From contig NC_009616.1 of assembly GCF_000016905.1 (NCBI RefSeq), positions 1,736,001-1,800,000 of the forward strand: DNA of 64,000 nt. The letters run 5' to 3'. Shown here piece after piece: positions 1 to 64,000 of this stretch. The translations under genes were made by a program, and so were the position numbers. The DNA comes from Thermosipho melanesiensis BI429. GTDB lineage: Bacteria > Thermotogota > Thermotogae > Thermotogales > Fervidobacteriaceae. How positions within the stretch are numbered: position 1 is the first letter of the stretch; the number at the start of each line of letters is the position of its first letter. The notes below the pieces were generated by a model. The model had not been told where the DNA came from, searched no databases, and saw only the letters and a list, made by a program, of their open reading frames with translations.

Positions 1-511
1 CTATCTCAACATTCTTTACATCTAAATTAACTTCCGTATCTCTAACTCCTTCATATAATGAAATATTAATACCTAATGCACGGGAAAATTCTCTAATTAC
101 CACATCTAACGGTGCATTTAAAAAAGAAAAGCTAAATTTTTGATTCACAACGCTGTGCGGAAAATTAACTACAATTTTGTTACCAACAACATACCAGTCT
201 GCTTTTACTGGAACTATTGTAAAAAAGAATATTGCTACTGTATTTCTTGTAGGTGTCAACTGAATACCTTCTAATGGACCTTTAGAAACAGGTAAAAATG
301 CACTTTGAAGATTTTCATTTTCAATTTCAACATAATAAACCGTTCTTGAATCATTCCAATTAAATCTTACCTCTGATGGTGAGATTTCCCTATCAAATTC
401 TACTACTACTTGTAGTTTGTTCTCCAATGAATAATAATCAACATTTACTATATTTGGATATAAATAACCAATGATAGAAATCAATAATCCCAAAATAACA
501 ATTTTTTTCAT
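1..511 (-). CDS. Secretin-like pilus outer-membrane protein, N-terminal part (truncated by window edge)
   Basis: The first ~170 residues are visible; the gene runs off the left edge. It starts at ATG 511 behind a GGGGGG ribosome-binding site, overlapping the previous stop as ATGA. An N-terminal hydrophobic signal (MKKIVILGLLISIIGYLY) is followed by a beta-rich region, and then from about residue 130 by a segment (FLNAPLDVVIREFSRALGI) typical of the STN/secretin N-domain of PilQ/GspD proteins. Its place as the last visible gene after pilM, pilN, pilO and a PilP-position gene fits PilQ, the outer-membrane pilus channel. The pore domain is outside the window, so the family call rests on the N-domain and synteny. 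Confidence 0.7.
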   Translation of the reverse strand, partial: MKKIVILGLLISIIGYLYPNIVNVDYYSLENKLQVVVEFDREISPSEVRFNWNDSRTVYYVEIENENLQSAFLPVSKGPLEGIQLTPTRNTVAIFFFTIVPVKADWYVVGNKIVVNFPHSVVNQKFSFSFLNAPLDVVIREFSRALGINISLYEGVRDTEVNLDVKNVEI

Positions 512-957
512 CAATAAGTCCCCCCTATCTTTTCTGGAACAATTAATTTAATACTACCATCGTTGATATCTAAAACTATTAAACTTTTATTACTAACATT
601 TAAGGTATAGTACCTATCCAAAAAAACATTTTCTTTGGGATCAACTTTAATAATTCCATTTGAATTTTTTAAGTAAATAAATTCCTTTTCATCTTCCTTA
701 TAATAACCAACGTAATACAAATCATTGACTATTGAATAATTCTTCAAATGTTCTGCATCCATAGTAACTTTAAAATAAAACGGAACAAAACAACTAACGC
801 TTTTGACCATTTTGAAATTAGTATAGTCATTTTTTGCTTTAATAATATATTGCTTTGTCTGAACTTCACTAGAATAATCCTTTCTAAATAGAAAAAAGAA
901 AATTAATATTAAAACTACAAATGCTCCTATTATAATTAAAATAGATTTTTTATTCAA
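511..957 (-). CDS. Small membrane-anchored pilus operon protein (PilP position)
   Basis: A 148-residue protein with one N-terminal membrane segment (residues 5-26) and a beta-rich remainder predicted to lie outside the cytoplasm. It sits between the PilO-like gene and the secretin, where PilP lies in other type IV pilus operons, so it may link the inner-membrane PilM/N/O platform to the secretin. No lipobox cysteine is seen, unlike classical PilP, and there is no clear family motif, so function is inferred from position only. It starts at TTG 957 and overlaps pilO by 8 bases; its stop overlaps the secretin start. Confidence 0.55.
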   Translation of the reverse strand: MNKKSILIIIGAFVVLILIFFFLFRKDYSSEVQTKQYIIKAKNDYTNFKMVKSVSCFVPFYFKVTMDAEHLKNYSIVNDLYYVGYYKEDEKEFIYLKNSNGIIKVDPKENVFLDRYYTLNVSNKSLIVLDINDGSIKLIVPEKIGGTY

Positions 958-1375
958 TTATATCACCAACTTTCATATGAAAATACACGTCAAGTTTCGC
1001 ATCTTTTTTAAAAATAATTGGAAAATCTGTCTTTACATCTACATTCAAAACTTCAATTGGAATACTTTTTGAATTCAATAATTTATGCATAAATTCTTCG
1101 AATTTATGTACTTCCATATACATTGAAAAATATTTTTCATTGGAAAATGTATACAAAAAATCTTTAGAATCATTTTTAATAATATTTTCAAGTTGCTTAA
1201 AGTTAATATCAAAATTATTATAAAGCTGAATTTTTGAATTCAAAAGCTCTGTTTGAAATTTGAATTTTCTAATAAAATTCATTTTTACCACAAAAATATT
1301 GAATAATAAAACAAATAATAAAACAAAAAACATTCCCCAAAAAAATAACATGGCATATTTTTGTTTTATTGTCAT
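950..1375 (-). CDS. pilO: PilO-like pilus assembly protein
   Basis: 141 residues: a short cytoplasmic start, one membrane helix at about residues 9-30, a helical or coiled region and a small C-terminal alpha/beta part. This is the topology and order of PilO, which pairs with PilN in the inner-membrane alignment complex of type IV pili. The ATG has a good GGAGGGAG site. It overlaps the PilN-like gene by 4 bases and the next gene by 8. Sequence motifs in this family are weak, so the call rests on topology plus synteny. Confidence 0.6.
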   Translation of the reverse strand: MTIKQKYAMLFFWGMFFVLLFVLLFNIFVVKMNFIRKFKFQTELLNSKIQLYNNFDINFKQLENIIKNDSKDFLYTFSNEKYFSMYMEVHKFEEFMHKLLNSKSIPIEVLNVDVKTDFPIIFKKDAKLDVYFHMKVGDIIE

Positions 1376-1929
1376 AACTCTCCCTCCATTATAAATTCAA
1401 ACATTTTAAAATCGCTATACAAAACCTTGGTATCGTTAAGCTTTATGCTTATATTCTTGTAAAATTTACTGAGATTTTTGATAACACTTTCAAAATCTTC
1501 AGGAACATTTGAATATTCATAAAACAAAATGCTAAACTTTTTTCCATCGAATTTTATACTTTTTATAAAAAAGTCTTCTTTTTTCGTATTAAAGAAATCA
1601 AATAACATTTGCAAAAAATATTTCGAATAAAAAACATTATTCAAGTAATTTTTATAATAAGTAATTTTATTAACAATAATGTTTAATTTTGAATCGTATT
1701 CATTAATTTTATTTTCAATAATATTTGGAATCTCTAAAGGATCTAAAAATGTAATATTGTTAAAAACTAATGGATATTTTTCAATTGTATTTGAGATACT
1801 TAAATATAACCAAAATTGCGCAAGAAAAAAAGTTGAAAAAAAAGGTACGAGAATAATAAAAATATAAAATAAAAATCTTTTCAAAGACATATACCTTTCT
1901 TTTTGATTATACAAGTTCAACCTTTCCAA
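1372..1929 (-). CDS. pilN: PilN-like pilus assembly protein
   Basis: 185 residues starting at TTG 1929 with GAGGGGGG upstream, inside the last codons of pilM. A short N-terminal tail precedes one membrane helix (about residues 17-40), then a periplasmic region with helical and ferredoxin-like secondary structure. PilN binds PilM with its cytoplasmic tail and PilO with its outer domain. The tail begins ERLNLYNQ, loosely like the conserved INLLP tail of PilN that docks on PilM. Assignment is by topology and gene order. Confidence 0.62.
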   Translation of the reverse strand: MERLNLYNQKERYMSLKRFLFYIFIILVPFFSTFFLAQFWLYLSISNTIEKYPLVFNNITFLDPLEIPNIIENKINEYDSKLNIIVNKITYYKNYLNNVFYSKYFLQMLFDFFNTKKEDFFIKSIKFDGKKFSILFYEYSNVPEDFESVIKNLSKFYKNISIKLNDTKVLYSDFKMFEFIMEGEL

Positions 1930-2851
1930 AATTTATCCCCCCTCTTTTTAAAAGCCCCAAAACCCCAAGATACCTATAATTTCTTAATATTTTACTTAAA
2001 TCTTGAAAATAAAATCTATTCAACAAAAGTGAAGATTCAGTATACCTTTCTCGTATAAATTCATTCAAAATATTTGAATCTGTTACTATTTGTATCGTTT
2101 GAATACTGTCAATTCCAATTTTCTCATCCATCGAATTCACAGTAACAAATATCTCCCTTTCAATTAAAGATAACAAATCATTAAAAATACCCGTTATAAA
2201 CGTCTTACCATCATTTATTAAATCTTCATCATCTAAATACTCTAACTCGTATAAAGTATAACCAAGTTCATCTAAAAGTATTCCACTTAAGTTATTTAAG
2301 TTAAAATCAGAATATCTAATTTCCATTAACTCTGAATTATTAAATACCAAAATTCCAGAAGAATTTTTATTAATAAAAAACTGAATATTATATCCCGGAA
2401 GTTTATTGAACATTAAAGATTCCTTTAAAAAGTCAGGATAAACAACGTCAGGTTCGGGAATATTTCTTTGGGACAAAACTTGAAAATAGGCATGAAAATC
2501 CTCTTTTTTAATTATAAAAACATTTGCTTTTCCATTAGGATTAAGTATGTAGTCGAAAAAAAACTCATTGGGTTGAACACCCAAACTTTGGGAAATTTCA
2601 AGTAATATTAACTTTTCAAGCTCTTTTTTGTTTTTCACGGAAGGTAAATCAATTTTCAAATTTAAAATATAATCCCACGGTATGTTAACAATGACAAAAT
2701 CATCCACCGTAATTTCAAAAGTAGATTCCCAATCTTTTAAAAATAATACTTTACTTTTACCAAAAAAATATTCAAGAGCTCCAAAATAAATATCATTCTC
2801 ACTATGAAAATCAACAGCAATAACCCTTCTTCCCAAAAGTTCTTTTATCAA
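1907..2851 (-). CDS. pilM: PilM-like actin-fold pilus assembly protein
   Basis: About 314 residues. The start is set at TTG 2851 because AGGAGGGG lies 5 bases upstream; the longer reading begins inside the preceding gene. The N-terminus (GRRVIAVDFHSENDIYFGAL) resembles the phosphate-binding strand region of the PilM/FtsA actin-like ATPases, and the length fits (PilM is ~350). PilM is cytoplasmic and recruits PilN. It overlaps pilN by 23 bases, suggesting translational coupling. Several ATPase motifs are weak, so it may be a divergent PilM. Confidence 0.65.
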   Translation of the reverse strand: MIKELLGRRVIAVDFHSENDIYFGALEYFFGKSKVLFLKDWESTFEITVDDFVIVNIPWDYILNLKIDLPSVKNKKELEKLILLEISQSLGVQPNEFFFDYILNPNGKANVFIIKKEDFHAYFQVLSQRNIPEPDVVYPDFLKESLMFNKLPGYNIQFFINKNSSGILVFNNSELMEIRYSDFNLNNLSGILLDELGYTLYELEYLDDEDLINDGKTFITGIFNDLLSLIEREIFVTVNSMDEKIGIDSIQTIQIVTDSNILNEFIRERYTESSLLLNRFYFQDLSKILRNYRYLGVLGLLKRGGINFGKVELV

Positions 2852-2861
2852 AATTCCCCTC

Positions 2862-3218
2862 CTATTCCCCTGAAATATCAAACACTATAGGTTCAACTTT
2901 ATATTTTCCAAAAGTTCCTCCAGTTACTCTATATAAAGGAATAATTCTTAATTCGTTGCTTTCAAAATAATTTCCAAAATCTATTTCCTTTATAATCCCC
3001 ACATTCTCTTTTCTGAAAAATGTATAATAAATATAAACTTTATTTCCTTTATACTTTATATAATCTGCATTTGATTTCCACAATCCACAATAAACAATAG
3101 TCTTAAATAATTCCTCATTCAATATCATTTTATCTAACATCCTAAAAACAGAAATTATGCTAATAGAAAATATAATTACACTAATCAAAAGTACAACCAT
3201 TAATTCAATATATGTCAT
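2862..3218 (-). CDS. Pseudopilin-like protein lacking a leader peptide
   Basis: 118 residues from ATG 3218, which has TTTGGAGG six bases upstream, embedded in the last codons of pilC. The protein begins MTYIELMVVLLISVIIFSIS, matching a type IV pilin N-terminus with Glu at mature position 5, but the start Met occupies position +1, so there is no leader and no Gly for prepilin peptidase. Upstream in-frame codons (L-E-D-N) also give no Gly at -1. The rest is a small beta-rich domain. It is probably a minor pilin or pseudopilin placed in the inner membrane. Confidence 0.65.
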   Translation of the reverse strand: MTYIELMVVLLISVIIFSISIISVFRMLDKMILNEELFKTIVYCGLWKSNADYIKYKGNKVYIYYTFFRKENVGIIKEIDFGNYFESNELRIIPLYRVTGGTFGKYKVEPIVFDISGE

Positions 3219-3219
3219 A

Positions 3220-4413
3220 TTATCCTCCAAAAGTTGATTGCATTTGGAAAATAGTTGAATACATAGCATATGCCAAAAATGCAATAAAAAGCCCAACAAA
3301 AGCTATCATCACTGGCTCAAGCATTGATAATAATTTTTTCGTATCTTGTTGTATCTGATCATCAAAAAAATCCGCCACTTTTTCCATTACCACTTCCAAT
3401 TTACCCGTCTCTTCACCTGTACCTATCATTTCATAAATTATTTGTGGAAAAACCTTTTCAGATTTTAAAGCCTGTTTCAGAGAATTTCCACTTTTAACCT
3501 TTTCTTCTACATTTTTTATTTTTGAAATAAATTTTCTATTATTAGAAGCTCTTGCCGCCATTTCCAAGGAATCAATAATCGAAACACCACTCCCAACAAG
3601 TACCCCAAAAGTTCTTGAAAATCTTTCAAACGTTATTTTTTCTCTCAATTTTCTAATAGGTGGAAATAGATTTCCAACAAAATCTTTTAATTTTTTTCCA
3701 TATTCTGTTTTCAAAAACAGAAAAATCCCGGAAAACAACAAAATAGAAAATACAGCAACTAAAAAACCATTTTCCGTTAACAACTTATTAAGCCTTACAA
3801 GAGTAGAAATCAATCCAGATGTTGGAATATTTCCAAATACCATAAAAAGTTTTGGTAAAATAAATAAACTAATTACCAAAACAACAATAACTGCGAAACT
3901 GAGAATAAAAATTGGGTATACCATTGCAGATTTTACTTGTTGTTGCGTTCTATTCAAATTTTCATAATAATTAGATAATTTTTCTAAAGTTTCTTCCAAA
4001 ACTCCGCCTTCCTCTCCCGCTTTCAACATATTAATAAAAACGTTATCAAACACTCCTTGCTTTTTAAAAGCATCTGTCAGGGATGTTCCAACATCCAATT
4101 CATTAACAACATTTAGCAAAACTTTTCTAAATCTCTTTGAAAATATTTCTTGGTTTGACAAAATATGTATTGCCTCTCGTAATCTTAAACCTGCTTTTAT
4201 CATAGTCTCAAGTTGTCTTGTAAAAAATACTATATCTTTTAATGGAATACCAAAAATATTTTTAAATTCCTTCCTTATCTTTGCTTCCCTAATATCAACA
4301 ACGGATAATCCGTTTAACTTCAATTTTGATAAAGCTTCTTGTAAATTCGCTGCTTCAATTTCACCTTTTACCTTTTGCATATCCTTATTGTAAGCTTGAT
4401 ACTCAAATTTCAA
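3220..4413 (-). CDS. pilC: Type IV pilus inner-membrane platform protein PilC/GspF
   Basis: 397 residues, the usual size for PilC/GspF. Two T2SSF domains are seen: residues ~60-185, with the motif FTRQLETMIKAGLRL and a membrane helix near 170-190, and ~265-390, with FSRTFGVLVGSGVSI and a C-terminal helix. A middle helix lies near 215-235. PilC is the polytopic platform on which the pilus ATPases act; no PilB or PilT gene is in this window. It starts at TTG 4413 behind AAAGGGG, inside the end of the ATPase gene. Confidence 0.92.
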   Translation of the reverse strand: MKFEYQAYNKDMQKVKGEIEAANLQEALSKLKLNGLSVVDIREAKIRKEFKNIFGIPLKDIVFFTRQLETMIKAGLRLREAIHILSNQEIFSKRFRKVLLNVVNELDVGTSLTDAFKKQGVFDNVFINMLKAGEEGGVLEETLEKLSNYYENLNRTQQQVKSAMVYPIFILSFAVIVVLVISLFILPKLFMVFGNIPTSGLISTLVRLNKLLTENGFLVAVFSILLFSGIFLFLKTEYGKKLKDFVGNLFPPIRKLREKITFERFSRTFGVLVGSGVSIIDSLEMAARASNNRKFISKIKNVEEKVKSGNSLKQALKSEKVFPQIIYEMIGTGEETGKLEVVMEKVADFFDDQIQQDTKKLLSMLEPVMIAFVGLFIAFLAYAMYSTIFQMQSTFGG

Positions 4414-5083
4414 TTTTATTCCCCTTTCTTATTAATTTTCCATGAATAAGTTTATAAACTTTTCCATTAAAATCCGAAAATTTTTCAATGTCATGAGTTA
4501 CAATAACTAAAGTCCTTCCTTTGGAATCTTTCCAATTTCTTAAATATTCTATTATTTTCCTTTCGTTTTTCCTATCTAATCCTACTGTTGGTTCATCCAA
4601 AATTAAAATTTTAGGATCATGAGCTAAAGCACTTGCTAACGCAATCCTTCTTTGCTCCCCCCCAGAAAGCTGAAACGGAGATTTTTTCAAATAATCTTGA
4701 AGTTGAAAAAAGTGAACTATTTCATTAAATCTTTTTTCTGGATTATCAACTCTAAAATTTTTTATTGAAAAGTATATTTCATCTTCAACTGTTTCCGAAA
4801 AAAACTGCTTTTCTGGGAATTGAAAAGCAAAACCAATGTATCTTCTATATTCATAAGGCCTTTCAAATGGATTTTCAAAATCATTGACTAAAACTTCTCC
4901 ACTAGTTGGCTTAATTAAAAAATCAAGTAAATAAAGCAATGTTGTTTTTCCACTTCCTGTTTTACCTATAACAAATATAGTTTCACCATTTTCTATTTTT
5001 AAATTAATGGAATCTAAAACTTTTTTTTCAAATGGAGTATCTGGATTATAAACATAACTTACATTTTTTAAAGTTATATTCAT
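4403..5083 (-). CDS. ABC transporter ATPase of the ECF/CbiO type
   Basis: 226 residues with a complete ATPase core: Walker A GKTGSGKTT at ~40-48, Q-loop FAFQFPEKQFF at ~86, signature LSGGEQRR at ~142, Walker B LILDEPTVGLD at ~160 and switch His in IVTHD. The QFPEKQ segment is typical of energy-coupling factor ATPases (EcfA/CbiO), which work with an EcfT membrane protein and a substrate-binding S protein. Neither partner is next to it. It lies between a methyltransferase (ATGA overlap) and pilC, so partners must be elsewhere or its role differs. Confidence 0.85.
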   Translation of the reverse strand: MNITLKNVSYVYNPDTPFEKKVLDSINLKIENGETIFVIGKTGSGKTTLLYLLDFLIKPTSGEVLVNDFENPFERPYEYRRYIGFAFQFPEKQFFSETVEDEIYFSIKNFRVDNPEKRFNEIVHFFQLQDYLKKSPFQLSGGEQRRIALASALAHDPKILILDEPTVGLDRKNERKIIEYLRNWKDSKGRTLVIVTHDIEKFSDFNGKVYKLIHGKLIRKGNKIEI

Positions 5084-5676
5084 ACTTTTTTTGAAAGATA
5101 AACCCTAATACCTCCTTCTTTACATAATTCTTCCACATTCCCAAAAATACTTTTCATATATTCTTTAATCCTTCTTCCACCTTTATTATGAAAAGCAACT
5201 AACTGTAAAGTACCTCCATCATTTAAAAAATCTAAAGATTTTTCTATAAGTTCCATCCATACTTTTTTTCCAGCAACAATAGGTGGATTTGAAACTATAT
5301 GATCGAACTTTTCATTTTCCCAAACCTCAAACAAATAACCTTTCCTTATATCTGCTGCAATATTATTATCTTTCGCATTTATTTTTGCAAACTCCACAGC
5401 CCTTTCATTTATATCACTCATGTAAAGTTTGATATCTGGATTTTCCTTTTTCAAAGTTATACCAATTATTCCGTAACCACACCCAATATCTAGTATATTA
5501 CCATTACTTATTCTTACATTCTCAATTAGTATTTTTGTAGCTTTATCCACTTTACCAAAAGAATATACACCACTAGGAGATTTAAATTTATAAATATGTC
5601 CGTTTTTTAAATTGATTATTACTTCTTTAATTTTAAGTTTACTAGTTGGTTTCTCTGTGTAATAGTGTTCAAACAT
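5080..5676 (-). CDS. RsmC/RlmG-like SAM-dependent methyltransferase
   Basis: 198 residues. ATG 5676 is preferred over an ATG two codons upstream: the GGAGG site is 1 base from that one and 7 from this one, and this one forms a TAATG overlap with the flavin reductase stop. Motif I ILDIGCGYGIIGI (residues ~62-74) binds S-adenosylmethionine, and the catalytic NPP motif of N-methyltransferases appears as IVSNPPIVAG near 135. The size matches the small single-domain members of the family that methylate guanine in 16S rRNA. The target base is not provable here. Confidence 0.82.
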   Translation of the reverse strand: MFEHYYTEKPTSKLKIKEVIINLKNGHIYKFKSPSGVYSFGKVDKATKILIENVRISNGNILDIGCGYGIIGITLKKENPDIKLYMSDINERAVEFAKINAKDNNIAADIRKGYLFEVWENEKFDHIVSNPPIVAGKKVWMELIEKSLDFLNDGGTLQLVAFHNKGGRRIKEYMKSIFGNVEELCKEGGIRVYLSKKV

Positions 5677-6134
5677 TAACATCCCTCCAAAATTTTATGT
5701 TCACCGTATATTAAAGGTGTATCTTTAGAGTATACTTTTTCATCAATTACTTCTCCAATAAAGAGCGAGTGATCCCCTGCATTATATATATATTTTAATT
5801 CACATTCAATATATCCAACTATATCTTCAAGAATAGGTATACTATTCTTACTCAATGAAAACTCAACACTCTCAAATTTATTATAATCTTTTCCGCTCTT
5901 ACTTCCAAAATGTATCGCAAGTTCTTTTTGTTTATTATTTAAGATATTGATTCCAAAAATCCTTGATTTTTTTAGCAAGGAATAGCTGTATCTCTCTTTT
6001 CCAATTGAAATTGCAATTAACCTTGGCTCTATCGAAACTCTAGTAATCCATGCAACAGTTATACCATTTATTCTTTTATCTACATTCATAGTTACCACAA
6101 CAGTAGTATTAAAAATCTTTCCCAAGGCATCCAT
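5676..6134 (-). CDS. Flavin reductase-like FMN-binding protein
   Basis: 152 residues with the flavin reductase/flavoredoxin split-barrel pattern: NGITVAWITRVSIEPRLIAI at ~23-42, where the FMN phosphate contacts lie, then GKERYSYSLLKKSRIFGINI and HSLFIGEVIDEKVY near the end. Proteins of this type bind FMN and move electrons to flavin, iron or protein partners. It is the first gene of the operon that continues into the pilus genes, with a GAGGTGAG site before ATG 6134 and an extended -10 promoter about 20 bases further upstream. Confidence 0.8.
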   Translation of the reverse strand: MDALGKIFNTTVVVTMNVDKRINGITVAWITRVSIEPRLIAISIGKERYSYSLLKKSRIFGINILNNKQKELAIHFGSKSGKDYNKFESVEFSLSKNSIPILEDIVGYIECELKYIYNAGDHSLFIGEVIDEKVYSKDTPLIYGEHKILEGC

Positions 6135-6152
6135 CTTCTCACCTCGATTAAT

Positions 6153-6161
6153 ATTATATCA
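6153..6161 (-). promoter_or_regulatory. Extended -10 promoter of the flavin reductase-pilus operon
   Basis: On the minus strand the sequence reads TGATATAAT (6161 to 6153), a TATAAT box preceded by TGn, about 20 bases before the start at 6134. No good -35 box is visible at 17 bases. It sits back to back with the transketolase promoter. Confidence 0.55.
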
Positions 6162-6228
6162 CAGTTAATTTTTAATAAAATTTTTTTACTTAAAATTTGT
6201 CTTTTCATAAGACCAAGTTTAATATTTT

Positions 6229-6237
6229 TGGTATAAT
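6229..6237 (+). promoter_or_regulatory. Extended -10 promoter of transketolase
   Basis: TGGTATAAT, a consensus TATAAT at 6232-6237 with the extended TG motif. The start codon is 26 bases downstream of the box, after AAAGGAGGT. The -35 region is not recognisable. Confidence 0.6.
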
Positions 6238-6262
6238 TATATTGAAAAATAAAAGGAGGTGT

Positions 6263-8125
6263 ATGAATTTGATTAAAAATCTTGAAGAAATTGCTAGACA
6301 ATGTAGAGCAGACATCTTGACAATGACAACGGTTGCAGCCTCAGGTCATCCGGGCGGTTCCATGTCTTCAATTGATTTACTTGTCTCATTGTATTCATTT
6401 GCAAACATTTTTCCAAATGATCCTTGGAATGAAAAAAGAGACAGAATAGTTGTAAGTCATGGTCACATTTCTCCAGCTGTATATAGTACTCTTGCAGCAT
6501 ATGGATTCGTTAATAGAGATGAGGTTATTGCAGGTTTTAGGCATCCATCAAGTATTTTTGAAGGACACATTACCAGGGGAATTCCCGGAGTAGAATGGAC
6601 CACAGGTAATCTAGGTCAAGGGTTATCTGCTGGTATTGGAATGGCGATTGCTGGTAAATTAAAAAAGGAAAATTATCATGTTTTTGTGGTAATGAGCGAT
6701 GGTGAAAGTGCCAAAGGCCAAGTTGCAGAAGCAAGAAGAACTGCACGAAAATTCAATTTAGATAACTTAACAGTTATAATTGACTATAACGATATTCAAA
6801 TAAGTGGTAGAGCTAGCAACATAATGTATGTAGATCTTAGAGAGGAATATCAAGCTGCAGATTGGAATGTTATTGAAATTGATGGACATGATTTTGAACA
6901 AATTATATCTGCACTAAAAATTGCAAAAAACGATAAAAAACCTACAGTGATAATTGCACACACCATTATTGGAAAAGGTGTAAGCTTTATGGAAGATACT
7001 CCAAAATATCACGGTAAACCTTTGAGTTTAGATGAATACGAAAAAGCAATAAGTGAACTTGGGCTTTCAGTAGATATTGAAAAATACATAAAAATGAGAG
7101 AAAAACTTGATATTCGCGAACACAAACAATTGAAATTAAAGTATGAAATTAACATTGATACTGGCAATCCTAAAATATATAGAGAAAAAACAGATAATAG
7201 AACTGCTTTAGGAAATGCTATTGCTGATCTTGCTCAACTTAACAATAATGTCGTAGCTATTGACTGCGACCTTAAATCATCAGTAAAATTAGACATTCTT
7301 GATAAAATAAAACCTGAGAAATTAATTGAAATTGGTGTTCAAGAACATAATGCAGCAGCTCTTGCTGGTGCTTTAAGTGCTGAAGGATTTGTAACATTCT
7401 TTGCAGATTTTGGAGTATTTGGAATTGATGAAACTTTTAATCAGCACAGATTAAACGCCATAAACAATACAAATCTAAAAGTGGTTGTAACACATTGTGG
7501 CGTCGATGTCGGTGAAGATGGAAAAACACATCATGCATTAAACTATATTTCTGCTCCACTTGCATGGTTTGGATTCAAAGTTATTGTACCTGCAGATCCA
7601 AATCAAACTGACAAAGTTGTAAGATATGTTGCTTCTCAATATGGAAATTACGTTGTAGCTATGGGAAGAAGCAAGGTTTCTTCCATCACAAAACCTGATG
7701 GTTCTCTATTTTTTGATGAAAATTATGAATTCAAGTACGGAAAAATTGATGTAATAAGAGATGGAGAGGATATAGTAATAATAACCTTAGGTTCAGTGCT
7801 ACCACACGCATTAAAAGCTGTAGACGAACTTGCAAAAGAAGGAATTAATGTAGGTTTACTAAATGTTTCTTGTCCTTTTGATCTTGATGAAGAAGCTCTT
7901 TCAAGATATGCAAGAAACAAAGTAATAGTAGTCGAAGACCACAACGTGTACAACGGTCTTGGAACATTAATCGAATCTAAATTATTCAATTTAAAAATAT
8001 TACCGGATATGTTTATCAAAGTAGGAATAGATAGATTCCCTGTTTCTGGAAATAGCAAATATCTGTTTAATATTTACGGACTTGATAGTGAAAAAATAAA
8101 AGAAACTATTAAAAGTATGATATAA
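6263..8125 (+). CDS. tkt: Transketolase
   Basis: 620 residues from ATG 6263, chosen because AAAGGAGGTGT lies just upstream. It is a single-chain transketolase that moves two-carbon units between sugar phosphates in the non-oxidative pentose phosphate pathway. The N-terminal half carries the thiamine diphosphate and Mg site (GDG-type motif as VVMSDGESAKGQ, then NDIQISG), with early substrate motifs SGHPGGSM and SHGHISPAVY. The middle and C-terminal domains follow (IEIGVQEHNAAALAGALSAE, then HHALNYISAPLAWFG and a C-terminal Rossmann-like domain). It stands alone between two divergent or convergent minus-strand operons. Confidence 0.95.
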   Translation: MNLIKNLEEIARQCRADILTMTTVAASGHPGGSMSSIDLLVSLYSFANIFPNDPWNEKRDRIVVSHGHISPAVYSTLAAYGFVNRDEVIAGFRHPSSIFEGHITRGIPGVEWTTGNLGQGLSAGIGMAIAGKLKKENYHVFVVMSDGESAKGQVAEARRTARKFNLDNLTVIIDYNDIQISGRASNIMYVDLREEYQAADWNVIEIDGHDFEQIISALKIAKNDKKPTVIIAHTIIGKGVSFMEDTPKYHGKPLSLDEYEKAISELGLSVDIEKYIKMREKLDIREHKQLKLKYEINIDTGNPKIYREKTDNRTALGNAIADLAQLNNNVVAIDCDLKSSVKLDILDKIKPEKLIEIGVQEHNAAALAGALSAEGFVTFFADFGVFGIDETFNQHRLNAINNTNLKVVVTHCGVDVGEDGKTHHALNYISAPLAWFGFKVIVPADPNQTDKVVRYVASQYGNYVVAMGRSKVSSITKPDGSLFFDENYEFKYGKIDVIRDGEDIVIITLGSVLPHALKAVDELAKEGINVGLLNVSCPFDLDEEALSRYARNKVIVVEDHNVYNGLGTLIESKLFNLKILPDMFIKVGIDRFPVSGNSKYLFNIYGLDSEKIKETIKSMI

Positions 8126-8130
8126 AACAA

Positions 8131-8155
8131 ATCCCCCATCAAACCGATGGGGGAT
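8131..8155. terminator. Bidirectional terminator between transketolase and the rpsT-metK cluster
   Basis: A perfect 10-bp stem, ATCCCCCATC pairing with GATGGGGGAT around a 5-base loop, with T-rich sequence on both sides. It lies between convergent genes and can end both transcripts. Confidence 0.9.
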
Positions 8156-8163
8156 TTAATTAT

Positions 8164-8565
8164 TTATTCTTCTTCATCCGTATATCTTAAAAAATCTTCT
8201 AAATCTTCATCAATTGTAATACCATCCTCTTCTTCTAAACTTTCAATTGTTCTTTCCTCAAACTCTTCATTTGATGTGCCAAATGGATTTTTTGGATCGA
8301 GTTTTCCGTTAAAAATCTCAACTTTACTTTTTCCATCAATTAAATAAGCATTTGCAACAACTGTACTTTTTACAACACTCAAAATCTTCTTTACTAATTC
8401 TTCGTCGATATCATGATTTGGAGCACAAGTTAATACAAGTTTACCGTTATCATATTTAATTTCCGTTTGATTAGTTCTTGCAATTTCTATAATTTCTTGG
8501 TTATTCATTATAACATTTGCTTTTTGATCATTCAACAACATTTCAATAGTATAATGAAATGCCAT
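8164..8565 (-). CDS. Conserved acidic protein of unknown function
   Basis: 133 residues, soluble, with no recognised domain. Residues 1-85 look like a compact alpha/beta domain; from about 100 on the chain is strongly acidic (for example EEFEERTIESLEEEDG) and ends DEEE. It has a good GGAGGTG site and follows rpsT by 14 bases as the last gene of the cluster. Position gives no clear role, though ribosome- or RNA-linked genes surround it. Confidence 0.7.
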   Translation of the reverse strand: MAFHYTIEMLLNDQKANVIMNNQEIIEIARTNQTEIKYDNGKLVLTCAPNHDIDEELVKKILSVVKSTVVANAYLIDGKSKVEIFNGKLDPKNPFGTSNEEFEERTIESLEEEDGITIDEDLEDFLRYTDEEE

Positions 8566-8579
8566 GATACACCTCCAAA

Positions 8580-8855
8580 TTATTCTATGGCAAAGTGTTT
8601 ATTAATCTTACTCATTAATCTTGATTTTCTTCTTGCAGCTTCGTTTTTATGTACAGCACCTATTTTTGCTGCTTTATCTATTGCACTCTGAGCAATTTTA
8701 TAAAGTTGCTCTACTTCTTCTTTAGTTTTTCCTTCGCTTAAAGCTAATAAAACTTTTTTAATAGAATTTTTCATTCTGGTTTTATATGCTTTATTTATTA
8801 ATCTATTTCTTTCAGAAATTTTTACTCTTCTTTTTGCAGACTTTATATTTGGCAT
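8580..8855 (-). CDS. rpsT: 30S ribosomal protein S20
   Basis: 91 residues, very basic, starting MPNIKSAKRRVKISERNR, the hallmark N-terminus of S20 (bS20), with the helical core containing KVLLALSEGKTKEEV and a C-terminal KSRLMSKINKHF. bS20 binds 16S rRNA in the body of the small subunit. GAGGAGG precedes the ATG. It lies 17 bases after metK on the same transcript. Confidence 0.97.
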   Translation of the reverse strand: MPNIKSAKRRVKISERNRLINKAYKTRMKNSIKKVLLALSEGKTKEEVEQLYKIAQSAIDKAAKIGAVHKNEAARRKSRLMSKINKHFAIE

Positions 8856-8872
8856 ACTTTCAACCTCCTCAA

Positions 8873-10060
8873 CTATAATAATCTTTTTAGCTCGTCAACC
8901 ATGTCTAATTTTTCCCATGTGAATTCTTCAAGTTCTCTTCCAAAATGTCCATACGCTGCTGTTTTTTTGTAAATAGGTCTTAAAAGATTTAACTTCTTTA
9001 TGATTGCTCCTGGTCTAAAGTCAAATAATTCAAGCACAGCTTTTAATATTTTATCTTCATCTATTTTTGCAGTTCCATACGTATTTATCATTACTGAAAC
9101 AGGCTTTGCTTTACCAATTGCATATGCCACTTGAATCATAAATTTATCAGCTAAACCGGCAGCTACAACATTTTTTGCAACATATCTGGCAAAATAATGT
9201 GCAGATCTATCGACTTTTGTCGGATCTTTACCACTAAAAGCTCCTCCACCATGTGGAATTGCACCCCCATATGTATCTACAATAATTTTTCTACCTGTTA
9301 ATCCCGTGTCTGCAGAAGGCCCTCCAAGAACAAATCTTCCAGTTGGATTAACAAGTATATTTAAATTATCATCCCTTAATTCTTCAGGAATAATTGGATC
9401 AATAACATATTTTACCAAAGCCTCTTTAATTTCAGCAATTGTCACATTAGGCTCATGCTGCGTTGAAATTAAAACTGTATCTACTCTTACTGGCCTATCA
9501 TTTTCATCGTATTCAACTGTAACTTGCGTCTTTCCATCAGGTCTTAAAAAAGGAACTGTTCCGCTTTTTCTAATTTCTGAAAGTTTTAATGCAAGTTTAT
9601 GAGCAAGCATTATTGGAAGTGGCATTAATTCTTTTGTTTCGTTAGTTGCATAACCAAACATCATACCTTGATCTCCTGCGCCAACAAGTTCTAAGTCATC
9701 TTGAGCATTTAATTCTCCTTCTTTTGCTTCTAAAGCTTTATCAACACCCATAGCTATATCTGGTGATTGGCTGTGAATTGAGGAAAGTACCGCACAAGTC
9801 TCTCCATCAAACCCGTATTTTGCTCTTGTATACCCTATTTCCATAATAGTTTTTCTTACTATATCTTGGATATCAACATATGCCCTTGTGGTAACTTCAC
9901 CAGATACTATAGCTATTCCCGTAGTTACTAATGTTTCGACAGCTACCCTTGATCTGGGATCTTGTTCCAACATCGCATCTAAGATAGCATCACTGATTTG
10001 ATCCGCTACCTTGTCTGGATGACCTTCGGTAACACTTTCGCTAGTAAAAAGCCTTCTCAT
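8873..10060 (-). CDS. metK: S-adenosylmethionine synthetase
   Basis: 395 residues, full length. It makes S-adenosylmethionine from methionine and ATP. Visible family signatures are [20 protein letters not shown] at the N-terminus, [12 protein letters not shown] (ATP-binding hexapeptide region, ~122) and [19 protein letters not shown] (second signature, ~268). It shares a minus-strand cluster with ahcY (18291), so production and recycling of the methyl cycle are transcribed in one direction, though ten genes apart. No SAM riboswitch was recognised upstream. Confidence 0.98.
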
Positions 10061-10371
10061 CGCTCAACCTCCTTCTCAAAATCTTCTTTTGAAATAAACT
10101 TCCCTCCTGATATACCAAAACTTACTGGTTTATATGAACCAGTAAATTGTGCTCTAACTTCAATTTTATTCGGACACTTTGAACCAACATACACCTTATC
10201 GATTTTGTACGCAACGCTTGCACTATCATACTCTACTAAAAAATCATATCCTTTTCGCAAATGACTCCTAAAAACCTCTCCGCAATTTTCACATTTAAAA
10301 TAAATTACTAATGCGTTTTTGTCATTATAAAACGGATTTTTTTCAATATTTTTCTTTCTTTTAAAAAACAT
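10057..10371 (-). CDS. Small protein with a CxxC motif, unknown function
   Basis: 104 residues from ATG 10371, which sits 8 bases after GGGAG; a GTG two codons upstream is too close to that site. A CENC pair near residue 29 and a single later Cys (SKCPNK) could bind metal, but a full zinc ribbon is not evident. The rest is beta-rich. It overlaps metK by 4 bases, so the two may be translated together. No function assigned. Confidence 0.68.
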
Positions 10372-10373
10372 AC

Positions 10374-11339
10374 TCACATCTCCCGTTTTAAATTAAAACT
10401 AAACTCCTTTTTCCTTCCCCATGGATCATAAGTCTCAATCCTTACTTGAAAGAAAGCTAAATTAGTATTCAACGTTGGAAAATTATTTACTTTAATTGGA
10501 CCTCCAACAGCTTCCGGATATAATCTATAATATGATTTATAAATATACCCAGCAGCTATTGAATCTTTTGTATAGATTATATACGGTTTGTAAAATATAT
10601 CCAAAGGTATCTCATCAAGAATTATATGATACACCAATTTATTTGCAATGTAAAGCTTTATTTCTTTAAGACCTAATAAATTACTGTTAACTTTTAAATA
10701 AGAATTAATTTCAATTTTAGGAAATTCCCCAGAAAAAGTATACACAGCATCTTTATGATATTCTACCTTTTTACCATTAATTATTAATTCTTTTAACACA
10801 ATATTCCCATCCGGGGGATTAATCTTAATAAAATCCAAAGGATCAAACAAAATAGTTTCATCATGATTCCTTATTTCAACATGCGAATGTGGTTTTACCG
10901 CTTCGCCTGTTTTACCAGAATATGCAATAATATCTCCTTGGGCAAACAGTATTTCATCCTCCGGAAACCTTACAACAATCTTTTCGTTTGGAAACTCTTT
11001 TATAAGATCATCAACAATAGATTGGATTATATAATTAAATGAACTTAAATGAGCATAAAGAGAACGATAACCATTAGGATGTTGTAACACAATAACATTT
11101 CCATAAATTGGATCATTAAGTTCAATTCTTACAACATACCCCTCATAAATAGCTTTAATAGGAATTCCTTCTTTTGAAAATGTGCTAAAATCAATTCCAC
11201 CGTGAAAATGTGGAAGGTTACCCGTACTTCTAAACTCAGCAAAAGAAGATGTTAAATAACTATCATCCACTGGAGGAATAAAATTTGCAATCGATAAAAA
11301 TGAGAAAAGTAACAATATGACTTGAAAAAATTTTTTCAT
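10374..11339 (-). CDS. Secreted M23-family peptidase
   Basis: 321 residues with an N-terminal signal (FFQVILLLFSFLSIANF). The LytM/M23 fold follows: HFHGGIDFS supplies the first zinc ligands (H and D of HxxxD) near residues 44-49 and PHSHVEIRNH gives the HxH pair near 150. Such enzymes cut peptidoglycan cross-bridges outside the membrane, or act as scaffolds if a ligand is lost; here the ligands are present. The C-terminal ~150 residues are beta-rich with no known domain. It overlaps hflX by 4 bases. Confidence 0.85.
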   Translation of the reverse strand: MKKFFQVILLLFSFLSIANFIPPVDDSYLTSSFAEFRSTGNLPHFHGGIDFSTFSKEGIPIKAIYEGYVVRIELNDPIYGNVIVLQHPNGYRSLYAHLSSFNYIIQSIVDDLIKEFPNEKIVVRFPEDEILFAQGDIIAYSGKTGEAVKPHSHVEIRNHDETILFDPLDFIKINPPDGNIVLKELIINGKKVEYHKDAVYTFSGEFPKIEINSYLKVNSNLLGLKEIKLYIANKLVYHIILDEIPLDIFYKPYIIYTKDSIAAGYIYKSYYRLYPEAVGGPIKVNNFPTLNTNLAFFQVRIETYDPWGRKKEFSFNLKREM

Positions 11340-12421
11340 TTCTTTATACTTACCTCCTTAAGTCTAACTTTGTCAATTTCATTTAGTAAATAATCAAAGT
11401 TTACTTTCTTCTTTGCAGAAATAAAAATTGCATCTTTAAACTCGTTTTCTAAATTTTTCAAATAATTTGAATTACAAAGATCAATCTTGTTAAAAACCAA
11501 TTTTGTTCTACCTAAATTTACGCCAATTTTTTCAAGAGTTTCATAAATAACTTTTATTTTTTCTCTAAAACTCACATCCGATACATCTACAACAACCAAA
11601 GCTAAATCAGAATAAATTATTTCTTCTAAAGTAGATAAAAATGCCTCAATTATCAACGGATGCATTTTTCGAATAAACCCTACTGTATCGGAGAACACCG
11701 CAAACTTACCAGATGGCAACATTACTTTTCTGCTTGTTGGTGCTAACGTTGTAAACATTTCATCTTTTGAATATAAATTTTGCTTTGACAATTTAGATAA
11801 TAAAGTAGTTTTTCCTGCATTTGTATAACCAACAATTGAAATTTTAAGTAAATTTGAATTTAACCGCTTTTTCCTCTGAATATCTCTATTCCTTTTTATC
11901 ATTTTTAACTTATTTTGTAAAGTACTTATTCTTCTTTTCAAATATCTTTTTTCATACTCCAACTTTTTTTCCCCAGGTCCTCTAGTGCCAATTCCACCAC
12001 CAAGCCTTGATAACTCTTTACCTTTTCCTACCAAATATGGCATCAAATATCGCAATCTTGCGATTTCAACTTGTATTCTACCTTCTTTTGTCTTTGCATG
12101 TTTAGAAAAAATCTCCAAGATTACCTCAGTTCTATCATAAACTTTTTTATATAAAATCGTTTCTATATTTCGCCTCTGAATATTTGTAATATCATCATCA
12201 ATTACTAAGTAATCTATTTCACCTTTTTCAATTAACTCTTTTATTTTTAGTAATAAACCTTTCCCAAAGTAAAATCTTGCATCAGGAGTCCGTCTTTTTT
12301 GAAATATTTTATCAAAAACGTTCCAGCCTAAAGTTTTACATAATTGTTCTAATTCATAAAACGATTCATCAACAAACTTTTTATAAATTCCTGCAATTAA
12401 AACTTGCTTATTCTTCTTCAT
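11336..12421 (-). CDS. hflX: Ribosome-associated GTPase HflX
   Basis: About 361 residues. The HflX N-terminal domain ends in LSRLGGGIGTRGPGEKKLE (family signature, ~137-155), followed by a coiled segment and the G domain: G1 GYTNAGKTTL (~199), G3 DTVGFI, G4 NKID. HflX splits stalled or stressed 70S ribosomes. The next-codon ATG 12421 sits 5 bases after AAGGA; a GTG just before it is the alternative. It follows hfq with a short overlap, the same hfq-hflX pairing seen in many bacteria, but miaA is not adjacent. Confidence 0.94.
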   Translation of the reverse strand: MKKNKQVLIAGIYKKFVDESFYELEQLCKTLGWNVFDKIFQKRRTPDARFYFGKGLLLKIKELIEKGEIDYLVIDDDITNIQRRNIETILYKKVYDRTEVILEIFSKHAKTKEGRIQVEIARLRYLMPYLVGKGKELSRLGGGIGTRGPGEKKLEYEKRYLKRRISTLQNKLKMIKRNRDIQRKKRLNSNLLKISIVGYTNAGKTTLLSKLSKQNLYSKDEMFTTLAPTSRKVMLPSGKFAVFSDTVGFIRKMHPLIIEAFLSTLEEIIYSDLALVVVDVSDVSFREKIKVIYETLEKIGVNLGRTKLVFNKIDLCNSNYLKNLENEFKDAIFISAKKKVNFDYLLNEIDKVRLKEVSIKK

Positions 12422-12668
12422 CACTGTCCTTTCCTTCTTGTTGTTGCTTGCTTGTCAATCGGACAAAAGATTCAGGCATTATAGTACTTACTGCATGTTT
12501 GTAAATTAAATTTTGCTGATTTCCATTCTCTAATAACATAGTAAAATTATCAAATGATCTTATAATACCCTTCGTTTGGAATCCATTAACCAGATAGACT
12601 TTTACCGGTATTTTGCTAGTTCTTAAAATATTCAAAAACCTATCTTGTAAGTTAAATTTTTCAGCCAT
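12408..12668 (-). CDS. hfq: RNA chaperone Hfq
   Basis: 86 residues. The Sm1 segment (LQDRFLNILRTSKIPVKVYL) and Sm2 motif (IYKHAVSTIMP) are clear, forming the hexameric ring that binds small RNAs and U-rich 3' ends. The acidic tail (GKDSDEEE) resembles short Hfq tails that help release RNA. The GGGGGAG site is 5 bases from ATG. It is cotranscribed with hflX. Confidence 0.96.
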   Translation of the reverse strand: MAEKFNLQDRFLNILRTSKIPVKVYLVNGFQTKGIIRSFDNFTMLLENGNQQNLIYKHAVSTIMPESFVRLTSKQQQEGKDSDEEE

Positions 12669-12670
12669 AC

Positions 12671-13105
12671 CTACTCCCCCTTCTTTATATATAATTCTTT
12701 AGGAAATGAAAAATAAATATTAACATTCTTTATAAAAATATCACTTTGTTTACCGTCAACCAATAAATATATTCTATCAATTCCCTGGACATTTTCGAAT
12801 AATGAATATAAAATCTGCAAAACTAATAAAACTTCCTCATCAACAGAATAATTTTGTATATTATTTGAGCTCAAATCAACAATAAGAGCAGTATCTACAA
12901 AATAATAAGCATTCAATATACTTTTGGGAACATACGTCTTTAATCCAGAAGATAAATTGTACGTCGCCAATTTTTTAAAAACTAATTCAACGGAATTCAC
13001 CTTTCCTGCTTCTAAGAAGATTATATCATTATTTTTAATAAAGGCAATCTTTGAGGCAAAAGATAAAGTCACAATCAGTAAAACAATTAAAATACATCTT
13101 TTCAT
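12671..13105 (-). CDS. Secreted GerMN-domain protein
   Basis: 144 residues with an N-terminal signal (CILIVLLIVTLSFAS). The core matches the GerMN pattern: a strand-rich VDTALIVDLSS, then a helix EEVLLVLQILYSLFENVQG, then IDRIYLLVDGKQ. GerMN domains occur in spore germination GerM and in envelope proteins of non-sporeformers, often near cell-wall amidases; their ligand is uncertain. It lies 2 bases before hfq, after another exported protein. Confidence 0.72.
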   Translation of the reverse strand: MKRCILIVLLIVTLSFASKIAFIKNNDIIFLEAGKVNSVELVFKKLATYNLSSGLKTYVPKSILNAYYFVDTALIVDLSSNNIQNYSVDEEVLLVLQILYSLFENVQGIDRIYLLVDGKQSDIFIKNVNIYFSFPKELYIKKGE

Positions 13106-14001
13106 TCAATTTCCTCCTGTAAAAACTTTTCTATTTCTTTCCATATATTGCTTGGTGTAAAAATAACAATTCCGGGCAAATCCTTTGGAAGTTGAACAAA
13201 ACTCAAATATCTAATCTTAAGATTAAATCTTTCCGCAATAAGTTTACCAAATTTATCCGATATAGAAAAAACATTCCAATCATTTCCAGAAAAATCAGGT
13301 GTATAATTACCAACAAACACTGTATTTAATTTCGAATCTTTGAATATTAAAGCAAAACTTTTAGAATCATAACTCGTTATCTTTTCTCCAAACAACTTAA
13401 TTATCAAATTATTTATTTCATACTCTTTTACAAACTGTATAATTATTCGACCAGGGATTTTGTTAATTTCTACTTCAAAATTTCCATCCACTTTTTTTAC
13501 AAAAAGCCTGTCTCCATTTTTGTAAAGTTTTCCCTCAAAATAAACCAATCCATTTACATTAACAACTATTGAACCTTCAACTTTTGAGATATTTAATAAA
13601 TCTTTTCCAAAATAAATTATTTGAATATATCCACCAAAATCACTAACTTTCTCAATTAACATCTCGGCTAATTGATAAGTGTTTCCAATAACAATATACC
13701 GAATTCCAAAAAAATTTAAAATATCATCAAAACTTATTTTTGTATAAGCTTCTTCATCAAGAACAACAACATTATTAGAGAAGGAAATAAACTTTCCCTT
13801 CCATTCTATATATTTAAATGATGAAATAGTTCCAGTAGATGGCATATCAAAATTCAAAAAGCTTGAATATTCATTTAACAAATTATATATCGATTCAAAA
13901 TCTATCTTTACAATATTGCATGTTTTATCACCAAATTTGACAATAGTAGCAAAATAAATTGTTGTCAATAAAATTAAAATTATAAAAAAAACTTTTCTCA
14001 A
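13102..14001 (-). CDS. Exported protein of unknown function
   Basis: 299 residues with an N-terminal signal or anchor (VFFIILILLTTIYFAT) and no recognised domain. The mature part alternates short strands and helices with several IVV/VVL stretches and a C-terminal helix. It starts at TTG 14001; the GGAAGGAG site is rather far away, so a slightly different start is possible. It overlaps the GerMN gene by 4 bases. Thermotogota often keep a wall amidase beside GerMN, but no amidase motif is visible here. Confidence 0.62.
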   Translation of the reverse strand: MRKVFFIILILLTTIYFATIVKFGDKTCNIVKIDFESIYNLLNEYSSFLNFDMPSTGTISSFKYIEWKGKFISFSNNVVVLDEEAYTKISFDDILNFFGIRYIVIGNTYQLAEMLIEKVSDFGGYIQIIYFGKDLLNISKVEGSIVVNVNGLVYFEGKLYKNGDRLFVKKVDGNFEVEINKIPGRIIIQFVKEYEINNLIIKLFGEKITSYDSKSFALIFKDSKLNTVFVGNYTPDFSGNDWNVFSISDKFGKLIAERFNLKIRYLSFVQLPKDLPGIVIFTPSNIWKEIEKFLQEEIE

Positions 14002-15677
14002 TATTTAAATACACTCCTTCCTATAAATTCTCTAATTAAAGAAGTTCTTGGAATGTCTTCGATATTTGTTATAGGTAAAAAATAATCAAGTATTTTCAAT
14101 AACCTAGTTACTTCAGAATATTCAGGTTTATCGTCTGGAACTACAATTAACAACTGCTCTGCAAAAATCTTTAACACTGAAATTTCATATACTAAAGCAC
14201 TGTTAAACATAATATCTGCATTTTCCTGATAAGGAAAAATATTTCTATCTTCTCCCCGTCTTACACTTGGCCACATTCTTAAAGTAGCCAAAGCATCATG
14301 CCCACGGAATTTACTATCTCTAACTATTCTCCTTAATAACCTTGTATCAGTAGTATGCAATCTATTTGTATTATCCAAATTCAATTGTGTTAAAGCACTT
14401 GCATAGATCTTATACTTTAACTCTTCTGGAATCAGTTCAGTAAGTTTTGGATTTAAGCCATGTATTCCTTCAACAATAATCGGTTGATCCTTTTCAATTT
14501 TTAATTTTCTACCTTTCTTTCTTTTACCCTGTGTAAAATCAAATTTCGGTATTTCAACTTCCTTTCCCTCAAATAAATCCAACAAATTTCTATTAAATAA
14601 TTCAACATCTATTGCTTCTAAAGCTTCAAAGTCAGGTTTTCCGTTTTCATCAACAGGAGTTTTTTCTCTATCTACGAAATAATCATCTAACGAAATTGTT
14701 ACAGGCCTTAAACCACTTGCTCTTAATTGAACCATTAATCTCTTTGAAAAAGTTGTCTTTCCACTTGAAGAAGGACCTGCAATTAACACTAAACGCACAG
14801 TCTTTTTCTTTTTTATTTCCTCTGCAATAAAAGCTATTTTCTTTTCATGCAAAGCTTCTGACATTATAATTAAATCGGTAACACTTCTTTCTCCACTAGC
14901 AATTACTCTATTTAAATCACCTACACTATCTATATTCATAATTTCAAGCCATTTTTTGTATTCTATAAATACCTGACTTAATTTAGTCATAGGTTTAAAC
15001 TCAAGTATCGCTTTTCCATCCTTAAAAACAGGTAAAACAAGTACAAATCCATCTTCATACTTAAACAGATCAAAATATTTCAAAACACCAGTAGAATGTG
15101 GCATATATCCGTAAAAATAATCAAAGTGTTCATCTAATTTGTAAACCTTTACTGTTTTTTTCTTTCTATATTTTAACAAATTAACTTTATCGCTATATCC
15201 CAATTTATCAAATAGTTTTAATGCTTCACTTTTAAAAAACTCCATTTTCAAAAATCTTTCATTTTTGTTGATCACTTCAAACATCTTACTCTTAACATTT
15301 TCAATTTCTTCATCTGATAAAACTTTTAGGTTGTTGTTCAAATCTTTCAATTCACAATATATTGACTTTCCAATACTATGTGATACTTTCAAAAAATGAT
15401 TTGGATATATTTTCTTTAATACATATTTTAGAATAAACAACAAACCTCTTTGATAAATTCTAAATCCATCTATAGAATTCACATCCAAAAATACAACTTT
15501 TCCTGAATAGCTTAATGGCCTAAATAATTCCACAATATTATTATTATTTACTTTCGCAGCAACAATTGGAGATTTGTAATATTTAAAATAATCTCCCACA
15601 AAATTTTCAAGAGTACTACCTTTTTCAACTTCAACAACCCTTCCATCATCTAAAAACTCAAGTCTAATTTTTTCCAT
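13998..15677 (-). CDS. TGS-domain uridine kinase-like protein
   Basis: 559 residues in three parts: a TGS-like domain (1-60), a middle region like the second additional domain of threonyl-tRNA synthetase (~60-200), and a P-loop phosphoribulokinase/uridine kinase domain from ~290, with Walker A IAGPSSSGKTTFSKRL, substrate loop SLDDYFVDREKTP and the lid region RLLRRIVRDSKFRG. The kinase fold phosphorylates nucleosides, but members with this domain order have no firmly known substrate. The TGS and synthetase-like parts suggest an RNA- or nucleotide-sensing input. It heads the exported-protein/hfq genes. Confidence 0.85.
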   Translation of the reverse strand: MEKIRLEFLDDGRVVEVEKGSTLENFVGDYFKYYKSPIVAAKVNNNNIVELFRPLSYSGKVVFLDVNSIDGFRIYQRGLLFILKYVLKKIYPNHFLKVSHSIGKSIYCELKDLNNNLKVLSDEEIENVKSKMFEVINKNERFLKMEFFKSEALKLFDKLGYSDKVNLLKYRKKKTVKVYKLDEHFDYFYGYMPHSTGVLKYFDLFKYEDGFVLVLPVFKDGKAILEFKPMTKLSQVFIEYKKWLEIMNIDSVGDLNRVIASGERSVTDLIIMSEALHEKKIAFIAEEIKKKKTVRLVLIAGPSSSGKTTFSKRLMVQLRASGLRPVTISLDDYFVDREKTPVDENGKPDFEALEAIDVELFNRNLLDLFEGKEVEIPKFDFTQGKRKKGRKLKIEKDQPIIVEGIHGLNPKLTELIPEELKYKIYASALTQLNLDNTNRLHTTDTRLLRRIVRDSKFRGHDALATLRMWPSVRRGEDRNIFPYQENADIMFNSALVYEISVLKIFAEQLLIVVPDDKPEYSEVTRLLKILDYFLPITNIEDIPRTSLIREFIGRSVFKY

Positions 15678-15689
15678 ACTATACCCCCT

Positions 15690-17087
15690 TTATATTTTCC
15701 AAGTTATTTCAAAAGACTTCGGATCATGATAAGTAAAATGTATATGGTAAACTATATCTTTTCTCTTTTTTAGTTCAGACTTCTCTAATTTATCTTTAAA
15801 ATATGGATGCAATTTAATAATTACTTCTTTAGCGTCCTCTGGTGCTTCTTCTATCTTTTGATATAACTTTTTTAAAGTCATTTTTGGTGAAACAATAAAG
15901 CCAGTACCATTACAAATAGGACAAATTGTAATATAGTTTTCAAAAAATGAACGTACAGTCCTTTTTCTAGACATTTCAAGTAAACCCAATCGTGTAAAAC
16001 CAAAAATTTCTATCTTACTTTTATCTTTTTTTATTTCTTCATCAATCTGTTTAAGAATCAATTTCTTTTTCTCATCAGAATCCATATCAATAAAATCTAT
16101 TAAAATAATCCCACCTATATTTCTTAATCTAAGTTGCCTAAAAATTTCAGAAACTGCCTCTTTATTTGTTTGAAATGCAGTTTCCTGTTGATTTTTTCCT
16201 TTTACAAAATGCTTAGAATTTACATCAATTACTGTCAACGCTTCAGCTTTATCAATAATAATTTCTCCGCCTGATGGCAAAAGAACTTTCCTTTTTAAAA
16301 GCTCTCTAAAATACTTATAAATATCCATATAGTCAAACGAATCACCATCAATAATTTCTATCTTAGGTCTTTTACTAAATATTTTCAAGTATTTTCTAAT
16401 TAACTCAACATGTTTGAAATTATTAGTAATGATAAGTTTTACATCTTTTGTAAGTTTTTCTCTCAAAATATAATCTAACAAATTTTCTTCTTTATACAAA
16501 ACCTGAGCTTTCCTCTTTCTTTTAAAAGATTCAATAATTTTATTTATCTTCTTTGACAGTATATCAATCTCACTCATTATATGCACTTCATCTAATCCTT
16601 CAGATGCTGTCCTCATTATAACACCTAAATTATATTTTTCTGAAAACCTTCCTGCCAAATCATATAATCTTTTTCTTTCATCTTCATCTTCTATTTTTTT
16701 TGAAACACCGACAACTTCTGAAAATGGAAATAAAACAACATACCTTCCCGCAACACTAATATTTGATGTTAATTGTGGTCCTTTATCACCTACTGGATCT
16801 TTTTTTACTTGAACTAAAATTTTACCACCATTTTCTAATTTTTTTAGAGAGAAAAATTCAAAATATTTTTCTGGCACATCTTTAAATCTCAAAAAGCCAT
16901 TTTTTTTCGTTCCAATATTTACAAATAACGCATCTAGGGCATTGACAACCCTTTCTATCCTTCCCAAATAAATATTTCCCGTTAACTTTTCTTCCTCATC
17001 AGAAGCAAGTTCAACCAATCTATTATTTTCAATTATTGCATAATGTAAGCCATTATCAAGTGAATTTAATACCAAAATCTTTTCCAT
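15690..17087 (-). CDS. rng: RNase E/G family ribonuclease
   Basis: 465 residues, close to RNase G size. An S1-like RNA-binding part is near 37-120 (GNIYLGRIERVVNALDALFV), then the nuclease core with the Mg-binding aspartates in LTVIDVNSKHFVKG and GGIILIDFIDM, and the zinc-link Cys pair in ICPICNGTGF near 400. These enzymes cut single-stranded RNA at A/U-rich sites in rRNA and mRNA processing. It lacks the long C-terminal degradosome scaffold of RNase E. It sits 4 bases after ahcY. Confidence 0.93.
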   Translation of the reverse strand: MEKILVLNSLDNGLHYAIIENNRLVELASDEEEKLTGNIYLGRIERVVNALDALFVNIGTKKNGFLRFKDVPEKYFEFFSLKKLENGGKILVQVKKDPVGDKGPQLTSNISVAGRYVVLFPFSEVVGVSKKIEDEDERKRLYDLAGRFSEKYNLGVIMRTASEGLDEVHIMSEIDILSKKINKIIESFKRKRKAQVLYKEENLLDYILREKLTKDVKLIITNNFKHVELIRKYLKIFSKRPKIEIIDGDSFDYMDIYKYFRELLKRKVLLPSGGEIIIDKAEALTVIDVNSKHFVKGKNQQETAFQTNKEAVSEIFRQLRLRNIGGIILIDFIDMDSDEKKKLILKQIDEEIKKDKSKIEIFGFTRLGLLEMSRKRTVRSFFENYITICPICNGTGFIVSPKMTLKKLYQKIEEAPEDAKEVIIKLHPYFKDKLEKSELKKRKDIVYHIHFTYHDPKSFEITWKI

Positions 17088-17091
17088 GTTT

Positions 17092-18291
17092 TCAAAATCC
17101 TTTCAAATACTCCTTTTGCTCTTCTGAAAGCTTATCTATATCTATTCCTAATGATTTTAATTTTAAACTTGCTACTTTGATATCAAGAGACTCTGGATAA
17201 TCATAAACTTTATTCTCTAATTTTTCATAATTCTCCTTCAAATAAATTAACGATAATGTTTGCAATGCAAAAGAAATATCCATTATTTCAATAGGATGTC
17301 CATCAGCGGCTGCTAAATTTACCAGGCGACCTTCACCAATAACAAAAACCTTCTTTCCGTTAATTACATATCCTTTTACATTATTCCTTGCATCAAAAAT
17401 CTTATCTGCATGCTTTTCAATTTCTTTAACAGGAATTTCAACATTAAAATGCCCAGCATTTGCTAATATAATCCCATCTTTCATAGCTAATATATCTTCA
17501 AATTTTACCACATCTTTCATTCCTGTAGAAGTAACAATTATATCCGCAATTTTAGCTGCTTCAGACATCTTCATAACTCTATATCCATCCATTAACGCTT
17601 CTAAAGCCTTAATTGGATCAACTTCGGTAATAATAACATTTGCACCTAATGCTTTTGCTCTTAATGCAATTCCCCTACCACACCATCCATAACCAGCAAC
17701 AACAATGTTTTTGCCAGCAATTAGTATGTTTGTATTTCTCATTATTGAATCCCATGTTGACTGACCTGTCCCGTATCTATTATCAAATAAATGTTTCATT
17801 TTTGCATTGTTAACTGCAATAGCTGGAACTGACAATAATTTATTTTCTTCTAAATTCTTCAATCTTCTAACACCGGTTGTCGTCTCCTCGGAAATTCCCT
17901 TTAAATTTTTTAAAAGTTCTTTTCTTTTTGTATGTACAATTACACTCAAATCTGCTCCATCATCTAAGATTAAATCTGGCTCATAATCAAGTATTTTATT
18001 AAGGTTTTTAAAATATACTCCTTCATCATTTGTTCTTTTTGCATGAACAATAATTCCAAACTCTTCTAAAGCTTCTGCAACATCATCTTGTGTAGATAAT
18101 GGGTTACATCCTGTTACAAAGACTTTCGCACCCAATTTTTTTAAGGTAATTGCAAGATAAGCTGTTTTGGCTTCCAAGTGTATCCCCATAGCAATTTTCA
18201 CACCATCAAAAACTCCCTTATAAGTTTCTTGAATATAATTTAAAAGGGGCATATAATTAGAGACCCATTCTATTTTTTTTCTTCCTAACAT
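17092..18291 (-). CDS. ahcY: S-adenosylhomocysteine hydrolase
   Basis: 399 residues from ATG 18291 behind CCGGAGGTG; a longer reading upstream runs through the promoter. It splits S-adenosylhomocysteine into adenosine and homocysteine. Seen: GIHLEAKTAYL near the start, the NAD-binding VVAGYGWCGRGIALRAKALG (~197) and NAGHFNVEI, with the substrate lysine region LDDGADLS. The C-terminus is the short bacterial/archaeal form without the ~40-residue insert of many homologues. It is the first gene of the minus-strand cluster. Confidence 0.95.
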   Translation of the reverse strand: MLGRKKIEWVSNYMPLLNYIQETYKGVFDGVKIAMGIHLEAKTAYLAITLKKLGAKVFVTGCNPLSTQDDVAEALEEFGIIVHAKRTNDEGVYFKNLNKILDYEPDLILDDGADLSVIVHTKRKELLKNLKGISEETTTGVRRLKNLEENKLLSVPAIAVNNAKMKHLFDNRYGTGQSTWDSIMRNTNILIAGKNIVVAGYGWCGRGIALRAKALGANVIITEVDPIKALEALMDGYRVMKMSEAAKIADIIVTSTGMKDVVKFEDILAMKDGIILANAGHFNVEIPVKEIEKHADKIFDARNNVKGYVINGKKVFVIGEGRLVNLAAADGHPIEIMDISFALQTLSLIYLKENYEKLENKVYDYPESLDIKVASLKLKSLGIDIDKLSEEQKEYLKGF

Positions 18292-18326
18292 AAAGCACCT
18301 CCGGATATGATATTTTAACATTTTAT

Positions 18327-18355
18327 ATTTTATCACATATACGCAAATATATAAA
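18327..18355 (-). promoter_or_regulatory. Promoter of ahcY and the downstream cluster
   Basis: On the minus strand an extended -10 (TGATAAAAT, 18335 to 18327) lies 17 bases from a weak -35 (TTTATA). It is about 36 bases upstream of the ahcY start. Confidence 0.5.
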
Positions 18356-18407
18356 AACTTTTTACAGTTATATTGGAATAAAATTGCTTCTTTACATAAT
18401 TTATGAC

Positions 18408-18435
18408 TTGCTTTTATAAATAAATATATTAAAAT
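18408..18435 (+). promoter_or_regulatory. Possible promoter of the dCMP deaminase-korB operon
   Basis: TTGCTT, 16 bases, then TAAAAT, ending 32 bases before the start codon at 18468. The surrounding sequence is very AT-rich, so alternative boxes are possible. Confidence 0.4.
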
Positions 18436-18467
18436 CTTTATAGATAACAACCAAAGGAGTAAAAGAA

Positions 18468-18980
18468 ATGGAACTAGAAAAATACCTTAACAAACTGGAA
18501 TTTAAAAGCGAAAGTACACCACAAAAAAGTTGGGATGAGTATTTTCTGAGGATTTCACTGATTATCGCTTCACGTTCCACATGTATTCATAGAAAAGTTG
18601 GAGCATTAATTGTAAAGGATAAAAGAATCCTCTCAACTGGCTACAACCAACCTCCATCTGGCTTTCCTCATTGTAACAACATTCCTTGTATAAGGGATGA
18701 TTTAAGAATACCCTCCGGTAAAAATCAAGAAATTTGTTATGCATTACACGCTGAACAAAATGCTTTAATGCAAGCAGCAAAATTTGGGATATCAACAAAT
18801 AACTCAACAATGTATATAACCCATAAACCTTGTTCTGTATGCGCAAGGTTAATAATTAATGCAGGCATTAAGAGAGTAGTTTTTATAAATGATTATCCTG
18901 ATCCCTTAACAGATTTTTTATTCAAAGTTTCAAAAATAAAAATTGAAAAATTTGGAGGTGTAATAGATGAACAGGGATAA
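18468..18980 (+). CDS. Deoxycytidylate (dCMP) deaminase family protein
   Basis: 170 residues with the zinc-dependent deaminase motifs: HAEQNAL (zinc His and catalytic Glu, ~93-99) and KPCSVCARL (two zinc Cys, ~119-127). The N-terminal SRSTCIHRKVGALIVKDKRI and GYNQPPSGFPHC segments, with the extra Cys/His, are typical of dCMP deaminase (ComE/DCTD), which makes dUMP for thymidylate synthesis. AAAGGAGT precedes ATG. Its last 14 bases overlap the next gene. Confidence 0.9.
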   Translation: MELEKYLNKLEFKSESTPQKSWDEYFLRISLIIASRSTCIHRKVGALIVKDKRILSTGYNQPPSGFPHCNNIPCIRDDLRIPSGKNQEICYALHAEQNALMQAAKFGISTNNSTMYITHKPCSVCARLIINAGIKRVVFINDYPDPLTDFLFKVSKIKIEKFGGVIDEQG

Positions 18981-19791
18981 CCTAACAAACTATTTGCGAA
19001 TTGACCGCTGGCCCACAGTATGGTGTCCAGGTTGTGGTAATGGAATAATAATGAAATCTTTCATACAAGCTGTCCACGAGCTAAATCTTGAAAAAGATAG
19101 GGTAGCGGTTGTATCGGGAATAGGTTGTTCATCAAGAGTAACTGGATATTTAGATTTTAACACCCTTCACACTTTACATGGTAGAGCTATTGCCTTTGCA
19201 ACTGGCGTAAAACTTGCAAAACCGGATTTCAAAGTAATAGTTATGGGCGGGGATGGAGATATTACTGCAATTGGTGGTAATCACTTTATACATGCATGTA
19301 GAAGAAATATTGACTTAACTGTCATAATATTCAATAACATGATATATGGAATGACAGGGGGGCAGCATTCTCCAACAACACCCCAGAAAAAAATTGCAAG
19401 TACCATGCCATATGGTAATATTGAAAATTCCTTTGATATAGTAAATTTAGCCCTCTCAACTGGTGCAACTTACGTTGCAAGAAGTACCGTATATCATTAC
19501 CCCATGACCGTAAAATTTATTAAAGAAGCTATCAATCATAAAGGAATGAGTGTTGTAGAAGTTTTGACAAATTGTCACACATACTACGGTAGATATAATG
19601 GCATGAAAAATGCATGGGATATCCACAACTTTATGAAAGAAAATGCAATCCTAAAATCAAAAGCGGATAACATGGATGAAAAAGATTTAAAAGATAAAAT
19701 CATAATTGGAGTATTTAAAAAAGAAGAAAAACCTGATTTTTATTCAAAATACAAAAAAGTCGTTGCAATTTCAAAAAATTCGGAGGTGTAA
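18967..19791 (+). CDS. korB: 2-oxoacid:ferredoxin oxidoreductase, beta subunit
   Basis: 274 residues. The thiamine diphosphate-binding beta subunit: WCPGCGNGIIMKS near the start, GIGCSSRVTGYLDFNTLHT, and the Mg/TPP motif VMGGDGDITAIGGNHF with IIFNNMIYGMTGGQ (~87-120). With an alpha and gamma chain it oxidatively decarboxylates 2-oxoacids (2-oxoglutarate or branched-chain) with ferredoxin as acceptor. The alpha subunit is absent from this locus; the preceding gene is a deaminase. A GGAGGTG site lies inside that gene. Confidence 0.92.
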   Translation: MNRDNLTNYLRIDRWPTVWCPGCGNGIIMKSFIQAVHELNLEKDRVAVVSGIGCSSRVTGYLDFNTLHTLHGRAIAFATGVKLAKPDFKVIVMGGDGDITAIGGNHFIHACRRNIDLTVIIFNNMIYGMTGGQHSPTTPQKKIASTMPYGNIENSFDIVNLALSTGATYVARSTVYHYPMTVKFIKEAINHKGMSVVEVLTNCHTYYGRYNGMKNAWDIHNFMKENAILKSKADNMDEKDLKDKIIIGVFKKEEKPDFYSKYKKVVAISKNSEV

Positions 19792-19794
19792 TAA

Positions 19795-20397
19795 ATGGAA
19801 ATTCAAAGACCTTTTTCAATTAGAATTGCTGGAATTGGCGGTCAGGGCAATTTAATTGCCGGTTTAACACTTGCAAAAGCTTTGGTAAAAGCAGGCAAAT
19901 ATGTTGTTCAAACCCAAAACTATACAGCACAAGTTCGAGGAGGCCCCAGTTATTGTGATCTGTTAATATCCAGCAAACCAATTGATTTTCCAAAAGCAAC
20001 AATTTTTGATCTGTTGATAATATTACACCCTTCAATGATTGGTCAGTGTAAATATGTAAGAAATAATGGTATAATTATTATTGACGATACATATATAAAA
20101 GAATTGCCACTAGATTCATTTAGGATGACGAAGAGAAAAATAAATATTCAAGCTTCAAAACTCGCTTTAGAAAAGTTAGGAAATGAAATGTTTGCAAATA
20201 TGATAATGCTTGGTGTCGTAGTAAAAGCAACTTCTATTGTAAAACTAGAACACCTAATTGACTCAATTAAAGAAAACTTAAATCCAAAATATGTAGACAA
20301 AAATATCGAGGCGGTGAAGTATGGTACCACACTCACAGAAAAGTTCTACAAGCCACGAATTGAAAGAAAAGCCAAGCGAACAATTGGGTTCGAGTAA
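19795..20397 (+). CDS. korC: 2-oxoacid:ferredoxin oxidoreductase, gamma subunit
   Basis: 200 residues. The N-terminus IRIAGIGGQGNLIAGLTLA is the conserved gamma-subunit signature, followed by TAQVRGGPSYCDLLIS and a Rossmann-like core ending with LGVVVKAT. It completes the beta/gamma pair with korB, 3 bases upstream, and would need an alpha subunit from elsewhere. Its 3' end overlaps the next gene by 77 bases, unusually long for this window. Confidence 0.9.
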   Translation: MEIQRPFSIRIAGIGGQGNLIAGLTLAKALVKAGKYVVQTQNYTAQVRGGPSYCDLLISSKPIDFPKATIFDLLIILHPSMIGQCKYVRNNGIIIIDDTYIKELPLDSFRMTKRKINIQASKLALEKLGNEMFANMIMLGVVVKATSIVKLEHLIDSIKENLNPKYVDKNIEAVKYGTTLTEKFYKPRIERKAKRTIGFE

Positions 20398-20833
20398 TTT
20401 AAAAGAATCTTTTTCCCATGCAATAGAGGGTATTGTAATTGCTATATCCCAAGAAAAAAATTTAAGAATTCATTTTTTTGTAGGATTTATAGTACTATTT
20501 ATTTCTTTGTTTTTACCAATAGATAAGAATAACTATATTTGGATCTTTTTTGCGGTATTTTTTGTTATTATTTCTGAACTAATAAATACATTAATTGAAA
20601 ATTTGTTGGACTTATTCATTCCAGAATATCATCCTATAGTAAAAATTATAAAAGATATAAGTTCCGGTATAGTTCTTTGGGCTGCGATGTTTTCTGTGGT
20701 TGTAGGTATTGCAATAATAGGTAATTTATTATTTAGTTGGAATATAATAATTGCTAAAGTTGTAGGTTTTCTATTTGTGACACTATTTCCATTTATTTAT
20801 ATGCTGGGAGTGATAAAATGGAAGAAAAAATAA
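20321..20833 (+). CDS. DgkA-type lipid kinase (diacylglycerol/undecaprenol kinase family)
   Basis: 170 residues. After a ~30-residue polar N-terminus comes the DgkA core: SFSHAIEGIVIAISQEKNLRIHF, membrane helices, the catalytic motif SELINTLIENLLDLF (E..N..IE..D) and the last core helix around SSGIVLWAAMFSVVVGIAI. One extra C-terminal helix follows, making it longer than the usual ~120-130. Gram-positive-type members phosphorylate undecaprenol or diacylglycerol. The ATG has GAGGCGGTG upstream within korC; no later start has a good site, so the long overlap seems real. Confidence 0.85.
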   Translation: MVPHSQKSSTSHELKEKPSEQLGSSNLKESFSHAIEGIVIAISQEKNLRIHFFVGFIVLFISLFLPIDKNNYIWIFFAVFFVIISELINTLIENLLDLFIPEYHPIVKIIKDISSGIVLWAAMFSVVVGIAIIGNLLFSWNIIIAKVVGFLFVTLFPFIYMLGVIKWKKK

Positions 20834-21852
20834 AGGTATTAATCGTTGACGATTCTGCTTTTATGAGAATGATTTTAAAAGATGTCATAGAAAAAGAAAA
20901 TGACATGAAAGTTGTTGGTATTGCTAAAGATGGCCTTGAAGCTGTTGAGCTTGCAATAAAAACTAAACCTGACGTTATTACGCTAGATGTTGAAATGCCA
21001 AAATTAAATGGAATTGAAGCATTAAAGGAAATTATGAAACGTGCACCTGCAAGAGTAATAATGGTAAGTAGCCTTACTGAAGAAGGCGCAGATATTACAA
21101 TTACTGCACTTGAGCTTGGTGCTGTTGATTTTATTACCAAACCAGCCGGCAGTATCTCTATGAATTTTAGAAAAGTTGCTGGAGATTTGATTAAAAAAAT
21201 AAGAAATTCTATGCAAATTGATATTAATGCTCTAGTAAGAAAAGCTCTATATAAGCCAAAAACACTGAACGTCAAATCACTTGTTTCTGGAAAGGTTGTT
21301 GTAATTGGCTCATCGACTGGTGGACCGAAATCTCTTGATCAAGTTATTCCTCCACTTCCTGCTAACTTTCCAGCTCCAATTATATTAGTTCAACATATGC
21401 CAGCGGGTTTTACAAAATCATTGGCAAATAGACTAAATAAAATATCAAACTTAAATGTTAAAGAAGCAGAAGAGGGAGATATTTTAAAACCAGGATGGGT
21501 ATATATAGCTCCTGGGGACTATCATCTTGGAATTAAATTGCACGATAAAAAAAGTATTGTTTACCTAGAAAAAAGCGAAAAGATAAATAATGTTAGACCA
21601 GCAGTTGATTTTACTTTGGATAAAGTTGCTGAAATTTACAAGGATAAAACCGTTTCAGTTATCTTAACCGGTATGGGGAAAGATGGAACCAAAGGAGCAT
21701 TCAAAGTAAAATATTATAAAGGTATTGTAATTGCCGAATCAAAAGAAACTTGTGTAGTTTACGGTATGCCTAAATCTGTTATTGAAGAAGGTTATGCCGA
21801 TTTTGTGTTACCTGCATACAAAATACCTGAAAAACTTGTTGAAATAATCTAG
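20818..21852 (+). CDS. cheB: Chemotaxis protein-glutamate methylesterase CheB
   Basis: 344 residues. A receiver domain (1-120) has the acidic pair in LIVDDSAFMR and phospho-site Asp in DVITLDVEMPKLNG. The C-terminal esterase domain carries Ser in VVIGSSTGGPKSL (~163), His in LVQHMPAGFT (~190) and Asp in LTGMGKDGTKGA (~286). CheB removes methyl groups from, or deamidates, chemoreceptors, so it would act on receptors such as those at 28394 and 63741. It is not in a che operon here; it overlaps the lipid kinase by 16 bases. Confidence 0.96.
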   Translation: MEEKIKVLIVDDSAFMRMILKDVIEKENDMKVVGIAKDGLEAVELAIKTKPDVITLDVEMPKLNGIEALKEIMKRAPARVIMVSSLTEEGADITITALELGAVDFITKPAGSISMNFRKVAGDLIKKIRNSMQIDINALVRKALYKPKTLNVKSLVSGKVVVIGSSTGGPKSLDQVIPPLPANFPAPIILVQHMPAGFTKSLANRLNKISNLNVKEAEEGDILKPGWVYIAPGDYHLGIKLHDKKSIVYLEKSEKINNVRPAVDFTLDKVAEIYKDKTVSVILTGMGKDGTKGAFKVKYYKGIVIAESKETCVVYGMPKSVIEEGYADFVLPAYKIPEKLVEII

Positions 21853-21866
21853 GGAGGTGTAAATGT

Positions 21867-22952
21867 ATGAAAAAACTTTTTATTACATTTCTTTTGATGT
21901 TTACTGTCGTATTTTTTGGCGCTTTTAGAGATGTACCTGTAAATCATTGGGCATATGATGCAGTTAACGAATTAAGTAAACTCGGAATTGTTAGTGGTAT
22001 GCCTGATGGAACTTTCCAAGGAAACCAAGCAATGACTAGATATCAAGTAGCAGTAGCACTTTATAGGATAATGAACTACCTTCAACAGCAAATTGATAAA
22101 GCTGTCTCAAACACAACTGATGTTAGTAAACTCCGTGAACAAATCTTAACACTTTCTGATATTGTTAGTACAGCAATGAATAAAGTTGAAGATTTGGCTA
22201 ACTTAAAAAATGACTTACAAGTTATGTCATCTGAACTAAGTGAATTAAAAACTTCACTAGTGAACACAAAAAATGATGTTAAAAGTCTGTCAATTGATAT
22301 CTCTTCGTTGAAAAATGAACTTGAAACCTTAAAAAGCAAGATTGAAGTACTTGAAAATAAATCCAGCAATGAAAATATAGCCAATTTAATTTCACAAAAA
22401 GCAGATAAAAGTGATCTTGATAAACTTGTTTCTAAATATACCAACTTTGAAAAACAATTAAACAAAAGAATAGATACAATGAACACTGAAATCGAAAATG
22501 TAAAGTTAAATATTAATGACACAAAAGATTCTATTGATTCATTAAACAACAAATATGCAAGTCTTGAAGAATATCTTACAGCTAAAACCAAGGCATTAGA
22601 TACTAGGCTTTCAACATTTTCTGGCGATATTACACAATTAAAAGTTGATTTTCAAACATTTAAATCTGATTATGATGTAACAATTAAATCTATAACAACA
22701 AAGCTTGAAGAACTTAATAAAGTAATTGGAAATTATGAAAGTATCACAAAAAACATTGATAATTTAAAAAATGATTATTCTACAATAAAATCTGAAACTG
22801 AAAATAAAATAAACGAAATAAATCATGAACTTGAAACATTAAAGTCTGAAAATAAAACCACTTCAAATACTTCTACGTTTGCGTTAATATTTTCAATTAT
22901 TTCCTCTGCAATTGCAGGAGTTGCAATTTATTTAGTAATGACCAAACAATAA
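21867..22952 (+). CDS. SLH and coiled-coil outer envelope protein of the Omp-alpha type
   Basis: 361 residues: a signal peptide (1-18), one S-layer homology domain (~19-75: FRDVPVNHWAYDAVNEL, GIVSGMPDGTF, MTRYQVAVAL), a long heptad-rich coiled coil (~85-330) and a hydrophobic C-terminal helix (ALIFSIISSAIAGVAIYLVM). This is the architecture of Thermotoga Omp-alpha, a rod that spans the wide periplasm and ties the outer 'toga' to the cell body. Omp-alpha genes are often followed by the porin-like OmpB; here a terminator follows instead. Confidence 0.88.
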   Translation: MKKLFITFLLMFTVVFFGAFRDVPVNHWAYDAVNELSKLGIVSGMPDGTFQGNQAMTRYQVAVALYRIMNYLQQQIDKAVSNTTDVSKLREQILTLSDIVSTAMNKVEDLANLKNDLQVMSSELSELKTSLVNTKNDVKSLSIDISSLKNELETLKSKIEVLENKSSNENIANLISQKADKSDLDKLVSKYTNFEKQLNKRIDTMNTEIENVKLNINDTKDSIDSLNNKYASLEEYLTAKTKALDTRLSTFSGDITQLKVDFQTFKSDYDVTIKSITTKLEELNKVIGNYESITKNIDNLKNDYSTIKSETENKINEINHELETLKSENKTTSNTSTFALIFSIISSAIAGVAIYLVMTKQ

Positions 22953-22971
22953 AAGTTACCTGCAATTTTTT

Positions 22972-23006
22972 ACCCCCATTCATAAATTAATGAATGGGGG
23001 TTTTTT
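22972..23006 (+). terminator. Terminator after the Omp-alpha-like gene
   Basis: A 12-bp perfect stem (ACCCCCATTCAT with ATGAATGGGGGT, 22972-22983 and 22990-23001), a 6-base loop, then a run of T. It closes the dCMP deaminase-to-Omp-alpha transcript. Confidence 0.93.
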
Positions 23007-23229
23007 ATGTTTAATACCTCTAATATTATTCAAATAATTTATTAAATATAACCTTCTAAACACCAATTACAAACCTTAATGGAAACTACCACATCTTACG
23101 ATCTGCCATGAAGATGTTTTTTTACTTCAACCTGTTAATGGGGCGTAAAACTCTTTTCGGATTTCCACCGTAAGAGCACAGTCAACTGGCATAATTTCAC
23201 ACGGTCCTCGCCCTACTCAGTAGCTATCT

Positions 23230-23758
23230 CTATGCATAACTTATTAGATTTATAGTAGCATTGATATCTCTATCATGGCCTGTTCCACATTGCAGACATG
23301 TTCATTTTCTCATGCCTAGCTTTTTTACTTTTTTTATTTATATACCCACAGATCGAACACGTTTGGCTTGATGCAAATTTATTAGCTCTATAAAAGCGTT
23401 TTTTACAACGTTTTTTTAAGCATACCTTATATGTTCAAATTTTCTACCGCAATATTACTAACTTAGTTTTCGTTGACTAGTTTGCTGTTTATTTTATGTA
23501 TCAATCGTTTTTTATATTATTGATTTTCTCTATATATTTTGCTAACCTTAGTCTTTCTTTTTCTCTGTTTTTAGAACCTTTTTGTTTTTTTGAAAATTTT
23601 CTATACAACCTTTTAAATCGCATTTCGTATTTCGTCAAATCGGCAATTGAATATTTCTCACCTGTGCTTAATATACTGTATGTCTTATCTCCTTGACAAT
23701 GCTGCTTTTTAAGTCTAATGAATTTGCTGAGTTTTGATTTTGACTGTACTAAAAACAT
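23230..23758 (-). pseudogene. TnpB (IS605 OrfB) remnant
   Basis: Pieces of TnpB in shifting frames. 23501-23758 keeps an 85-codon open stretch with KFSKKQKGSKNREKERLRLA, the typical middle region. Further down come IHKINSKLVNEN, IAVENLNI (the RuvC Glu region), SSQTCSICGYINKKSKK (first zinc-finger Cys pair), then in another frame TCLQCGTGHDRDINATINL, with the second Cys pair and the last RuvC Asp. Several stop codons and frame changes separate these, so it cannot make an active RNA-guided nuclease. The first RuvC Asp region is lost. Confidence 0.85.
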
Positions 23759-23868
23759 TACATATGTATGGTATTTTTCACCAAAATTACTTTTCTACGA
23801 TATTTTGTAACTAACACCAAATGGTAATTTAATTTAAATTCTGAATGATTATTTGATTCTAAAATCAT
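23758..23868 (-). pseudogene. TnpA (Y1 transposase) remnant
   Basis: From ATG 23868 a 36-codon frame reads NNHSEFKLNYHLVLVTKYRR near its start, the conserved N-terminus of IS200/IS605 TnpA. It then runs into a TAA at 23758 next to the TnpB fragment. The HUH and catalytic Tyr motifs are missing, so it is a deletion remnant. Confidence 0.8.
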
Positions 23869-23947
23869 GGAATTAACTTCGTTAGCTAATTAACGCTTAT
23901 CTCATATCACTTTATCCATGTTCAAATCATCTAATATAACTTTTTTA

Positions 23948-25725
23948 TTACATTTCAACAATTTGTTTATTAAGAAGTTTCCTATATTTTTCACATCTTT
24001 TAATAAGTTCATCATGTGAACCCGAATCTAAAATACAACCATTCTCTATAAAATACACTTTCTCTGCCTTTTTTATTGTTGATAACCTGTGAGAAATAAT
24101 AACTACTGTGTTAATTTCATTTATTATTCTTTCAAGTACTTTCTCTTCTGTTTCACTATCTATTCCCGACGTCGCTTCATCTAAAATTAATACTTGGGTT
24201 TCCTTATTAATGCCATTGCAAGAATAATTCTTTGTCTCTGACCATCCGAAAGTTTTGCTCCTCTTTCTCCTACTACACTATCTATTCCTCCTTCCATTTT
24301 TTCAACAAAATCACATTCACACATTTTAAGAATTCTTTTTACTTCCTCCTCGGGAAAATCTTCAAAAAGTGTAACATTATTTTTAATAGAAGTATCAAAC
24401 AAAATATCATTAGATTTAACAAGAATAATATTTTTTCTTAGCGAGGGAAGTAAAAATTGCTCAATGGGAATATCGTTAATAAGAATTTTACCACTTGTTG
24501 GGCTAAGAAAGTTATTAAAAAGATAAACCAAAGTACTTTTTCTTACACCTAATCCACCTACTATCGCTACTTTTTCACCTGAATTTATTTCAATATTCAC
24601 ATTAGTAAGTACCACTGTTTTATCATACTCAAATCCCACATGTCTGGCTTCCAATTTTTTAAAATTTTTCAGTTTTATTCCACTTGATTGTTCAAAGGGA
24701 TACGAAAAAACTTTGGTAAAATTTTCCCAATTTGGTATGGATGAAAAAAACATGTTTAAACCTGTAAGTCCCATTCTAACTATATCGTATATCCAGTTCA
24801 TGTATGCTTCGAAAGCAACAAGCGTTCCAACACTAATTTTACCTTTCCAGAGAAGATAGACACCAAACCCAAGAACAAAAGTGCTTCCAAACCATTTATT
24901 TATTTCAATATTCTGATTTGATAATTCAGTCACAGTTCTAAATTTAATATTATCTTTACTCCATTTTTTTGCACTTGTATCAAGATAATTTTCAATAAGT
25001 TTTGAATTAGGATACTGCTTCAATATAGATATTCCTTCAACAATTTCTTTGTATCTTTTCAAAAACACATTGTAACTTTCTCTATCATTTTTAGAAGTTT
25101 TAATAACAAATTTTTTTAGGGTAGAAGTTGATAGGTAGAATAACAAAACACTTATAAAAACGATAATTGTCAACTTTACATTCAAAATTAAAAGTAATAA
25201 AAGTACAACAAAGAAAAAAACAATATTAAAATAAAATTGTAACCTTCCGGCATAAATTTCTGAAGTTGCTTTGGGAATATCTCTCACAAAAATCGAAAAG
25301 TATTCACCTGTATTTTGAGGATTTAACATACTTAGAGGAAGGGAAATTATTTTTGCATAAACACTTTTTGATTCCTTAACACGAGAATTATTCAACAAGT
25401 TTTTTGAAGCTAAATAGTTAAGTTTATACATAATAAAAGTTTGAAATAACAAAGTGATAAGATAAAGACTTGAAAAAATCGCAATTTCTCTCATGCTACT
25501 TTTGTAAAAAGCACTATCTATAGTTTTTTTAATAAATATTGGTGTAAGAATATTTGTGGTTAAAAATAAACTTTCTAGAAAAAAGAAATATGAATAGTGC
25601 TTTCTGTATTTTCTTTCAAACTTCTTGATAACATATCCCAAATGATCGTTTAATGAAAATAACTTCATATTTTTTACCCACAAAAGAATTATTTCATATT
25701 TAACTTTTAAAGTATCAATGTTCAA
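23948..25725 (-). pseudogene. Peptide-type ABC exporter (membrane plus ATPase), inactivated
   Basis: A fused exporter half-transporter of about 590 residues: six-helix membrane domain (~45-330) and ATPase domain (~365-590). It has two lesions. The Walker A reads GGLGVRKST, with Arg (codon 24541-24543) where the Gly of GxGKST belongs. Near 24193-24198 a one-base loss shifts the frame: the first frame stops at 24187 after LAMALIRKPKY, while the next frame continues QVLILDEATSGIDSETEE, the H-loop VVIISHRLST and a normal end at 23948. The signature LSDGQRQR is intact. It starts by TTGA overlap with the maturase, or at ATG 25668. No peptidase domain is present. Confidence 0.85.
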
Positions 25726-26855
25726 GGATCAAATTCTAAAATTTTTTCCAATATTTTCTTTTCAATATGACACTCTTTAAACATATCATTTTGGTAATTA
25801 TTTTTAAAAATGCATTTATTACAGAAAAACAAGAAATAGCATTCCTTACAATTATTGTATTTAGCTTTTGTAAATGTCTTCAAAGTTTTATTTCTCCAAA
25901 TTTTTATATTTCTTAATATATTTTCTTCATTATCTTTAACAACATTTGATATTTTATATTCTGATTTTTCTAAAACTAGTTGGCATGGATAAATATTACC
26001 AAAAATATCGACAATAAATGAATTTGAACCAGCTGAACAAAATGTACTAACAATTATCTTTCTCAAAGAATCTGCAGGATTAAGATAACTTATAAGTAAT
26101 TTATGAAGCAAAACATCATGAAAGTTATCTAAAGTTTCTTTACTGCTTTTTTCCAATAAAAAAATTATTAATTTATAGTACTCTTGCACTATTGAAGCAT
26201 CATATTTTAGCTCTTGCACTAAAGAACCATTCCAATCATAAACCGGTGAAATAATCACATCTGTAGTATTAAATTCATAATAGAAATATTCGTATAGTTT
26301 CAAAAGATCATAACCAAGTTTTTTATGTAACTTTGTGTATGTTACTTCAAATGAAATAGGAAGACCTATCTTTTTTAGTAAATTAATGTTATTTTTCACA
26401 TGTTCAAAACTCTTTAATTTGCTATCAATGCTAGGTCACGTATAGTCATGTATTTCTTTAAACCCATCAACATTAACAACTATATCAATTATCAACTTAT
26501 CAACATATGCTTTGCAAATTTCAATAAAATGATTGAGTTTTTTTCTGGAACAAACAAGCTTGTAGCTATAGTTATCCGTTGTTTTTTTATTGAATTTTAA
26601 TGCTAAAATTCTAAATATTTCATCAATTATATCTACATTTAAAAGGGGGGCTCCTCCAAATATATGTATGTTGTGAATTTTATATTTTGAAAGAAAAAAG
26701 TTAAGAGCTTGTCTTAATACCTTTTTGTTCATAAGCCCAGGAGTACCATACGTACCACTATTTGCATAACAATATTTACATCTTAATTTACAAACTTGAG
26801 ATACATTTAACGCCAATCTCAAAATTTCATTATCTTTTACCAAGCTCCTCTTCAA
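25722..26855 (-). pseudogene. Radical SAM/SPASM peptide maturase interrupted by an in-frame stop
   Basis: The upstream part (26436-26855) has the radical SAM cluster motif CKLRCKYC (Cys 22, 26, 29) and HIFGGAPLL. The downstream part (25722-26399) has the SPASM Cys set: CSAGSNSFIVDIFGNIYPCQ, CKECYFLFFCNKC and a late CHIEK. Both lie in one frame, separated only by TGA at 26436-26438 in EIHDYT-stop-PSIDSK, where Arg (CGA) would be expected. Restored length would be ~377 residues, normal for enzymes that put thioether or other crosslinks into ribosomal peptides. The start is uncertain: TTG 26855, or ATT 26870 just after AGGAGG. Confidence 0.88.
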
Positions 26856-27218
26856 AGAAATATTTTTAATTAGCCTCCTGAAATTTGCTTTTTCTTAATT
26901 TTTTGAAAATATTACTCTTCTCCTTTTATCTTTAAAAAGAGTTAATTAGTTACTTTCTTTTTTCATCTGTTTTTTCACCTATCTTTAGTTAACCTTTATA
27001 TTAAATCCCATACCTCTTATTCATTATTTGAATTTCTTATTCATTATTTGAATTTCCTTTTATTATCTACCATTTTCTTCTCAAACTAACCCTCTTATGT
27101 CCATCAGGATCGTTTACCGTCCTAACATTCCTTCGTCCTATTTGAGGTATGGTGAGTTTGCTTGTTCTCGTATCCTGGATTTTCTCCTAATGGAGGAAAA
27201 CTGCATTCTCACCTATAC
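26856..27218. other. Gene-free stretch between the maturase and IS110 remnants, with a 20-bp tandem repeat
   Basis: No convincing gene is seen. On the minus strand AGGAGG (26879 to 26874) precedes the maturase, and a second site-like AAAGGAGAAGAG (26926 to 26915) leads only into a few codons before TAA. Two exact copies of a 20-base unit beginning CTTATTCATT lie at 27016-27035 and 27036-27055. From ~27085 to 27218 the sequence is less AT-rich and has hairpin potential; it is probably the IS110 3' end. Confidence 0.6.
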
Positions 27219-28281
27219 TTATACTTTTTCTGGTTCATACTTTATCTTACTTTTTGCTAGTTTAAATACTATCCTTATCATTTTCAACCTTATTGCTATT
27301 AACGCTTGTACTGCTTTTAATGGATTCTTCTCTCTTTTCCTCGGTTTTTCATATTTTTCTCTCATTTCACGATTATGTTTTAATGTTGCTTGTGCCATCA
27401 GATATATTATTTTTCTGAGCAATGGTCTTCCTCTTTTTGTTATTCGTGTTTTACCCTTATGTTCCCCTGAGCTTACTTCATACAGATTTAATCCAGCTAA
27501 TTTTCTTATTTCTTTCCAGCTTTTAAATCTGTTTATATCTCCTATCTCTCCTAATATTATTGCTGTCATTATTGGTCCAATCCCAGGTACGCTCTTTATA
27601 TATTCCCCTTCTTCCGTTTCTTCCACCAATTCCTCCATTTCTTTTTCTAACTCTTCTATTTGACTTGTTAAAAACTCTATTTCTTCTAATAACATTCTCA
27701 ATTTGATTTTTGCACTTTTTTGACCTTCTCTTACTCCTATTGATTTTTTCGCTGATTCATATATCTTCTGTGCCCTACTTTTCCTATCTCTATGTAGATT
27801 CTTTCAAAATTCTTTCTATTTCTTCTATCTCAACTCTATTATTTCTTTTGAAATGGGTGGGTTTTTAATAACTTTATTGACCCTTCTGAGAATATGTTTT
27901 TGTATATCTTTTTATACTCTGGAAAGTATTCATCCATTACTGACATCCCCATATATTTCGCATTTTTTCTTTTATTCACTAACTGTTCTCTTGTTGTGGT
28001 TATTACTCTCAACTCTCCATATATGTCTTCTGGCAAATATATGTCAAAATATCTTCCATCCCTTATTAATCTAGCTATTACGCCTGCATCCTTACTTCCA
28101 CTATTTATTTTTTCTTCCAGATTTTTTACCCAATCTATGGCATTATTAAATGCTTAATCAAATCAACTTCACGAAAGTCCATCATTCTGATACAATAAGT
28201 TCTTTTTGCTACATCAATACCTACAGTCAAGGTATCTTGAGTAATTCTTGAAACTTTTTTGTTAATGGAATTCAGTTTCAT
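27219..28281 (-). pseudogene. IS110-family transposase remnant
   Basis: A frameshifted IS110 transposase. The N-terminus from ATG 28281 reads TLTVGIDVAKRTYCI, with the first Asp of the DEDD catalytic set, then breaks down. 27839-28036 keeps a middle piece (MSVMDEYFPEYKKIYKNIF). 27219-27701 keeps the C-terminal Transposase_20 domain: VPGIGPIMTAIILGEIGDI, AGLNLYEVSSGEHKG, KRGRPLLRKIIYLMAQA. The three pieces are in different frames with stops between. Its base usage is less AT-rich than neighbouring genes. Confidence 0.87.
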
Positions 28282-28348
28282 ATACGTCGTATCTTACATA
28301 TTTCATATGCCTTTGGATCGCTATATGGTTTGCTTTTAATTAAAAAAT

Positions 28349-28383
28349 AAAAAAACCTCTTCTTGGGATTTTCCAAGAAGAGG
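28349..28383 (-). terminator. Terminator of the chemoreceptor transcript
   Basis: An 11-bp stem, CCTCTTCTTGG with CCAAGAAGAGG (28356-28366 and 28373-28383), six-base loop, followed on the minus strand by a run of T. It ends the long minus-strand gene run just before the IS110 remnant. Confidence 0.92.
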
Positions 28384-28393
28384 GGGAATTTTT

Positions 28394-30388
28394 TTACAAT
28401 TTAAACTTAGCCAAATATTCGTTCAATGAAGAGACAGCATCATTTAAGTCATCCGAATATGTTTTTACCTCTGCAGCCTGTTTTGCTTGTTTTTCCACTT
28501 GTCCTGCCATTTGTTTTACTTCTTCTTCTACTTCCATCAATGTCTTTGTTACCCTATCTATCGCTGCGCTTACCTCTTCTGATGCTCCACTCTGTTCTTC
28601 CGATGTCGCTGCTAAGTCATTTGTCATTCCGTATATATCTTCTATCCTTTCTAGTAACTCTCTTATTGCTTCACTTACTTTCTCTGATGACCCTACGGAT
28701 TCTTCTATCTTTTCTCCCACTTCTTCTGTGTATTTTGCTACGTTTACCGCTTGATTCTTTATCGCATTTAATACTTCTGCTATCTTTTGTGTCTGGCTCT
28801 TACTTTCTTCTGCTAATTTCCTTATCTCATCTGCTACTACCGCAAATCCCCTTCCTGCTTCTCCGGCCCTTGCCGCTTCTATCGCTGCATTTAGTGCTAG
28901 TAAGTTTGTTTGTTCCGCTATACTTGATATCGTTTCTACTATTTCTTCTATCTTTGTCGATGATTCTTCCATCTCCCTTACTGATTTTTCCGTCTCTTTC
29001 ATCTTTTCGTCTACTTCCATTATTACTCCCTTCAACTCTTTTACCCTTCCCGTTGAATCTGTCGCTTTTTCTCTCATCTCTTCCGCTTTCCTTGCTAGGT
29101 TTTCTGAGTAATTTGCTATGTTTTGCGCCCCTGATGCTATCTCTTCCATTCCACTGTTTGCTTCTTCTGTGGCTGATACTACTTCTTGTATCTCATATGT
29201 CGCTTTGTTTACCGTTTCTTCTGCGTCTTTCGCCGCTTTTTCCGCTTCTTCCACCATGTCATCTAATAACTGTGAAACGGAGTATACTTGTGAGTTTAGT
29301 TTCATTACTTCTCCTACTGTTTGTTTGAAGTTATCTACCAATATCTTAAACGCATTTGTTAGTTGGCTTATCTCATCTTTGCCTTCTTTTTCTTCTATCT
29401 CTACTGTTAGGTCTTTTTCCGCTACTCTCTTGGCTATTTCACTTATCTCTATTATTGGTCTACTTATTGATTTTGATACAAAGTATGCTATTATTCCCGC
29501 TACTATTGCTACTATTACCCCCGTTAATATCCCTAAGTTTACTATCTTTTTCGCCTCTTTTATCACTTCATCATAATTTATTGTTGCCATTACTTTTAAT
29601 GGTAAGTCGTCTATTTTTACAAAACTTGCAAATTTTTTCATTCCATTGTATTTGAATATTACCGTCCCTTTGTCTTTTGATAGCGCAGAGTTTAATGTTT
29701 CAAGTTCTTTTTCTTTTGCTACGTCTAATTTGTTTACCTTTGTTTTATCTGGATGGGCTATCACTATGGTATCATATAGTATGCTTATTATCCCATTCTC
29801 TCCTATCTTTGCATTCTCTACCGAATCTTGTAATACTGCTTGTGGATATAACCCAATAAGTACTGCTGTTACATTCTCACTGAAATCCTTTACCGGCACT
29901 ACTACCGCTATTGTGCTTGTACCTTCATAGATATATGGTATGTATATGTCATATTCTTTTTCTTTATCGAATATTTGATGAACCAATACGTCAAGTTTGT
30001 CTGGAAATTCAATACTTAATTCACCGGTTTCATCAAATATTTGACCATTTTCTAAAACAAGATAAGTCCAAAGAAAGCCATCCTTTTTCAAAGCATTACG
30101 AGCATTACGAATACCCCAAGCAAGTTGTTTTTTTCCAAGTTCACTAGTTGCATTCATAAGGTATGGAGCAAGAGAACCCCCCGTTGCATATTTGTAAATG
30201 GACTCAATAATATTGCTAAGAATAGCTTGTATGTCTTTTGATATGGAAGTAAGAACAAGTTCGTTAATAGTGCTTGCCATTTGTGAAAAATGACCAAATG
30301 AAAGATACAATGAAACAGATATACTCGCAACCGTTGCTATTACCGCTACTATTACAAGAATTAATATCAATTTTATCTGTAACTTCAT
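28394..30388 (-). CDS. Methyl-accepting chemotaxis protein
   Basis: 664 residues: membrane helix (5-27), an extracytoplasmic Cache-like sensor (~35-275, with [17 protein letters not shown]), second helix (~280-300), HAMP (~300-355) and the cytoplasmic signalling rod with the conserved tip [20 protein letters not shown] (~500) followed by [18 protein letters not shown]. It reports ligand binding to CheA/CheW. It overlaps the hutH stop as ATGA, so the two are translationally coupled. The signalling half is noticeably richer in G+C than its neighbours. Confidence 0.96.
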
Positions 30389-31866
30389 CTCTCCACCTCC
30401 AAGATAATTTTTTCTTTAACATTATTAAAATCATCTCCAAAGTATCTATCTCCATTCATTTGGATCTCTATCTTCTCAAAAAATTTTTCAACTTTTTCCG
30501 ATGACTTTAGAGGTCTTCTTAATTCCAATGCAACTTTAACCAACATTGCCTCTATTGATATTAAATTAATAAGGTTTGAATAGATTTTTTTTAATTTTCT
30601 TGCAGCTGTTGCACCCATACTTACATGATCCTCCTGATATGCTGATGTTGGAATAGTATCAGAAGTTGCAGGATGAGATAAAACCTTATTTTCATTACAA
30701 ATTGCTGCCGCTGTATATTGCCAAATCATGTATCCAGAATTCAATCCTTCTTTACCAGTTGCAAGAAACGGTGCAAGACCTCTATTAACCATAGGATTTA
30801 CCAATCTATCAATTCGTCTTTCAATCATATTTCCCATATCTGTCAAGGCAATTGAAAGATAATCACAAACAAGAGCAACAGGTTCACCATGAAAATTTCC
30901 GCCACTTATTACTTCTCCATCAAAGATTAAAGGATTATCTGTTGCAGCATTTATTTCATTTTCAACTACGCTTTTTGCAAATTCAAGGATATCATATACT
31001 GCACCATAAACTTGTGGAATTGTTCTAAGGGTGTATGCATCCTGTACATTTCCACAATCAATATGAGACTCTCTTAATTCACTATTTGATAAATAATCTC
31101 TCAACAACTTTGCAATGTAAATTTGTCCTTTGTGATTTCTTGCTAATTGTATTCTTTCATCATAAGCTTTTGGAGTTCCAAGCAACACATCAACAGCTCC
31201 AGCTGCCACTAAAGTTGCAACTTCAATTAATTTGAACATATCTCTTACTAACAGTGACAAAATCGATGTCATAAATTGTGTTCCATTTAGTAAACTCAAT
31301 CCTTCTTTTTCTCTTAATACCAAAGGTTTAATACCTTTTGAATCTAAAAACTGCTTAGTTTTAATCTTTTTATTTCCAGACATTATATAACCTTCACCAA
31401 TTAATGCCATAGCAATATGTGAAAGTGGTGCCAAATCCCCGCTTGCACCAACACTACCCATTTCTGGCACAAATGGTACAACATCTTTATTCAAAAATTC
31501 AATTAATTTTTCAATAACCAACGGTCTAACACCTGAAAAACCCTTTGCTAAAGAATTAGCCCTCAAAAGCATCATAGCCCTTATAACATCAGGTTCTAGT
31601 GACTTACCAATTCCTGCTGCATGAGATAATACTATGTTCCTCTGAAGAGCAGCTAACTCTTCTTTTGAAATTCTTACATTTACCAACGCACCAAATCCAG
31701 TATTTACACCATAAACTGGTTTTTCATCTTTTAAAATTTTTTCAATGTTTTCTCTTGATTTTTCAATCCTTAATTTTGCTTCTGGATCAAGAGTTACATC
31801 TTCTTTATTTCTTGCAACATTATGAACATCATCGATTGTTAAAGTGTTTCCATCTATCTTTACCAA
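30385..31866 (-). CDS. hutH: Histidine ammonia-lyase
   Basis: 493 residues. The TTG at 31866 lies 5-6 bases after GGGGGGAG and is preferred to an upstream in-frame ATG with no site. The Ala-Ser-Gly of [20 protein letters not shown] self-cyclises to the MIO electrophile; [17 protein letters not shown]-type [10 protein letters not shown] and the QDHVSMG-like [15 protein letters not shown] are also present. It converts histidine to urocanate. No hutU, hutI or hutG is in the window; its neighbours are an adenosyltransferase upstream and a chemoreceptor downstream. Confidence 0.95.
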
Positions 31867-31898
31867 AACTACTCCCCCCTTAAAAATTTGATTATTTA

Positions 31899-32420
31899 TC
31901 ATAACTCTGAAACTTTAATTTTATTAATCTCATCTTTTTCCAAATATCTTGCAATTACATAAAAGAGATCAGAAACTCTGTTTATATACGCCAAAATTTC
32001 CTTTCTAATCTTTTCATTTTTTGATAGCCTAACTATATTTCTTTCAGCTCTTCTTGCAATAGTTCTACAAACATCCATGTATGCACTTTCTTTTTTCATT
32101 CCCGGAATTACAAAAGTATTTAAATTCAAATCTTTCTCGAAATCTTCGACATACTTTGTTACTCTTTCAACATCCTCATTGTCAATTAACTTTACAAACT
32201 TTTCCCCTTTTGCTAATTCTGTAGCCATTCTAAACAAATCTTTTTGTATTTCTTCAATAATATCTCTTATCTTTCCAGATAAATACGCTCTTGCAATCCC
32301 TAAATTTGAAACTAACTCATCAATAGTCCCATACGCTTCAACTCTTAAGTTATCTTTATCTACCCTTTCACCATTTGCAAGTGAAGTAAAACCTAAATCC
32401 CCTTTTTTTGTACTTATCAT
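31899..32420 (-). CDS. ATP:cob(I)alamin adenosyltransferase, PduO type
   Basis: 173 residues beginning MISTKKGDLGFTSLANGERV, with the ATP-binding TKxGDxGxT motif, then AYGTIDELVSNLGIARAYL and the conserved helix CRTIARRAERNIVRLS near 118-133 and INRVSDLFYVIARY near the end. It adds the adenosyl group to reduced cobalamin to make coenzyme B12. GGAGGGAT precedes the ATG. It is adjacent to hutH, though that enzyme does not need B12. Confidence 0.95.
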   Translation of the reverse strand: MISTKKGDLGFTSLANGERVDKDNLRVEAYGTIDELVSNLGIARAYLSGKIRDIIEEIQKDLFRMATELAKGEKFVKLIDNEDVERVTKYVEDFEKDLNLNTFVIPGMKKESAYMDVCRTIARRAERNIVRLSKNEKIRKEILAYINRVSDLFYVIARYLEKDEINKIKVSEL

Positions 32421-33163
32421 TATTTATCCCTCCTAAATAACTCATCAAAAACTTTAAATTCTTCAACAAGTGATTTTACATCTACTTTTTTTTGTAATAA
32501 AGATTTTAATGTAGATAGCGGTATCGTCTCTAATAAATCTACTATTTTATTAATATTTTCAAAAAAACTTTTCTGAGAAATTTCAACCAAAATTTTTTCA
32601 TTTAAATTAACAAACTCATTCCAAAAATCCATAAATAACAAAAAATCAAAATTTAGATTTAATTTATATATCAAAGTATTACTCGATAAAATATTTAAAT
32701 TAAACTTTTCTGTTATCTTTAGTAATTCATTGAATACATATAAATCAAAAAATTTTTCTGAATGTTTTAAAGTAAAAATTTCTGGATGCTCTATTAAAAA
32801 ATCCATATCCATATTTATTATTAATTCATCTTTTTCAAAAGAATTTTCTAACTTCAATAACTTTTTATTATCATTTAATTTTCTCTTTAACATCTCTTTT
32901 GCGACAAAATTTCTAATCTTAAAAATATCAATATTTTCCGATGAAAAGTCATAAAATTCACTAAGTTCAAAATTGTTTATACTATAAACATTAAAAGTTA
33001 TGTCCAAAATATTTTCAGTTCTTAGAAAATTTAAACCACTTAAATTCCAATCAAAATATCTATCGAAAACAATTAAAAATCCATTTTCATTTTTGACTAT
33101 CACTGGTACTATATAATCGAAAATCTCTTTTAAAGAAAAAAATGAATCAACCAATAGTTCCAC
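32420..33163 (-). CDS. Protein of unknown function
   Basis: About 247 residues starting at GTG 33163, seven bases after GGGGG; the TTG two codons earlier is too close to that site. It is soluble and rich in Phe, Leu, Asn and Lys, with predicted alternating strands in the first 70 residues and mostly helices after that. No motif is recognised. It overlaps both neighbours by a few bases, so it belongs to the same transcript as the adenosyltransferase and the membrane protein upstream. Confidence 0.6.
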   Translation of the reverse strand: MELLVDSFFSLKEIFDYIVPVIVKNENGFLIVFDRYFDWNLSGLNFLRTENILDITFNVYSINNFELSEFYDFSSENIDIFKIRNFVAKEMLKRKLNDNKKLLKLENSFEKDELIINMDMDFLIEHPEIFTLKHSEKFFDLYVFNELLKITEKFNLNILSSNTLIYKLNLNFDFLLFMDFWNEFVNLNEKILVEISQKSFFENINKIVDLLETIPLSTLKSLLQKKVDVKSLVEEFKVFDELFRRDK

Positions 33164-33165
33164 TT

Positions 33166-33897
33166 TCAATCCCCCTTAAAAATTCTTTTTAATTCTCTTA
33201 TCTCGTCTTTAAAATCATCCTTGTTTTCACAGTTTTCAAGGATATATTTTAAGATTTTTAGAGCTTTTGCCACCTTACTAATTTTTTCTTCAGGCTCTTT
33301 TTCAAACTTTTTTAAATAGACAAAAAAGTAATAAAATATAAAAACAGAAAACGGAATAAAAACAAAATATAACATAATGTGTTGTTTCGGATAAGGATAA
33401 TATACGATATAGTTTATTCCATTTCCCATTACCTTTTGATAAAAGACTTTTCTTCCTTCATAATATGTAATATTACTTGTTACATTTGGAAAAATGTCGT
33501 CTAACTTTTCCGCAAAATTTTGTTCATTAATTACTAAATATTCGTTATTAAAAAAAATAAAATAAGATTTAATCTTTGGAACGATAAAAAATACATTGTT
33601 GCTAACATAAATAAGTTGCTTTTCTTCTTCAAACTCCATAACCACAAAGTTAGAAGAAAAATCTACATTATAAACATTACCTTTAAAGTACAATTCATTA
33701 TTCTCTAACAAATATCCATCAGGTTTTTTTATTTTTACCAATTCCTTTATAAAATCCACGTAATTTTCATAATCTAGTTCAGCAACATGAGAAAACTTAT
33801 CAAGATATAATTTTGCATTAAACAAATCTATTCTAAATAAAAAATATGGTAGCAATAATAAAACTAATATTAACACAATAATGGGCAACTTTTTCAT
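33166..33897 (-). CDS. Membrane protein with a large external domain, unknown function
   Basis: 243 residues: membrane helix at 5-24, an external domain of ~145 residues made largely of short strands, a second helix at ~175-195 (IMLYFVFIPFSVFIFYYFFV), and a charged helical C-terminal tail of ~45 residues in the cytoplasm. The layout resembles small sensor-type membrane proteins, but no sensor or signalling motif is visible. It has a good AAAGGAAT-type site and shares ends with the gene downstream. Confidence 0.6.
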   Translation of the reverse strand: MKKLPIIVLILVLLLLPYFLFRIDLFNAKLYLDKFSHVAELDYENYVDFIKELVKIKKPDGYLLENNELYFKGNVYNVDFSSNFVVMEFEEEKQLIYVSNNVFFIVPKIKSYFIFFNNEYLVINEQNFAEKLDDIFPNVTSNITYYEGRKVFYQKVMGNGINYIVYYPYPKQHIMLYFVFIPFSVFIFYYFFVYLKKFEKEPEEKISKVAKALKILKYILENCENKDDFKDEIRELKRIFKGD

Positions 33898-33901
33898 ACT
33901 C

Positions 33902-34411
33902 TCATTCCTTTACCTTTGCCATTATTAAAAGATCTACATACATTCCATCTAAATTAACTGCATGCACTTTTCTCCCCTCAAACTTATACCCAAGTTTACT
34001 ATATAAACCTATCGCCCTTAAATTGTTCCCCATCACTTCCAATTGTATTCTCCTTACCCCCCTTTCAAATGCCCATTTTTCAGCAATTTGTATAAGAGAC
34101 TTACCAATTCCAATTCCCCTAAATTCTTTCAAAACGGAAATTCCAAATTCTGCAACATGTCTCATTCTTTTTCTTTCATGTATCATTATAACTAACTCTC
34201 CTATAATTTCTTTCTCGATTTTTGCTACAAAAATATTCCTAAATTTATTTTCAATATAAAATCGTACATAATTTTTAAAAGAATGAAAATCCATTATTTC
34301 ATCCGGAGATGTAATCAAAAATTTTGTCTCATTAAGTATTTTTTTTCTAAAATTATACAAATCCTCAACATCACTTATTGAAACTTCCCTATAATCTATC
34401 CTAAAATTCAA
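33902..34411 (-). CDS. GNAT-family N-acetyltransferase
   Basis: 169 residues with the GNAT core: VAEFGISVLKEFRGIGIGKS (strand 4 plus the acetyl-CoA pyrophosphate loop RGIGIGK, ~95-115), then VRRIQLEVMGNNLRAIGLYS and KLGYKFEGRK. The general type resembles RimI/SpeG-like transferases; the substrate cannot be told. It starts at TTG 34411, nine bases after GGAGG, overlapping the phosphoesterase gene. Confidence 0.85.
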   Translation of the reverse strand: MNFRIDYREVSISDVEDLYNFRKKILNETKFLITSPDEIMDFHSFKNYVRFYIENKFRNIFVAKIEKEIIGELVIMIHERKRMRHVAEFGISVLKEFRGIGIGKSLIQIAEKWAFERGVRRIQLEVMGNNLRAIGLYSKLGYKFEGRKVHAVNLDGMYVDLLIMAKVKE

Positions 34412-35216
34412 CAGAAAATTCCTCCAAAACCTTATTTTCCAAATCTATAACTTTTATTTCAACAGAATTTCCAATTAGTTTCAAAAGTAAAAAGTGATGT
34501 TTTTTATAAAACGAAACTAAATGCTCATTATAAATAACTTTATCATAAAGAAAAGCTCCTCCACCACCAGATACTATATAAGTTATTCTGCCAACAACAA
34601 AACGCTGATAATTATGATCATGTGCAGAAATCACTAATTTTATCCCCTTTTGCTTTATTACATCATTCAATCTTGACAAATTCAAATTATCCTTGTAATG
34701 CGGTCCTACTGTATAAATTGGATAGTGAATAAAAACAATGCTATTTTTATTCCCATATTTTTTTAAAAAATCTACTGAACCATTCAAATCAAGAAAAATC
34801 AACCTAACCCCTTTATAATCAGCATAATAATTATAATAACCAAAAAATTTTTTGAAGTATATATCTGGATTTTCATGATTTCCTTTTACCAGTTGAAAAT
34901 AAGAATTTTTTCTCAAACTTGAAGTAATCTCAAAAAACTTTTTCCACTCCCTTAAATTATCACCTCTATTTACCATATCACCAAGGTGAATAACTATTGA
35001 TGGTCTATTATTTTCAATTAATTGCACTATTTTCCCATGAATCTTATCATTCCATCTTGAATCTCCGTAAACAGCAATAGTATTATTCGTTCGAGGATAA
35101 AAATCTTTATCACAATACATAGTACAATTTGTACCATCTTCATATAAAAAATATAACCCGTTAGAAAGTGATAAAATAGGAATCAATACAATAATAAATA
35201 TAATTCTCCCTTTCAT
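34401..35216 (-). CDS. Secreted calcineurin-like metallophosphoesterase
   Basis: 271 residues with a signal sequence (IIFIIVLIPILSLSNGLYFL). The metal-binding motifs occur in order: AVYGDSRWND (~50), HLGDMVNRGDN (~79), VKGNHENP (~114), FIHYPIYT and VISAHDHNYQR (~195), matching the purple-acid/calcineurin phosphoesterase superfamily. It probably acts outside the membrane on phosphate esters. It overlaps the DUF4911 gene by 4 bases and GNAT by 11. Confidence 0.87.
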   Translation of the reverse strand: MKGRIIFIIVLIPILSLSNGLYFLYEDGTNCTMYCDKDFYPRTNNTIAVYGDSRWNDKIHGKIVQLIENNRPSIVIHLGDMVNRGDNLREWKKFFEITSSLRKNSYFQLVKGNHENPDIYFKKFFGYYNYYADYKGVRLIFLDLNGSVDFLKKYGNKNSIVFIHYPIYTVGPHYKDNLNLSRLNDVIKQKGIKLVISAHDHNYQRFVVGRITYIVSGGGGAFLYDKVIYNEHLVSFYKKHHFLLLKLIGNSVEIKVIDLENKVLEEFSVEF

Positions 35217-35443
35217 CCAGCACTTCCACAGTTTTTTTCAATTTTTATAACTTCAAATGAAATATCATTTTTTAAGCCTCGCAAAATACTCAATACATCG
35301 TCTTTAAAATAATCTAATGTAATTATCCTTAAAATATTCCCTTCATATTTTCTAACATTAACCATATTATCTTGTGATTCTAAAATATAACTTAAATAAT
35401 GAACATCATCTTTATTTATTTTCACCAATATATCAATCTCCAT
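35213..35443 (-). CDS. DUF4911-like small protein
   Basis: 76 residues from ATG 35443, nine bases downstream of GGAGG; an ATG three codons earlier is directly on that site. The short alpha/beta pattern (IDILVKINKDDVHYLSYILE, then NILRIITLDYFKDDVLSILR) fits DUF4911, a family of unknown function often found near regulators in Thermotogota and Clostridia. It overlaps the DtxR-like regulator's 3' end. Confidence 0.6.
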   Translation of the reverse strand: MEIDILVKINKDDVHYLSYILESQDNMVNVRKYEGNILRIITLDYFKDDVLSILRGLKNDISFEVIKIEKNCGSAG

Positions 35444-35930
35444 CTTTATCATCCTCCAAATTCATGAAAGGGCATTTGCTAACAATTCTATTATTTTTTA
35501 AAAATTCATCAAAATGTTTTAAAAAAAGAGGTTTTTCTTGTGGACATTCATTCATAAATTTTGAAAACATTACAAACTTTTCTGCTACTTCATCATCTAA
35601 ATCGAAGTATATTTTCATACACGATTTATGAGCTTTCTCAGGAGCAATTTTTAAAAAATCAATCAAAAAATTCTTAAATGCCTGTATATTTTTATTTTCC
35701 CTTAATGCTATTTTCTTTCCTTCTTCTGTCAGTGTAATTGCTCCTCTTTTTTCATAATAAACTAGCCCTTTTTGCGCTAACGAATTCAATGCCTGTTTAG
35801 CAGAAGGCATTTTTACATTAGCATAATCAGAAACCTTTTTTAATCTCGTCCAACCCATTGAATTTAATGTTAAAAAGACAACTAACAAGTACTTACGTTC
35901 AGCTTTAGTTAAATTTAAGTTACCTTCCAA
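35433..35930 (-). CDS. DtxR/MntR-like metal-responsive transcriptional regulator
   Basis: 165 residues. The N-terminal winged helix (LTKAERKYLLVVFLTLN; recognition region MPSAKQALNSLAQKGLVYYE; wing RGAITLTEEGKKIAL) is followed by a helical region CMKIYFDLDDEVAEKFVMFS and Cys residues in ECPQEKP and SKCPFMN, resembling the metal-binding and dimer domain of DtxR-family regulators. It probably senses Fe or Mn. It starts at TTG 35930 behind GGAGGGAT, and no SH3-like third domain is present. Confidence 0.75.
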   Translation of the reverse strand: MEGNLNLTKAERKYLLVVFLTLNSMGWTRLKKVSDYANVKMPSAKQALNSLAQKGLVYYEKRGAITLTEEGKKIALRENKNIQAFKNFLIDFLKIAPEKAHKSCMKIYFDLDDEVAEKFVMFSKFMNECPQEKPLFLKHFDEFLKNNRIVSKCPFMNLEDDKDGD

Positions 35931-35968
35931 AATAATCCCTCCATGATTTCCAATTATATTCTACCACA

Positions 35969-37000
35969 TTATTCAAGTTCAAGATATTTTTGAAGTAGTT
36001 TTAACGTTGCCTCTATTGCATCAACGTGAGTTCTCTCGTATCCATGAGAAGCATAAACTCCAGGACCAATTAGTCCATGCTTTACGTTATATCCAGCATA
36101 CATTGCAACACTAGCATCTGAACTATAGTATGGGTAAATATCCACTGTAAAATTTACATCTGCCAACTTCGCTGCTTTTATTAATTTTGTTACAATATCA
36201 TAATCATATGGGCCACTTGAATCTTTTGCACAAATTGAAACCGAATACACGTCAGATTCTAAATCACCACCAACAGCTCCCATATCAACGGCAATAATTT
36301 CACTAACATCTTCTGGAATACCTGCTGCTGCACCATGTCCTACCTCTTCATAACTTGTAAACATAATATAAATCTTTCTTTTTGGTTCTATCACAAAATC
36401 TCTTACTATTTTTGCTAAAGTCAACAATATACCTGCTCCTGCTTTATCATCTAAAAATCTACTTTTTAAAAAACCCGTCTTTGTCAATATAGTCCTTGGA
36501 TCAAATGCTATAAAATCGCCAGGCATTATCCCAAGTTCTTTTACATCTTCCTTGCTTTTTACTTTCTGATCTAATACAACCTCTATATTGTCCTCATTTC
36601 TTTCAATTGTTCCAGTATCCTTGTAAACATGTACAGAAGGATGAACATTATATATTGTTCCTGTATATTCTTTTCCATCCCTTGTAAAAACTATACAATT
36701 TTCATTTTCTATATGTGAAAACGGATATCCTCCGATTTTTGTTAATTTTAATCTTCCGTTTTCTTTTATGGATTTCACCATTGCTCCTAAAGTGTCTATA
36801 TGAGCCATAAATAAAATTGCATTACTATCACCATGTCCTAAATCTACAATAAAACTTTTTGTGTTTGTAATCTCATATTTAAATCCCAACTTTTTCACTT
36901 CACTAACCAAGTATTCCATAATTTTATCTGTATAACCTGTAGGACTTGCTATTTTACACAATTCAATTATTTTATTTACTGCCTCTTGTACATATGCCAT
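35969..37000 (-). CDS. M42-family aminopeptidase (TET type)
   Basis: 343 residues with M42 metal-site motifs: AHIDTLGAMVKSI (first His/Asp, ~67), FLDDKAGAGILLTLA (bridging Asp, ~180), TSYEEVGHGAA (catalytic Glu and ligand, ~214), VDMGAVGGD (~237) and the last ligand in HGYERTHVDAIEA. These form large dodecameric cobalt/zinc aminopeptidases that trim peptides in the cytosol, widespread in thermophiles. Spacing to the antiporter gene is one base. Confidence 0.93.
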   Translation of the reverse strand: MAYVQEAVNKIIELCKIASPTGYTDKIMEYLVSEVKKLGFKYEITNTKSFIVDLGHGDSNAILFMAHIDTLGAMVKSIKENGRLKLTKIGGYPFSHIENENCIVFTRDGKEYTGTIYNVHPSVHVYKDTGTIERNEDNIEVVLDQKVKSKEDVKELGIMPGDFIAFDPRTILTKTGFLKSRFLDDKAGAGILLTLAKIVRDFVIEPKRKIYIMFTSYEEVGHGAAAGIPEDVSEIIAVDMGAVGGDLESDVYSVSICAKDSSGPYDYDIVTKLIKAAKLADVNFTVDIYPYYSSDASVAMYAGYNVKHGLIGPGVYASHGYERTHVDAIEATLKLLQKYLELE

Positions 37001-37648
37001 TTAAATCCCTCCCAATTTGTATCTTTTTAAAACATTATTTATATACTCTTGATTGTAAAAATCTTGAAATTCCAAATAAACAATGGAATTTTTGTCAGGA
37101 AAAGTAAAATAAAGTATTTTATTTGAACTTTTATGAACATTGGAATTTTCACCTAACTCAAGTAATTCAAAATAACTCATTTCTACTCCATTAACATTGT
37201 AATAAGGAATACTCAAAATTTTAAAATCACCATCAAAAGAAATTGCTAAATCCACTTCCCCAGATTGTGCTAATTCCTTACATTTTTCAATATCTTCAAC
37301 CTCTAAATATTCAATTTTATGATTGTACAATTTAGAAAAATCATCCATAATGCTCGGGACAATACCAATGTATGAGTCTTGATATTTTTGAGCAATTACA
37401 GGGATTTTTACTATTGCAACTCTCAACTTTGAATGAATCTTAAAAGATAGAAGATAAATAAAAGTTGCCAATAGTGCTCCAAGCATCGCCTCAGTAATAG
37501 CCACGTCTGGAGCAAAATAAACAGCATATATGGCAACCATTAAGACACTTAAAGAAGTCCTATATAAAAATGAATTAAAAACATTCTTTGAAAAAAATAT
37601 CATTATAGTAACAAGCACAGCAAAACTAGATAAAAATATTCGTATCAT
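37001..37648 (-). CDS. DUF4040 (MbhD/MrpA C-terminal-like) antiporter subunit with a solute-binding-like domain
   Basis: 215 residues. The first ~70 are three membrane helices with YFAPDVAITEAMLGALLATF, the signature of DUF4040 subunits (MbhD, or the C-terminal part of MrpA) in Mrp Na+/H+ antiporters and membrane hydrogenases. Residues ~73-215 are soluble and read like the start of a family-3 solute-binding domain: LRVAIVKIPVIAQ, a following IPSIMDDFSKLYN-type helix (VPSIMDDFSKLYNHKIEYLE) and LAQSGEVDLAISFDGD. This fusion is unusual. It overlaps mrpG by 4 bases and is the last antiporter gene. Confidence 0.78.
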   Translation of the reverse strand: MIRIFLSSFAVLVTIMIFFSKNVFNSFLYRTSLSVLMVAIYAVYFAPDVAITEAMLGALLATFIYLLSFKIHSKLRVAIVKIPVIAQKYQDSYIGIVPSIMDDFSKLYNHKIEYLEVEDIEKCKELAQSGEVDLAISFDGDFKILSIPYYNVNGVEMSYFELLELGENSNVHKSSNKILYFTFPDKNSIVYLEFQDFYNQEYINNVLKRYKLGGI

Positions 37649-37899
37649 CTTCTTTTTTCCCTTCTAACCAATGAAATTGAAATAAAATACGTAACAGCCG
37701 GCATACCAACTAAAAAAATCATTAACGCTACAAAAAGCTTAGAAATTTGAAAATTATTTAGCATCAAACCTATAAAAATTAAAATGGCTCCACCAGTATC
37801 CCCTGCACTTAGATAATGAAGTTTTTTAAAAATATTTTTACTAAATAGTGCACATATATTTCCAACTAGCATCAAAATTGCTCCAAGAATAATTATCAT
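37645..37899 (-). CDS. mrpG: Monovalent cation/H+ antiporter subunit G
   Basis: 84 residues, three membrane helices. LGAILMLVGNICALF, KKLHYLSAGDTGGAIL and FIGLMLN match the MrpG/MnhG/PhaG pattern (the His and the Asp-Thr-Gly motif are conserved). A small subunit of the multi-protein Mrp antiporter. It overlaps mrpF and the DUF4040 gene by 4 bases each. Confidence 0.85.
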   Translation of the reverse strand: MIIILGAILMLVGNICALFSKNIFKKLHYLSAGDTGGAILIFIGLMLNNFQISKLFVALMIFLVGMPAVTYFISISLVRREKRR

Positions 37900-38141
37900 A
37901 AATCACTCCTTGAAATAAACGATGTTATTACAAAAGCTCCTCCTATAGATAATAGCATGTAAAGCACACCTATATCAATAATTATAGGTATATTTTTGTA
38001 ATACGAATATAAAATAATCAAAATAGAAATCTTTGTCGAAATTGAAAGTAAAGGGATTATTTTCTCATAGATATTTTTAAAACAACCTATACCTAAAATA
38101 GTTAAAAAAATTGAGAATACCACAAAAACTAAAGAAATCAT
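37896..38141 (-). CDS. mrpF: Monovalent cation/H+ antiporter subunit F
   Basis: 81 residues from ATG 38141, six bases after GGGGG; the open frame continues upstream but has no ribosome-binding site. Three membrane helices, with the conserved middle DIGVLYMLLSIGGAFVITS resembling the DIALVYALLSFLGTVA-type end of MrpF. It sits between mrpE (2 bases) and mrpG. Confidence 0.8.
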   Translation of the reverse strand: MISLVFVVFSIFLTILGIGCFKNIYEKIIPLLSISTKISILIILYSYYKNIPIIIDIGVLYMLLSIGGAFVITSFISRSDL

Positions 38142-38142
38142 G

Positions 38143-38487
38143 CTAATCCCCCATTTTATGTATATATAAATACTTTTCATCGTGATCAAAAGCAATTGTC
38201 TTTGGGGTTAACGTAATACTCAAAATTTTTACCAACATATCAAAATCGTCCTTGTAATCTAAAAATAATACCTCTTCACTTTTACTAAAAAAAATAAAAA
38301 AAGATTCCAACAAAGTCTTTGGTATACTTTTCAAAAGGATAAACAAAAGTTTAAAAAAACTAATGTTTCCAAACATAAAAATTGCATATACCAGAGTACT
38401 AACTATAATATTAATAAATATATTATTTACACCAAAAAATATGGTTAAAAAAATTATTCCAAGAAATATATTTACTAAATGTACCAT
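38143..38487 (-). CDS. mrpE: Monovalent cation/H+ antiporter subunit E
   Basis: 114 residues: two hydrophobic N-terminal segments and a soluble tail ending ITLTPKTIAFDHDEKYLYIH, the conserved C-terminal stretch of MrpE/MnhE. It is shorter than most MrpE (~160), lacking part of the first membrane region. The AAAGGAAG site lies in the end of gpsA. Confidence 0.82.
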   Translation of the reverse strand: MVHLVNIFLGIIFLTIFFGVNNIFINIIVSTLVYAIFMFGNISFFKLLFILLKSIPKTLLESFFIFFSKSEEVLFLDYKDDFDMLVKILSITLTPKTIAFDHDEKYLYIHKMGD

Positions 38488-39446
38488 TCTTCCTTTAAAG
38501 GCCTCCTCATTAAATCCAACATTGAAATCTTAGGATCTTTATTTTCGTACAAAATTTTATAAACCTCCTTTGAAATTGGCATATCAATACTTTGTTGTGA
38601 AGCAATATTAACAACTGCTTTAACAGTGTACATACCTTCTGCTACCATTTTTGAACTCTTCACAATTTCACTCAAAGTCTTTCCTTTGGCTATAAATTCT
38701 CCTAACAATCTATTTCTACTATGTCTACTATTACATGTAACCATTAAATCTCCAACACCAGACAAGCCAAAAAACGTTCTCTCATCCGCATCAAAAATTT
38801 TACCAAATTTAATCATCTCAAATAGTGCTCTTGTCATTAAAGCAGCTTTTGCATTATCCCATCCACCAAACCCATCCAAAATACCTGCGGCAATAGCCAT
38901 AACATTTTTTAGCGCTCCAGAAATTTCAACACCCGCAACATCGATTGAAGTATAAACCCTAAAATAATCATTACTAAAAAATTTCTGAAGTTCACTCGTA
39001 TTACCTCCGGCAATTGTTACAGCAGTTGGAATTTTTTCAGCCACCTCCTCTGCATGTGAAGGCCCCGAAAGTACAGTATATGGTAAATCAACAAAATCTC
39101 TTACTATTTCCGAAACCCTCTTTAAAGTCTTTATCTCCAATCCTTTAGAAAGATTTATTATACCTTTAACATTTTTCCAACCAGAAATTTTTGCCAAATT
39201 TTCTCTTATAAACTGAACAGGAATTGCTATAATAAGATAATCAGAAAAATCTACAACTTCTTGTATATTGTTTGTTGCCTTAAACAAAGGTAAAATACCA
39301 TTTAAATAACTTATTTTTTTCAAACTATTTATTTCATGAACAATTTCTTTCCTTCGGGCCCAAACTAACACATCATGAGAATTTTCCACTAATAAATTTG
39401 CAAATGCACACCCCCAACTTCCCGCACCTATAACTCCAAATTTCAC
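38475..39446 (-). CDS. gpsA: Glycerol-3-phosphate dehydrogenase [NAD(P)+]
   Basis: 323 residues. N-terminal dinucleotide loop FGVIGAGSWGCAFANLL, then SGPSHAEEVAEKIPTAVTIA, the catalytic-lysine region GALKNVMAIAAGILDG and the substrate motif SRHSRNRLLGE. It reduces dihydroxyacetone phosphate to sn-glycerol-3-phosphate for membrane lipids. It starts at GTG 39446 behind GGAGGTG and overlaps both trmB and mrpE. Confidence 0.96.
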   Translation of the reverse strand: MKFGVIGAGSWGCAFANLLVENSHDVLVWARRKEIVHEINSLKKISYLNGILPLFKATNNIQEVVDFSDYLIIAIPVQFIRENLAKISGWKNVKGIINLSKGLEIKTLKRVSEIVRDFVDLPYTVLSGPSHAEEVAEKIPTAVTIAGGNTSELQKFFSNDYFRVYTSIDVAGVEISGALKNVMAIAAGILDGFGGWDNAKAALMTRALFEMIKFGKIFDADERTFFGLSGVGDLMVTCNSRHSRNRLLGEFIAKGKTLSEIVKSSKMVAEGMYTVKAVVNIASQQSIDMPISKEVYKILYENKDPKISMLDLMRRPLKEEWYI

Positions 39447-40378
39447 TCAAGCACCTCCATTATCTTTTTTACTGACCATTTTACAGCTGGAGTTCTGTAT
39501 GGATTAGATTCACTATCTAGTTTTAATACCCACCTTCCATCATCCTTTGGGTACAAAACTAAAAAATAGTGCTGTGAAAAATCTCTATCACTTGAAATCA
39601 CCTTAAAAATATACGCATTATTTTTCAACTCCTTGTACACATTTTTTATAACAAATACTTTATCTTTATCTTTATCTTTGAAAATTTTTCCTTTAATATC
39701 AAAAATCTTTTCCTCAGAAATTCTACTAATTGCATGAGGCATTACATCATCACTCCCTAGCAGTCTTATAATACTTCCTTTTTTTTCTTTTTTTACAATT
39801 AACCTAAAAATATCTCTATTAAATTTCAACCATTTTTTTTCATACCTCGTTAAAAATTCTCTTTTAGGATTCCGTTCTATTTTATAAACTTTAAATTTTC
39901 CACTCTCTTGTGCATTTTCATAAGCTTCTTTTGCGTACCATTCTTGGTCTGTAACAAGTTCAAATTCACCATCAATTTTTAACACAACAGATAGAATTTC
40001 AAAAAACTCTTTTATAATTATCCTTCTATGTGATTGTGAATTTTTGTACCAGGGTACCGGAAAATTCATTATTACTTTATCTATCGATTCATCCGAAAAA
40101 AATTCTCTTAATCCAAATTTGGCATCACAAAGTATTAACTTTACGTTTTCTAAGTTTTTTCTTTTTAACTTTCTCTGAGCCTTTACCATTGAAGTAATTG
40201 AAAGTTCAAATCCAACATAGTTAATATCCTTATTTTTTTCTGCACAATATGATATATATTCACCATTCCCAAATCCTAACTCCACATGCAACCTATTTAA
40301 ATTACCAAAAATCTTGTTCCAATCAAAAGGATACCTTGAAAATAGCTGCGGTTTTAATTCAAACTCGGGGTATATCAT
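39443..40378 (-). CDS. trmB: tRNA (guanine-N7)-methyltransferase with C-terminal extension
   Basis: 311 residues. The catalytic domain (1-~200) has the SAM motif HVELGFGNGEYI (~31), VGFELS, and the family signature MNFPVPWYKNSQSHRRII (~105), then TDQEWYAKEAYE. Residues ~200-311 form an extra domain found in thermophile TrmB (for example Aquifex), where it stabilises the protein. It makes m7G46 in tRNA. It overlaps gpsA and the TPR gene by 4 bases. Confidence 0.92.
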   Translation of the reverse strand: MIYPEFELKPQLFSRYPFDWNKIFGNLNRLHVELGFGNGEYISYCAEKNKDINYVGFELSITSMVKAQRKLKRKNLENVKLILCDAKFGLREFFSDESIDKVIMNFPVPWYKNSQSHRRIIIKEFFEILSVVLKIDGEFELVTDQEWYAKEAYENAQESGKFKVYKIERNPKREFLTRYEKKWLKFNRDIFRLIVKKEKKGSIIRLLGSDDVMPHAISRISEEKIFDIKGKIFKDKDKDKVFVIKNVYKELKNNAYIFKVISSDRDFSQHYFLVLYPKDDGRWVLKLDSESNPYRTPAVKWSVKKIMEVLE

Positions 40379-41484
40379 CCAATACCTCCCAATCTATTTA
40401 TAAAATATTTAGAATGTTTAACATAAATACTCTTTGGAAATCTTTCTATAAAATCATTAAAAAGTGAATAGGCTCTTTCGAAATCTCCTATCTCATAGTA
40501 AATTAATGCTCTGTAATAAAATGCATCATCTAAAAAATAAAGATCTTTAAAATTCAACGCCAATGATTTATCAATAACAAATTCCAATAAATTTAGTGAC
40601 ATTAAATAATTTTTTTGTTTGTAATACTCATACCCCATTAACCACAAAAATCTTAAAGTTTCAATATTATTTGGATCAATACTATTAAATAGTTCAACCG
40701 CTTTTTCTTCAGGTTTTTCTTTGTTTTCCATTAACTTATCTTCAATCTCCGAAAGTTTCAACAACAAATTCTTTGCATTTTCCAATTCTATTGTCTTTAT
40801 TTCCTCTAATCCTTTCTCAGCAATCTTTCCTACATTACTAACTTCATCTAAAATCCTATTATTTGATTCAAAAACTTTTGTATTTAACCTTTCAAAATTT
40901 GTATCAATCTTTAAATTTAAATTTTCAATAGAATTCTTTAACGAAAAAATTGTTGGATTAAATAAAGAAATAACAGTAAAAATTAGAATAATGATTGATA
41001 TTCCCATTACTAATACATTCAAACTTTTTTGGGAAGCACTATTATTTTCAACCTTTAAATCCGTATTTGGATCAAAATTTTTCAGTAACTCTTTTAAATA
41101 TTGTATATTTTCCTTGTCATTTTTTCTTATTGCGTTCTTCAATTCTAAAGAAATAAGTTCTACAACTTCTGGATATTCTTCTTTTATGGAATTAAAATCG
41201 ATACTTTCATCAAGAGAATTATATACTCTATTTATTGCATTTTCTAACTCTTCAATTAAAACTTCCTTTTCAAAAAGAGAAACTCCATAAAATTCCTTAT
41301 ATTTATAATCCAATAAATTAAAAATCTCTCTTGCACTCTCAAAATCACCTGAAAGAATGGAAAATTCAAACTTTAAAAATGGATATTCTCTTTCAACAAC
41401 TTCTATGATACTTTTTGCTAAATCAAATTTATTATCTCTTAATATTTTTCTGACAAAATTTATTAAATTACTATTCACTATCAC
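40375..41484 (-). CDS. Membrane-anchored TPR/coiled-coil protein
   Basis: 369 residues. The cytoplasmic N-terminal ~150 residues are helical; one membrane helix lies at ~154-175 (NVLVMGISIIILIFTVISLF); a coiled coil follows (~180-260), then tetratricopeptide-like helices (~265-365, for example ERAYSLFNDFIERFPKSIYV), a pattern like YbgF/CpoB or BamD repeats. It probably organises envelope proteins, but its partners are unknown. It starts at GTG near 41484. Confidence 0.7.
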   Translation of the reverse strand: MIVNSNLINFVRKILRDNKFDLAKSIIEVVEREYPFLKFEFSILSGDFESAREIFNLLDYKYKEFYGVSLFEKEVLIEELENAINRVYNSLDESIDFNSIKEEYPEVVELISLELKNAIRKNDKENIQYLKELLKNFDPNTDLKVENNSASQKSLNVLVMGISIIILIFTVISLFNPTIFSLKNSIENLNLKIDTNFERLNTKVFESNNRILDEVSNVGKIAEKGLEEIKTIELENAKNLLLKLSEIEDKLMENKEKPEEKAVELFNSIDPNNIETLRFLWLMGYEYYKQKNYLMSLNLLEFVIDKSLALNFKDLYFLDDAFYYRALIYYEIGDFERAYSLFNDFIERFPKSIYVKHSKYFINRLGGIG

Positions 41485-42986
41485 ATCACCTCCGAAATTG
41501 CCTTAGGTATATAATCTAAAATTTCTGAAATCAAATTGTGTCCCTCATACTCATACATCTCAGCCGCAAGACCAAATACGTATACTCCCAAAAGAACACC
41601 GTTAAGCACATCACCATTTTGAGCAATAAATCCCGCTATCAATCCACTTAATATATCTCCACTACCTCCCTTTGAAAGTGAGGAATTCCCTGTAACGTTG
41701 AAAAATAAACTTTCTCCATTGGATATAATCGTAGTTACATCTTTTAAAGCTATTATAGAGTTATAAGCTTTTGAAGTTTCTTTGACCAATTTGTAATTAT
41801 ATTTAACTTCAGAGATATTCATACCAAGAAACTTTGCAAATTCTCCTGGATGTGGTGTTATAACAAGATTATCTTTATCTTTTATTTTGTCTTTTAAATT
41901 TGAAATATGATATATTGCATCTGCATCAATAATAATCGGAACATTTACGCTTCCAACAATTTTTTTCACAAATAATCCTACCCCATTTTTCCTACCTAAT
42001 CCTGGTCCAATAACTACTACTGTATCTGAATCTATGTAATTATTAACTATATTTACATCGTTTTCGGAAAAATATTCATTTTCTATTGCTATTGGAATTA
42101 TTCCTGGTTCATAATTTACCGCGCTTTTTACAATGTCTCTTGGACCTGCCATATAAACTCTACCAGTACCAGCCCTAATAGCTCCTAAAGCAGACAACAA
42201 TGGAGCACCAATAAACTCTTTTGAGCCACCAATTATTATGACTTTACCATATGACGATTTATTACTTTCCTTTAGTCGATTTGGCACAGTAAAATGTTCA
42301 TTCGTTAAAAGCAATTTATCACATGGATATATAGTACTTAAAATTTTCGGCATACCAATTTTTACTACTTTTAGTTTCCCAGTTAATGCCCTACCTGGAA
42401 ATAAAAAATGCCCAACTTTTGGATACTCAAATGTTACAGTTAAATCAGAACGAATTGCAGTTCCTAAGACATTTGCTGTATCAGCCGAAACACCACTTGG
42501 GATATCTACAGAAACAGTAAACTTTGAATATAAGTTTATATAATCTATTACTTCTGCATAAATTCCTTTTACATCTCTTGACAATCCAGTCCCAAAAATA
42601 GCATCAATAACAACATTACTGTTTTCCAATAATTTTGGAACATCTAAAATATTTTCTTTTGAAATCTTTATTATTTCTCCACCAAATGACTTATAAATTT
42701 CCAAATTTTTTCTTGATTCATTTGTGGTTAAATCAGATATTAAAACTACTTTAACTGCTTCTGTAAAATTTAAAAGTTCACGAGCAATTACAAGTCCATC
42801 TCCTCCATTATTACCAGGCCCACAAAATACCAAAAAACTATATTGCGAAAGATTACCTAACTCTCTCCACAAAACTTCAACTGTTGAAACCCCTGCTCTT
42901 TCCATTAAAACCAAATTACTAATACCAAAATCTTCAATTGTTTTTCTTTCAAGCATTTTCATTTCATTTGATGAAACTACTCTCAT
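41481..42986 (-). CDS. nnrDE: Bifunctional NAD(P)H-hydrate epimerase/dehydratase
   Basis: 501 residues. The YjeF N-terminal epimerase domain (1-~215) has LVFCGPGNNGGDGLVIAREL and VIDAIFGTGLSRDVKG. The C-terminal ribokinase-like ADP-dependent dehydratase (~220-500) has VIIGGSKEFIGAPLLSALGA, TPHPGEFAKFL and the catalytic NSSLSKGGSGDILSGLIAG. It repairs heat-damaged NAD(P)H, useful in a thermophile. The usual fused form is complete here. Confidence 0.95.
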   Translation of the reverse strand: MRVVSSNEMKMLERKTIEDFGISNLVLMERAGVSTVEVLWRELGNLSQYSFLVFCGPGNNGGDGLVIARELLNFTEAVKVVLISDLTTNESRKNLEIYKSFGGEIIKISKENILDVPKLLENSNVVIDAIFGTGLSRDVKGIYAEVIDYINLYSKFTVSVDIPSGVSADTANVLGTAIRSDLTVTFEYPKVGHFLFPGRALTGKLKVVKIGMPKILSTIYPCDKLLLTNEHFTVPNRLKESNKSSYGKVIIIGGSKEFIGAPLLSALGAIRAGTGRVYMAGPRDIVKSAVNYEPGIIPIAIENEYFSENDVNIVNNYIDSDTVVVIGPGLGRKNGVGLFVKKIVGSVNVPIIIDADAIYHISNLKDKIKDKDNLVITPHPGEFAKFLGMNISEVKYNYKLVKETSKAYNSIIALKDVTTIISNGESLFFNVTGNSSLSKGGSGDILSGLIAGFIAQNGDVLNGVLLGVYVFGLAAEMYEYEGHNLISEILDYIPKAISEVM

Positions 42987-42988
42987 AA

Positions 42989-43447
42989 TTAATCACCTCT
43001 ATACAAAAACCTATAAATTCTGTAAACTTTTTTTACTTTACTCAAATATCTTCCGCCTGCATCTTTTCTTATCTCTTCTTTTGAATATGGCCCAGTATTA
43101 TAATCAACTAACGCCTTCTCTAAACTTCCAGAACGTTTGTATAGATATTCAAGATACATAATTCCAAGATTTAAATTATCAATTGGATTATAAACATTGT
43201 AATTTGTTTTAAATTTCTCATTTAGCCATTTAGAAGTTTCAGGCATAATCTGCATTAGACCATAAGCACCAAGTGGAGAAATTGCATCTTCACTAAAACT
43301 ACTTTCAACATTTATTATACTCAAAATAAGCAACCTATCAAATAAATCACTATTTATGTATTCTGCATACTTAAATGGGAACCAATTGAACAAAAAATAT
43401 AAAGATACCATTATAAAGAATGATAATACCAAAAAACAACACCTCAA
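42989..43447 (-). CDS. Membrane-anchored lytic transglycosylase (Slt/MltE type)
   Basis: 152 residues from TTG 43447, eight bases after GAGG; an earlier GTG overlaps the site. One N-terminal helix (FLVLSFFIMVSLYFLF) anchors an SLT domain with INVESSFSEDAISPLGAYGL (catalytic Glu in ES) and MQIMPETSKWL, then a second motif NLGIMYLEYLYKRSGSLEKA and YNTGP. It cuts glycan strands of peptidoglycan, which may make room for the pilus or other envelope machines; the prepilin peptidase is the adjacent gene. Confidence 0.88.
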   Translation of the reverse strand: MRCCFLVLSFFIMVSLYFLFNWFPFKYAEYINSDLFDRLLILSIINVESSFSEDAISPLGAYGLMQIMPETSKWLNEKFKTNYNVYNPIDNLNLGIMYLEYLYKRSGSLEKALVDYNTGPYSKEEIRKDAGGRYLSKVKKVYRIYRFLYRGD

Positions 43448-43457
43448 ATTAAACACC

Positions 43458-44156
43458 TCAAAAATATTTTAACATAAAAACATACAATACATATCCCGAA
43501 ATAGATATAAATGGCCCAAATGGAACTATTTTCTTTTTATTAACCAAAGAAAAAATCAAAGCTAATATCGAAGAAAGTAAAAGATGATAGATTGAAAGTG
43601 GTAAATTTAGTATAAAAGCAATGGGAGTAATTAAGTATATATCACCTTCACCTAAACCTTCTACATATATCTTTTTTAAAATTAAAAAAATACTCAGTAC
43701 AATAAACAACGAAACAAATCTCAAATACCAAAAACGCGTATCTCTAAATAAATCTAACACACTTACTATCCAAAGAAGCCACCACGAAAAATCCGGTATC
43801 ATCATAATTTTAAAATCAACATATGCTACAACAACAGTTGAAAATATAAATATATTCAAAAGTATACATTCAAATTTTGCAAATAACAAACTATGAAACG
43901 TAAAAGAAAAAGCAATTAATAATTCAACTAAAAAATATCTAATAGGTATTTTTGTTTTACAATTTCTACATTTCCCGCCAAGCAGTATATAACTTAAAAT
44001 TGGTATATTATCATACCATTTGATACTAACTTTACAATTGAGACAAAAAGAACGTGGAGGATCATTAATTTTTAATCCCTCCACGCTTCTAAACAATATT
44101 ACATTCAAAAAACTACCAAATATAGCACCTAAAATAAAATTTAAGACATACCACAC
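43458..44156 (-). CDS. pilD: Prepilin peptidase/N-methyltransferase
   Basis: 232 residues. A short N-terminal domain has the zinc Cys pairs CLNC and CRNC (~38 and ~62), followed by the polytopic aspartyl protease core with the two catalytic Asp in AYVDFKIMMIPD (~111) and GLGEGDIYLI (~172). It cleaves pilin leaders after Gly and methylates the new N-terminus. This is the likely processing enzyme for the pilus operon at 1-4413. It starts at GTG 44156. Confidence 0.92.
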   Translation of the reverse strand: MWYVLNFILGAIFGSFLNVILFRSVEGLKINDPPRSFCLNCKVSIKWYDNIPILSYILLGGKCRNCKTKIPIRYFLVELLIAFSFTFHSLLFAKFECILLNIFIFSTVVVAYVDFKIMMIPDFSWWLLWIVSVLDLFRDTRFWYLRFVSLFIVLSIFLILKKIYVEGLGEGDIYLITPIAFILNLPLSIYHLLLSSILALIFSLVNKKKIVPFGPFISISGYVLYVFMLKYF

Positions 44157-45199
44157 AATTGTTTCTCCTTGTTTGTAAGGTATTTATCAAAAATTTCTTT
44201 TTTACCAAATAAGTACCAAAAATCATTTTCTTTTAATTCTTCATAATACTTCTTCGCTTTTTCAATCTTTCCTAATTTAATATAAGGTACAATTAACAAT
44301 GCTTTAAGATGCAATGATTCAAAAGAATCATCAATAATTGGCTCCATAACCTTTACTATTTCATCGTATTTTCCGTATTTCATTTTTATTTTTGCCCAAA
44401 TTTCTATACCATTTGGATCACTAGGTTTTGAGTTTAAAATCTCTTTTTCTACAATATCTGCTTCTTCATTTCTTCCAATTTCTCTATAAATCTGAGAAAG
44501 TTCATACATAGCAATTACATTATCACTATCAATCTCTATTAATTTATTTAAAATTTCTATTGCTTTCTCATAGTTTTTAGAACGAGTATATGCATCAGCT
44601 ATCATAAAATAAGTAAAGATATCATTTGGCGAATACTCAATTTCTTTCAACCAATAATTTATTGCCTTTTCATACTCACCTTTGTTATAATAAACTTCCC
44701 CAAGTGTAGAATAAGCTTGAACTAACCAAGGATCAACTTCGATAGCCCTATTTAAAAATTTAATACCTTCTTCTGAATTCCCCTGTTCAATTAGTATTGT
44801 ACCCAAAAACTCATATGCAGGTGCAAAACTCCTATCAATTTTTATAGCAAATTCCAAAATATTTTTCGCATCTCCCAACAAATCCTTATCCGCATATTCA
44901 ATAGCAAGTTCATACAAACCATCAACTGTTCCATGTTCAAAACTTTCAGGTTTAATTCCTTTTTCATTAAAAAATGAAACCAACTCTGACCAAATCACAG
45001 GGCCGTAAAAGGCTTCGCTTAATATTGTCACATTTTTTTCAATAAACTCCAATACTTCAATATCATTTAAAAAATTAGGAAAATCTTTTTTCATATTATG
45101 CCATTCCCCACCATAAAACAAATCTCTCAACATTATATAGAAAGGTGTTTCATCGGTTAATATAATAGTTTTATCTTTTACCATCATTTCTACCTTCAT
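44141..45199 (-). CDS. Tetratricopeptide-repeat protein
   Basis: 352 residues from ATG 45199, chosen for the GGAGGTGATAATT upstream. Soluble. The first ~120 residues have no known domain; six or so TPR units follow (for example PAYEFLGTILIEQGNSEEGI, QAYSTLGEVYYNKGEYEKAI, MYELSQIYREIGRNEEADIV). TPR arrays bind peptides or partner proteins. As first gene of the minus-strand run, it directly precedes pilD, so a link to pilus or secretion is possible but unproven. Confidence 0.8.
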   Translation of the reverse strand: MKVEMMVKDKTIILTDETPFYIMLRDLFYGGEWHNMKKDFPNFLNDIEVLEFIEKNVTILSEAFYGPVIWSELVSFFNEKGIKPESFEHGTVDGLYELAIEYADKDLLGDAKNILEFAIKIDRSFAPAYEFLGTILIEQGNSEEGIKFLNRAIEVDPWLVQAYSTLGEVYYNKGEYEKAINYWLKEIEYSPNDIFTYFMIADAYTRSKNYEKAIEILNKLIEIDSDNVIAMYELSQIYREIGRNEEADIVEKEILNSKPSDPNGIEIWAKIKMKYGKYDEIVKVMEPIIDDSFESLHLKALLIVPYIKLGKIEKAKKYYEELKENDFWYLFGKKEIFDKYLTNKEKQLCGMS

Positions 45200-45237
45200 A
45201 ATTATCACCTCCAAAATATCTGTTACCTTTTATTTAC

Positions 45238-45266
45238 ATTATAACATAATATGTAAAATTTGAAAA
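45238..45266 (-). promoter_or_regulatory. Promoter of the TPR-pilD transcript
   Basis: On the minus strand TTTTCA (45266 to 45261), 17 bases, TATAAT (45243 to 45238), about 40 bases before the TPR start. The -35 matches the consensus at four of six positions. Confidence 0.5.
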
Positions 45267-45354
45267 CAATATTTTAGAACTAAATAAGATACAATTTAGT
45301 CAAATTACTTGAAAAGTTCCAATAATCTTAATTAATCCCAGGAGGTGACTAAAT

Positions 45355-46713
45355 GTGACAAAGAGATTAGGTATATTAATTTTAACGGTATTGGCTATTT
45401 TTTCTTTTGGCTATGTAAACCCAAACTACGAAAGTCCTATCACAAAAGTAGTTGATGAAGCTGCACCTGCTGTAGTAAAGATTGAAGCAACTGTATATTC
45501 TACATCGTATATTGATCCATTCATCGAGGAATTCTTCAAAAGATGGTTTGGTGATATTCCCAAGCAATATCAGCAAAAAGGTACTAGTTTAGGCTCAGGT
45601 TTTATATTTGAAAAAGAAGGTTATATATTAACTAATTTTCATGTAGTTGATGGTGCTGAAAATATAAAAGTCAGTTTGTTAGATGGAAAAGAATTCAGCG
45701 CCGAATTTATCGGTGGAGACAAAGAACTAGATATTGCTATACTAAAAATAGATCCAAAAAACCAGGAACTTCCCGTTTTAGAATTTGGTGATTCCGATAA
45801 ATTAAAAATTGGTGAATGGGCAATCGCAATAGGTAATCCACTTGGTTTTCAACATACCGTTACAGTTGGGGTAATTTCGGCAACAGGAAGAAAAATACCA
45901 AAACCCGATAATGACGGTTATTACACAAATCTAATTCAAACAGACGCTGCAATCAACCCAGGAAATAGCGGAGGCCCACTTTTAAATATACATGGTCAAG
46001 TTATTGGTATTAATACTGCAATTATTGCCCCTTCAGAAGCTATGAATATAGGTTTTGCAATACCAATTAACACAGCAAAAAGATTTATAGATAGTATAAT
46101 AAAAACTGGTAAAGCCGAAAAAGCATATCTTGGAGTCTATATGCAAACAGTTACAAAAGAACTTGCAAAAGCATTAGGGTTAAAAACTGATAAAGGGGTT
46201 TTTATTTCACAAGTTATAAAAGACTCTCCAGCTGAAAAAGCTGGTTTAAAGGATGGAGATGTTATTATAGAAGTTGAAGGTCTTTCTGTAACATCTGCAA
46301 GTGAATTAAAATCGATAATCCACAACTACACTCCCGGTTCAAAAATAAAGATTATAGTAAATAGAAAAGGAAAAATAATTAAATTTGAAGTGACTTTAGG
46401 TAAATCAAAAGAAACTGAAAAAGTAACATCAGCAAAAGAGTTTATGGGATTAACTGTAAAAGACATTACAAATGCAGATAGAGAAGAATATCAAATTCCA
46501 GAAGAAATTAGTGGAGTAGTTGTAAAAAACAGCAAAATAAGTTACATTAGTGAAGGATATGTCATTTTCAGAATAGCAATCAACGGACAAAAATATGAAA
46601 TTAGAAATATAAATGATTGGAACAAAGTAATTTCAAAAATAAACAAAGGCAATTATGTTGCTCTCTTCTACTACTATAAAGGTGCTACGGGAGTATTTTC
46701 ATTTGGATATTAA
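45355..46713 (+). CDS. degP: HtrA/DegP-family serine protease
   Basis: 452 residues starting at GTG 45355; the AGGAGGTGA site is upstream and the nearby ATG is followed at once by TGA. Signal sequence (1-19), trypsin-like domain with catalytic His in LTNFHVVDG (~99), Asp in KELDIAILKI (~129) and Ser in INPGNSGGPLLN (~203), then a PDZ domain (~245-345, YLGVYMQTVTKEL to GSKIKIIVNRKGK) and a short, possibly degenerate second PDZ. It degrades or refolds damaged exported proteins. Confidence 0.95.
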   Translation: MTKRLGILILTVLAIFSFGYVNPNYESPITKVVDEAAPAVVKIEATVYSTSYIDPFIEEFFKRWFGDIPKQYQQKGTSLGSGFIFEKEGYILTNFHVVDGAENIKVSLLDGKEFSAEFIGGDKELDIAILKIDPKNQELPVLEFGDSDKLKIGEWAIAIGNPLGFQHTVTVGVISATGRKIPKPDNDGYYTNLIQTDAAINPGNSGGPLLNIHGQVIGINTAIIAPSEAMNIGFAIPINTAKRFIDSIIKTGKAEKAYLGVYMQTVTKELAKALGLKTDKGVFISQVIKDSPAEKAGLKDGDVIIEVEGLSVTSASELKSIIHNYTPGSKIKIIVNRKGKIIKFEVTLGKSKETEKVTSAKEFMGLTVKDITNADREEYQIPEEISGVVVKNSKISYISEGYVIFRIAINGQKYEIRNINDWNKVISKINKGNYVALFYYYKGATGVFSFGY

Positions 46714-46719
46714 AAAACA

Positions 46720-46748
46720 CCCCATCCATTATTATTAATGGATAGGGG
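46720..46748 (+). terminator. Hairpin after htrA
   Basis: CCCCATCCATTA pairs with TAATGGAT(A)GGGG with one bulged base and a 4-base loop. There is little T downstream, so it may be a weak terminator or 3' stabiliser; a canonical terminator follows 17 bases later. Confidence 0.55.
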
Positions 46749-46764
46749 GATGCTTAAATACTTA

Positions 46765-46796
46765 AAATCCTGACTTTTTGGTCAGGATTTTTATTT
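46765..46796 (+). terminator. Terminator between htrA and glycogen phosphorylase
   Basis: A 10-bp stem, AAATCCTGAC with GTCAGGATTT, a T-rich 6-base loop, then TTTATTT. Confidence 0.88.
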
Positions 46797-46829
46797 ATAC
46801 TTAAAAAAATTCAAAATACTTTTTGTTTC

Positions 46830-46859
46830 TTGACATTTCTTAAAAAAAAATGTTAAAAT
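46830..46859 (+). promoter_or_regulatory. Promoter of glycogen phosphorylase
   Basis: A consensus -35 TTGACA (46830-46835), 18 bases, then TAAAAT (46854-46859). It is the best -35 seen in the window; the start codon is 46 bases downstream of the -10. Confidence 0.7.
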
Positions 46860-46877
46860 TTTAGTGTATATAATTCT

Positions 46878-46889
46878 GGAAACGATTCC
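46878..46889 (+). promoter_or_regulatory. LacI-family-type operator in the glgP leader
   Basis: GGAAACGATTCC is a near-perfect palindrome with the central CG typical of LacI/GalR operators (GGAA-N-CG-N-TTCC). It lies about 19 bases downstream of the -10 box, in the transcribed leader, where a bound repressor would block RNA polymerase. The regulator is not in the window. Confidence 0.55.
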
Positions 46890-46905
46890 GAATGGAGGTT
46901 TTAAA

Positions 46906-49392
46906 ATGGAGATTACAAAAAGAAAAAAGGAACAAAAATACAGAACCTCTAAAAAAAACATCAAGGAAAACTTTATCGAGCACCTCAATCTATCATTGGG
47001 GAAGGATTTTTCAAATGCAACACTTTGGGATAAATATCATGCACTTGCACTGTTAGTAAAAGACAGGGTAGTAGAAAAATGGCTTAAAACACAAAAAAAG
47101 TATTATGAAACCACTGATGTAAAAAGGGTATATTATCTATCCATTGAATTTCTAATTGGTAGACTACTTTATAATAACCTTTTAAACTTACAAATTGATG
47201 AAGAAGTAAAAAAAGCTATGAAAGATTTAAACTTAAGTTTAGAAGAAATAGCAGAAGCTGAACCAGATGCCGGTCTTGGAAATGGTGGATTAGGTAGATT
47301 AGCTGCTTGCTTTTTAGACTCAATTGCAACTTTGGGTCTGCCTGGATACGGTTATGGAATAAGATATGATTATGGAATCTTCAAACAAGTTATTAAAGAT
47401 GGTTTTCAAATAGAGCTTCCAGATGACTGGCTTAAAAATGGAAATCCCTGGGAAATAGAGAGAAAAGATAGAACAGTAAAAGTTAAATTCTTTGGTAGAA
47501 GTGAAAGTTATAAAGATGAAGATGGAAATATAAGATTTAAATGGGTAGATACTTTTGATGTTTTAGCTGTTCCATATGATACTCCCATTATTGGTTACGG
47601 AAATAATGTTGCAAATACTTTAAGACTTTGGAGTGCAAAGGCATTAAATGAATTTGATTTTAATAATTTCCAAAAAGGAAATTATATTAAATCTGCTGAG
47701 TCCAATGCAATTGCAAGTGCTATTTCAAAAGTTCTTTATCCAAACGATGCGTTTTATTCAGGAAGAGAATTAAGGTTAAAGCAAGAATATTTCTTTGTTT
47801 CTGCTTCTCTCCAGGACATTATCAGAAGATTTAAAAAACAATTTGGAAATCAATTTGACCTTTTCCCTAAAAGAAACGTCATACAACTTAATGATACCCA
47901 TCCCGCACTTGCCATTCCCGAATTAATGCGCATTTTAGTTGATGAAGAACATTTGCCGTGGGAAAAAGCCTGGGATATCACCATCAAAACTTTTGCTTAC
48001 ACCAACCATACTGTAATGCCCGAAGCATTGGAAAAATGGGAAGTTCATCTGTTTGAAAGACTTCTTCCAAGACACCTTGAAATACTTTACGAAATTAATG
48101 CACGATTCCTAGATAACGCCAAAAAAATTTTCAATGGAAATATAGAAAAAATTAGGAATGTCTCAATTTTTGAAGAAGGGAATGTTAAACAAGTAAGAAT
48201 GGCAAATTTATCAATTGTCGGTTCATTTTCCATAAATGGAGTTTCAAAACTTCATACTGAGATACTAAAGAAAAATGTCTTTAAAGATTTTTACGAAATA
48301 TGGCCTGAAAAATTCAACAACAAAACAAATGGTATTACTCAAAGAAGATGGTTACTGCAATGTAATCCAGGTTTATCAAAAATTATTAATGAAACTATTG
48401 GTAGCGAATGGATAACAAATCTAGATTACTTAAAAAATTTGGAAAAATTTGCAGATGATAAAAGTTTCTTAGACAAATTTTACGAAGTAAAACAAAATAA
48501 CAAGATAAGGCTTTCAAGATACATAGAAAAAGAATTGGATATAAAGGTTGATCCTGAATCTATATTCGATGTACAGGTAAAAAGACTACATGAATATAAA
48601 CGTCAACTTCTAAATGTCATGCATATTATTTACATTTATCAAAGATTAAAAGAAAATCCAAATTTAGACATATACCCGAGAACCTTTATTTTTGGTGCAA
48701 AAGCTGCACCAGGTTATAGAATGGCAAAGTTAATTATTAAATTAATTAACAGCGTAGCAAACGTAGTAAATAACGACAAAGACATTAAAGACAAAATAAA
48801 GGTTATATTTATACCAAATTACAATGTATCCTTGGCTGAAATTATAATCCCAGCTGCTAACGTAAGCGAACAAATTTCAACTGCAGGTAAAGAAGCATCT
48901 GGGACTGGGAACATGAAATTTGCATTAAATGGTGCACTTACCATTGGAACCTTAGATGGTGCAAATATTGAAATTAAAGAATGTGTTGGTGATGAAAACA
49001 TCTTTATATTTGGTCTAACAGCAGAACAAGTTTCTAAACTAAAAGAAAGTAGGTTATACAATCCATATGACATATATTTAAGAAATGAACACATTAGAAA
49101 CATATTAGATGCTATAAATAATAGTTTCTTTGAAAAAAATAATCCTGATCTGTTTAAAGATATTTTCCAATCACTATTATTCGGTATAAATGGCTCACAA
49201 GCAGACGAATACATGCTCTTAGCAGATTTTGACAGTTATAAGACAAGACATAAGGAAATTGATTTGACATACAGAAATAAATATACCTGGAACAAAAAAG
49301 CACTTTTAAACGTAGCAAGGGTAGGAATCTTTTCCAGTGATAGGACCATTCGAGAATATGCAGAAGATATATGGAAAGTTAAAAAGATCTAA
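46906..49392 (+). CDS. glgP: Glycogen/alpha-glucan phosphorylase
   Basis: 828 residues from ATG 46906 behind GGAGG. The glycogen phosphorylase signatures are clear: EPDAGLGNGGLGRLAACFLD (~125), NDTHPALAIPELMR (~333), NHTVMPEALEKW, VQVKRLHEYKRQLLN (~560) and the pyridoxal phosphate lysine in EASGTGNMKFALNGALTIGT (~663). It releases glucose-1-phosphate from stored glucan. It is transcribed alone, from a strong promoter with an operator that suggests sugar control. Confidence 0.96.
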   Translation: MEITKRKKEQKYRTSKKNIKENFIEHLNLSLGKDFSNATLWDKYHALALLVKDRVVEKWLKTQKKYYETTDVKRVYYLSIEFLIGRLLYNNLLNLQIDEEVKKAMKDLNLSLEEIAEAEPDAGLGNGGLGRLAACFLDSIATLGLPGYGYGIRYDYGIFKQVIKDGFQIELPDDWLKNGNPWEIERKDRTVKVKFFGRSESYKDEDGNIRFKWVDTFDVLAVPYDTPIIGYGNNVANTLRLWSAKALNEFDFNNFQKGNYIKSAESNAIASAISKVLYPNDAFYSGRELRLKQEYFFVSASLQDIIRRFKKQFGNQFDLFPKRNVIQLNDTHPALAIPELMRILVDEEHLPWEKAWDITIKTFAYTNHTVMPEALEKWEVHLFERLLPRHLEILYEINARFLDNAKKIFNGNIEKIRNVSIFEEGNVKQVRMANLSIVGSFSINGVSKLHTEILKKNVFKDFYEIWPEKFNNKTNGITQRRWLLQCNPGLSKIINETIGSEWITNLDYLKNLEKFADDKSFLDKFYEVKQNNKIRLSRYIEKELDIKVDPESIFDVQVKRLHEYKRQLLNVMHIIYIYQRLKENPNLDIYPRTFIFGAKAAPGYRMAKLIIKLINSVANVVNNDKDIKDKIKVIFIPNYNVSLAEIIIPAANVSEQISTAGKEASGTGNMKFALNGALTIGTLDGANIEIKECVGDENIFIFGLTAEQVSKLKESRLYNPYDIYLRNEHIRNILDAINNSFFEKNNPDLFKDIFQSLLFGINGSQADEYMLLADFDSYKTRHKEIDLTYRNKYTWNKKALLNVARVGIFSSDRTIREYAEDIWKVKKI

Positions 49393-49393
49393 A

Positions 49394-49420
49394 ATAAATC
49401 CCGCTTAATGCGGGATTTAT
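49394..49420. terminator. Bidirectional terminator between glgP and lepB
   Basis: An 11-bp perfect stem, ATAAATCCCGC with GCGGGATTTAT around TTAAT, between convergent genes. The final A/T pairs double as the stop region of lepB. Confidence 0.88.
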
Positions 49421-50286
49421 TATTTATTGTTAATAGGTTGGATTGGTCCAAAATTTTTTAAAGGCCATATTCTTAAAATAGGTCTTCCAATAACCGCTTC
49501 TTTAGGAACAAAACCAAAATATCTGCTATCTAAACTTTCCTTTGAATTATCTCCCATAAAGAAATAAAATCCTTTTGGAATTTTCACGTATATTTGTCCA
49601 CCTTCACTCCGAATATAATCATTAAAGTTAATATTTTTAGGTTTTAGATATTTATCGACATATTCATAATAGGGAATTCCATATTTAACAGGATCCATAC
49701 CGCCAACTATACTTAAAATTATATTAGAAAATTTTACTCCTTTTTTTAGAGCAAGATTAAAAAGAAATTTCTTATATTCTTCCTCATTATTTCTCAGTCT
49801 ACTTGCTTTATCTAAATATTCCCATAAATCAGGATATTCAAATACTCCTTCTGGTAAATAATCAACATTTTTTAAATTTTCTGGGATTTTACCATTTACA
49901 AACAACTTCCATTTTCCATTAACTTTTTTTAATGTTATAACATCTCCATCCTTTGCAACCAGCCTTTTTACATACTTCACATGTCCTTTAAACTCTTTTG
50001 GGGAAAATAAGTCCATAAATTTGTCAAACGCCCTTAGCATTCTTTGAGCTCTTTCATCGCGGAAAGGTGTCCAAAAAACAGTGATTTCTCCTATTTCTGG
50101 TTCTCTTGATTGAAAAGTTATCTTTTCAATAAAAAGGCGGTCCCCAATGTTTATTGTAGGAATCATTGAACCTGTGGGGACCATCATAGTTTCAAAGACA
50201 AAAAGCCTTATTATTGTTGCAGCTATTATTGCATATATAAGCGTGACAACTGTATCTTTTAAAATTTTAGAAGGATTTTTTTTCAT
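49420..50286 (-). CDS. lepB: Signal peptidase I
   Basis: 288 residues. N-terminal membrane helix (~11-30), catalytic Ser in MVPTGSMIPTI (~39), Lys in KYVKRLVAKDGDVI (~110) and the conserved MGDNSKESLDSRYFG (~241). A large insertion (~120-225) separates the Lys and the last box, making it longer than the usual ~180-220. It removes signal peptides outside the membrane. Last gene of the ffh-rplS operon. Confidence 0.94.
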   Translation of the reverse strand: MKKNPSKILKDTVVTLIYAIIAATIIRLFVFETMMVPTGSMIPTINIGDRLFIEKITFQSREPEIGEITVFWTPFRDERAQRMLRAFDKFMDLFSPKEFKGHVKYVKRLVAKDGDVITLKKVNGKWKLFVNGKIPENLKNVDYLPEGVFEYPDLWEYLDKASRLRNNEEEYKKFLFNLALKKGVKFSNIILSIVGGMDPVKYGIPYYEYVDKYLKPKNINFNDYIRSEGGQIYVKIPKGFYFFMGDNSKESLDSRYFGFVPKEAVIGRPILRIWPLKNFGPIQPINNK

Positions 50287-50291
50287 TTAAA

Positions 50292-50639
50292 TTACCTTCT
50301 CTCCTTAATTTTCACCTTTCCGCGAATATTTCTTAAGTAGTACAATTTTGCCCTTCTAACTTTTCCTCTTCTTACAACTTCTATCTTTTCAATTATTGGT
50401 GCATATAACGGAAAGATTCTTTCAACACCTATACCATTTGCACCAATTCTTCTTACTGTAAATGTTTTACCAACTCCAGAACCTCTTAAAGAAATTACAA
50501 TTCCCTCAAATGCCTGTGTTCTTTCCTTGTTTCCTTCTTTAAACTTAACATATACTCTAACAGTATCACCTGGTCTAAATTCAGGTACTTCTTTTACCTG
50601 ATCTTTTTCAATAATTCTAATAAGGTTATCCATACTCAT
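50292..50639 (-). CDS. rplS: 50S ribosomal protein L19
   Basis: 115 residues: [39 protein letters not shown] and the C-terminal [16 protein letters not shown] are hallmark bL19 segments. It lies at the 30S/50S interface. The AAAGGAGGGAT site is strong. Next to trmD and the SPOUT methyltransferase, as in many genomes. Confidence 0.97.
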
Positions 50640-50653
50640 ATAAAATCCCTCCT

Positions 50654-51946
<1,293 letters not shown>

Positions 51947-51950
<4 letters not shown>

Positions 51951-52483
51951 TCCAACCACTCCGGTAATTTTACAACAATTTTGTTACTCTTTTTATCAAT
52001 TTGCAAAACATATTCTTTAATTACAGGTATCAATATTTCATCTTTGGTATCCTTATTAATAACAAACACATCATTGCTACCTGTTTGAATTACTTCATCG
52101 ATATTCCCCAAAAAAATACCTTTTTCATCGTAAACTTTCATTCCAATAACTTCGTAAAAATAATACTCGTCACTAGAAAGAATTGGTAACCTTGATTTTT
52201 CAATATAAAGTGTGGAACCAACAAACTTTTTAGCATCATTTAGTGTATCAATACCTCTAAATTTAACAATATAATATCCATTTGCAAGAGACATATGAAT
52301 TATTCTACCAATCAAAAGTTTTTTCACCTTTTCGTTATAAATAAATACCTCTTCTAATGATTCAATCACCTCTGGCATATTTGTTAGCGGAAACAATCTT
52401 AACTCTCCATTAAGCCCATGAGTTTTTCCCAAAACTGCAATGGGGACTTTATCTTTTAAAAGCTCATGGAGAGTTTTTATCAT
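51947..52483 (-). CDS. rimM: 16S rRNA processing protein RimM
   Basis: 178 residues with the N-terminal IAVLGKTHGLNGELRLFPLT signature, KFRGIDTLNDAKKFVGSTLY, and the PRC-barrel C-terminal half (YYFYEVIGMKVYDEKGIFLG, then DEILIPVIKEYV). It binds S19 during 30S head assembly. Overlaps khpA and trmD by 4 bases each. Confidence 0.94.
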
Positions 52484-52704
52484 CTTACCACCTTCAAAAT
52501 AAAATCATTCTCATCAGTTATTGACGATAATAAAATTTTTATTGACTTTATTGTTCTACCATCTTTACCGATTACTTGTCCAACATCTTCAGAATTAACA
52601 GATATTTCAAAAACTTTTTTCCCATCCTCGTTAAATTCAAGTACAACAACCTCATCGGGATTCTTTACAATCCCCTTGAGTATGTACTCAAGGAGTTCTT
52701 TCAT
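52480..52704 (-). CDS. khpA: KH-domain RNA-binding protein KhpA
   Basis: 74 residues with a single KH domain: [20 protein letters not shown], then the GxxG loop in [18 protein letters not shown]. KhpA proteins bind RNA with KhpB/Jag and sit between rpsP and rimM in many bacteria, exactly as here. AGGAGG precedes ATG. Confidence 0.93.
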
Positions 52705-52988
52705 TGATTTTCCTCCTTCTTTTTAGTCCTTTTTATTTCATCAACTTTCTTAAAAACACCAGCTTTTCTCAAAAGATTTTTTACAGTTTGACTTGGTTGT
52801 GCACCTTTCAAAATCCAATCCACTGCTTTATCAACATCTACATTTAAAATATACGGATCTTTTATTGGATCATAATATCCCAAACTTTCAATATACGCAC
52901 CATCTCTTCTCTTTCTTTGATCAACAACAACAATCCTGTAAAATGGTTGTTTCTTCTTACCCATACGTGTTAACCTAATCCTTACCAC
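52701..52988 (-). CDS. rpsP: 30S ribosomal protein S16
   Basis: 95 residues from GTG 52988, eight bases after GGAGG, giving the canonical start [36 protein letters not shown] and [17 protein letters not shown] confirm bS16. Overlaps khpA by 4 bases; 21 bases after ffh. Confidence 0.97.
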
Positions 52989-53009
52989 GCTAAACACCTC
53001 CATATATAT

Positions 53010-54317
53010 TTATAATTTAAACCCCTTTAAATTAAATGGCAACTTTCCCTTCTTAAACATCTTCATCATTTTTTTCATTTCTTCGTAATTTTTTAACAAT
53101 TTATTTATATCCTGCACCGTCGTTCCACTACCAAGAGCTATCCTTCTTTTTCTACTTGCATTGAGTATTTTTGGATTTCTTCTCTCCTCAGGTGTCATTG
53201 AATTTATTATTGCTTCTGTTATTTTCATCTCTCTTTCACCTTGTTCAATATCTACTTTAGGCGCACCTGGTAAAAGTTCCATTATTTTTGACAAAGAACC
53301 TAATTTTTTGATCTCCTTTAATTGCTCCTGAAAATCTTCCAAAGTAAATTCTGCGTTAATCATCTTTTTTCCAAGTGTTTTCATCTTTTCCTTATCTAGC
53401 TCTTTTTCGGCTTTCTCAATTAAAGTCAATACATCACCTAAGCCTAAAATTCTACTTGCAATTCTTTCAGGATAAAATTCCTCTAAATCCTCTATTTTTT
53501 CACCAACACCTATAAATTTTACAGGTTTATTGGTTACATATCTAATTGACAAAATTACTCCACCACGTGCATCTCCATCCATCTTTGTTACAACAAAACC
53601 AGTAACATCTAACTTTTCGTTAAAGGTTTTTGCAGAATTTACAGCATCTTGCCCCGTCATCGCATCAACTACCATGAGTATTTCATCTGGTGATAATATT
53701 TCTTTTATCTCTACTAACTCATTCATCATTTCATTATCAATGTGTAATCTTCCCGCGGTATCAAAAATTACAACATCATATCCACTATCTTTTACTTCTT
53801 TTAGTGCCTCTTCAACTATTTTTATTGGATGTTTTCTATCCCCGCAATATACAGGTACGTCTATTTTCTTACCTAAAGTAATAAGCTGATCAATTGCGGC
53901 AGGTCTGTATGTATCTGCAGCCACCAAATAAGGTTTTCTGCCTTTCTTCTTTAATAAATTTGCCAATTTTGCAGCACTGGTCGTCTTACCACTACCTTGC
54001 AAACCTACCATCATAATATACGATGGTGAATGTATCATTTTCAAAGGTTGTTTTTCTCCCATTAATTTAATTAACTCATCCCTTAAAATCTTTATAAACA
54101 TCTGATCAGGCGTTAGAGATCTTAAAACCTTTTCGCCTAATGCTTTCTTTTTTACATCTTCAATAAATTCCTTAACTACCTTATAATTTACATCTGCTTC
54201 CAACAAAGATAATTTAACTATTTTTATCGCTTCTTTTATATTCTTCTCGGTAATTTTCCCTTTTCCAGACAAAGTTTTGAATGCTTTTGAAAGTTTTTCT
54301 TGTAAACCTTCAAACAA
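53010..54317 (-). CDS. ffh: Signal recognition particle protein Ffh
   Basis: 435 residues from TTG 54317 (FEGLQEKLSKAF), the usual Ffh N-terminus, with AAGGTG six bases upstream; a GTG three codons earlier lies in the site. GTPase motifs: GLQGSGKTTSAAKLA (~106), DTAGRLHID, TKMDGDARGG. The C-terminal M domain (~300-435) has SRKRRIALGSGTTVQDIN, the 4.5S RNA-binding segment, and a Met-rich tail. It delivers nascent membrane proteins to FtsY. Confidence 0.97.
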   Translation of the reverse strand: MFEGLQEKLSKAFKTLSGKGKITEKNIKEAIKIVKLSLLEADVNYKVVKEFIEDVKKKALGEKVLRSLTPDQMFIKILRDELIKLMGEKQPLKMIHSPSYIMMVGLQGSGKTTSAAKLANLLKKKGRKPYLVAADTYRPAAIDQLITLGKKIDVPVYCGDRKHPIKIVEEALKEVKDSGYDVVIFDTAGRLHIDNEMMNELVEIKEILSPDEILMVVDAMTGQDAVNSAKTFNEKLDVTGFVVTKMDGDARGGVILSIRYVTNKPVKFIGVGEKIEDLEEFYPERIASRILGLGDVLTLIEKAEKELDKEKMKTLGKKMINAEFTLEDFQEQLKEIKKLGSLSKIMELLPGAPKVDIEQGEREMKITEAIINSMTPEERRNPKILNASRKRRIALGSGTTVQDINKLLKNYEEMKKMMKMFKKGKLPFNLKGFKL

Positions 54318-54346
54318 CCAAATCACCTTCCTTCTTTCCTTTAACT

Positions 54347-54374
54347 AGTATATTATACTTTTTTCTTTTTTCAA
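54347..54374 (-). promoter_or_regulatory. Promoter of the ffh-lepB operon
   Basis: On the minus strand TTGAAA (54374 to 54369), 16 bases, TATACT (54352 to 54347); an overlapping TATAAT (54356 to 54351) is an alternative -10. About 30 bases before the ffh start. Confidence 0.6.
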
Positions 54375-54517
54375 TTAAAATTTCCTACACAATTGATAAC
54401 ATACAAAAAAATATATGTAACAATTATATTACAATAAATATTTCTATTAACTTAACTCACATAATAAAGTTAACAATTATGTAATATATATACGTTTTTT
54501 ACTTAATAACATTGGTA

Positions 54518-54523
54518 TATAAT
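54518..54523 (+). promoter_or_regulatory. -10 box of the thiB-thiP transcript
   Basis: TATAAT in the AT-rich stretch directly before the TPP riboswitch; no clear -35 box is seen. Transcription from here would begin at the 5' edge of the aptamer. Confidence 0.45.
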
Positions 54524-54525
54524 AA

Positions 54526-54627
54526 AATTACCCAAGGGGAGCTCCATAAGCCGGGGCTGAGAGGAAGACGGAAGTCTTCGACCCTTAGAACCTGAACCGG
54601 GTAATACCGGCGGAGGGATGGGAAATT
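54526..54627 (+). promoter_or_regulatory. TPP riboswitch (THI element)
   Basis: The thiamine pyrophosphate aptamer core is unmistakable: AAGGGGAGCTC, GGGGCTGAGAGGA, ACCCTTAGAACCTGAACC, GGGTAATACCGGCGGAGGGA in order. P1 is formed by AATTACCCA (54526-54534) with TGGGAAATT (54619-54627), one mismatch. A variable P3a hairpin (GAAGACGGAAGTCTTC) is present. GGAGGGAT (54612-54619) can pair instead with ATCCCTCC (54628-54635), an antiterminator that competes with the terminator just downstream, so TPP should switch transcription off. Confidence 0.97.
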
Positions 54628-54628
54628 A

Positions 54629-54655
54629 TCCCTCCATTTGGAGGGAATTTTTTTT
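54629..54655 (+). terminator. Riboswitch-controlled terminator
   Basis: TCCCTCC pairs with GGAGGGA (54629-54635, 54640-54646), loop ATTT, then a run of T ending just before the thiB ribosome-binding site. The 5' arm is shared with the antiterminator. Confidence 0.92.
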
Positions 54656-54668
54656 AGGAGGTGAAGTT

Positions 54669-55646
54669 ATGAAAAAAATTATAGTACTATTAATCTTGTT
54701 AATTAGTGCTTTCTACTTTTCAACTCAAACATTAGTTGTATACACATATGACAGTTTTGTATCAGGCATTGGTTATGAAGTAGTGCCTATATTTGAAAAA
54801 ATGTATGGTTGTAAAGTGGATTTAAGATCATTTGGTGATGCTGGTTCAGTCCTTTCTAGATTAATCCTTGAAAAGCAGAACCCAAAGGCAGATGTAATTA
54901 TAGGGCTTGATCAAGCTTTATTGTTTCGTGCAATTAAAGAAAACTTACTTGAAAAATACACGCCAATAAACAAATCACTTCTAAAATATCCAGAATTATT
55001 AAATGAATACGGTGTTCCATACGATTTTGGAGCAATTGCAATAGTATACAATAGAAACACAGTAAAAAATCCACCAAAGAGTTTTTCTGACTTGCTCAGT
55101 AAAAAATTTAAAAATCGGATAGTAGTACAAGATCCAAGAACTTCAAGTACAGGTTTAAGTTTTTTACTTTGGACAATTGCAGTATATAAAGATAATTACT
55201 TAGACTTTTGGAAGAAATTTAAAGAAAATATTTTAACAATAACCCCTGGATGGGATGAAGCATTCGAAATGCTTGAATCAGGTGAAGCGGACATAATGGT
55301 AAGCTATGCAACTGATGGTGCATATAGTTATCACAACTACGGTGAAATTATCTATGTTCCTGTTATACTCGATGACGGTGCATGTGTTCAAATAGAATAT
55401 GCTTCTATTGTAAAAGGCACTAAAAACATGGAACTTGCAAAAAGGTTTTTGGAATTTATCCTAATGGAAGATTTCCAAGAAAAAGTACCATTAAACCAAT
55501 GGATGCTTCCAGTTACAGAAGTAAATACTCCTGAAGCCTTTAAGTATGTTCCACAAATAAATAAGATTTTAAAATTAGAGCCTAAAATCTACGAAAAACA
55601 AGAGGAGATATTAAAAGAATGGTCAAAAGAAGTAATTGGTGGATAA
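54669..55646 (+). CDS. thiB: Thiamine ABC transporter substrate-binding protein
   Basis: 325 residues from ATG 54669 behind AGGAGGTGAAGTT. A signal sequence (1-20) precedes a type II binding-protein fold with TLVVYTYDSFVSGIGYEVVP, VDLRSFGDAGSVLSRLILEK, PYDFGAIAIVYNR and ITPGWDEAFEMLESGEADIM, the pattern of ThiB. No lipobox Cys is present, so it is probably free in the periplasm. The TPP riboswitch upstream supports thiamine (or a phosphate ester) as ligand. Confidence 0.94.
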   Translation: MKKIIVLLILLISAFYFSTQTLVVYTYDSFVSGIGYEVVPIFEKMYGCKVDLRSFGDAGSVLSRLILEKQNPKADVIIGLDQALLFRAIKENLLEKYTPINKSLLKYPELLNEYGVPYDFGAIAIVYNRNTVKNPPKSFSDLLSKKFKNRIVVQDPRTSSTGLSFLLWTIAVYKDNYLDFWKKFKENILTITPGWDEAFEMLESGEADIMVSYATDGAYSYHNYGEIIYVPVILDDGACVQIEYASIVKGTKNMELAKRFLEFILMEDFQEKVPLNQWMLPVTEVNTPEAFKYVPQINKILKLEPKIYEKQEEILKEWSKEVIGG

Positions 55647-57151
55647 TATCATTCCTATTTGTAATTGGGGGACTTTTCGTCCCCTTATTTTTCTTGTTTT
55701 ACAAATTTGGTGGTGCCAATTTTAATGTCATACGCGAACATTCAAATATAGTGAGGTTTACTATCTTTCAGGCATTTTTATCATCCTTTTTTACTCTTCT
55801 ACTTGGACTTCCTGGAGCATATATTATTGCTAGAACAAAAACCAACAAATTTTTTAATTCTATATTTAGAATACTTTCTTCAATACCATTTATACTCCCT
55901 GGTGTTACAATGAGTATAGGTTTTCTCATGGCATTTGGAAAAAACGGACTAATAACGCGCCTTTTAAATCTGTTTGGTTTTAGAGAAAGGATATTGTATA
56001 CTTTTACAGCAATTATATTAGGTCATGTATTTTATAATTTTCCTCTCTACATTAGAATTGTTGGAGAAACTTGGGAAAAAATTGATTCAAGTTTAATTGA
56101 AGCTGCTAAAATGGATGGTGCAAAAAATTTGAAAATATTTTTCACTATTGAACTTCCATTACTAACATCTTCAATAATAAAAGCTTTTCTTTTAACATAT
56201 GTATACACATTTACCAGTTTTTCAGTTGCCCTAATACTTGGCGGAATAAAATATTCTACAATAGAAGTTGCCATATATATGTACACAAAAATACTTTTTG
56301 ATTTTAAAAGTGCATTTGCACTCTCTATATTCCAAATATTTTTCATTTCAATTGTTTCTTATATTTTAACCTTTGAGAAAGAAGTATTTCAAACCGGGAA
56401 ATCATTAAAAGATAAATTTCCCATATGGGGTTATTTCTATCTCTTTATTGCTATAATTTTTGTTTTCATTCCACTATTTTATTCATTAATTTCAGGATTT
56501 ATAGAATACGGTGGGAAATTAGGCTTTGAAAATTTCAAAAGATTAATTACACTTGATTTGAGAAGATATGTAGGTACAAATCTTTCTTCAATGATAATAT
56601 ATACAGCCTTCTTTGCCATAACTTCATCTGTAATTTCCGTTCTAATTTCTATAGCCAGTTCTTCAAAAAACAAACTTCAATATATAATGTTTCTACCTGC
56701 TGCAATTTCCCCAGTTACACTGGCTTTTTCTTACATATCCCTAAATATAAATCAATTTATTTCCATTCCCATTATACATTCATTCATAACCCTTCCTATA
56801 GTATACGGAATTATTTCAAGCGGTTGGAAAGCCATAAACAAATATTCTATTGAGGCTGCATTACTTGATGGTGCAAACACCTTTGAATTAGTATTTAAAA
56901 TAAAAATCCCACAAGTAAAATATCACATATTAACTGCCTTTTTTTATGCATTAACACTTTCAATTGGAGAAATGTCCGCAACAATAACAATAAGCCAACC
57001 TCCGATTTCAACACTTTCAATATCAATATATAGACTTTTAAGTTCAAGAAGGATACCAGAAGCAAGAGCTCTAAATACATTATATTCCCTAATTGTTATT
57101 CTATTGTTCTCATTAGTAGAATATCTTAGAAATAGAAAAGTAAATAACTAA
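55619..57151 (+). CDS. thiP: Thiamine ABC transporter permease (two fused permease domains)
   Basis: 510 residues with about 12 membrane helices in two homologous halves. Each half carries the EAA loop that docks on the ATPase: EAAKMDGAKNLKIFFTIELP (~161) and EAALLDGANTFELVFKIKIP (~417). This matches ThiP. It overlaps thiB by 28 bases, with GAGGAG upstream of ATG. No ThiQ ATPase gene follows; the 3' end meets the convergent VIT gene. Confidence 0.93.
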   Translation: MVKRSNWWIISFLFVIGGLFVPLFFLFYKFGGANFNVIREHSNIVRFTIFQAFLSSFFTLLLGLPGAYIIARTKTNKFFNSIFRILSSIPFILPGVTMSIGFLMAFGKNGLITRLLNLFGFRERILYTFTAIILGHVFYNFPLYIRIVGETWEKIDSSLIEAAKMDGAKNLKIFFTIELPLLTSSIIKAFLLTYVYTFTSFSVALILGGIKYSTIEVAIYMYTKILFDFKSAFALSIFQIFFISIVSYILTFEKEVFQTGKSLKDKFPIWGYFYLFIAIIFVFIPLFYSLISGFIEYGGKLGFENFKRLITLDLRRYVGTNLSSMIIYTAFFAITSSVISVLISIASSSKNKLQYIMFLPAAISPVTLAFSYISLNINQFISIPIIHSFITLPIVYGIISSGWKAINKYSIEAALLDGANTFELVFKIKIPQVKYHILTAFFYALTLSIGEMSATITISQPPISTLSISIYRLLSSRRIPEARALNTLYSLIVILLFSLVEYLRNRKVNN

Positions 57152-58014
57152 AGAATTTCTATGTTAAATAATTTTTTTGCTATAATACCTATAACAAACG
57201 AAACACCCATTACTCCAAAACTGATCAAAAACATTTCCAGAAAATACATTTTAAAACTTTTATCTTGAACAACTGAAACAAAATACGAAAAAAACACAAT
57301 TATTATTAAAGCAATAAAAAGTAAGAAAATCAAAGCAAAAAATGGATTGGATAGAACTAAGTAAGGTAAAACAAGTAAAAATACCGTAAAAATATACGCA
57401 ATTCCCGTATATACTGCAGATTTTATGGGATTTTGTGCATTTTCGTCAGCTCTTTGAGATAGATATTCTGATGCAGACATAGAAAAAGATGCCGCAATTC
57501 CGGTGATTAAACCAGACAATGCAACCAATTTTGAATTTTGAAAAGCAAAAGTTAAGCCAGCAAGCGTACCCGTAAGCTCAACCAATGCATCATTTAAACC
57601 TAATACCATTGAACTTATGTATTTTACCTTTTCCTCATCAATTAAACTCAACAACTTTTTTTCATGAATATTTTCATCCAAAATAATTTTTTCAATTTCA
57701 GTAATTTCATCTTTCAAAACTTTATATTTTTCTTGTGCTTTTTCTTCACCCTTTTCCATTGCGTTTAACGAAAATGTAATCCCAAATATAAAAAATAGTA
57801 TCAAATGCCAGATAATTTTTAAGTACTTTGGTTTTACATCTTTATTTGAATAATTTTTCAAAATGCTATAATGTTTAAGTTCATCACCTGCTATCTCTTG
57901 TAAAATTTTCCTGTTACTTCCTCTTGTAATTTTAGCTAATAATTTATAAACATAGTATTCTGTTATCTCGTTTTTTTGAAAACTCCTCAAAATTTTCAAC
58001 AATTTTTTATCCAT
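57148..58014 (-). CDS. VIT/CCC1 metal transporter with ferritin-like N-terminal domain
   Basis: 288 residues. Residues 1-~125 form a ferritin/rubrerythrin-like helical domain (IAGDELKHYSILKNYS, later ILDENIHEKKLLSLIDEE) with Glu/His pairs suited to bind iron. From ~132 the VIT domain begins: SMVLGLNDALVELTGTLAGL, ITGIAASFSMSASEYLSQRA, then three more helices. Proteins of this type move Fe2+ or Mn2+ across membranes. Its stop codon overlaps the thiP stop. Confidence 0.9.
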   Translation of the reverse strand: MDKKLLKILRSFQKNEITEYYVYKLLAKITRGSNRKILQEIAGDELKHYSILKNYSNKDVKPKYLKIIWHLILFFIFGITFSLNAMEKGEEKAQEKYKVLKDEITEIEKIILDENIHEKKLLSLIDEEKVKYISSMVLGLNDALVELTGTLAGLTFAFQNSKLVALSGLITGIAASFSMSASEYLSQRADENAQNPIKSAVYTGIAYIFTVFLLVLPYLVLSNPFFALIFLLFIALIIIVFFSYFVSVVQDKSFKMYFLEMFLISFGVMGVSFVIGIIAKKLFNIEIL

Positions 58015-58015
58015 T

Positions 58016-58792
58016 TTATCCCTCCTTTAGAACAATCTTTTCAACAACTTTTTCTGCAACTATTTTCTTAGTACCTGCACCATGAGCTATTAACTTAAAT
58101 AGCTTTTTTGAATCCAAAATTTTCACCCCTGCAAGTATTTTAACTGGGAAAATATCTTTTACAAGTGGAGTTGAAGGCCCAACAATTGCTATTCTATCTG
58201 TATTTACGTACTTCAAAATCCAATCAATAGTTCCATTAATAACAGCTGCTCCAGTTATTATTACCACAGAGCATTTGGGTAAAAGCTCAATTATAGACCA
58301 ATCAGGTAATATTTCTTCACTCCCATTTCTATTTCTATCAAAAACCAAAACATCCCATACAATTGGTTTTAAATACTCTATTAAAGGATCTATTTTCCCA
58401 ACAATCCCAACAATATCTTCAAAAGAAACCTCCAAAAATTCTATTATATCTCCTTTTTCATAATTTTTCATATTGTTCTGTAAAATAGCATTAAGTGTTG
58501 CATATCCAACTGAACGTGTAAAAGGATCAGAAGAAAATAAGCCAATTTTCAAAATTTCATTAACTTTCATACCCACATTAATTTTACTTGTTGGATTTCC
58601 TGAACTTGAAGTACATTTAAAAAACTCCTCACATTTTCCCAAAGTATCTTCTCTAAGTGTATAACTTACTCCACAACTATTATCACTTAAAACTGCTGAA
58701 GTTAAACCATACCCAATAATATAATCTTCTAAATAAATTTCATTATCAATATATTCAAGTGCTTTTTTGTATAACTTTTCAGATATTCTCAT
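58016..58792 (-). CDS. DUF4213/DUF364 protein (putative heavy-metal chelation)
   Basis: 258 residues. The N-terminal ~90 residues fit DUF4213 (VLSDNSCGVSYTLREDT) and the C-terminal ~150 fit DUF364, a Rossmann-like domain with VVIITGAAVINGTIDWILKY and IAIVGPSTPLVKDIFP. The family has been described as possibly chelating heavy metals and is often beside metal transport genes, as with the VIT transporter one base downstream. No catalytic role is established. Confidence 0.85.
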   Translation of the reverse strand: MRISEKLYKKALEYIDNEIYLEDYIIGYGLTSAVLSDNSCGVSYTLREDTLGKCEEFFKCTSSSGNPTSKINVGMKVNEILKIGLFSSDPFTRSVGYATLNAILQNNMKNYEKGDIIEFLEVSFEDIVGIVGKIDPLIEYLKPIVWDVLVFDRNRNGSEEILPDWSIIELLPKCSVVIITGAAVINGTIDWILKYVNTDRIAIVGPSTPLVKDIFPVKILAGVKILDSKKLFKLIAHGAGTKKIVAEKVVEKIVLKEG

Positions 58793-58804
58793 AACATTTT
58801 CCTC

Positions 58805-59419
58805 CTATTTTTCCACTTTCCCCTTTAAATAATACCACAAATACAAATCAAATTTTCCAGGACACTCTTCAAACTTTTCAGCAATATCTATAAAAATTTT
58901 TTCAATCTCAAGATATTTTTTCTTACTCCAACCCTTTGGAACATCCTCAATATACCCATATTTGTACAATAACCTTAAAACATGCTTATCAAGTATTGAA
59001 ATATTACAAATTCCAACATTTCTTAAAAAATGAGATGCCTCTTTCCATCCAATTCCCTTAACATTTTTCACCAAATACTCTCTAGCATCTTTAATTGGAA
59101 GAGATAAAATCTTTCTAATTTTACCAACTATCCATCTATTTTCAAAAATATACCTAGCTCTCGCTACTGGAAACCTATGACCTACTTTCCTTAAAGCATT
59201 TTCAAGTTCTTTTAAATCAGATGTAAAAAAACCTTCTCCAATTTCTTTTTGTGCTATTATACCACCTTTTGCCGACCAATTAGCAGTTAAAACACAAAAT
59301 GATAGTTCTGAAAATAAATCAATTTCTGAACCATTTCTACCAAGTTCCACAAACTCATTCCATCTTTCTTCAACCATTTCTTTAGCTTTGTCTTTTATAC
59401 TTCTAATTTCTTGAATCAT
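58805..59419 (-). CDS. 8-oxoguanine DNA glycosylase/lyase, Ogg2 type
   Basis: 204 residues. The helix-hairpin-helix GPD region has the catalytic Lys in VKNVKGIGWKEASHFLRNVG (~128) and the Asp in ISILDKHVLRLLYKYG (~152). The N-terminal LSFCVLTANWSAKGGIIAQK and the short length match the archaeal/thermophile Ogg2 class, which lacks the N-terminal beta domain of human OGG1. It removes oxidised guanine and nicks the strand. Confidence 0.92.
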   Translation of the reverse strand: MIQEIRSIKDKAKEMVEERWNEFVELGRNGSEIDLFSELSFCVLTANWSAKGGIIAQKEIGEGFFTSDLKELENALRKVGHRFPVARARYIFENRWIVGKIRKILSLPIKDAREYLVKNVKGIGWKEASHFLRNVGICNISILDKHVLRLLYKYGYIEDVPKGWSKKKYLEIEKIFIDIAEKFEECPGKFDLYLWYYLKGKVEK

Positions 59420-59495
59420 CTTTACACCTCTTTTTGTTAAAATAATTAAAATCTTTTAAAATTTATAATTATATGTTAAAATTATACCTTAAATA

Positions 59496-59504
59496 TGATA
59501 AAAT
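59496..59504 (+). promoter_or_regulatory. Extended -10 promoter of the SARP-type gene
   Basis: TGATAAAAT (extended -10) lies 35 bases before the ATG at 59540. The -35 region is uncertain. Confidence 0.45.
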
Positions 59505-59539
59505 ATACACAAATGAAAAAAACAGAATGGGGGGATTAA

Positions 59540-60298
59540 ATGTACATAAAAATGTTTGGAGAATATGGAATTTATTTGAAAAACGAAAAAATTTTATTAA
59601 ATAGTAAAAAAGCCGAATATATATTATACTATCTCATATTGAATAACAAAAGAAAAGTTTTCGTAAACGAAATACTTGATATTTTTTTTGAAGGTTATGA
59701 AGAGTCATATTCTAGAAAAAACTTAAACACATTATTGTATATGATAAGAAAGGGTTTAAACATTACAAAAGAAGAGTTAAAAATAGAAAAAAATCAAATT
59801 TTTCTTGATACCAAAAAACTAAAATGTGACTATCTGCAATTTCAAAAACTTGCAGAAAAAAAACCTTCCGAAAAGGTTTTAAATGAGATTACAAAAATTT
59901 ATACAGGAGAATTATTAAGAGATCTTGATTTCGACTGGATCATACCATTTAGAGAACTTTGTGAAATGCAAGTTTTATTAATTACCCAACAATTAAATAT
60001 AAAAGATGAAAATATTTTCGAAATACAAAATCTTCCTACAAAAAATGAAATTCAAATGGAACTTGCCATAAAATTGATAGCAATGGACAAAAAAAGGCGA
60101 AATCCAATGTTTTACCCTCTTATTATAAAAACCACAGAAAACATTAAAGACAAAATTAGAAAAAGCGATTTTTACGTTAAATTATCTCAAAACACTTATC
60201 TTGTTCTCTTTGAAACAGGTGATTCAAATATTGAAACCTTAAAACATATATTAAAACTGAGATTTAAAAATAATTTAAAAATATTAGAAGAACTTTAA
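59540..60298 (+). CDS. SARP/BTAD-like winged-helix protein with a degenerate C-terminal half-domain
   Basis: 252 residues. Residues 1-~95 form an OmpR/SARP-type winged helix (MYIKMFGEYGIYLKNEKILL, SRKNLNTLLYMIRKGLN), then helices resembling the start of a bacterial transcriptional activation domain (~100-165). The last ~80 residues (for example KIRKSDFYVKLSQNTYLVLF) recall the RxSDxxxRxGGDEF part of a diguanylate cyclase, but with the GGDEF itself lost. It is monocistronic. Its target and signal are unknown. Confidence 0.7.
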   Translation: MYIKMFGEYGIYLKNEKILLNSKKAEYILYYLILNNKRKVFVNEILDIFFEGYEESYSRKNLNTLLYMIRKGLNITKEELKIEKNQIFLDTKKLKCDYLQFQKLAEKKPSEKVLNEITKIYTGELLRDLDFDWIIPFRELCEMQVLLITQQLNIKDENIFEIQNLPTKNEIQMELAIKLIAMDKKRRNPMFYPLIIKTTENIKDKIRKSDFYVKLSQNTYLVLFETGDSNIETLKHILKLRFKNNLKILEEL

Positions 60299-60318
60299 CC
60301 CCCTAAATGGGGGCTAAA
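60295..60318. terminator. Bidirectional hairpin between convergent genes
   Basis: CCCCC-TAAAT-GGGGG (60299-60313) with flanking TTAA/TAA that extend the stem imperfectly, placed exactly between the two stop codons. Weak T tracts on both sides. Confidence 0.65.
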
Positions 60319-61120
60319 TTCTATTAAATGCCATTGTAAACAATTTAGAAAGCGTATTTGCAAAATCTAAATATACTTCATTTTCAAAAGCCAATTCATT
60401 TTCAAAACTATACAAAGAAACAAAGCCAAAAATCTCACCATTTTTATAAAATGGTATTGAAAGCATAACCAAAATCCTACTTAAATGAGCATTTTTCATT
60501 AAAAATTCCACTTTGCTTACCTTTTCATTGTTTACATTTAAATAATACTCATCGACAACATCATCAAGTCTTACTACAAGTGGTCCCTCAAGCCTTTTTG
60601 AATAAACCTCATCTATTGTAAAAGTAACATCTCTCATAATCTCATAATCAAAGCCAGAAGCGCCCTTTATTTTAAGTACATCACCTTCTTTAATTGAAAA
60701 TAGCGCTCCATCAACGTTTTTAAAATTTTCAACAAACAAATCTGTAAGGGGGCTATAGTTCTCTGTTAAGTCAAAACCAACTTTCAACCACTTATCTAGA
60801 TAATTGTTAACTATTTTATCTAAAACATAAAACATTTTTGAATTTAGCTTTAAACTTAAAATACAATCTATTTTTACAAACGCTAAAATGTACTTATATC
60901 CTTCTCTTGTTACCTTAACTTCAAAATTTTCGGCTTCATATTCAAATAAAAATTCTTCAGTACCTTCCAATAAATTTAATTTATTTTGTCTCAAAAAAAT
61001 CGTATATATCTCTTTTACTTTATTATATGGATAAGAACTGTGAAGAACCTCAAATTCCACTAAATCGGAAATAACCAAAATATCCACTAACTTTTTTAAA
61101 ATTTCTTTAGAAATAATCAC
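60314..61120 (-). CDS. GAF-domain protein
   Basis: About 268 residues. The C-terminal ~160 residues have the GAF pattern: NVDGALFSIKEGDVLKIKGA, MRDVTFTIDE, GPLVVRLDDVVDEYY and SRILVMLSIPFYKNGEIFGF followed by a closing helix. GAF domains bind small molecules or serve as dimer sensors. The N-terminal half is not recognised. The start is uncertain: GTG 61120 is only one base from GGAGG, and the better-spaced codons are ATT at 61117 and 61114. Confidence 0.7.
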   Translation of the reverse strand: MIISKEILKKLVDILVISDLVEFEVLHSSYPYNKVKEIYTIFLRQNKLNLLEGTEEFLFEYEAENFEVKVTREGYKYILAFVKIDCILSLKLNSKMFYVLDKIVNNYLDKWLKVGFDLTENYSPLTDLFVENFKNVDGALFSIKEGDVLKIKGASGFDYEIMRDVTFTIDEVYSKRLEGPLVVRLDDVVDEYYLNVNNEKVSKVEFLMKNAHLSRILVMLSIPFYKNGEIFGFVSLYSFENELAFENEVYLDFANTLSKLFTMAFNRI

Positions 61121-61139
61121 ACCTCCTTTGTCCAAAAAT

Positions 61140-61148
61140 ATTATAACA
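61140..61148 (-). promoter_or_regulatory. Extended -10 promoter of the GAF gene
   Basis: On the minus strand TGTTATAAT (61148 to 61140), a consensus box with extended TG, directly before AAAGGAGG. It excludes any start codon further upstream. Confidence 0.6.
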
Positions 61149-61162
61149 CAATCCAACAATAA

Positions 61163-61189
61163 AAAACCCCCAAGCTATAAGCTTGGGGG
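61163..61189 (-). terminator. Terminator of the argF transcript
   Basis: CCCCCAAGC pairs with GCTTGGGGG (61167-61175 and 61181-61189), loop of five, followed on the minus strand by TTTTTTA. Confidence 0.92.
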
Positions 61190-61205
61190 ACAAAAAAATA
61201 ATCTT

Positions 61206-62144
61206 TTATATCGTTGCTAACATAACAGCTTTTATCGTATGTTTCCTGTTTTCAGCTTCATCCCAAACTCTACTTTGGAGACCTTCAATAACATCAAAAG
61301 TTACTTCCTCACCTTTTACTGCTGGTAAACAATGCATAAATATAGTTTCTGGTTTACCGGTCTTTTTCATAACTTCTTCATTTACTTGGTAAGGCATGAG
61401 AAGTTTTCTTCTTTCCTCTGCTTTTGATTCTTCACCCATAGAAGCCCAAACATCCGTATAAATTACATCTGCACCTTTAACTGCTTCATCAACATTGTCC
61501 GTAAACTCAATTACCGCCCCTGTCTCTTTTGCAACTTCCATACATTTTTTTGTCAATTCCTCATTTGGTCTTAATTCTTTTGGTGAACAGATTACGTAAT
61601 GCAATCCCATTTTTGCAGAACCTATCATCAATGAATTAGCCATATTATTTCTTCCGTCACCCATAAATACAAGTTTTATACCCCTTAATCTCCCAAAGTT
61701 TTCTTCGATAGTCATCAAATCAGCCAAAACTTGCGTTGGATGATATAAATCAGTTAATGCATTGTAAACAGGCACACCAGAATACTTTGCCAAAATTTCA
61801 ACTGTTTCTTGTTTAAAACCTCTAAACATTATCGCATCTACCATTCTTCCTAATACTCTTGCCGTATCCTCTATAGACTCTTTTGCTCCAAGCTGAATAT
61901 CCTGCGTTGATAAAAATAATGGATGTCCACCTTCCTCACCAAATGCCGTTTCAAAAGCAACCCTTGTTCTTGTTGATCTTTTTTCAAATATCATTGCAAG
62001 TGTTTTTCCTTTAAATCTTTGATGAACTATTCCTGCTCTACTATCAGCTTTACATGTTTTTGATATATCTAACAAATACCTTATTTCATCTGTAGAAAAA
62101 TCAAGTAAGGTTAATAACGATTTTCCTTTTAAATTCATTCCCAT
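61206..62144 (-). CDS. argF: Ornithine carbamoyltransferase
   Basis: 312 residues. Carbamoyl phosphate site EKRSTRTRVAFETAF (~55), LTDLYHPTQVLADLMTIEEN, ornithine region and the C-terminal MHCLPAVKGEEVT (~268) are all present. It makes or, in catabolism, breaks citrulline with ornithine and carbamoyl phosphate. The upstream neighbour is the cDPG synthetase-like gene rather than arginine biosynthesis genes. Its ribosome-binding site GGGAGGGG lies against a strong hairpin. Confidence 0.96.
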   Translation of the reverse strand: MGMNLKGKSLLTLLDFSTDEIRYLLDISKTCKADSRAGIVHQRFKGKTLAMIFEKRSTRTRVAFETAFGEEGGHPLFLSTQDIQLGAKESIEDTARVLGRMVDAIMFRGFKQETVEILAKYSGVPVYNALTDLYHPTQVLADLMTIEENFGRLRGIKLVFMGDGRNNMANSLMIGSAKMGLHYVICSPKELRPNEELTKKCMEVAKETGAVIEFTDNVDEAVKGADVIYTDVWASMGEESKAEERRKLLMPYQVNEEVMKKTGKPETIFMHCLPAVKGEEVTFDVIEGLQSRVWDEAENRKHTIKAVMLATI

Positions 62145-62154
62145 TTTAACCCCT

Positions 62155-62183
62155 CCCGCTAAAATTAGCGGGGACCCCCCCGC
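62155..62183 (-). promoter_or_regulatory. Two competing hairpins before argF
   Basis: Between the two genes the + strand reads CCCGCTAA-AA-TTAGCGGG (62155-62172), and its 3' arm can instead pair as GCGGGG (62168-62173) with CCCCGC (62178-62183). The two stems cannot form together. On the transcript the first one borders and partly covers the argF ribosome-binding site. Confidence 0.5.
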
Positions 62184-62186
62184 TTA

Positions 62187-63521
62187 TTATAACAATCCTT
62201 TCTTTTGCAAAAATTCTTTTATTATGTCTTCAAGGGTTGGCTTTCCGATTTCTTGTAATTCGTAAGTTACTCTAACTGCTGGTTTATTTAATTTTGTAAC
62301 TCTTCTAAGATCAATAGGAGTACCTATAATTACTAAATCAACATCTGCTCTATTGATTGTTTCTTCTAGCTCTTTCATTTGCTTTTCTCCATAACCCATT
62401 GCTGGAAGAATCATATCAAGATGTGAATATTTTTTATAAGTATCCACAATAGAACCAACAGCATATGGCCTTGGATCAATGATTTCAGCTGCTCCAAATT
62501 TTTTTGCTGCAACATAACCTGCCCCATATCTCATTTCACCGTGAGTTAGAGTTGGACCATCTTCTACTACAAGAACCCTTTTACCTTTTATCTCTTCAGG
62601 ATTTTCTACAAAAATTGGTGATGCAGCATCTACAACAATTGCATTTGGATTCCATTTTTCAATATTTTTTCTTACCTTTTCAATTCCTTCAATATCAGCA
62701 GTTTCTTCCTTATTTATTACAATAACATCCGCCATTAACAAGTTAGACATACCTGGATAATAAGCAATTTCATGACCAGGTCTGTGTGGATCAACTACGG
62801 TAATTAAAAGATCTGTTTTATAGAATGGAAAATCATTATTTCCTCCATCCCAAAGAATAATATCTGGATCTTCAGCTTCTGCTGCTCTTAATATTGCTTC
62901 ATAATCAACTCCTGCATAAATTACACTCTTTCTATCAATGTGTGGTTCGTATTCTTCTCTTTCTTCTATTGTACATTTATGTTTATCTAAATCAGAATAA
63001 TCAGCAAATCTTTGAACTTTCTGTGCAACTAAATCACCATATGGCATTGGGTGTCTAATGGAAATAACTTTTTTGCCAAAACTTCTTAAAATATCAAGAA
63101 CTCTTCTTGTTGTTTGGCTTTTTCCACAACCTGTTCTTATGGCACAAACTGAAATTACAGGTTTTGTAGATTCAATCATGGTATTGTTTGGACCCATTAA
63201 TTTGAAATCAGCACCAGCGGCTAAAACAATTTCAGCTTTTTCCATAACGTATTGGTGTGGAAGGTCACTATATGCCAAAATTACTTCATCAACTTTATGT
63301 TCTTTTATTAATTCAACCAACTTTTCCTCTGGTTCAATGGGAATACCATTTGGATATAATTCTCCTGCTAATTCCGCAGGATAAACCCTTCCCTCAATAT
63401 CTGGTATTTGCGTTGCTGTAAATGCTACAACTTCATAATCTGGATTATTCCTAAAATAAGCGTTAAAGTTATGAAAATCACGACCTGCTGCACCCATAAT
63501 AATAACTTTTTTCTTTGCCAT
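62187..63521 (-). CDS. Cyclic 2,3-diphosphoglycerate synthetase-like P-loop protein
   Basis: 444 residues. N-terminal Rossmann-like part (IIMGAAGRDFHNFNAYFRNN), then a P-loop VCAIRTGCGKSQTTRRVLDI (~125-145), IILWDGGNNDFPF (~218) and ITVVDPHRPGHE, with VEDGPTLTHGEM later. This matches the family of archaeal cyclic 2,3-diphosphoglycerate synthetase, whose product is a thermoprotectant, but bacterial members beside carbamoyltransferase and carbamate kinase genes may be GTPase-like proteins with another role. Its own promoter is good (see the following entry). Confidence 0.82.
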   Translation of the reverse strand: MAKKKVIIMGAAGRDFHNFNAYFRNNPDYEVVAFTATQIPDIEGRVYPAELAGELYPNGIPIEPEEKLVELIKEHKVDEVILAYSDLPHQYVMEKAEIVLAAGADFKLMGPNNTMIESTKPVISVCAIRTGCGKSQTTRRVLDILRSFGKKVISIRHPMPYGDLVAQKVQRFADYSDLDKHKCTIEEREEYEPHIDRKSVIYAGVDYEAILRAAEAEDPDIILWDGGNNDFPFYKTDLLITVVDPHRPGHEIAYYPGMSNLLMADVIVINKEETADIEGIEKVRKNIEKWNPNAIVVDAASPIFVENPEEIKGKRVLVVEDGPTLTHGEMRYGAGYVAAKKFGAAEIIDPRPYAVGSIVDTYKKYSHLDMILPAMGYGEKQMKELEETINRADVDLVIIGTPIDLRRVTKLNKPAVRVTYELQEIGKPTLEDIIKEFLQKKGLL

Positions 63522-63556
63522 AAATCCACCTCCTCTATTTCTAATATCCCATTAAA

Positions 63557-63585
63557 AGTATATCCAAAAAAAATGAAATTATCAA
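63557..63585 (-). promoter_or_regulatory. Promoter of the cDPGS-like/argF operon
   Basis: On the minus strand TTGATA (63585 to 63580), exactly 17 bases, TATACT (63562 to 63557), followed by AGAGGAGGTG and the ATG at 63521. Confidence 0.72.
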
Positions 63586-63671
63586 CTAAATTTCCGTATA
63601 ATTATAAAAATTTATCTTATTTATTCTCTTTTATACTTTATTATGCTTGAGTATACATAAATAGAGTTATT

Positions 63672-63710
63672 TTAAAACAAACCCTTCCGAAACTTACGGA
63701 AGGGTTTGTT
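63672..63710 (-). terminator. Terminator of the right-edge chemoreceptor gene
   Basis: A 14-bp perfect stem, AACAAACCCTTCCG with CGGAAGGGTTTGTT (63676-63689, 63697-63710), loop of seven, then TTTT on the minus strand. It isolates the chemoreceptor transcript from the cDPGS promoter. Confidence 0.88.
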
Positions 63711-63740
63711 CATATCAAATCATATCTTAAAATTAACCAC

Positions 63741-64000
63741 CTAAATCTTATACCTTGCAACGATTTTCTTTAACTGTACTACGTTTTCTCGAATAAGTTT
63801 AACTCTAGAAGTTATCTCTTCAGCATTTGCCGTTGTCTCTTCCATCAAACTATTTATTTCTTCTATACTAGCATTAATATTTTCAACATTCTTTGCATTA
63901 TCTGTCATCGCCGTTGCTATTTCATCCACAGCCGCTGTTTGTTCTTCAACGGATGCGGCAATATTTTGAAGCATTTCATTTATTTTATCTATTGCAGCAA
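63741..64000 (-). CDS. Methyl-accepting chemotaxis protein, C-terminal end (truncated by window edge)
   Basis: The last ~86 residues of a chemoreceptor. The open frame continues to the edge as AAIDKINEMLQNIAASVEEQ, followed by TAAVDEIATAMTDNA and a helical tail with a methylation-helix-like EETTANAEEITSR. The membrane, sensor and tip regions lie beyond the window. It lacks a C-terminal CheR/CheB-tethering pentapeptide. Confidence 0.9.
   Translation of the reverse strand, partial: AAIDKINEMLQNIAASVEEQTAAVDEIATAMTDNAKNVENINASIEEINSLMEETTANAEEITSRVKLIRENVVQLKKIVARYKI

What the first reader, a model, noticed from the sequence alone, without database searches (positions are those of the whole stretch)
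23060..28281. A dead RiPP biosynthesis island trapped between two decayed insertion elements
A radical SAM/SPASM maturase and a peptide-type ABC exporter lie side by side, both inactivated, with IS200/IS605 remnants on one side and an IS110 remnant on the other. The surrounding genes on both sides are intact housekeeping operons. The simplest reading is a transferred peptide-modification locus that has lost its precursor gene and is eroding. Radical SAM-SPASM plus exporter pairs are known for sactipeptides and ranthipeptides; in hyperthermophile relatives such loci may still be active and undescribed.
Basis: partly seen in the sequence, partly recalled or inferred. Interest (0 to 1): 0.7.

Follow-up and report, generated by a model that had tools for sequence, protein, structure and literature searches.

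The report
Dead TM1316-type peptide-modification gene island
In this heat-loving Thermosipho genome a small inserted island holds the broken remains of a pair of genes that, in Thermotoga relatives, modify and export a tiny cysteine-bearing peptide; the peptide gene itself is gone, so this is a fossil copy of an already described type of locus.

Summary
At 23.08-28.3 kb lie a broken radical SAM/SPASM gene and a broken exporter gene, between an eroded IS200/IS605 tnpB and an eroded IS110. The damage exceeds what was noted. The maturase lacks its first ~61 residues, has a short out-of-frame stretch, two in-frame TGA codons, and lesions in the invariant GGEP and S-x-DGP motifs. The exporter has a frameshift and a Walker A Gly-to-Arg change.

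Both proteins are ~64% identical to the maturase and first exporter of a Thermotoga operon: 31-aa precursor, hairpin, maturase, two ABC exporters. That is the TM1316 locus, published in 2013 and modelled as NCBIfam NF033413. The precursor is absent from this whole genome and no second-exporter homologue remains at the locus.

Three congeneric genomes show no island at this site (directly in one, at contig ends in two), so it is most likely an insertion. Transfer, loss and decay are therefore supported; "undescribed in relatives" is not.

In passing I found 27-35-aa, three-Cys precursor candidates beside more distant homologues, unmatched in NCBIfam, and similar locus decay in several other Thermotogota. 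The window locus is a dead member of a known kind; low interest, with a modest lead on the wider family.

The parts
21867..22952 (+). Left flank: intact S-layer-homology-type/coiled-coil protein, next to CheB (20818-21852); both conserved in order in three congeners
23083..23868 (-). IS200/IS605-type tnpB remnant; 72-74% identical to another, also degraded, copy at 210058-210949 of the same genome
23945..25725 (-). Broken peptide-type ABC exporter (TM1318-like, 64-65% identity); frameshift at about 24193-24205
24541..24543 (-). Walker A lesion: invariant Gly before Lys is Arg (VRKST)
25713..26876 (-). Broken radical SAM/SPASM maturase (TM1317-like, 64% identity, residues 62-454 of 463)
25722..25724 (-). 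TGA at the position of a Trp codon of the homologue, shortens the C terminus
26436..26438 (-). In-frame TGA at an Arg that is invariant in relatives (R213 of the reference)
26534..26573 (-). Short out-of-frame stretch: two mutually compensating indels (another frame reads ITIATSLFVPE, as in the homologue ITVATSLFVSE)
26649..26651 (-). GGEP to GGAP lesion in the SAM-binding motif
26877..27141 (.). Unassigned stretch where the maturase N terminus, precursor and promoter would be expected; no detectable homology; holds a 20-bp tandem repeat
27142..28281 (-). IS110-family transposase remnant in three frames, internal loss of about 190 bp relative to an intact 1425-bp relative; element end may reach about 28340
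28394..30388 (-). Right flank: intact methyl-accepting chemotaxis protein, followed by hutH (30385-31902); same order in congeners

Best explanation
The island is a pseudogenised copy of the TM1316-type RiPP operon. In the intact Thermotoga version a 31-aa three-Cys precursor (kept abundant, I infer, by a strong hairpin that separates it from the downstream genes) is bound by an N-terminal recognition region of the radical SAM/SPASM enzyme, which installs Cys thioether cross-links; a pair of ABC half-exporters then moves the product out. In this genome the operon entered a convergent intergenic site between an SLH-type protein gene and an MCP gene. The precursor, the maturase start and the second exporter were lost, insertion elements occupy both ends, and the remaining maturase and exporter have accumulated stops, frameshifts and active-site losses. 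It makes nothing now. Shown: homology, lesions, absence of the precursor, site without the island in congeners, architecture of the intact loci. Inferred: cross-link chemistry, export role, order of events, acquisition by transfer.
For: Maturase 64% and exporter 64-65% identical to adjacent genes of the Thermotoga locus, in the same order and strand. Precursor NF033413 hit in Thermotoga, 84.5 bits against a cut-off of 35; no precursor match in G000 and no Cys-cluster ORF in the island outside the rSAM Fe-S motifs apart from a chance CCLC. Multiple independent lesions. Site without the island: in G002 the MCP 3' end and SLH gene end lie about 250 bp apart; G003 reaches the MCP 3' end about 550 bp past the SLH gene and G001 ends about 250 bp past it, with no island. 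Hairpins after 9 of 10 precursors, z -2.7 to -7.4. CteB (PDB 5wgg), an RRE-bearing peptide maturase, aligns over nearly the whole length of the intact family (PMC6231123).
Against: Transfer is not proven: loss in three congeners is possible, and the ABC tree does not place the window copy firmly with any donor. The stretch 26877-27141 is long enough to have held the maturase N terminus but shows no homology, so how the 5' end was lost is unclear. In all three congeners the flanks lie on separate contigs broken at or inside the MCP gene; only G002 and the very end of G003 carry both neighbours on one contig.
Confidence: 0.9

Rival explanations
1. Ancestral locus of the family Fervidobacteriaceae, inherited vertically and lost or moved in the congeners, rather than acquired in this lineage.
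For: Identity of 64% is also what vertical orthologues across these genera could show; a related genome of the same family (G017) keeps an exporter pair and a maturase remnant; the window ABC does not group with a clear donor.
Against: Three of three congeners lack the island at a site whose flanking genes are otherwise conserved, and the phylum-wide distribution is patchy: 17 of 103 genomes have any match at 1e-20, and besides the window only five (three Thermotoga, G022, G017) have a close copy or remnant of the maturase.
Confidence: 0.2
2. The truncated exporter or split maturase still works in some other role (for example exporter as self-protection, or two-part maturase).
For: In G017 both exporters are intact while only a maturase remnant is left, so exporter-only retention occurs elsewhere.
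Against: In the window the exporter has both a frameshift and a Walker A Gly-to-Arg change, its partner is missing at the locus, and the maturase lacks its N terminus and GGEP Glu.
Confidence: 0.04
3. Sequencing or assembly error: the genes are intact in the organism.
For: Single-base differences account for some of the lesions.
Against: Many independent lesions of different kinds, including a missing N terminus, missing precursor and second exporter, and eroded IS elements on both sides; the genome is a closed single contig of 1,915,238 bp, the size given for T. melanesiensis BI429 (454/Sanger) in PMC6211235.
Confidence: 0.02

Closest known systems
TM1316 locus of Thermotoga maritima (NCBIfam NF033413 RiPP_TM1316)
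   Same: Maturase and first exporter are 64% identical, adjacent and in the same order and strand
   Different: In the window's genome no precursor, no second exporter at the locus, no TPR-type neighbour protein, and both remaining genes are broken
SCIFF maturase CteB (PDB 5wgg) and PapB ranthipeptide maturases (NF047865, TIGR03974)
   Same: N-terminal recognition region, radical SAM core and SPASM domain; CteB aligns over nearly the whole family profile
   Different: Scores far below the curated cut-offs; the precursors are 27-35 aa with three Cys, unlike the six-Cys SCIFF peptides
Subtilosin A locus (sboA-albA and exporters) of Bacillus subtilis
   Same: Small precursor, rSAM/SPASM maturase and ABC exporter logic
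   Different: AlbA model scores only 21 bits against a cut-off of 850 on the window C-terminal piece; different precursor

Membership tests
TM1316-type RiPP locus | Precursor of NF033413 in the genome | tested here: not met
   No match in the window's genome; the model matches G031 and G022 peptides
TM1316-type RiPP locus | TM1317-like rSAM/SPASM maturase | tested here: met
   64% identity, residues 62-454, but pseudogene
TM1316-type RiPP locus | TM1318-like exporter directly downstream of the maturase | tested here: met
   64-65% identity over full length, frameshifted
TM1316-type RiPP locus | Second exporter TM1319 | tested here: not met
   Only cross-hits to the first exporter at the locus
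TM1316-type RiPP locus | Open reading frames intact | tested here: not met
Ranthipeptide (PapB, NF047865) | Maturase above curated cut-off | tested here: not met
   Intact homologue 135 bits against 340
Ranthipeptide or sactipeptide | Thioether from Cys to beta/gamma or alpha carbon | not testable with these tools
   Needs mass spectrometry or NMR of the product
SCIFF maturase (TIGR03974) | Above cut-off and six-Cys SCIFF precursor | tested here: not met
   120 bits against 425; precursors have three Cys
IS110 | DEDD and Transposase_20 domains in one intact ORF | tested here: not met
   Both detected in separate pieces, the DEDD one below cut-off: remnant
IS200/IS605 (tnpB) | Intact TnpB ORF | tested here: not met
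   85-aa piece plus out-of-frame pieces: remnant

The most novel reading that the evidence does not exclude
Thermotogota carry a wider, largely unnamed family of very small (27-35 aa) three-Cys RiPPs with the architecture precursor, hairpin, TM1317-like rSAM/SPASM maturase, ABC exporter(s), in at least three or four precursor subtypes. The loci turn over fast: several genomes hold dead or partial copies, one (G017) with the exporters intact and the maturase dead, as expected if the product is hostile and the exporter protects non-producers.
Probability: 0.4. Interest if true: 0.45.

Novelty: new member of a known kind. Interest (0 to 1): 0.25.

Why it matters
As a fossil the window locus adds little by itself. 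It shows that the TM1316-type locus reached Thermosipho and died there, and following it exposes a set of tiny three-Cys precursor candidates from thermophiles that no NCBIfam model matched here, which can be tested in E. coli with their maturases for cross-link chemistry.

Tried and rejected
Searched for a diverged precursor: TM1316 against the island, the whole genome, and any three-Cys cluster in six frames of the island; nothing. Searched for the missing maturase N terminus at 26877-27141: no homology. Composite-transposon idea rejected: the two IS remnants belong to different families, and the IS110 has no other substantial copy in this genome. The exporter tree does not name a donor. Base composition: island 23-32% GC, flanks 28-39%; not decisive. 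Structure prediction was not used: the stated rule for that tool does not list loci fetched by the genome search, and the window's own fragments would not answer the question. The Frock 2013 paper itself is not held; its content beyond the title is from memory and is not relied on.

Full report
What was claimed and what is there. The window is G000:C1:1736001-1800000 of a 1,915,238-bp single-contig genome; that length is the one listed for Thermosipho melanesiensis BI429 (NC_009616) in PMC6211235. Between 23.08 and 28.3 kb, minus strand, lie a radical SAM/SPASM gene and a peptide-type ABC exporter gene, both broken, with a tnpB remnant on one side and an IS110 remnant on the other.

Lesions. 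The maturase matches the intact Thermotoga protein from residue 62 to 454 of 463 at 64%. It has a TGA at Arg213, an Arg that is invariant in relatives, a TGA at the homologue's Trp near the C terminus, a short stretch read out of frame between two compensating indels, and substitutions at the GGEP Glu and the S-x-DGP Ser and Pro; among 45 columns invariant in five relatives it departs at four, all in or next to functional motifs. As a yardstick, intact relatives also depart at some columns invariant in the rest (1 to 24), so it is which positions are lost, not their number, that tells. By alignment with CteB (5wgg) the missing N terminus covers most of the region that in CteB is the leader-binding RRE (PMC6231123; the mapping is inference). 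The exporter has a frameshift near 24200 and Walker A Gly to Arg. One stop codon could be an error; this set could not reasonably be.

What it was. The best intact relatives are in three Thermotoga genomes: G029, G031 and G033 (genus names by inference; G031 has 1,860,725 bp, which I recall as T. maritima MSB8). There the order is a 31-aa precursor MQKMPKPVVPNDYLNPGKGCGGAGLVCGWCG, a hairpin, the 463-aa maturase, and two ABC half-exporters. The precursor hits NCBIfam NF033413 'RiPP_TM1316'. The locus was reported by Frock et al. 2013 (AEM 79:6637), seen here in the reference lists of PMC13157175 and PMC11594946; the paper is not held.

What is missing. No precursor anywhere in the window's genome, no second exporter at the locus, no TPR-type neighbour protein. 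The tnpB remnant (23083-23868) begins about 75 bp beyond the exporter's end, where the second exporter should follow; the IS110 remnant (27142 to at least 28281) lies upstream, beyond 265 bp of unassignable sequence.

Was it inserted? In three congeners the left flank (cheB, SLH-type gene) and right flank (MCP, hutH) are conserved. In G002 one contig carries the MCP 3' end and the SLH gene with about 250 bp between; in G003 the contig reaches the MCP 3' end about 550 bp after the SLH gene, and in G001 the contig ends about 250 bp after it; none holds the island. Caveat: the contigs break at or inside the MCP gene. Insertion in this lineage is the simplest reading; ancestral presence with losses is not excluded. 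The exporter tree gives no firm donor.

Relatives. A phylum search (103 genomes) found maturase relatives in 17 at 1e-20. Distant ones have, upstream, small three-Cys ORFs with clear ribosome-binding sites: MKKVLIPVETDVTTSSGCRGYAICGSCKDGKLTP (G069), MKKVVISSKNFDKVLNAGCTGYFLCGSCKEGKLTP (G003), MKRVVISSKTPMVLTEAGCTGYVFCGSCKEGKLTP (G040), MIKLNTTSRDVPACGCLIGSCGNQPAPK (G096), MIKLNSMSKYVLACGCFIGSCGNQPAT (G098), MMKLNTSSRVVPACGCGIGSCGNKPKT (G060; its rSAM lies about 800 bp farther downstream), MIELKSKESRTPSGGCGGKGCGNCGAVMR (G099). No NCBIfam RiPP precursor model matched them. A strong hairpin follows nine of the ten precursors folded, including T. maritima's and a G051 candidate; the exception is the decayed G022 locus (the shuffles there keep single-base, not dinucleotide, content).

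Decay elsewhere. G022 keeps an 84% precursor but has a maturase with five stops in the aligned frame and broken exporters; G017 keeps both exporters but only a maturase remnant; G030's exporter is split by about 1.3 kb and no close maturase was found; G031's first exporter is split in this assembly; G003's divergent maturase is frameshifted at a poly-A run, which could be an assembly error. This is a pattern from few genomes; the protection idea is conjecture.

Verdict. A dead member of a known locus type. Interest 0.25. The wider three-Cys family is the part worth a follow-up.

Noticed in passing
L063:2935-3039 (reverse), L061 and L062 (reverse strands), L064:519-602, L065:942-1031, L028 (reverse), L030:7176-7283: Unnamed 27-35-aa three-Cys precursor candidates upstream of TM1317-like maturases in several Thermotogota; they matched no NCBIfam precursor model
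   Followed up: partly
L023:1447-1521 and equivalents in other loci: Strong hairpin between precursor and maturase in 9 of 10 loci folded, probably an attenuator that keeps the precursor in excess
   Followed up: partly
L024:7687-11554 (G017): Both exporters intact beside a dead maturase remnant and no precursor: possible exporter-only (self-protection) retention
   Followed up: partly
L027:7664-10842 (G022): Precursor 84% conserved while maturase and exporters are broken
   Followed up: partly
L030:8557-8600 (G003): Maturase frameshift at a run of seven A in a Thermosipho relative; real decay, assembly error or slippage not distinguished
   Followed up: no
L023:8934-12273 (G031): A second RiPP-type cluster with several Cys-rich peptides with MEFLN-type leaders and two rSAM/SPASM maturases, close to the TM1316 locus
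   Followed up: no
L023:6873-8483, and L021, L022, L024-L027, L032: A protein of about 536 aa, weakly TPR-like, recurs beside these clusters, often more than once; function unknown, possibly a regulator
   Followed up: partly
L026:10159-11468 (G030): Exporter gene split by about 1.3 kb of other sequence
   Followed up: no
L094, L095, L096, L097, L098, L099: Draft genomes of three congeners all break at or inside the same MCP gene, which hinders synteny checks there
   Followed up: yes
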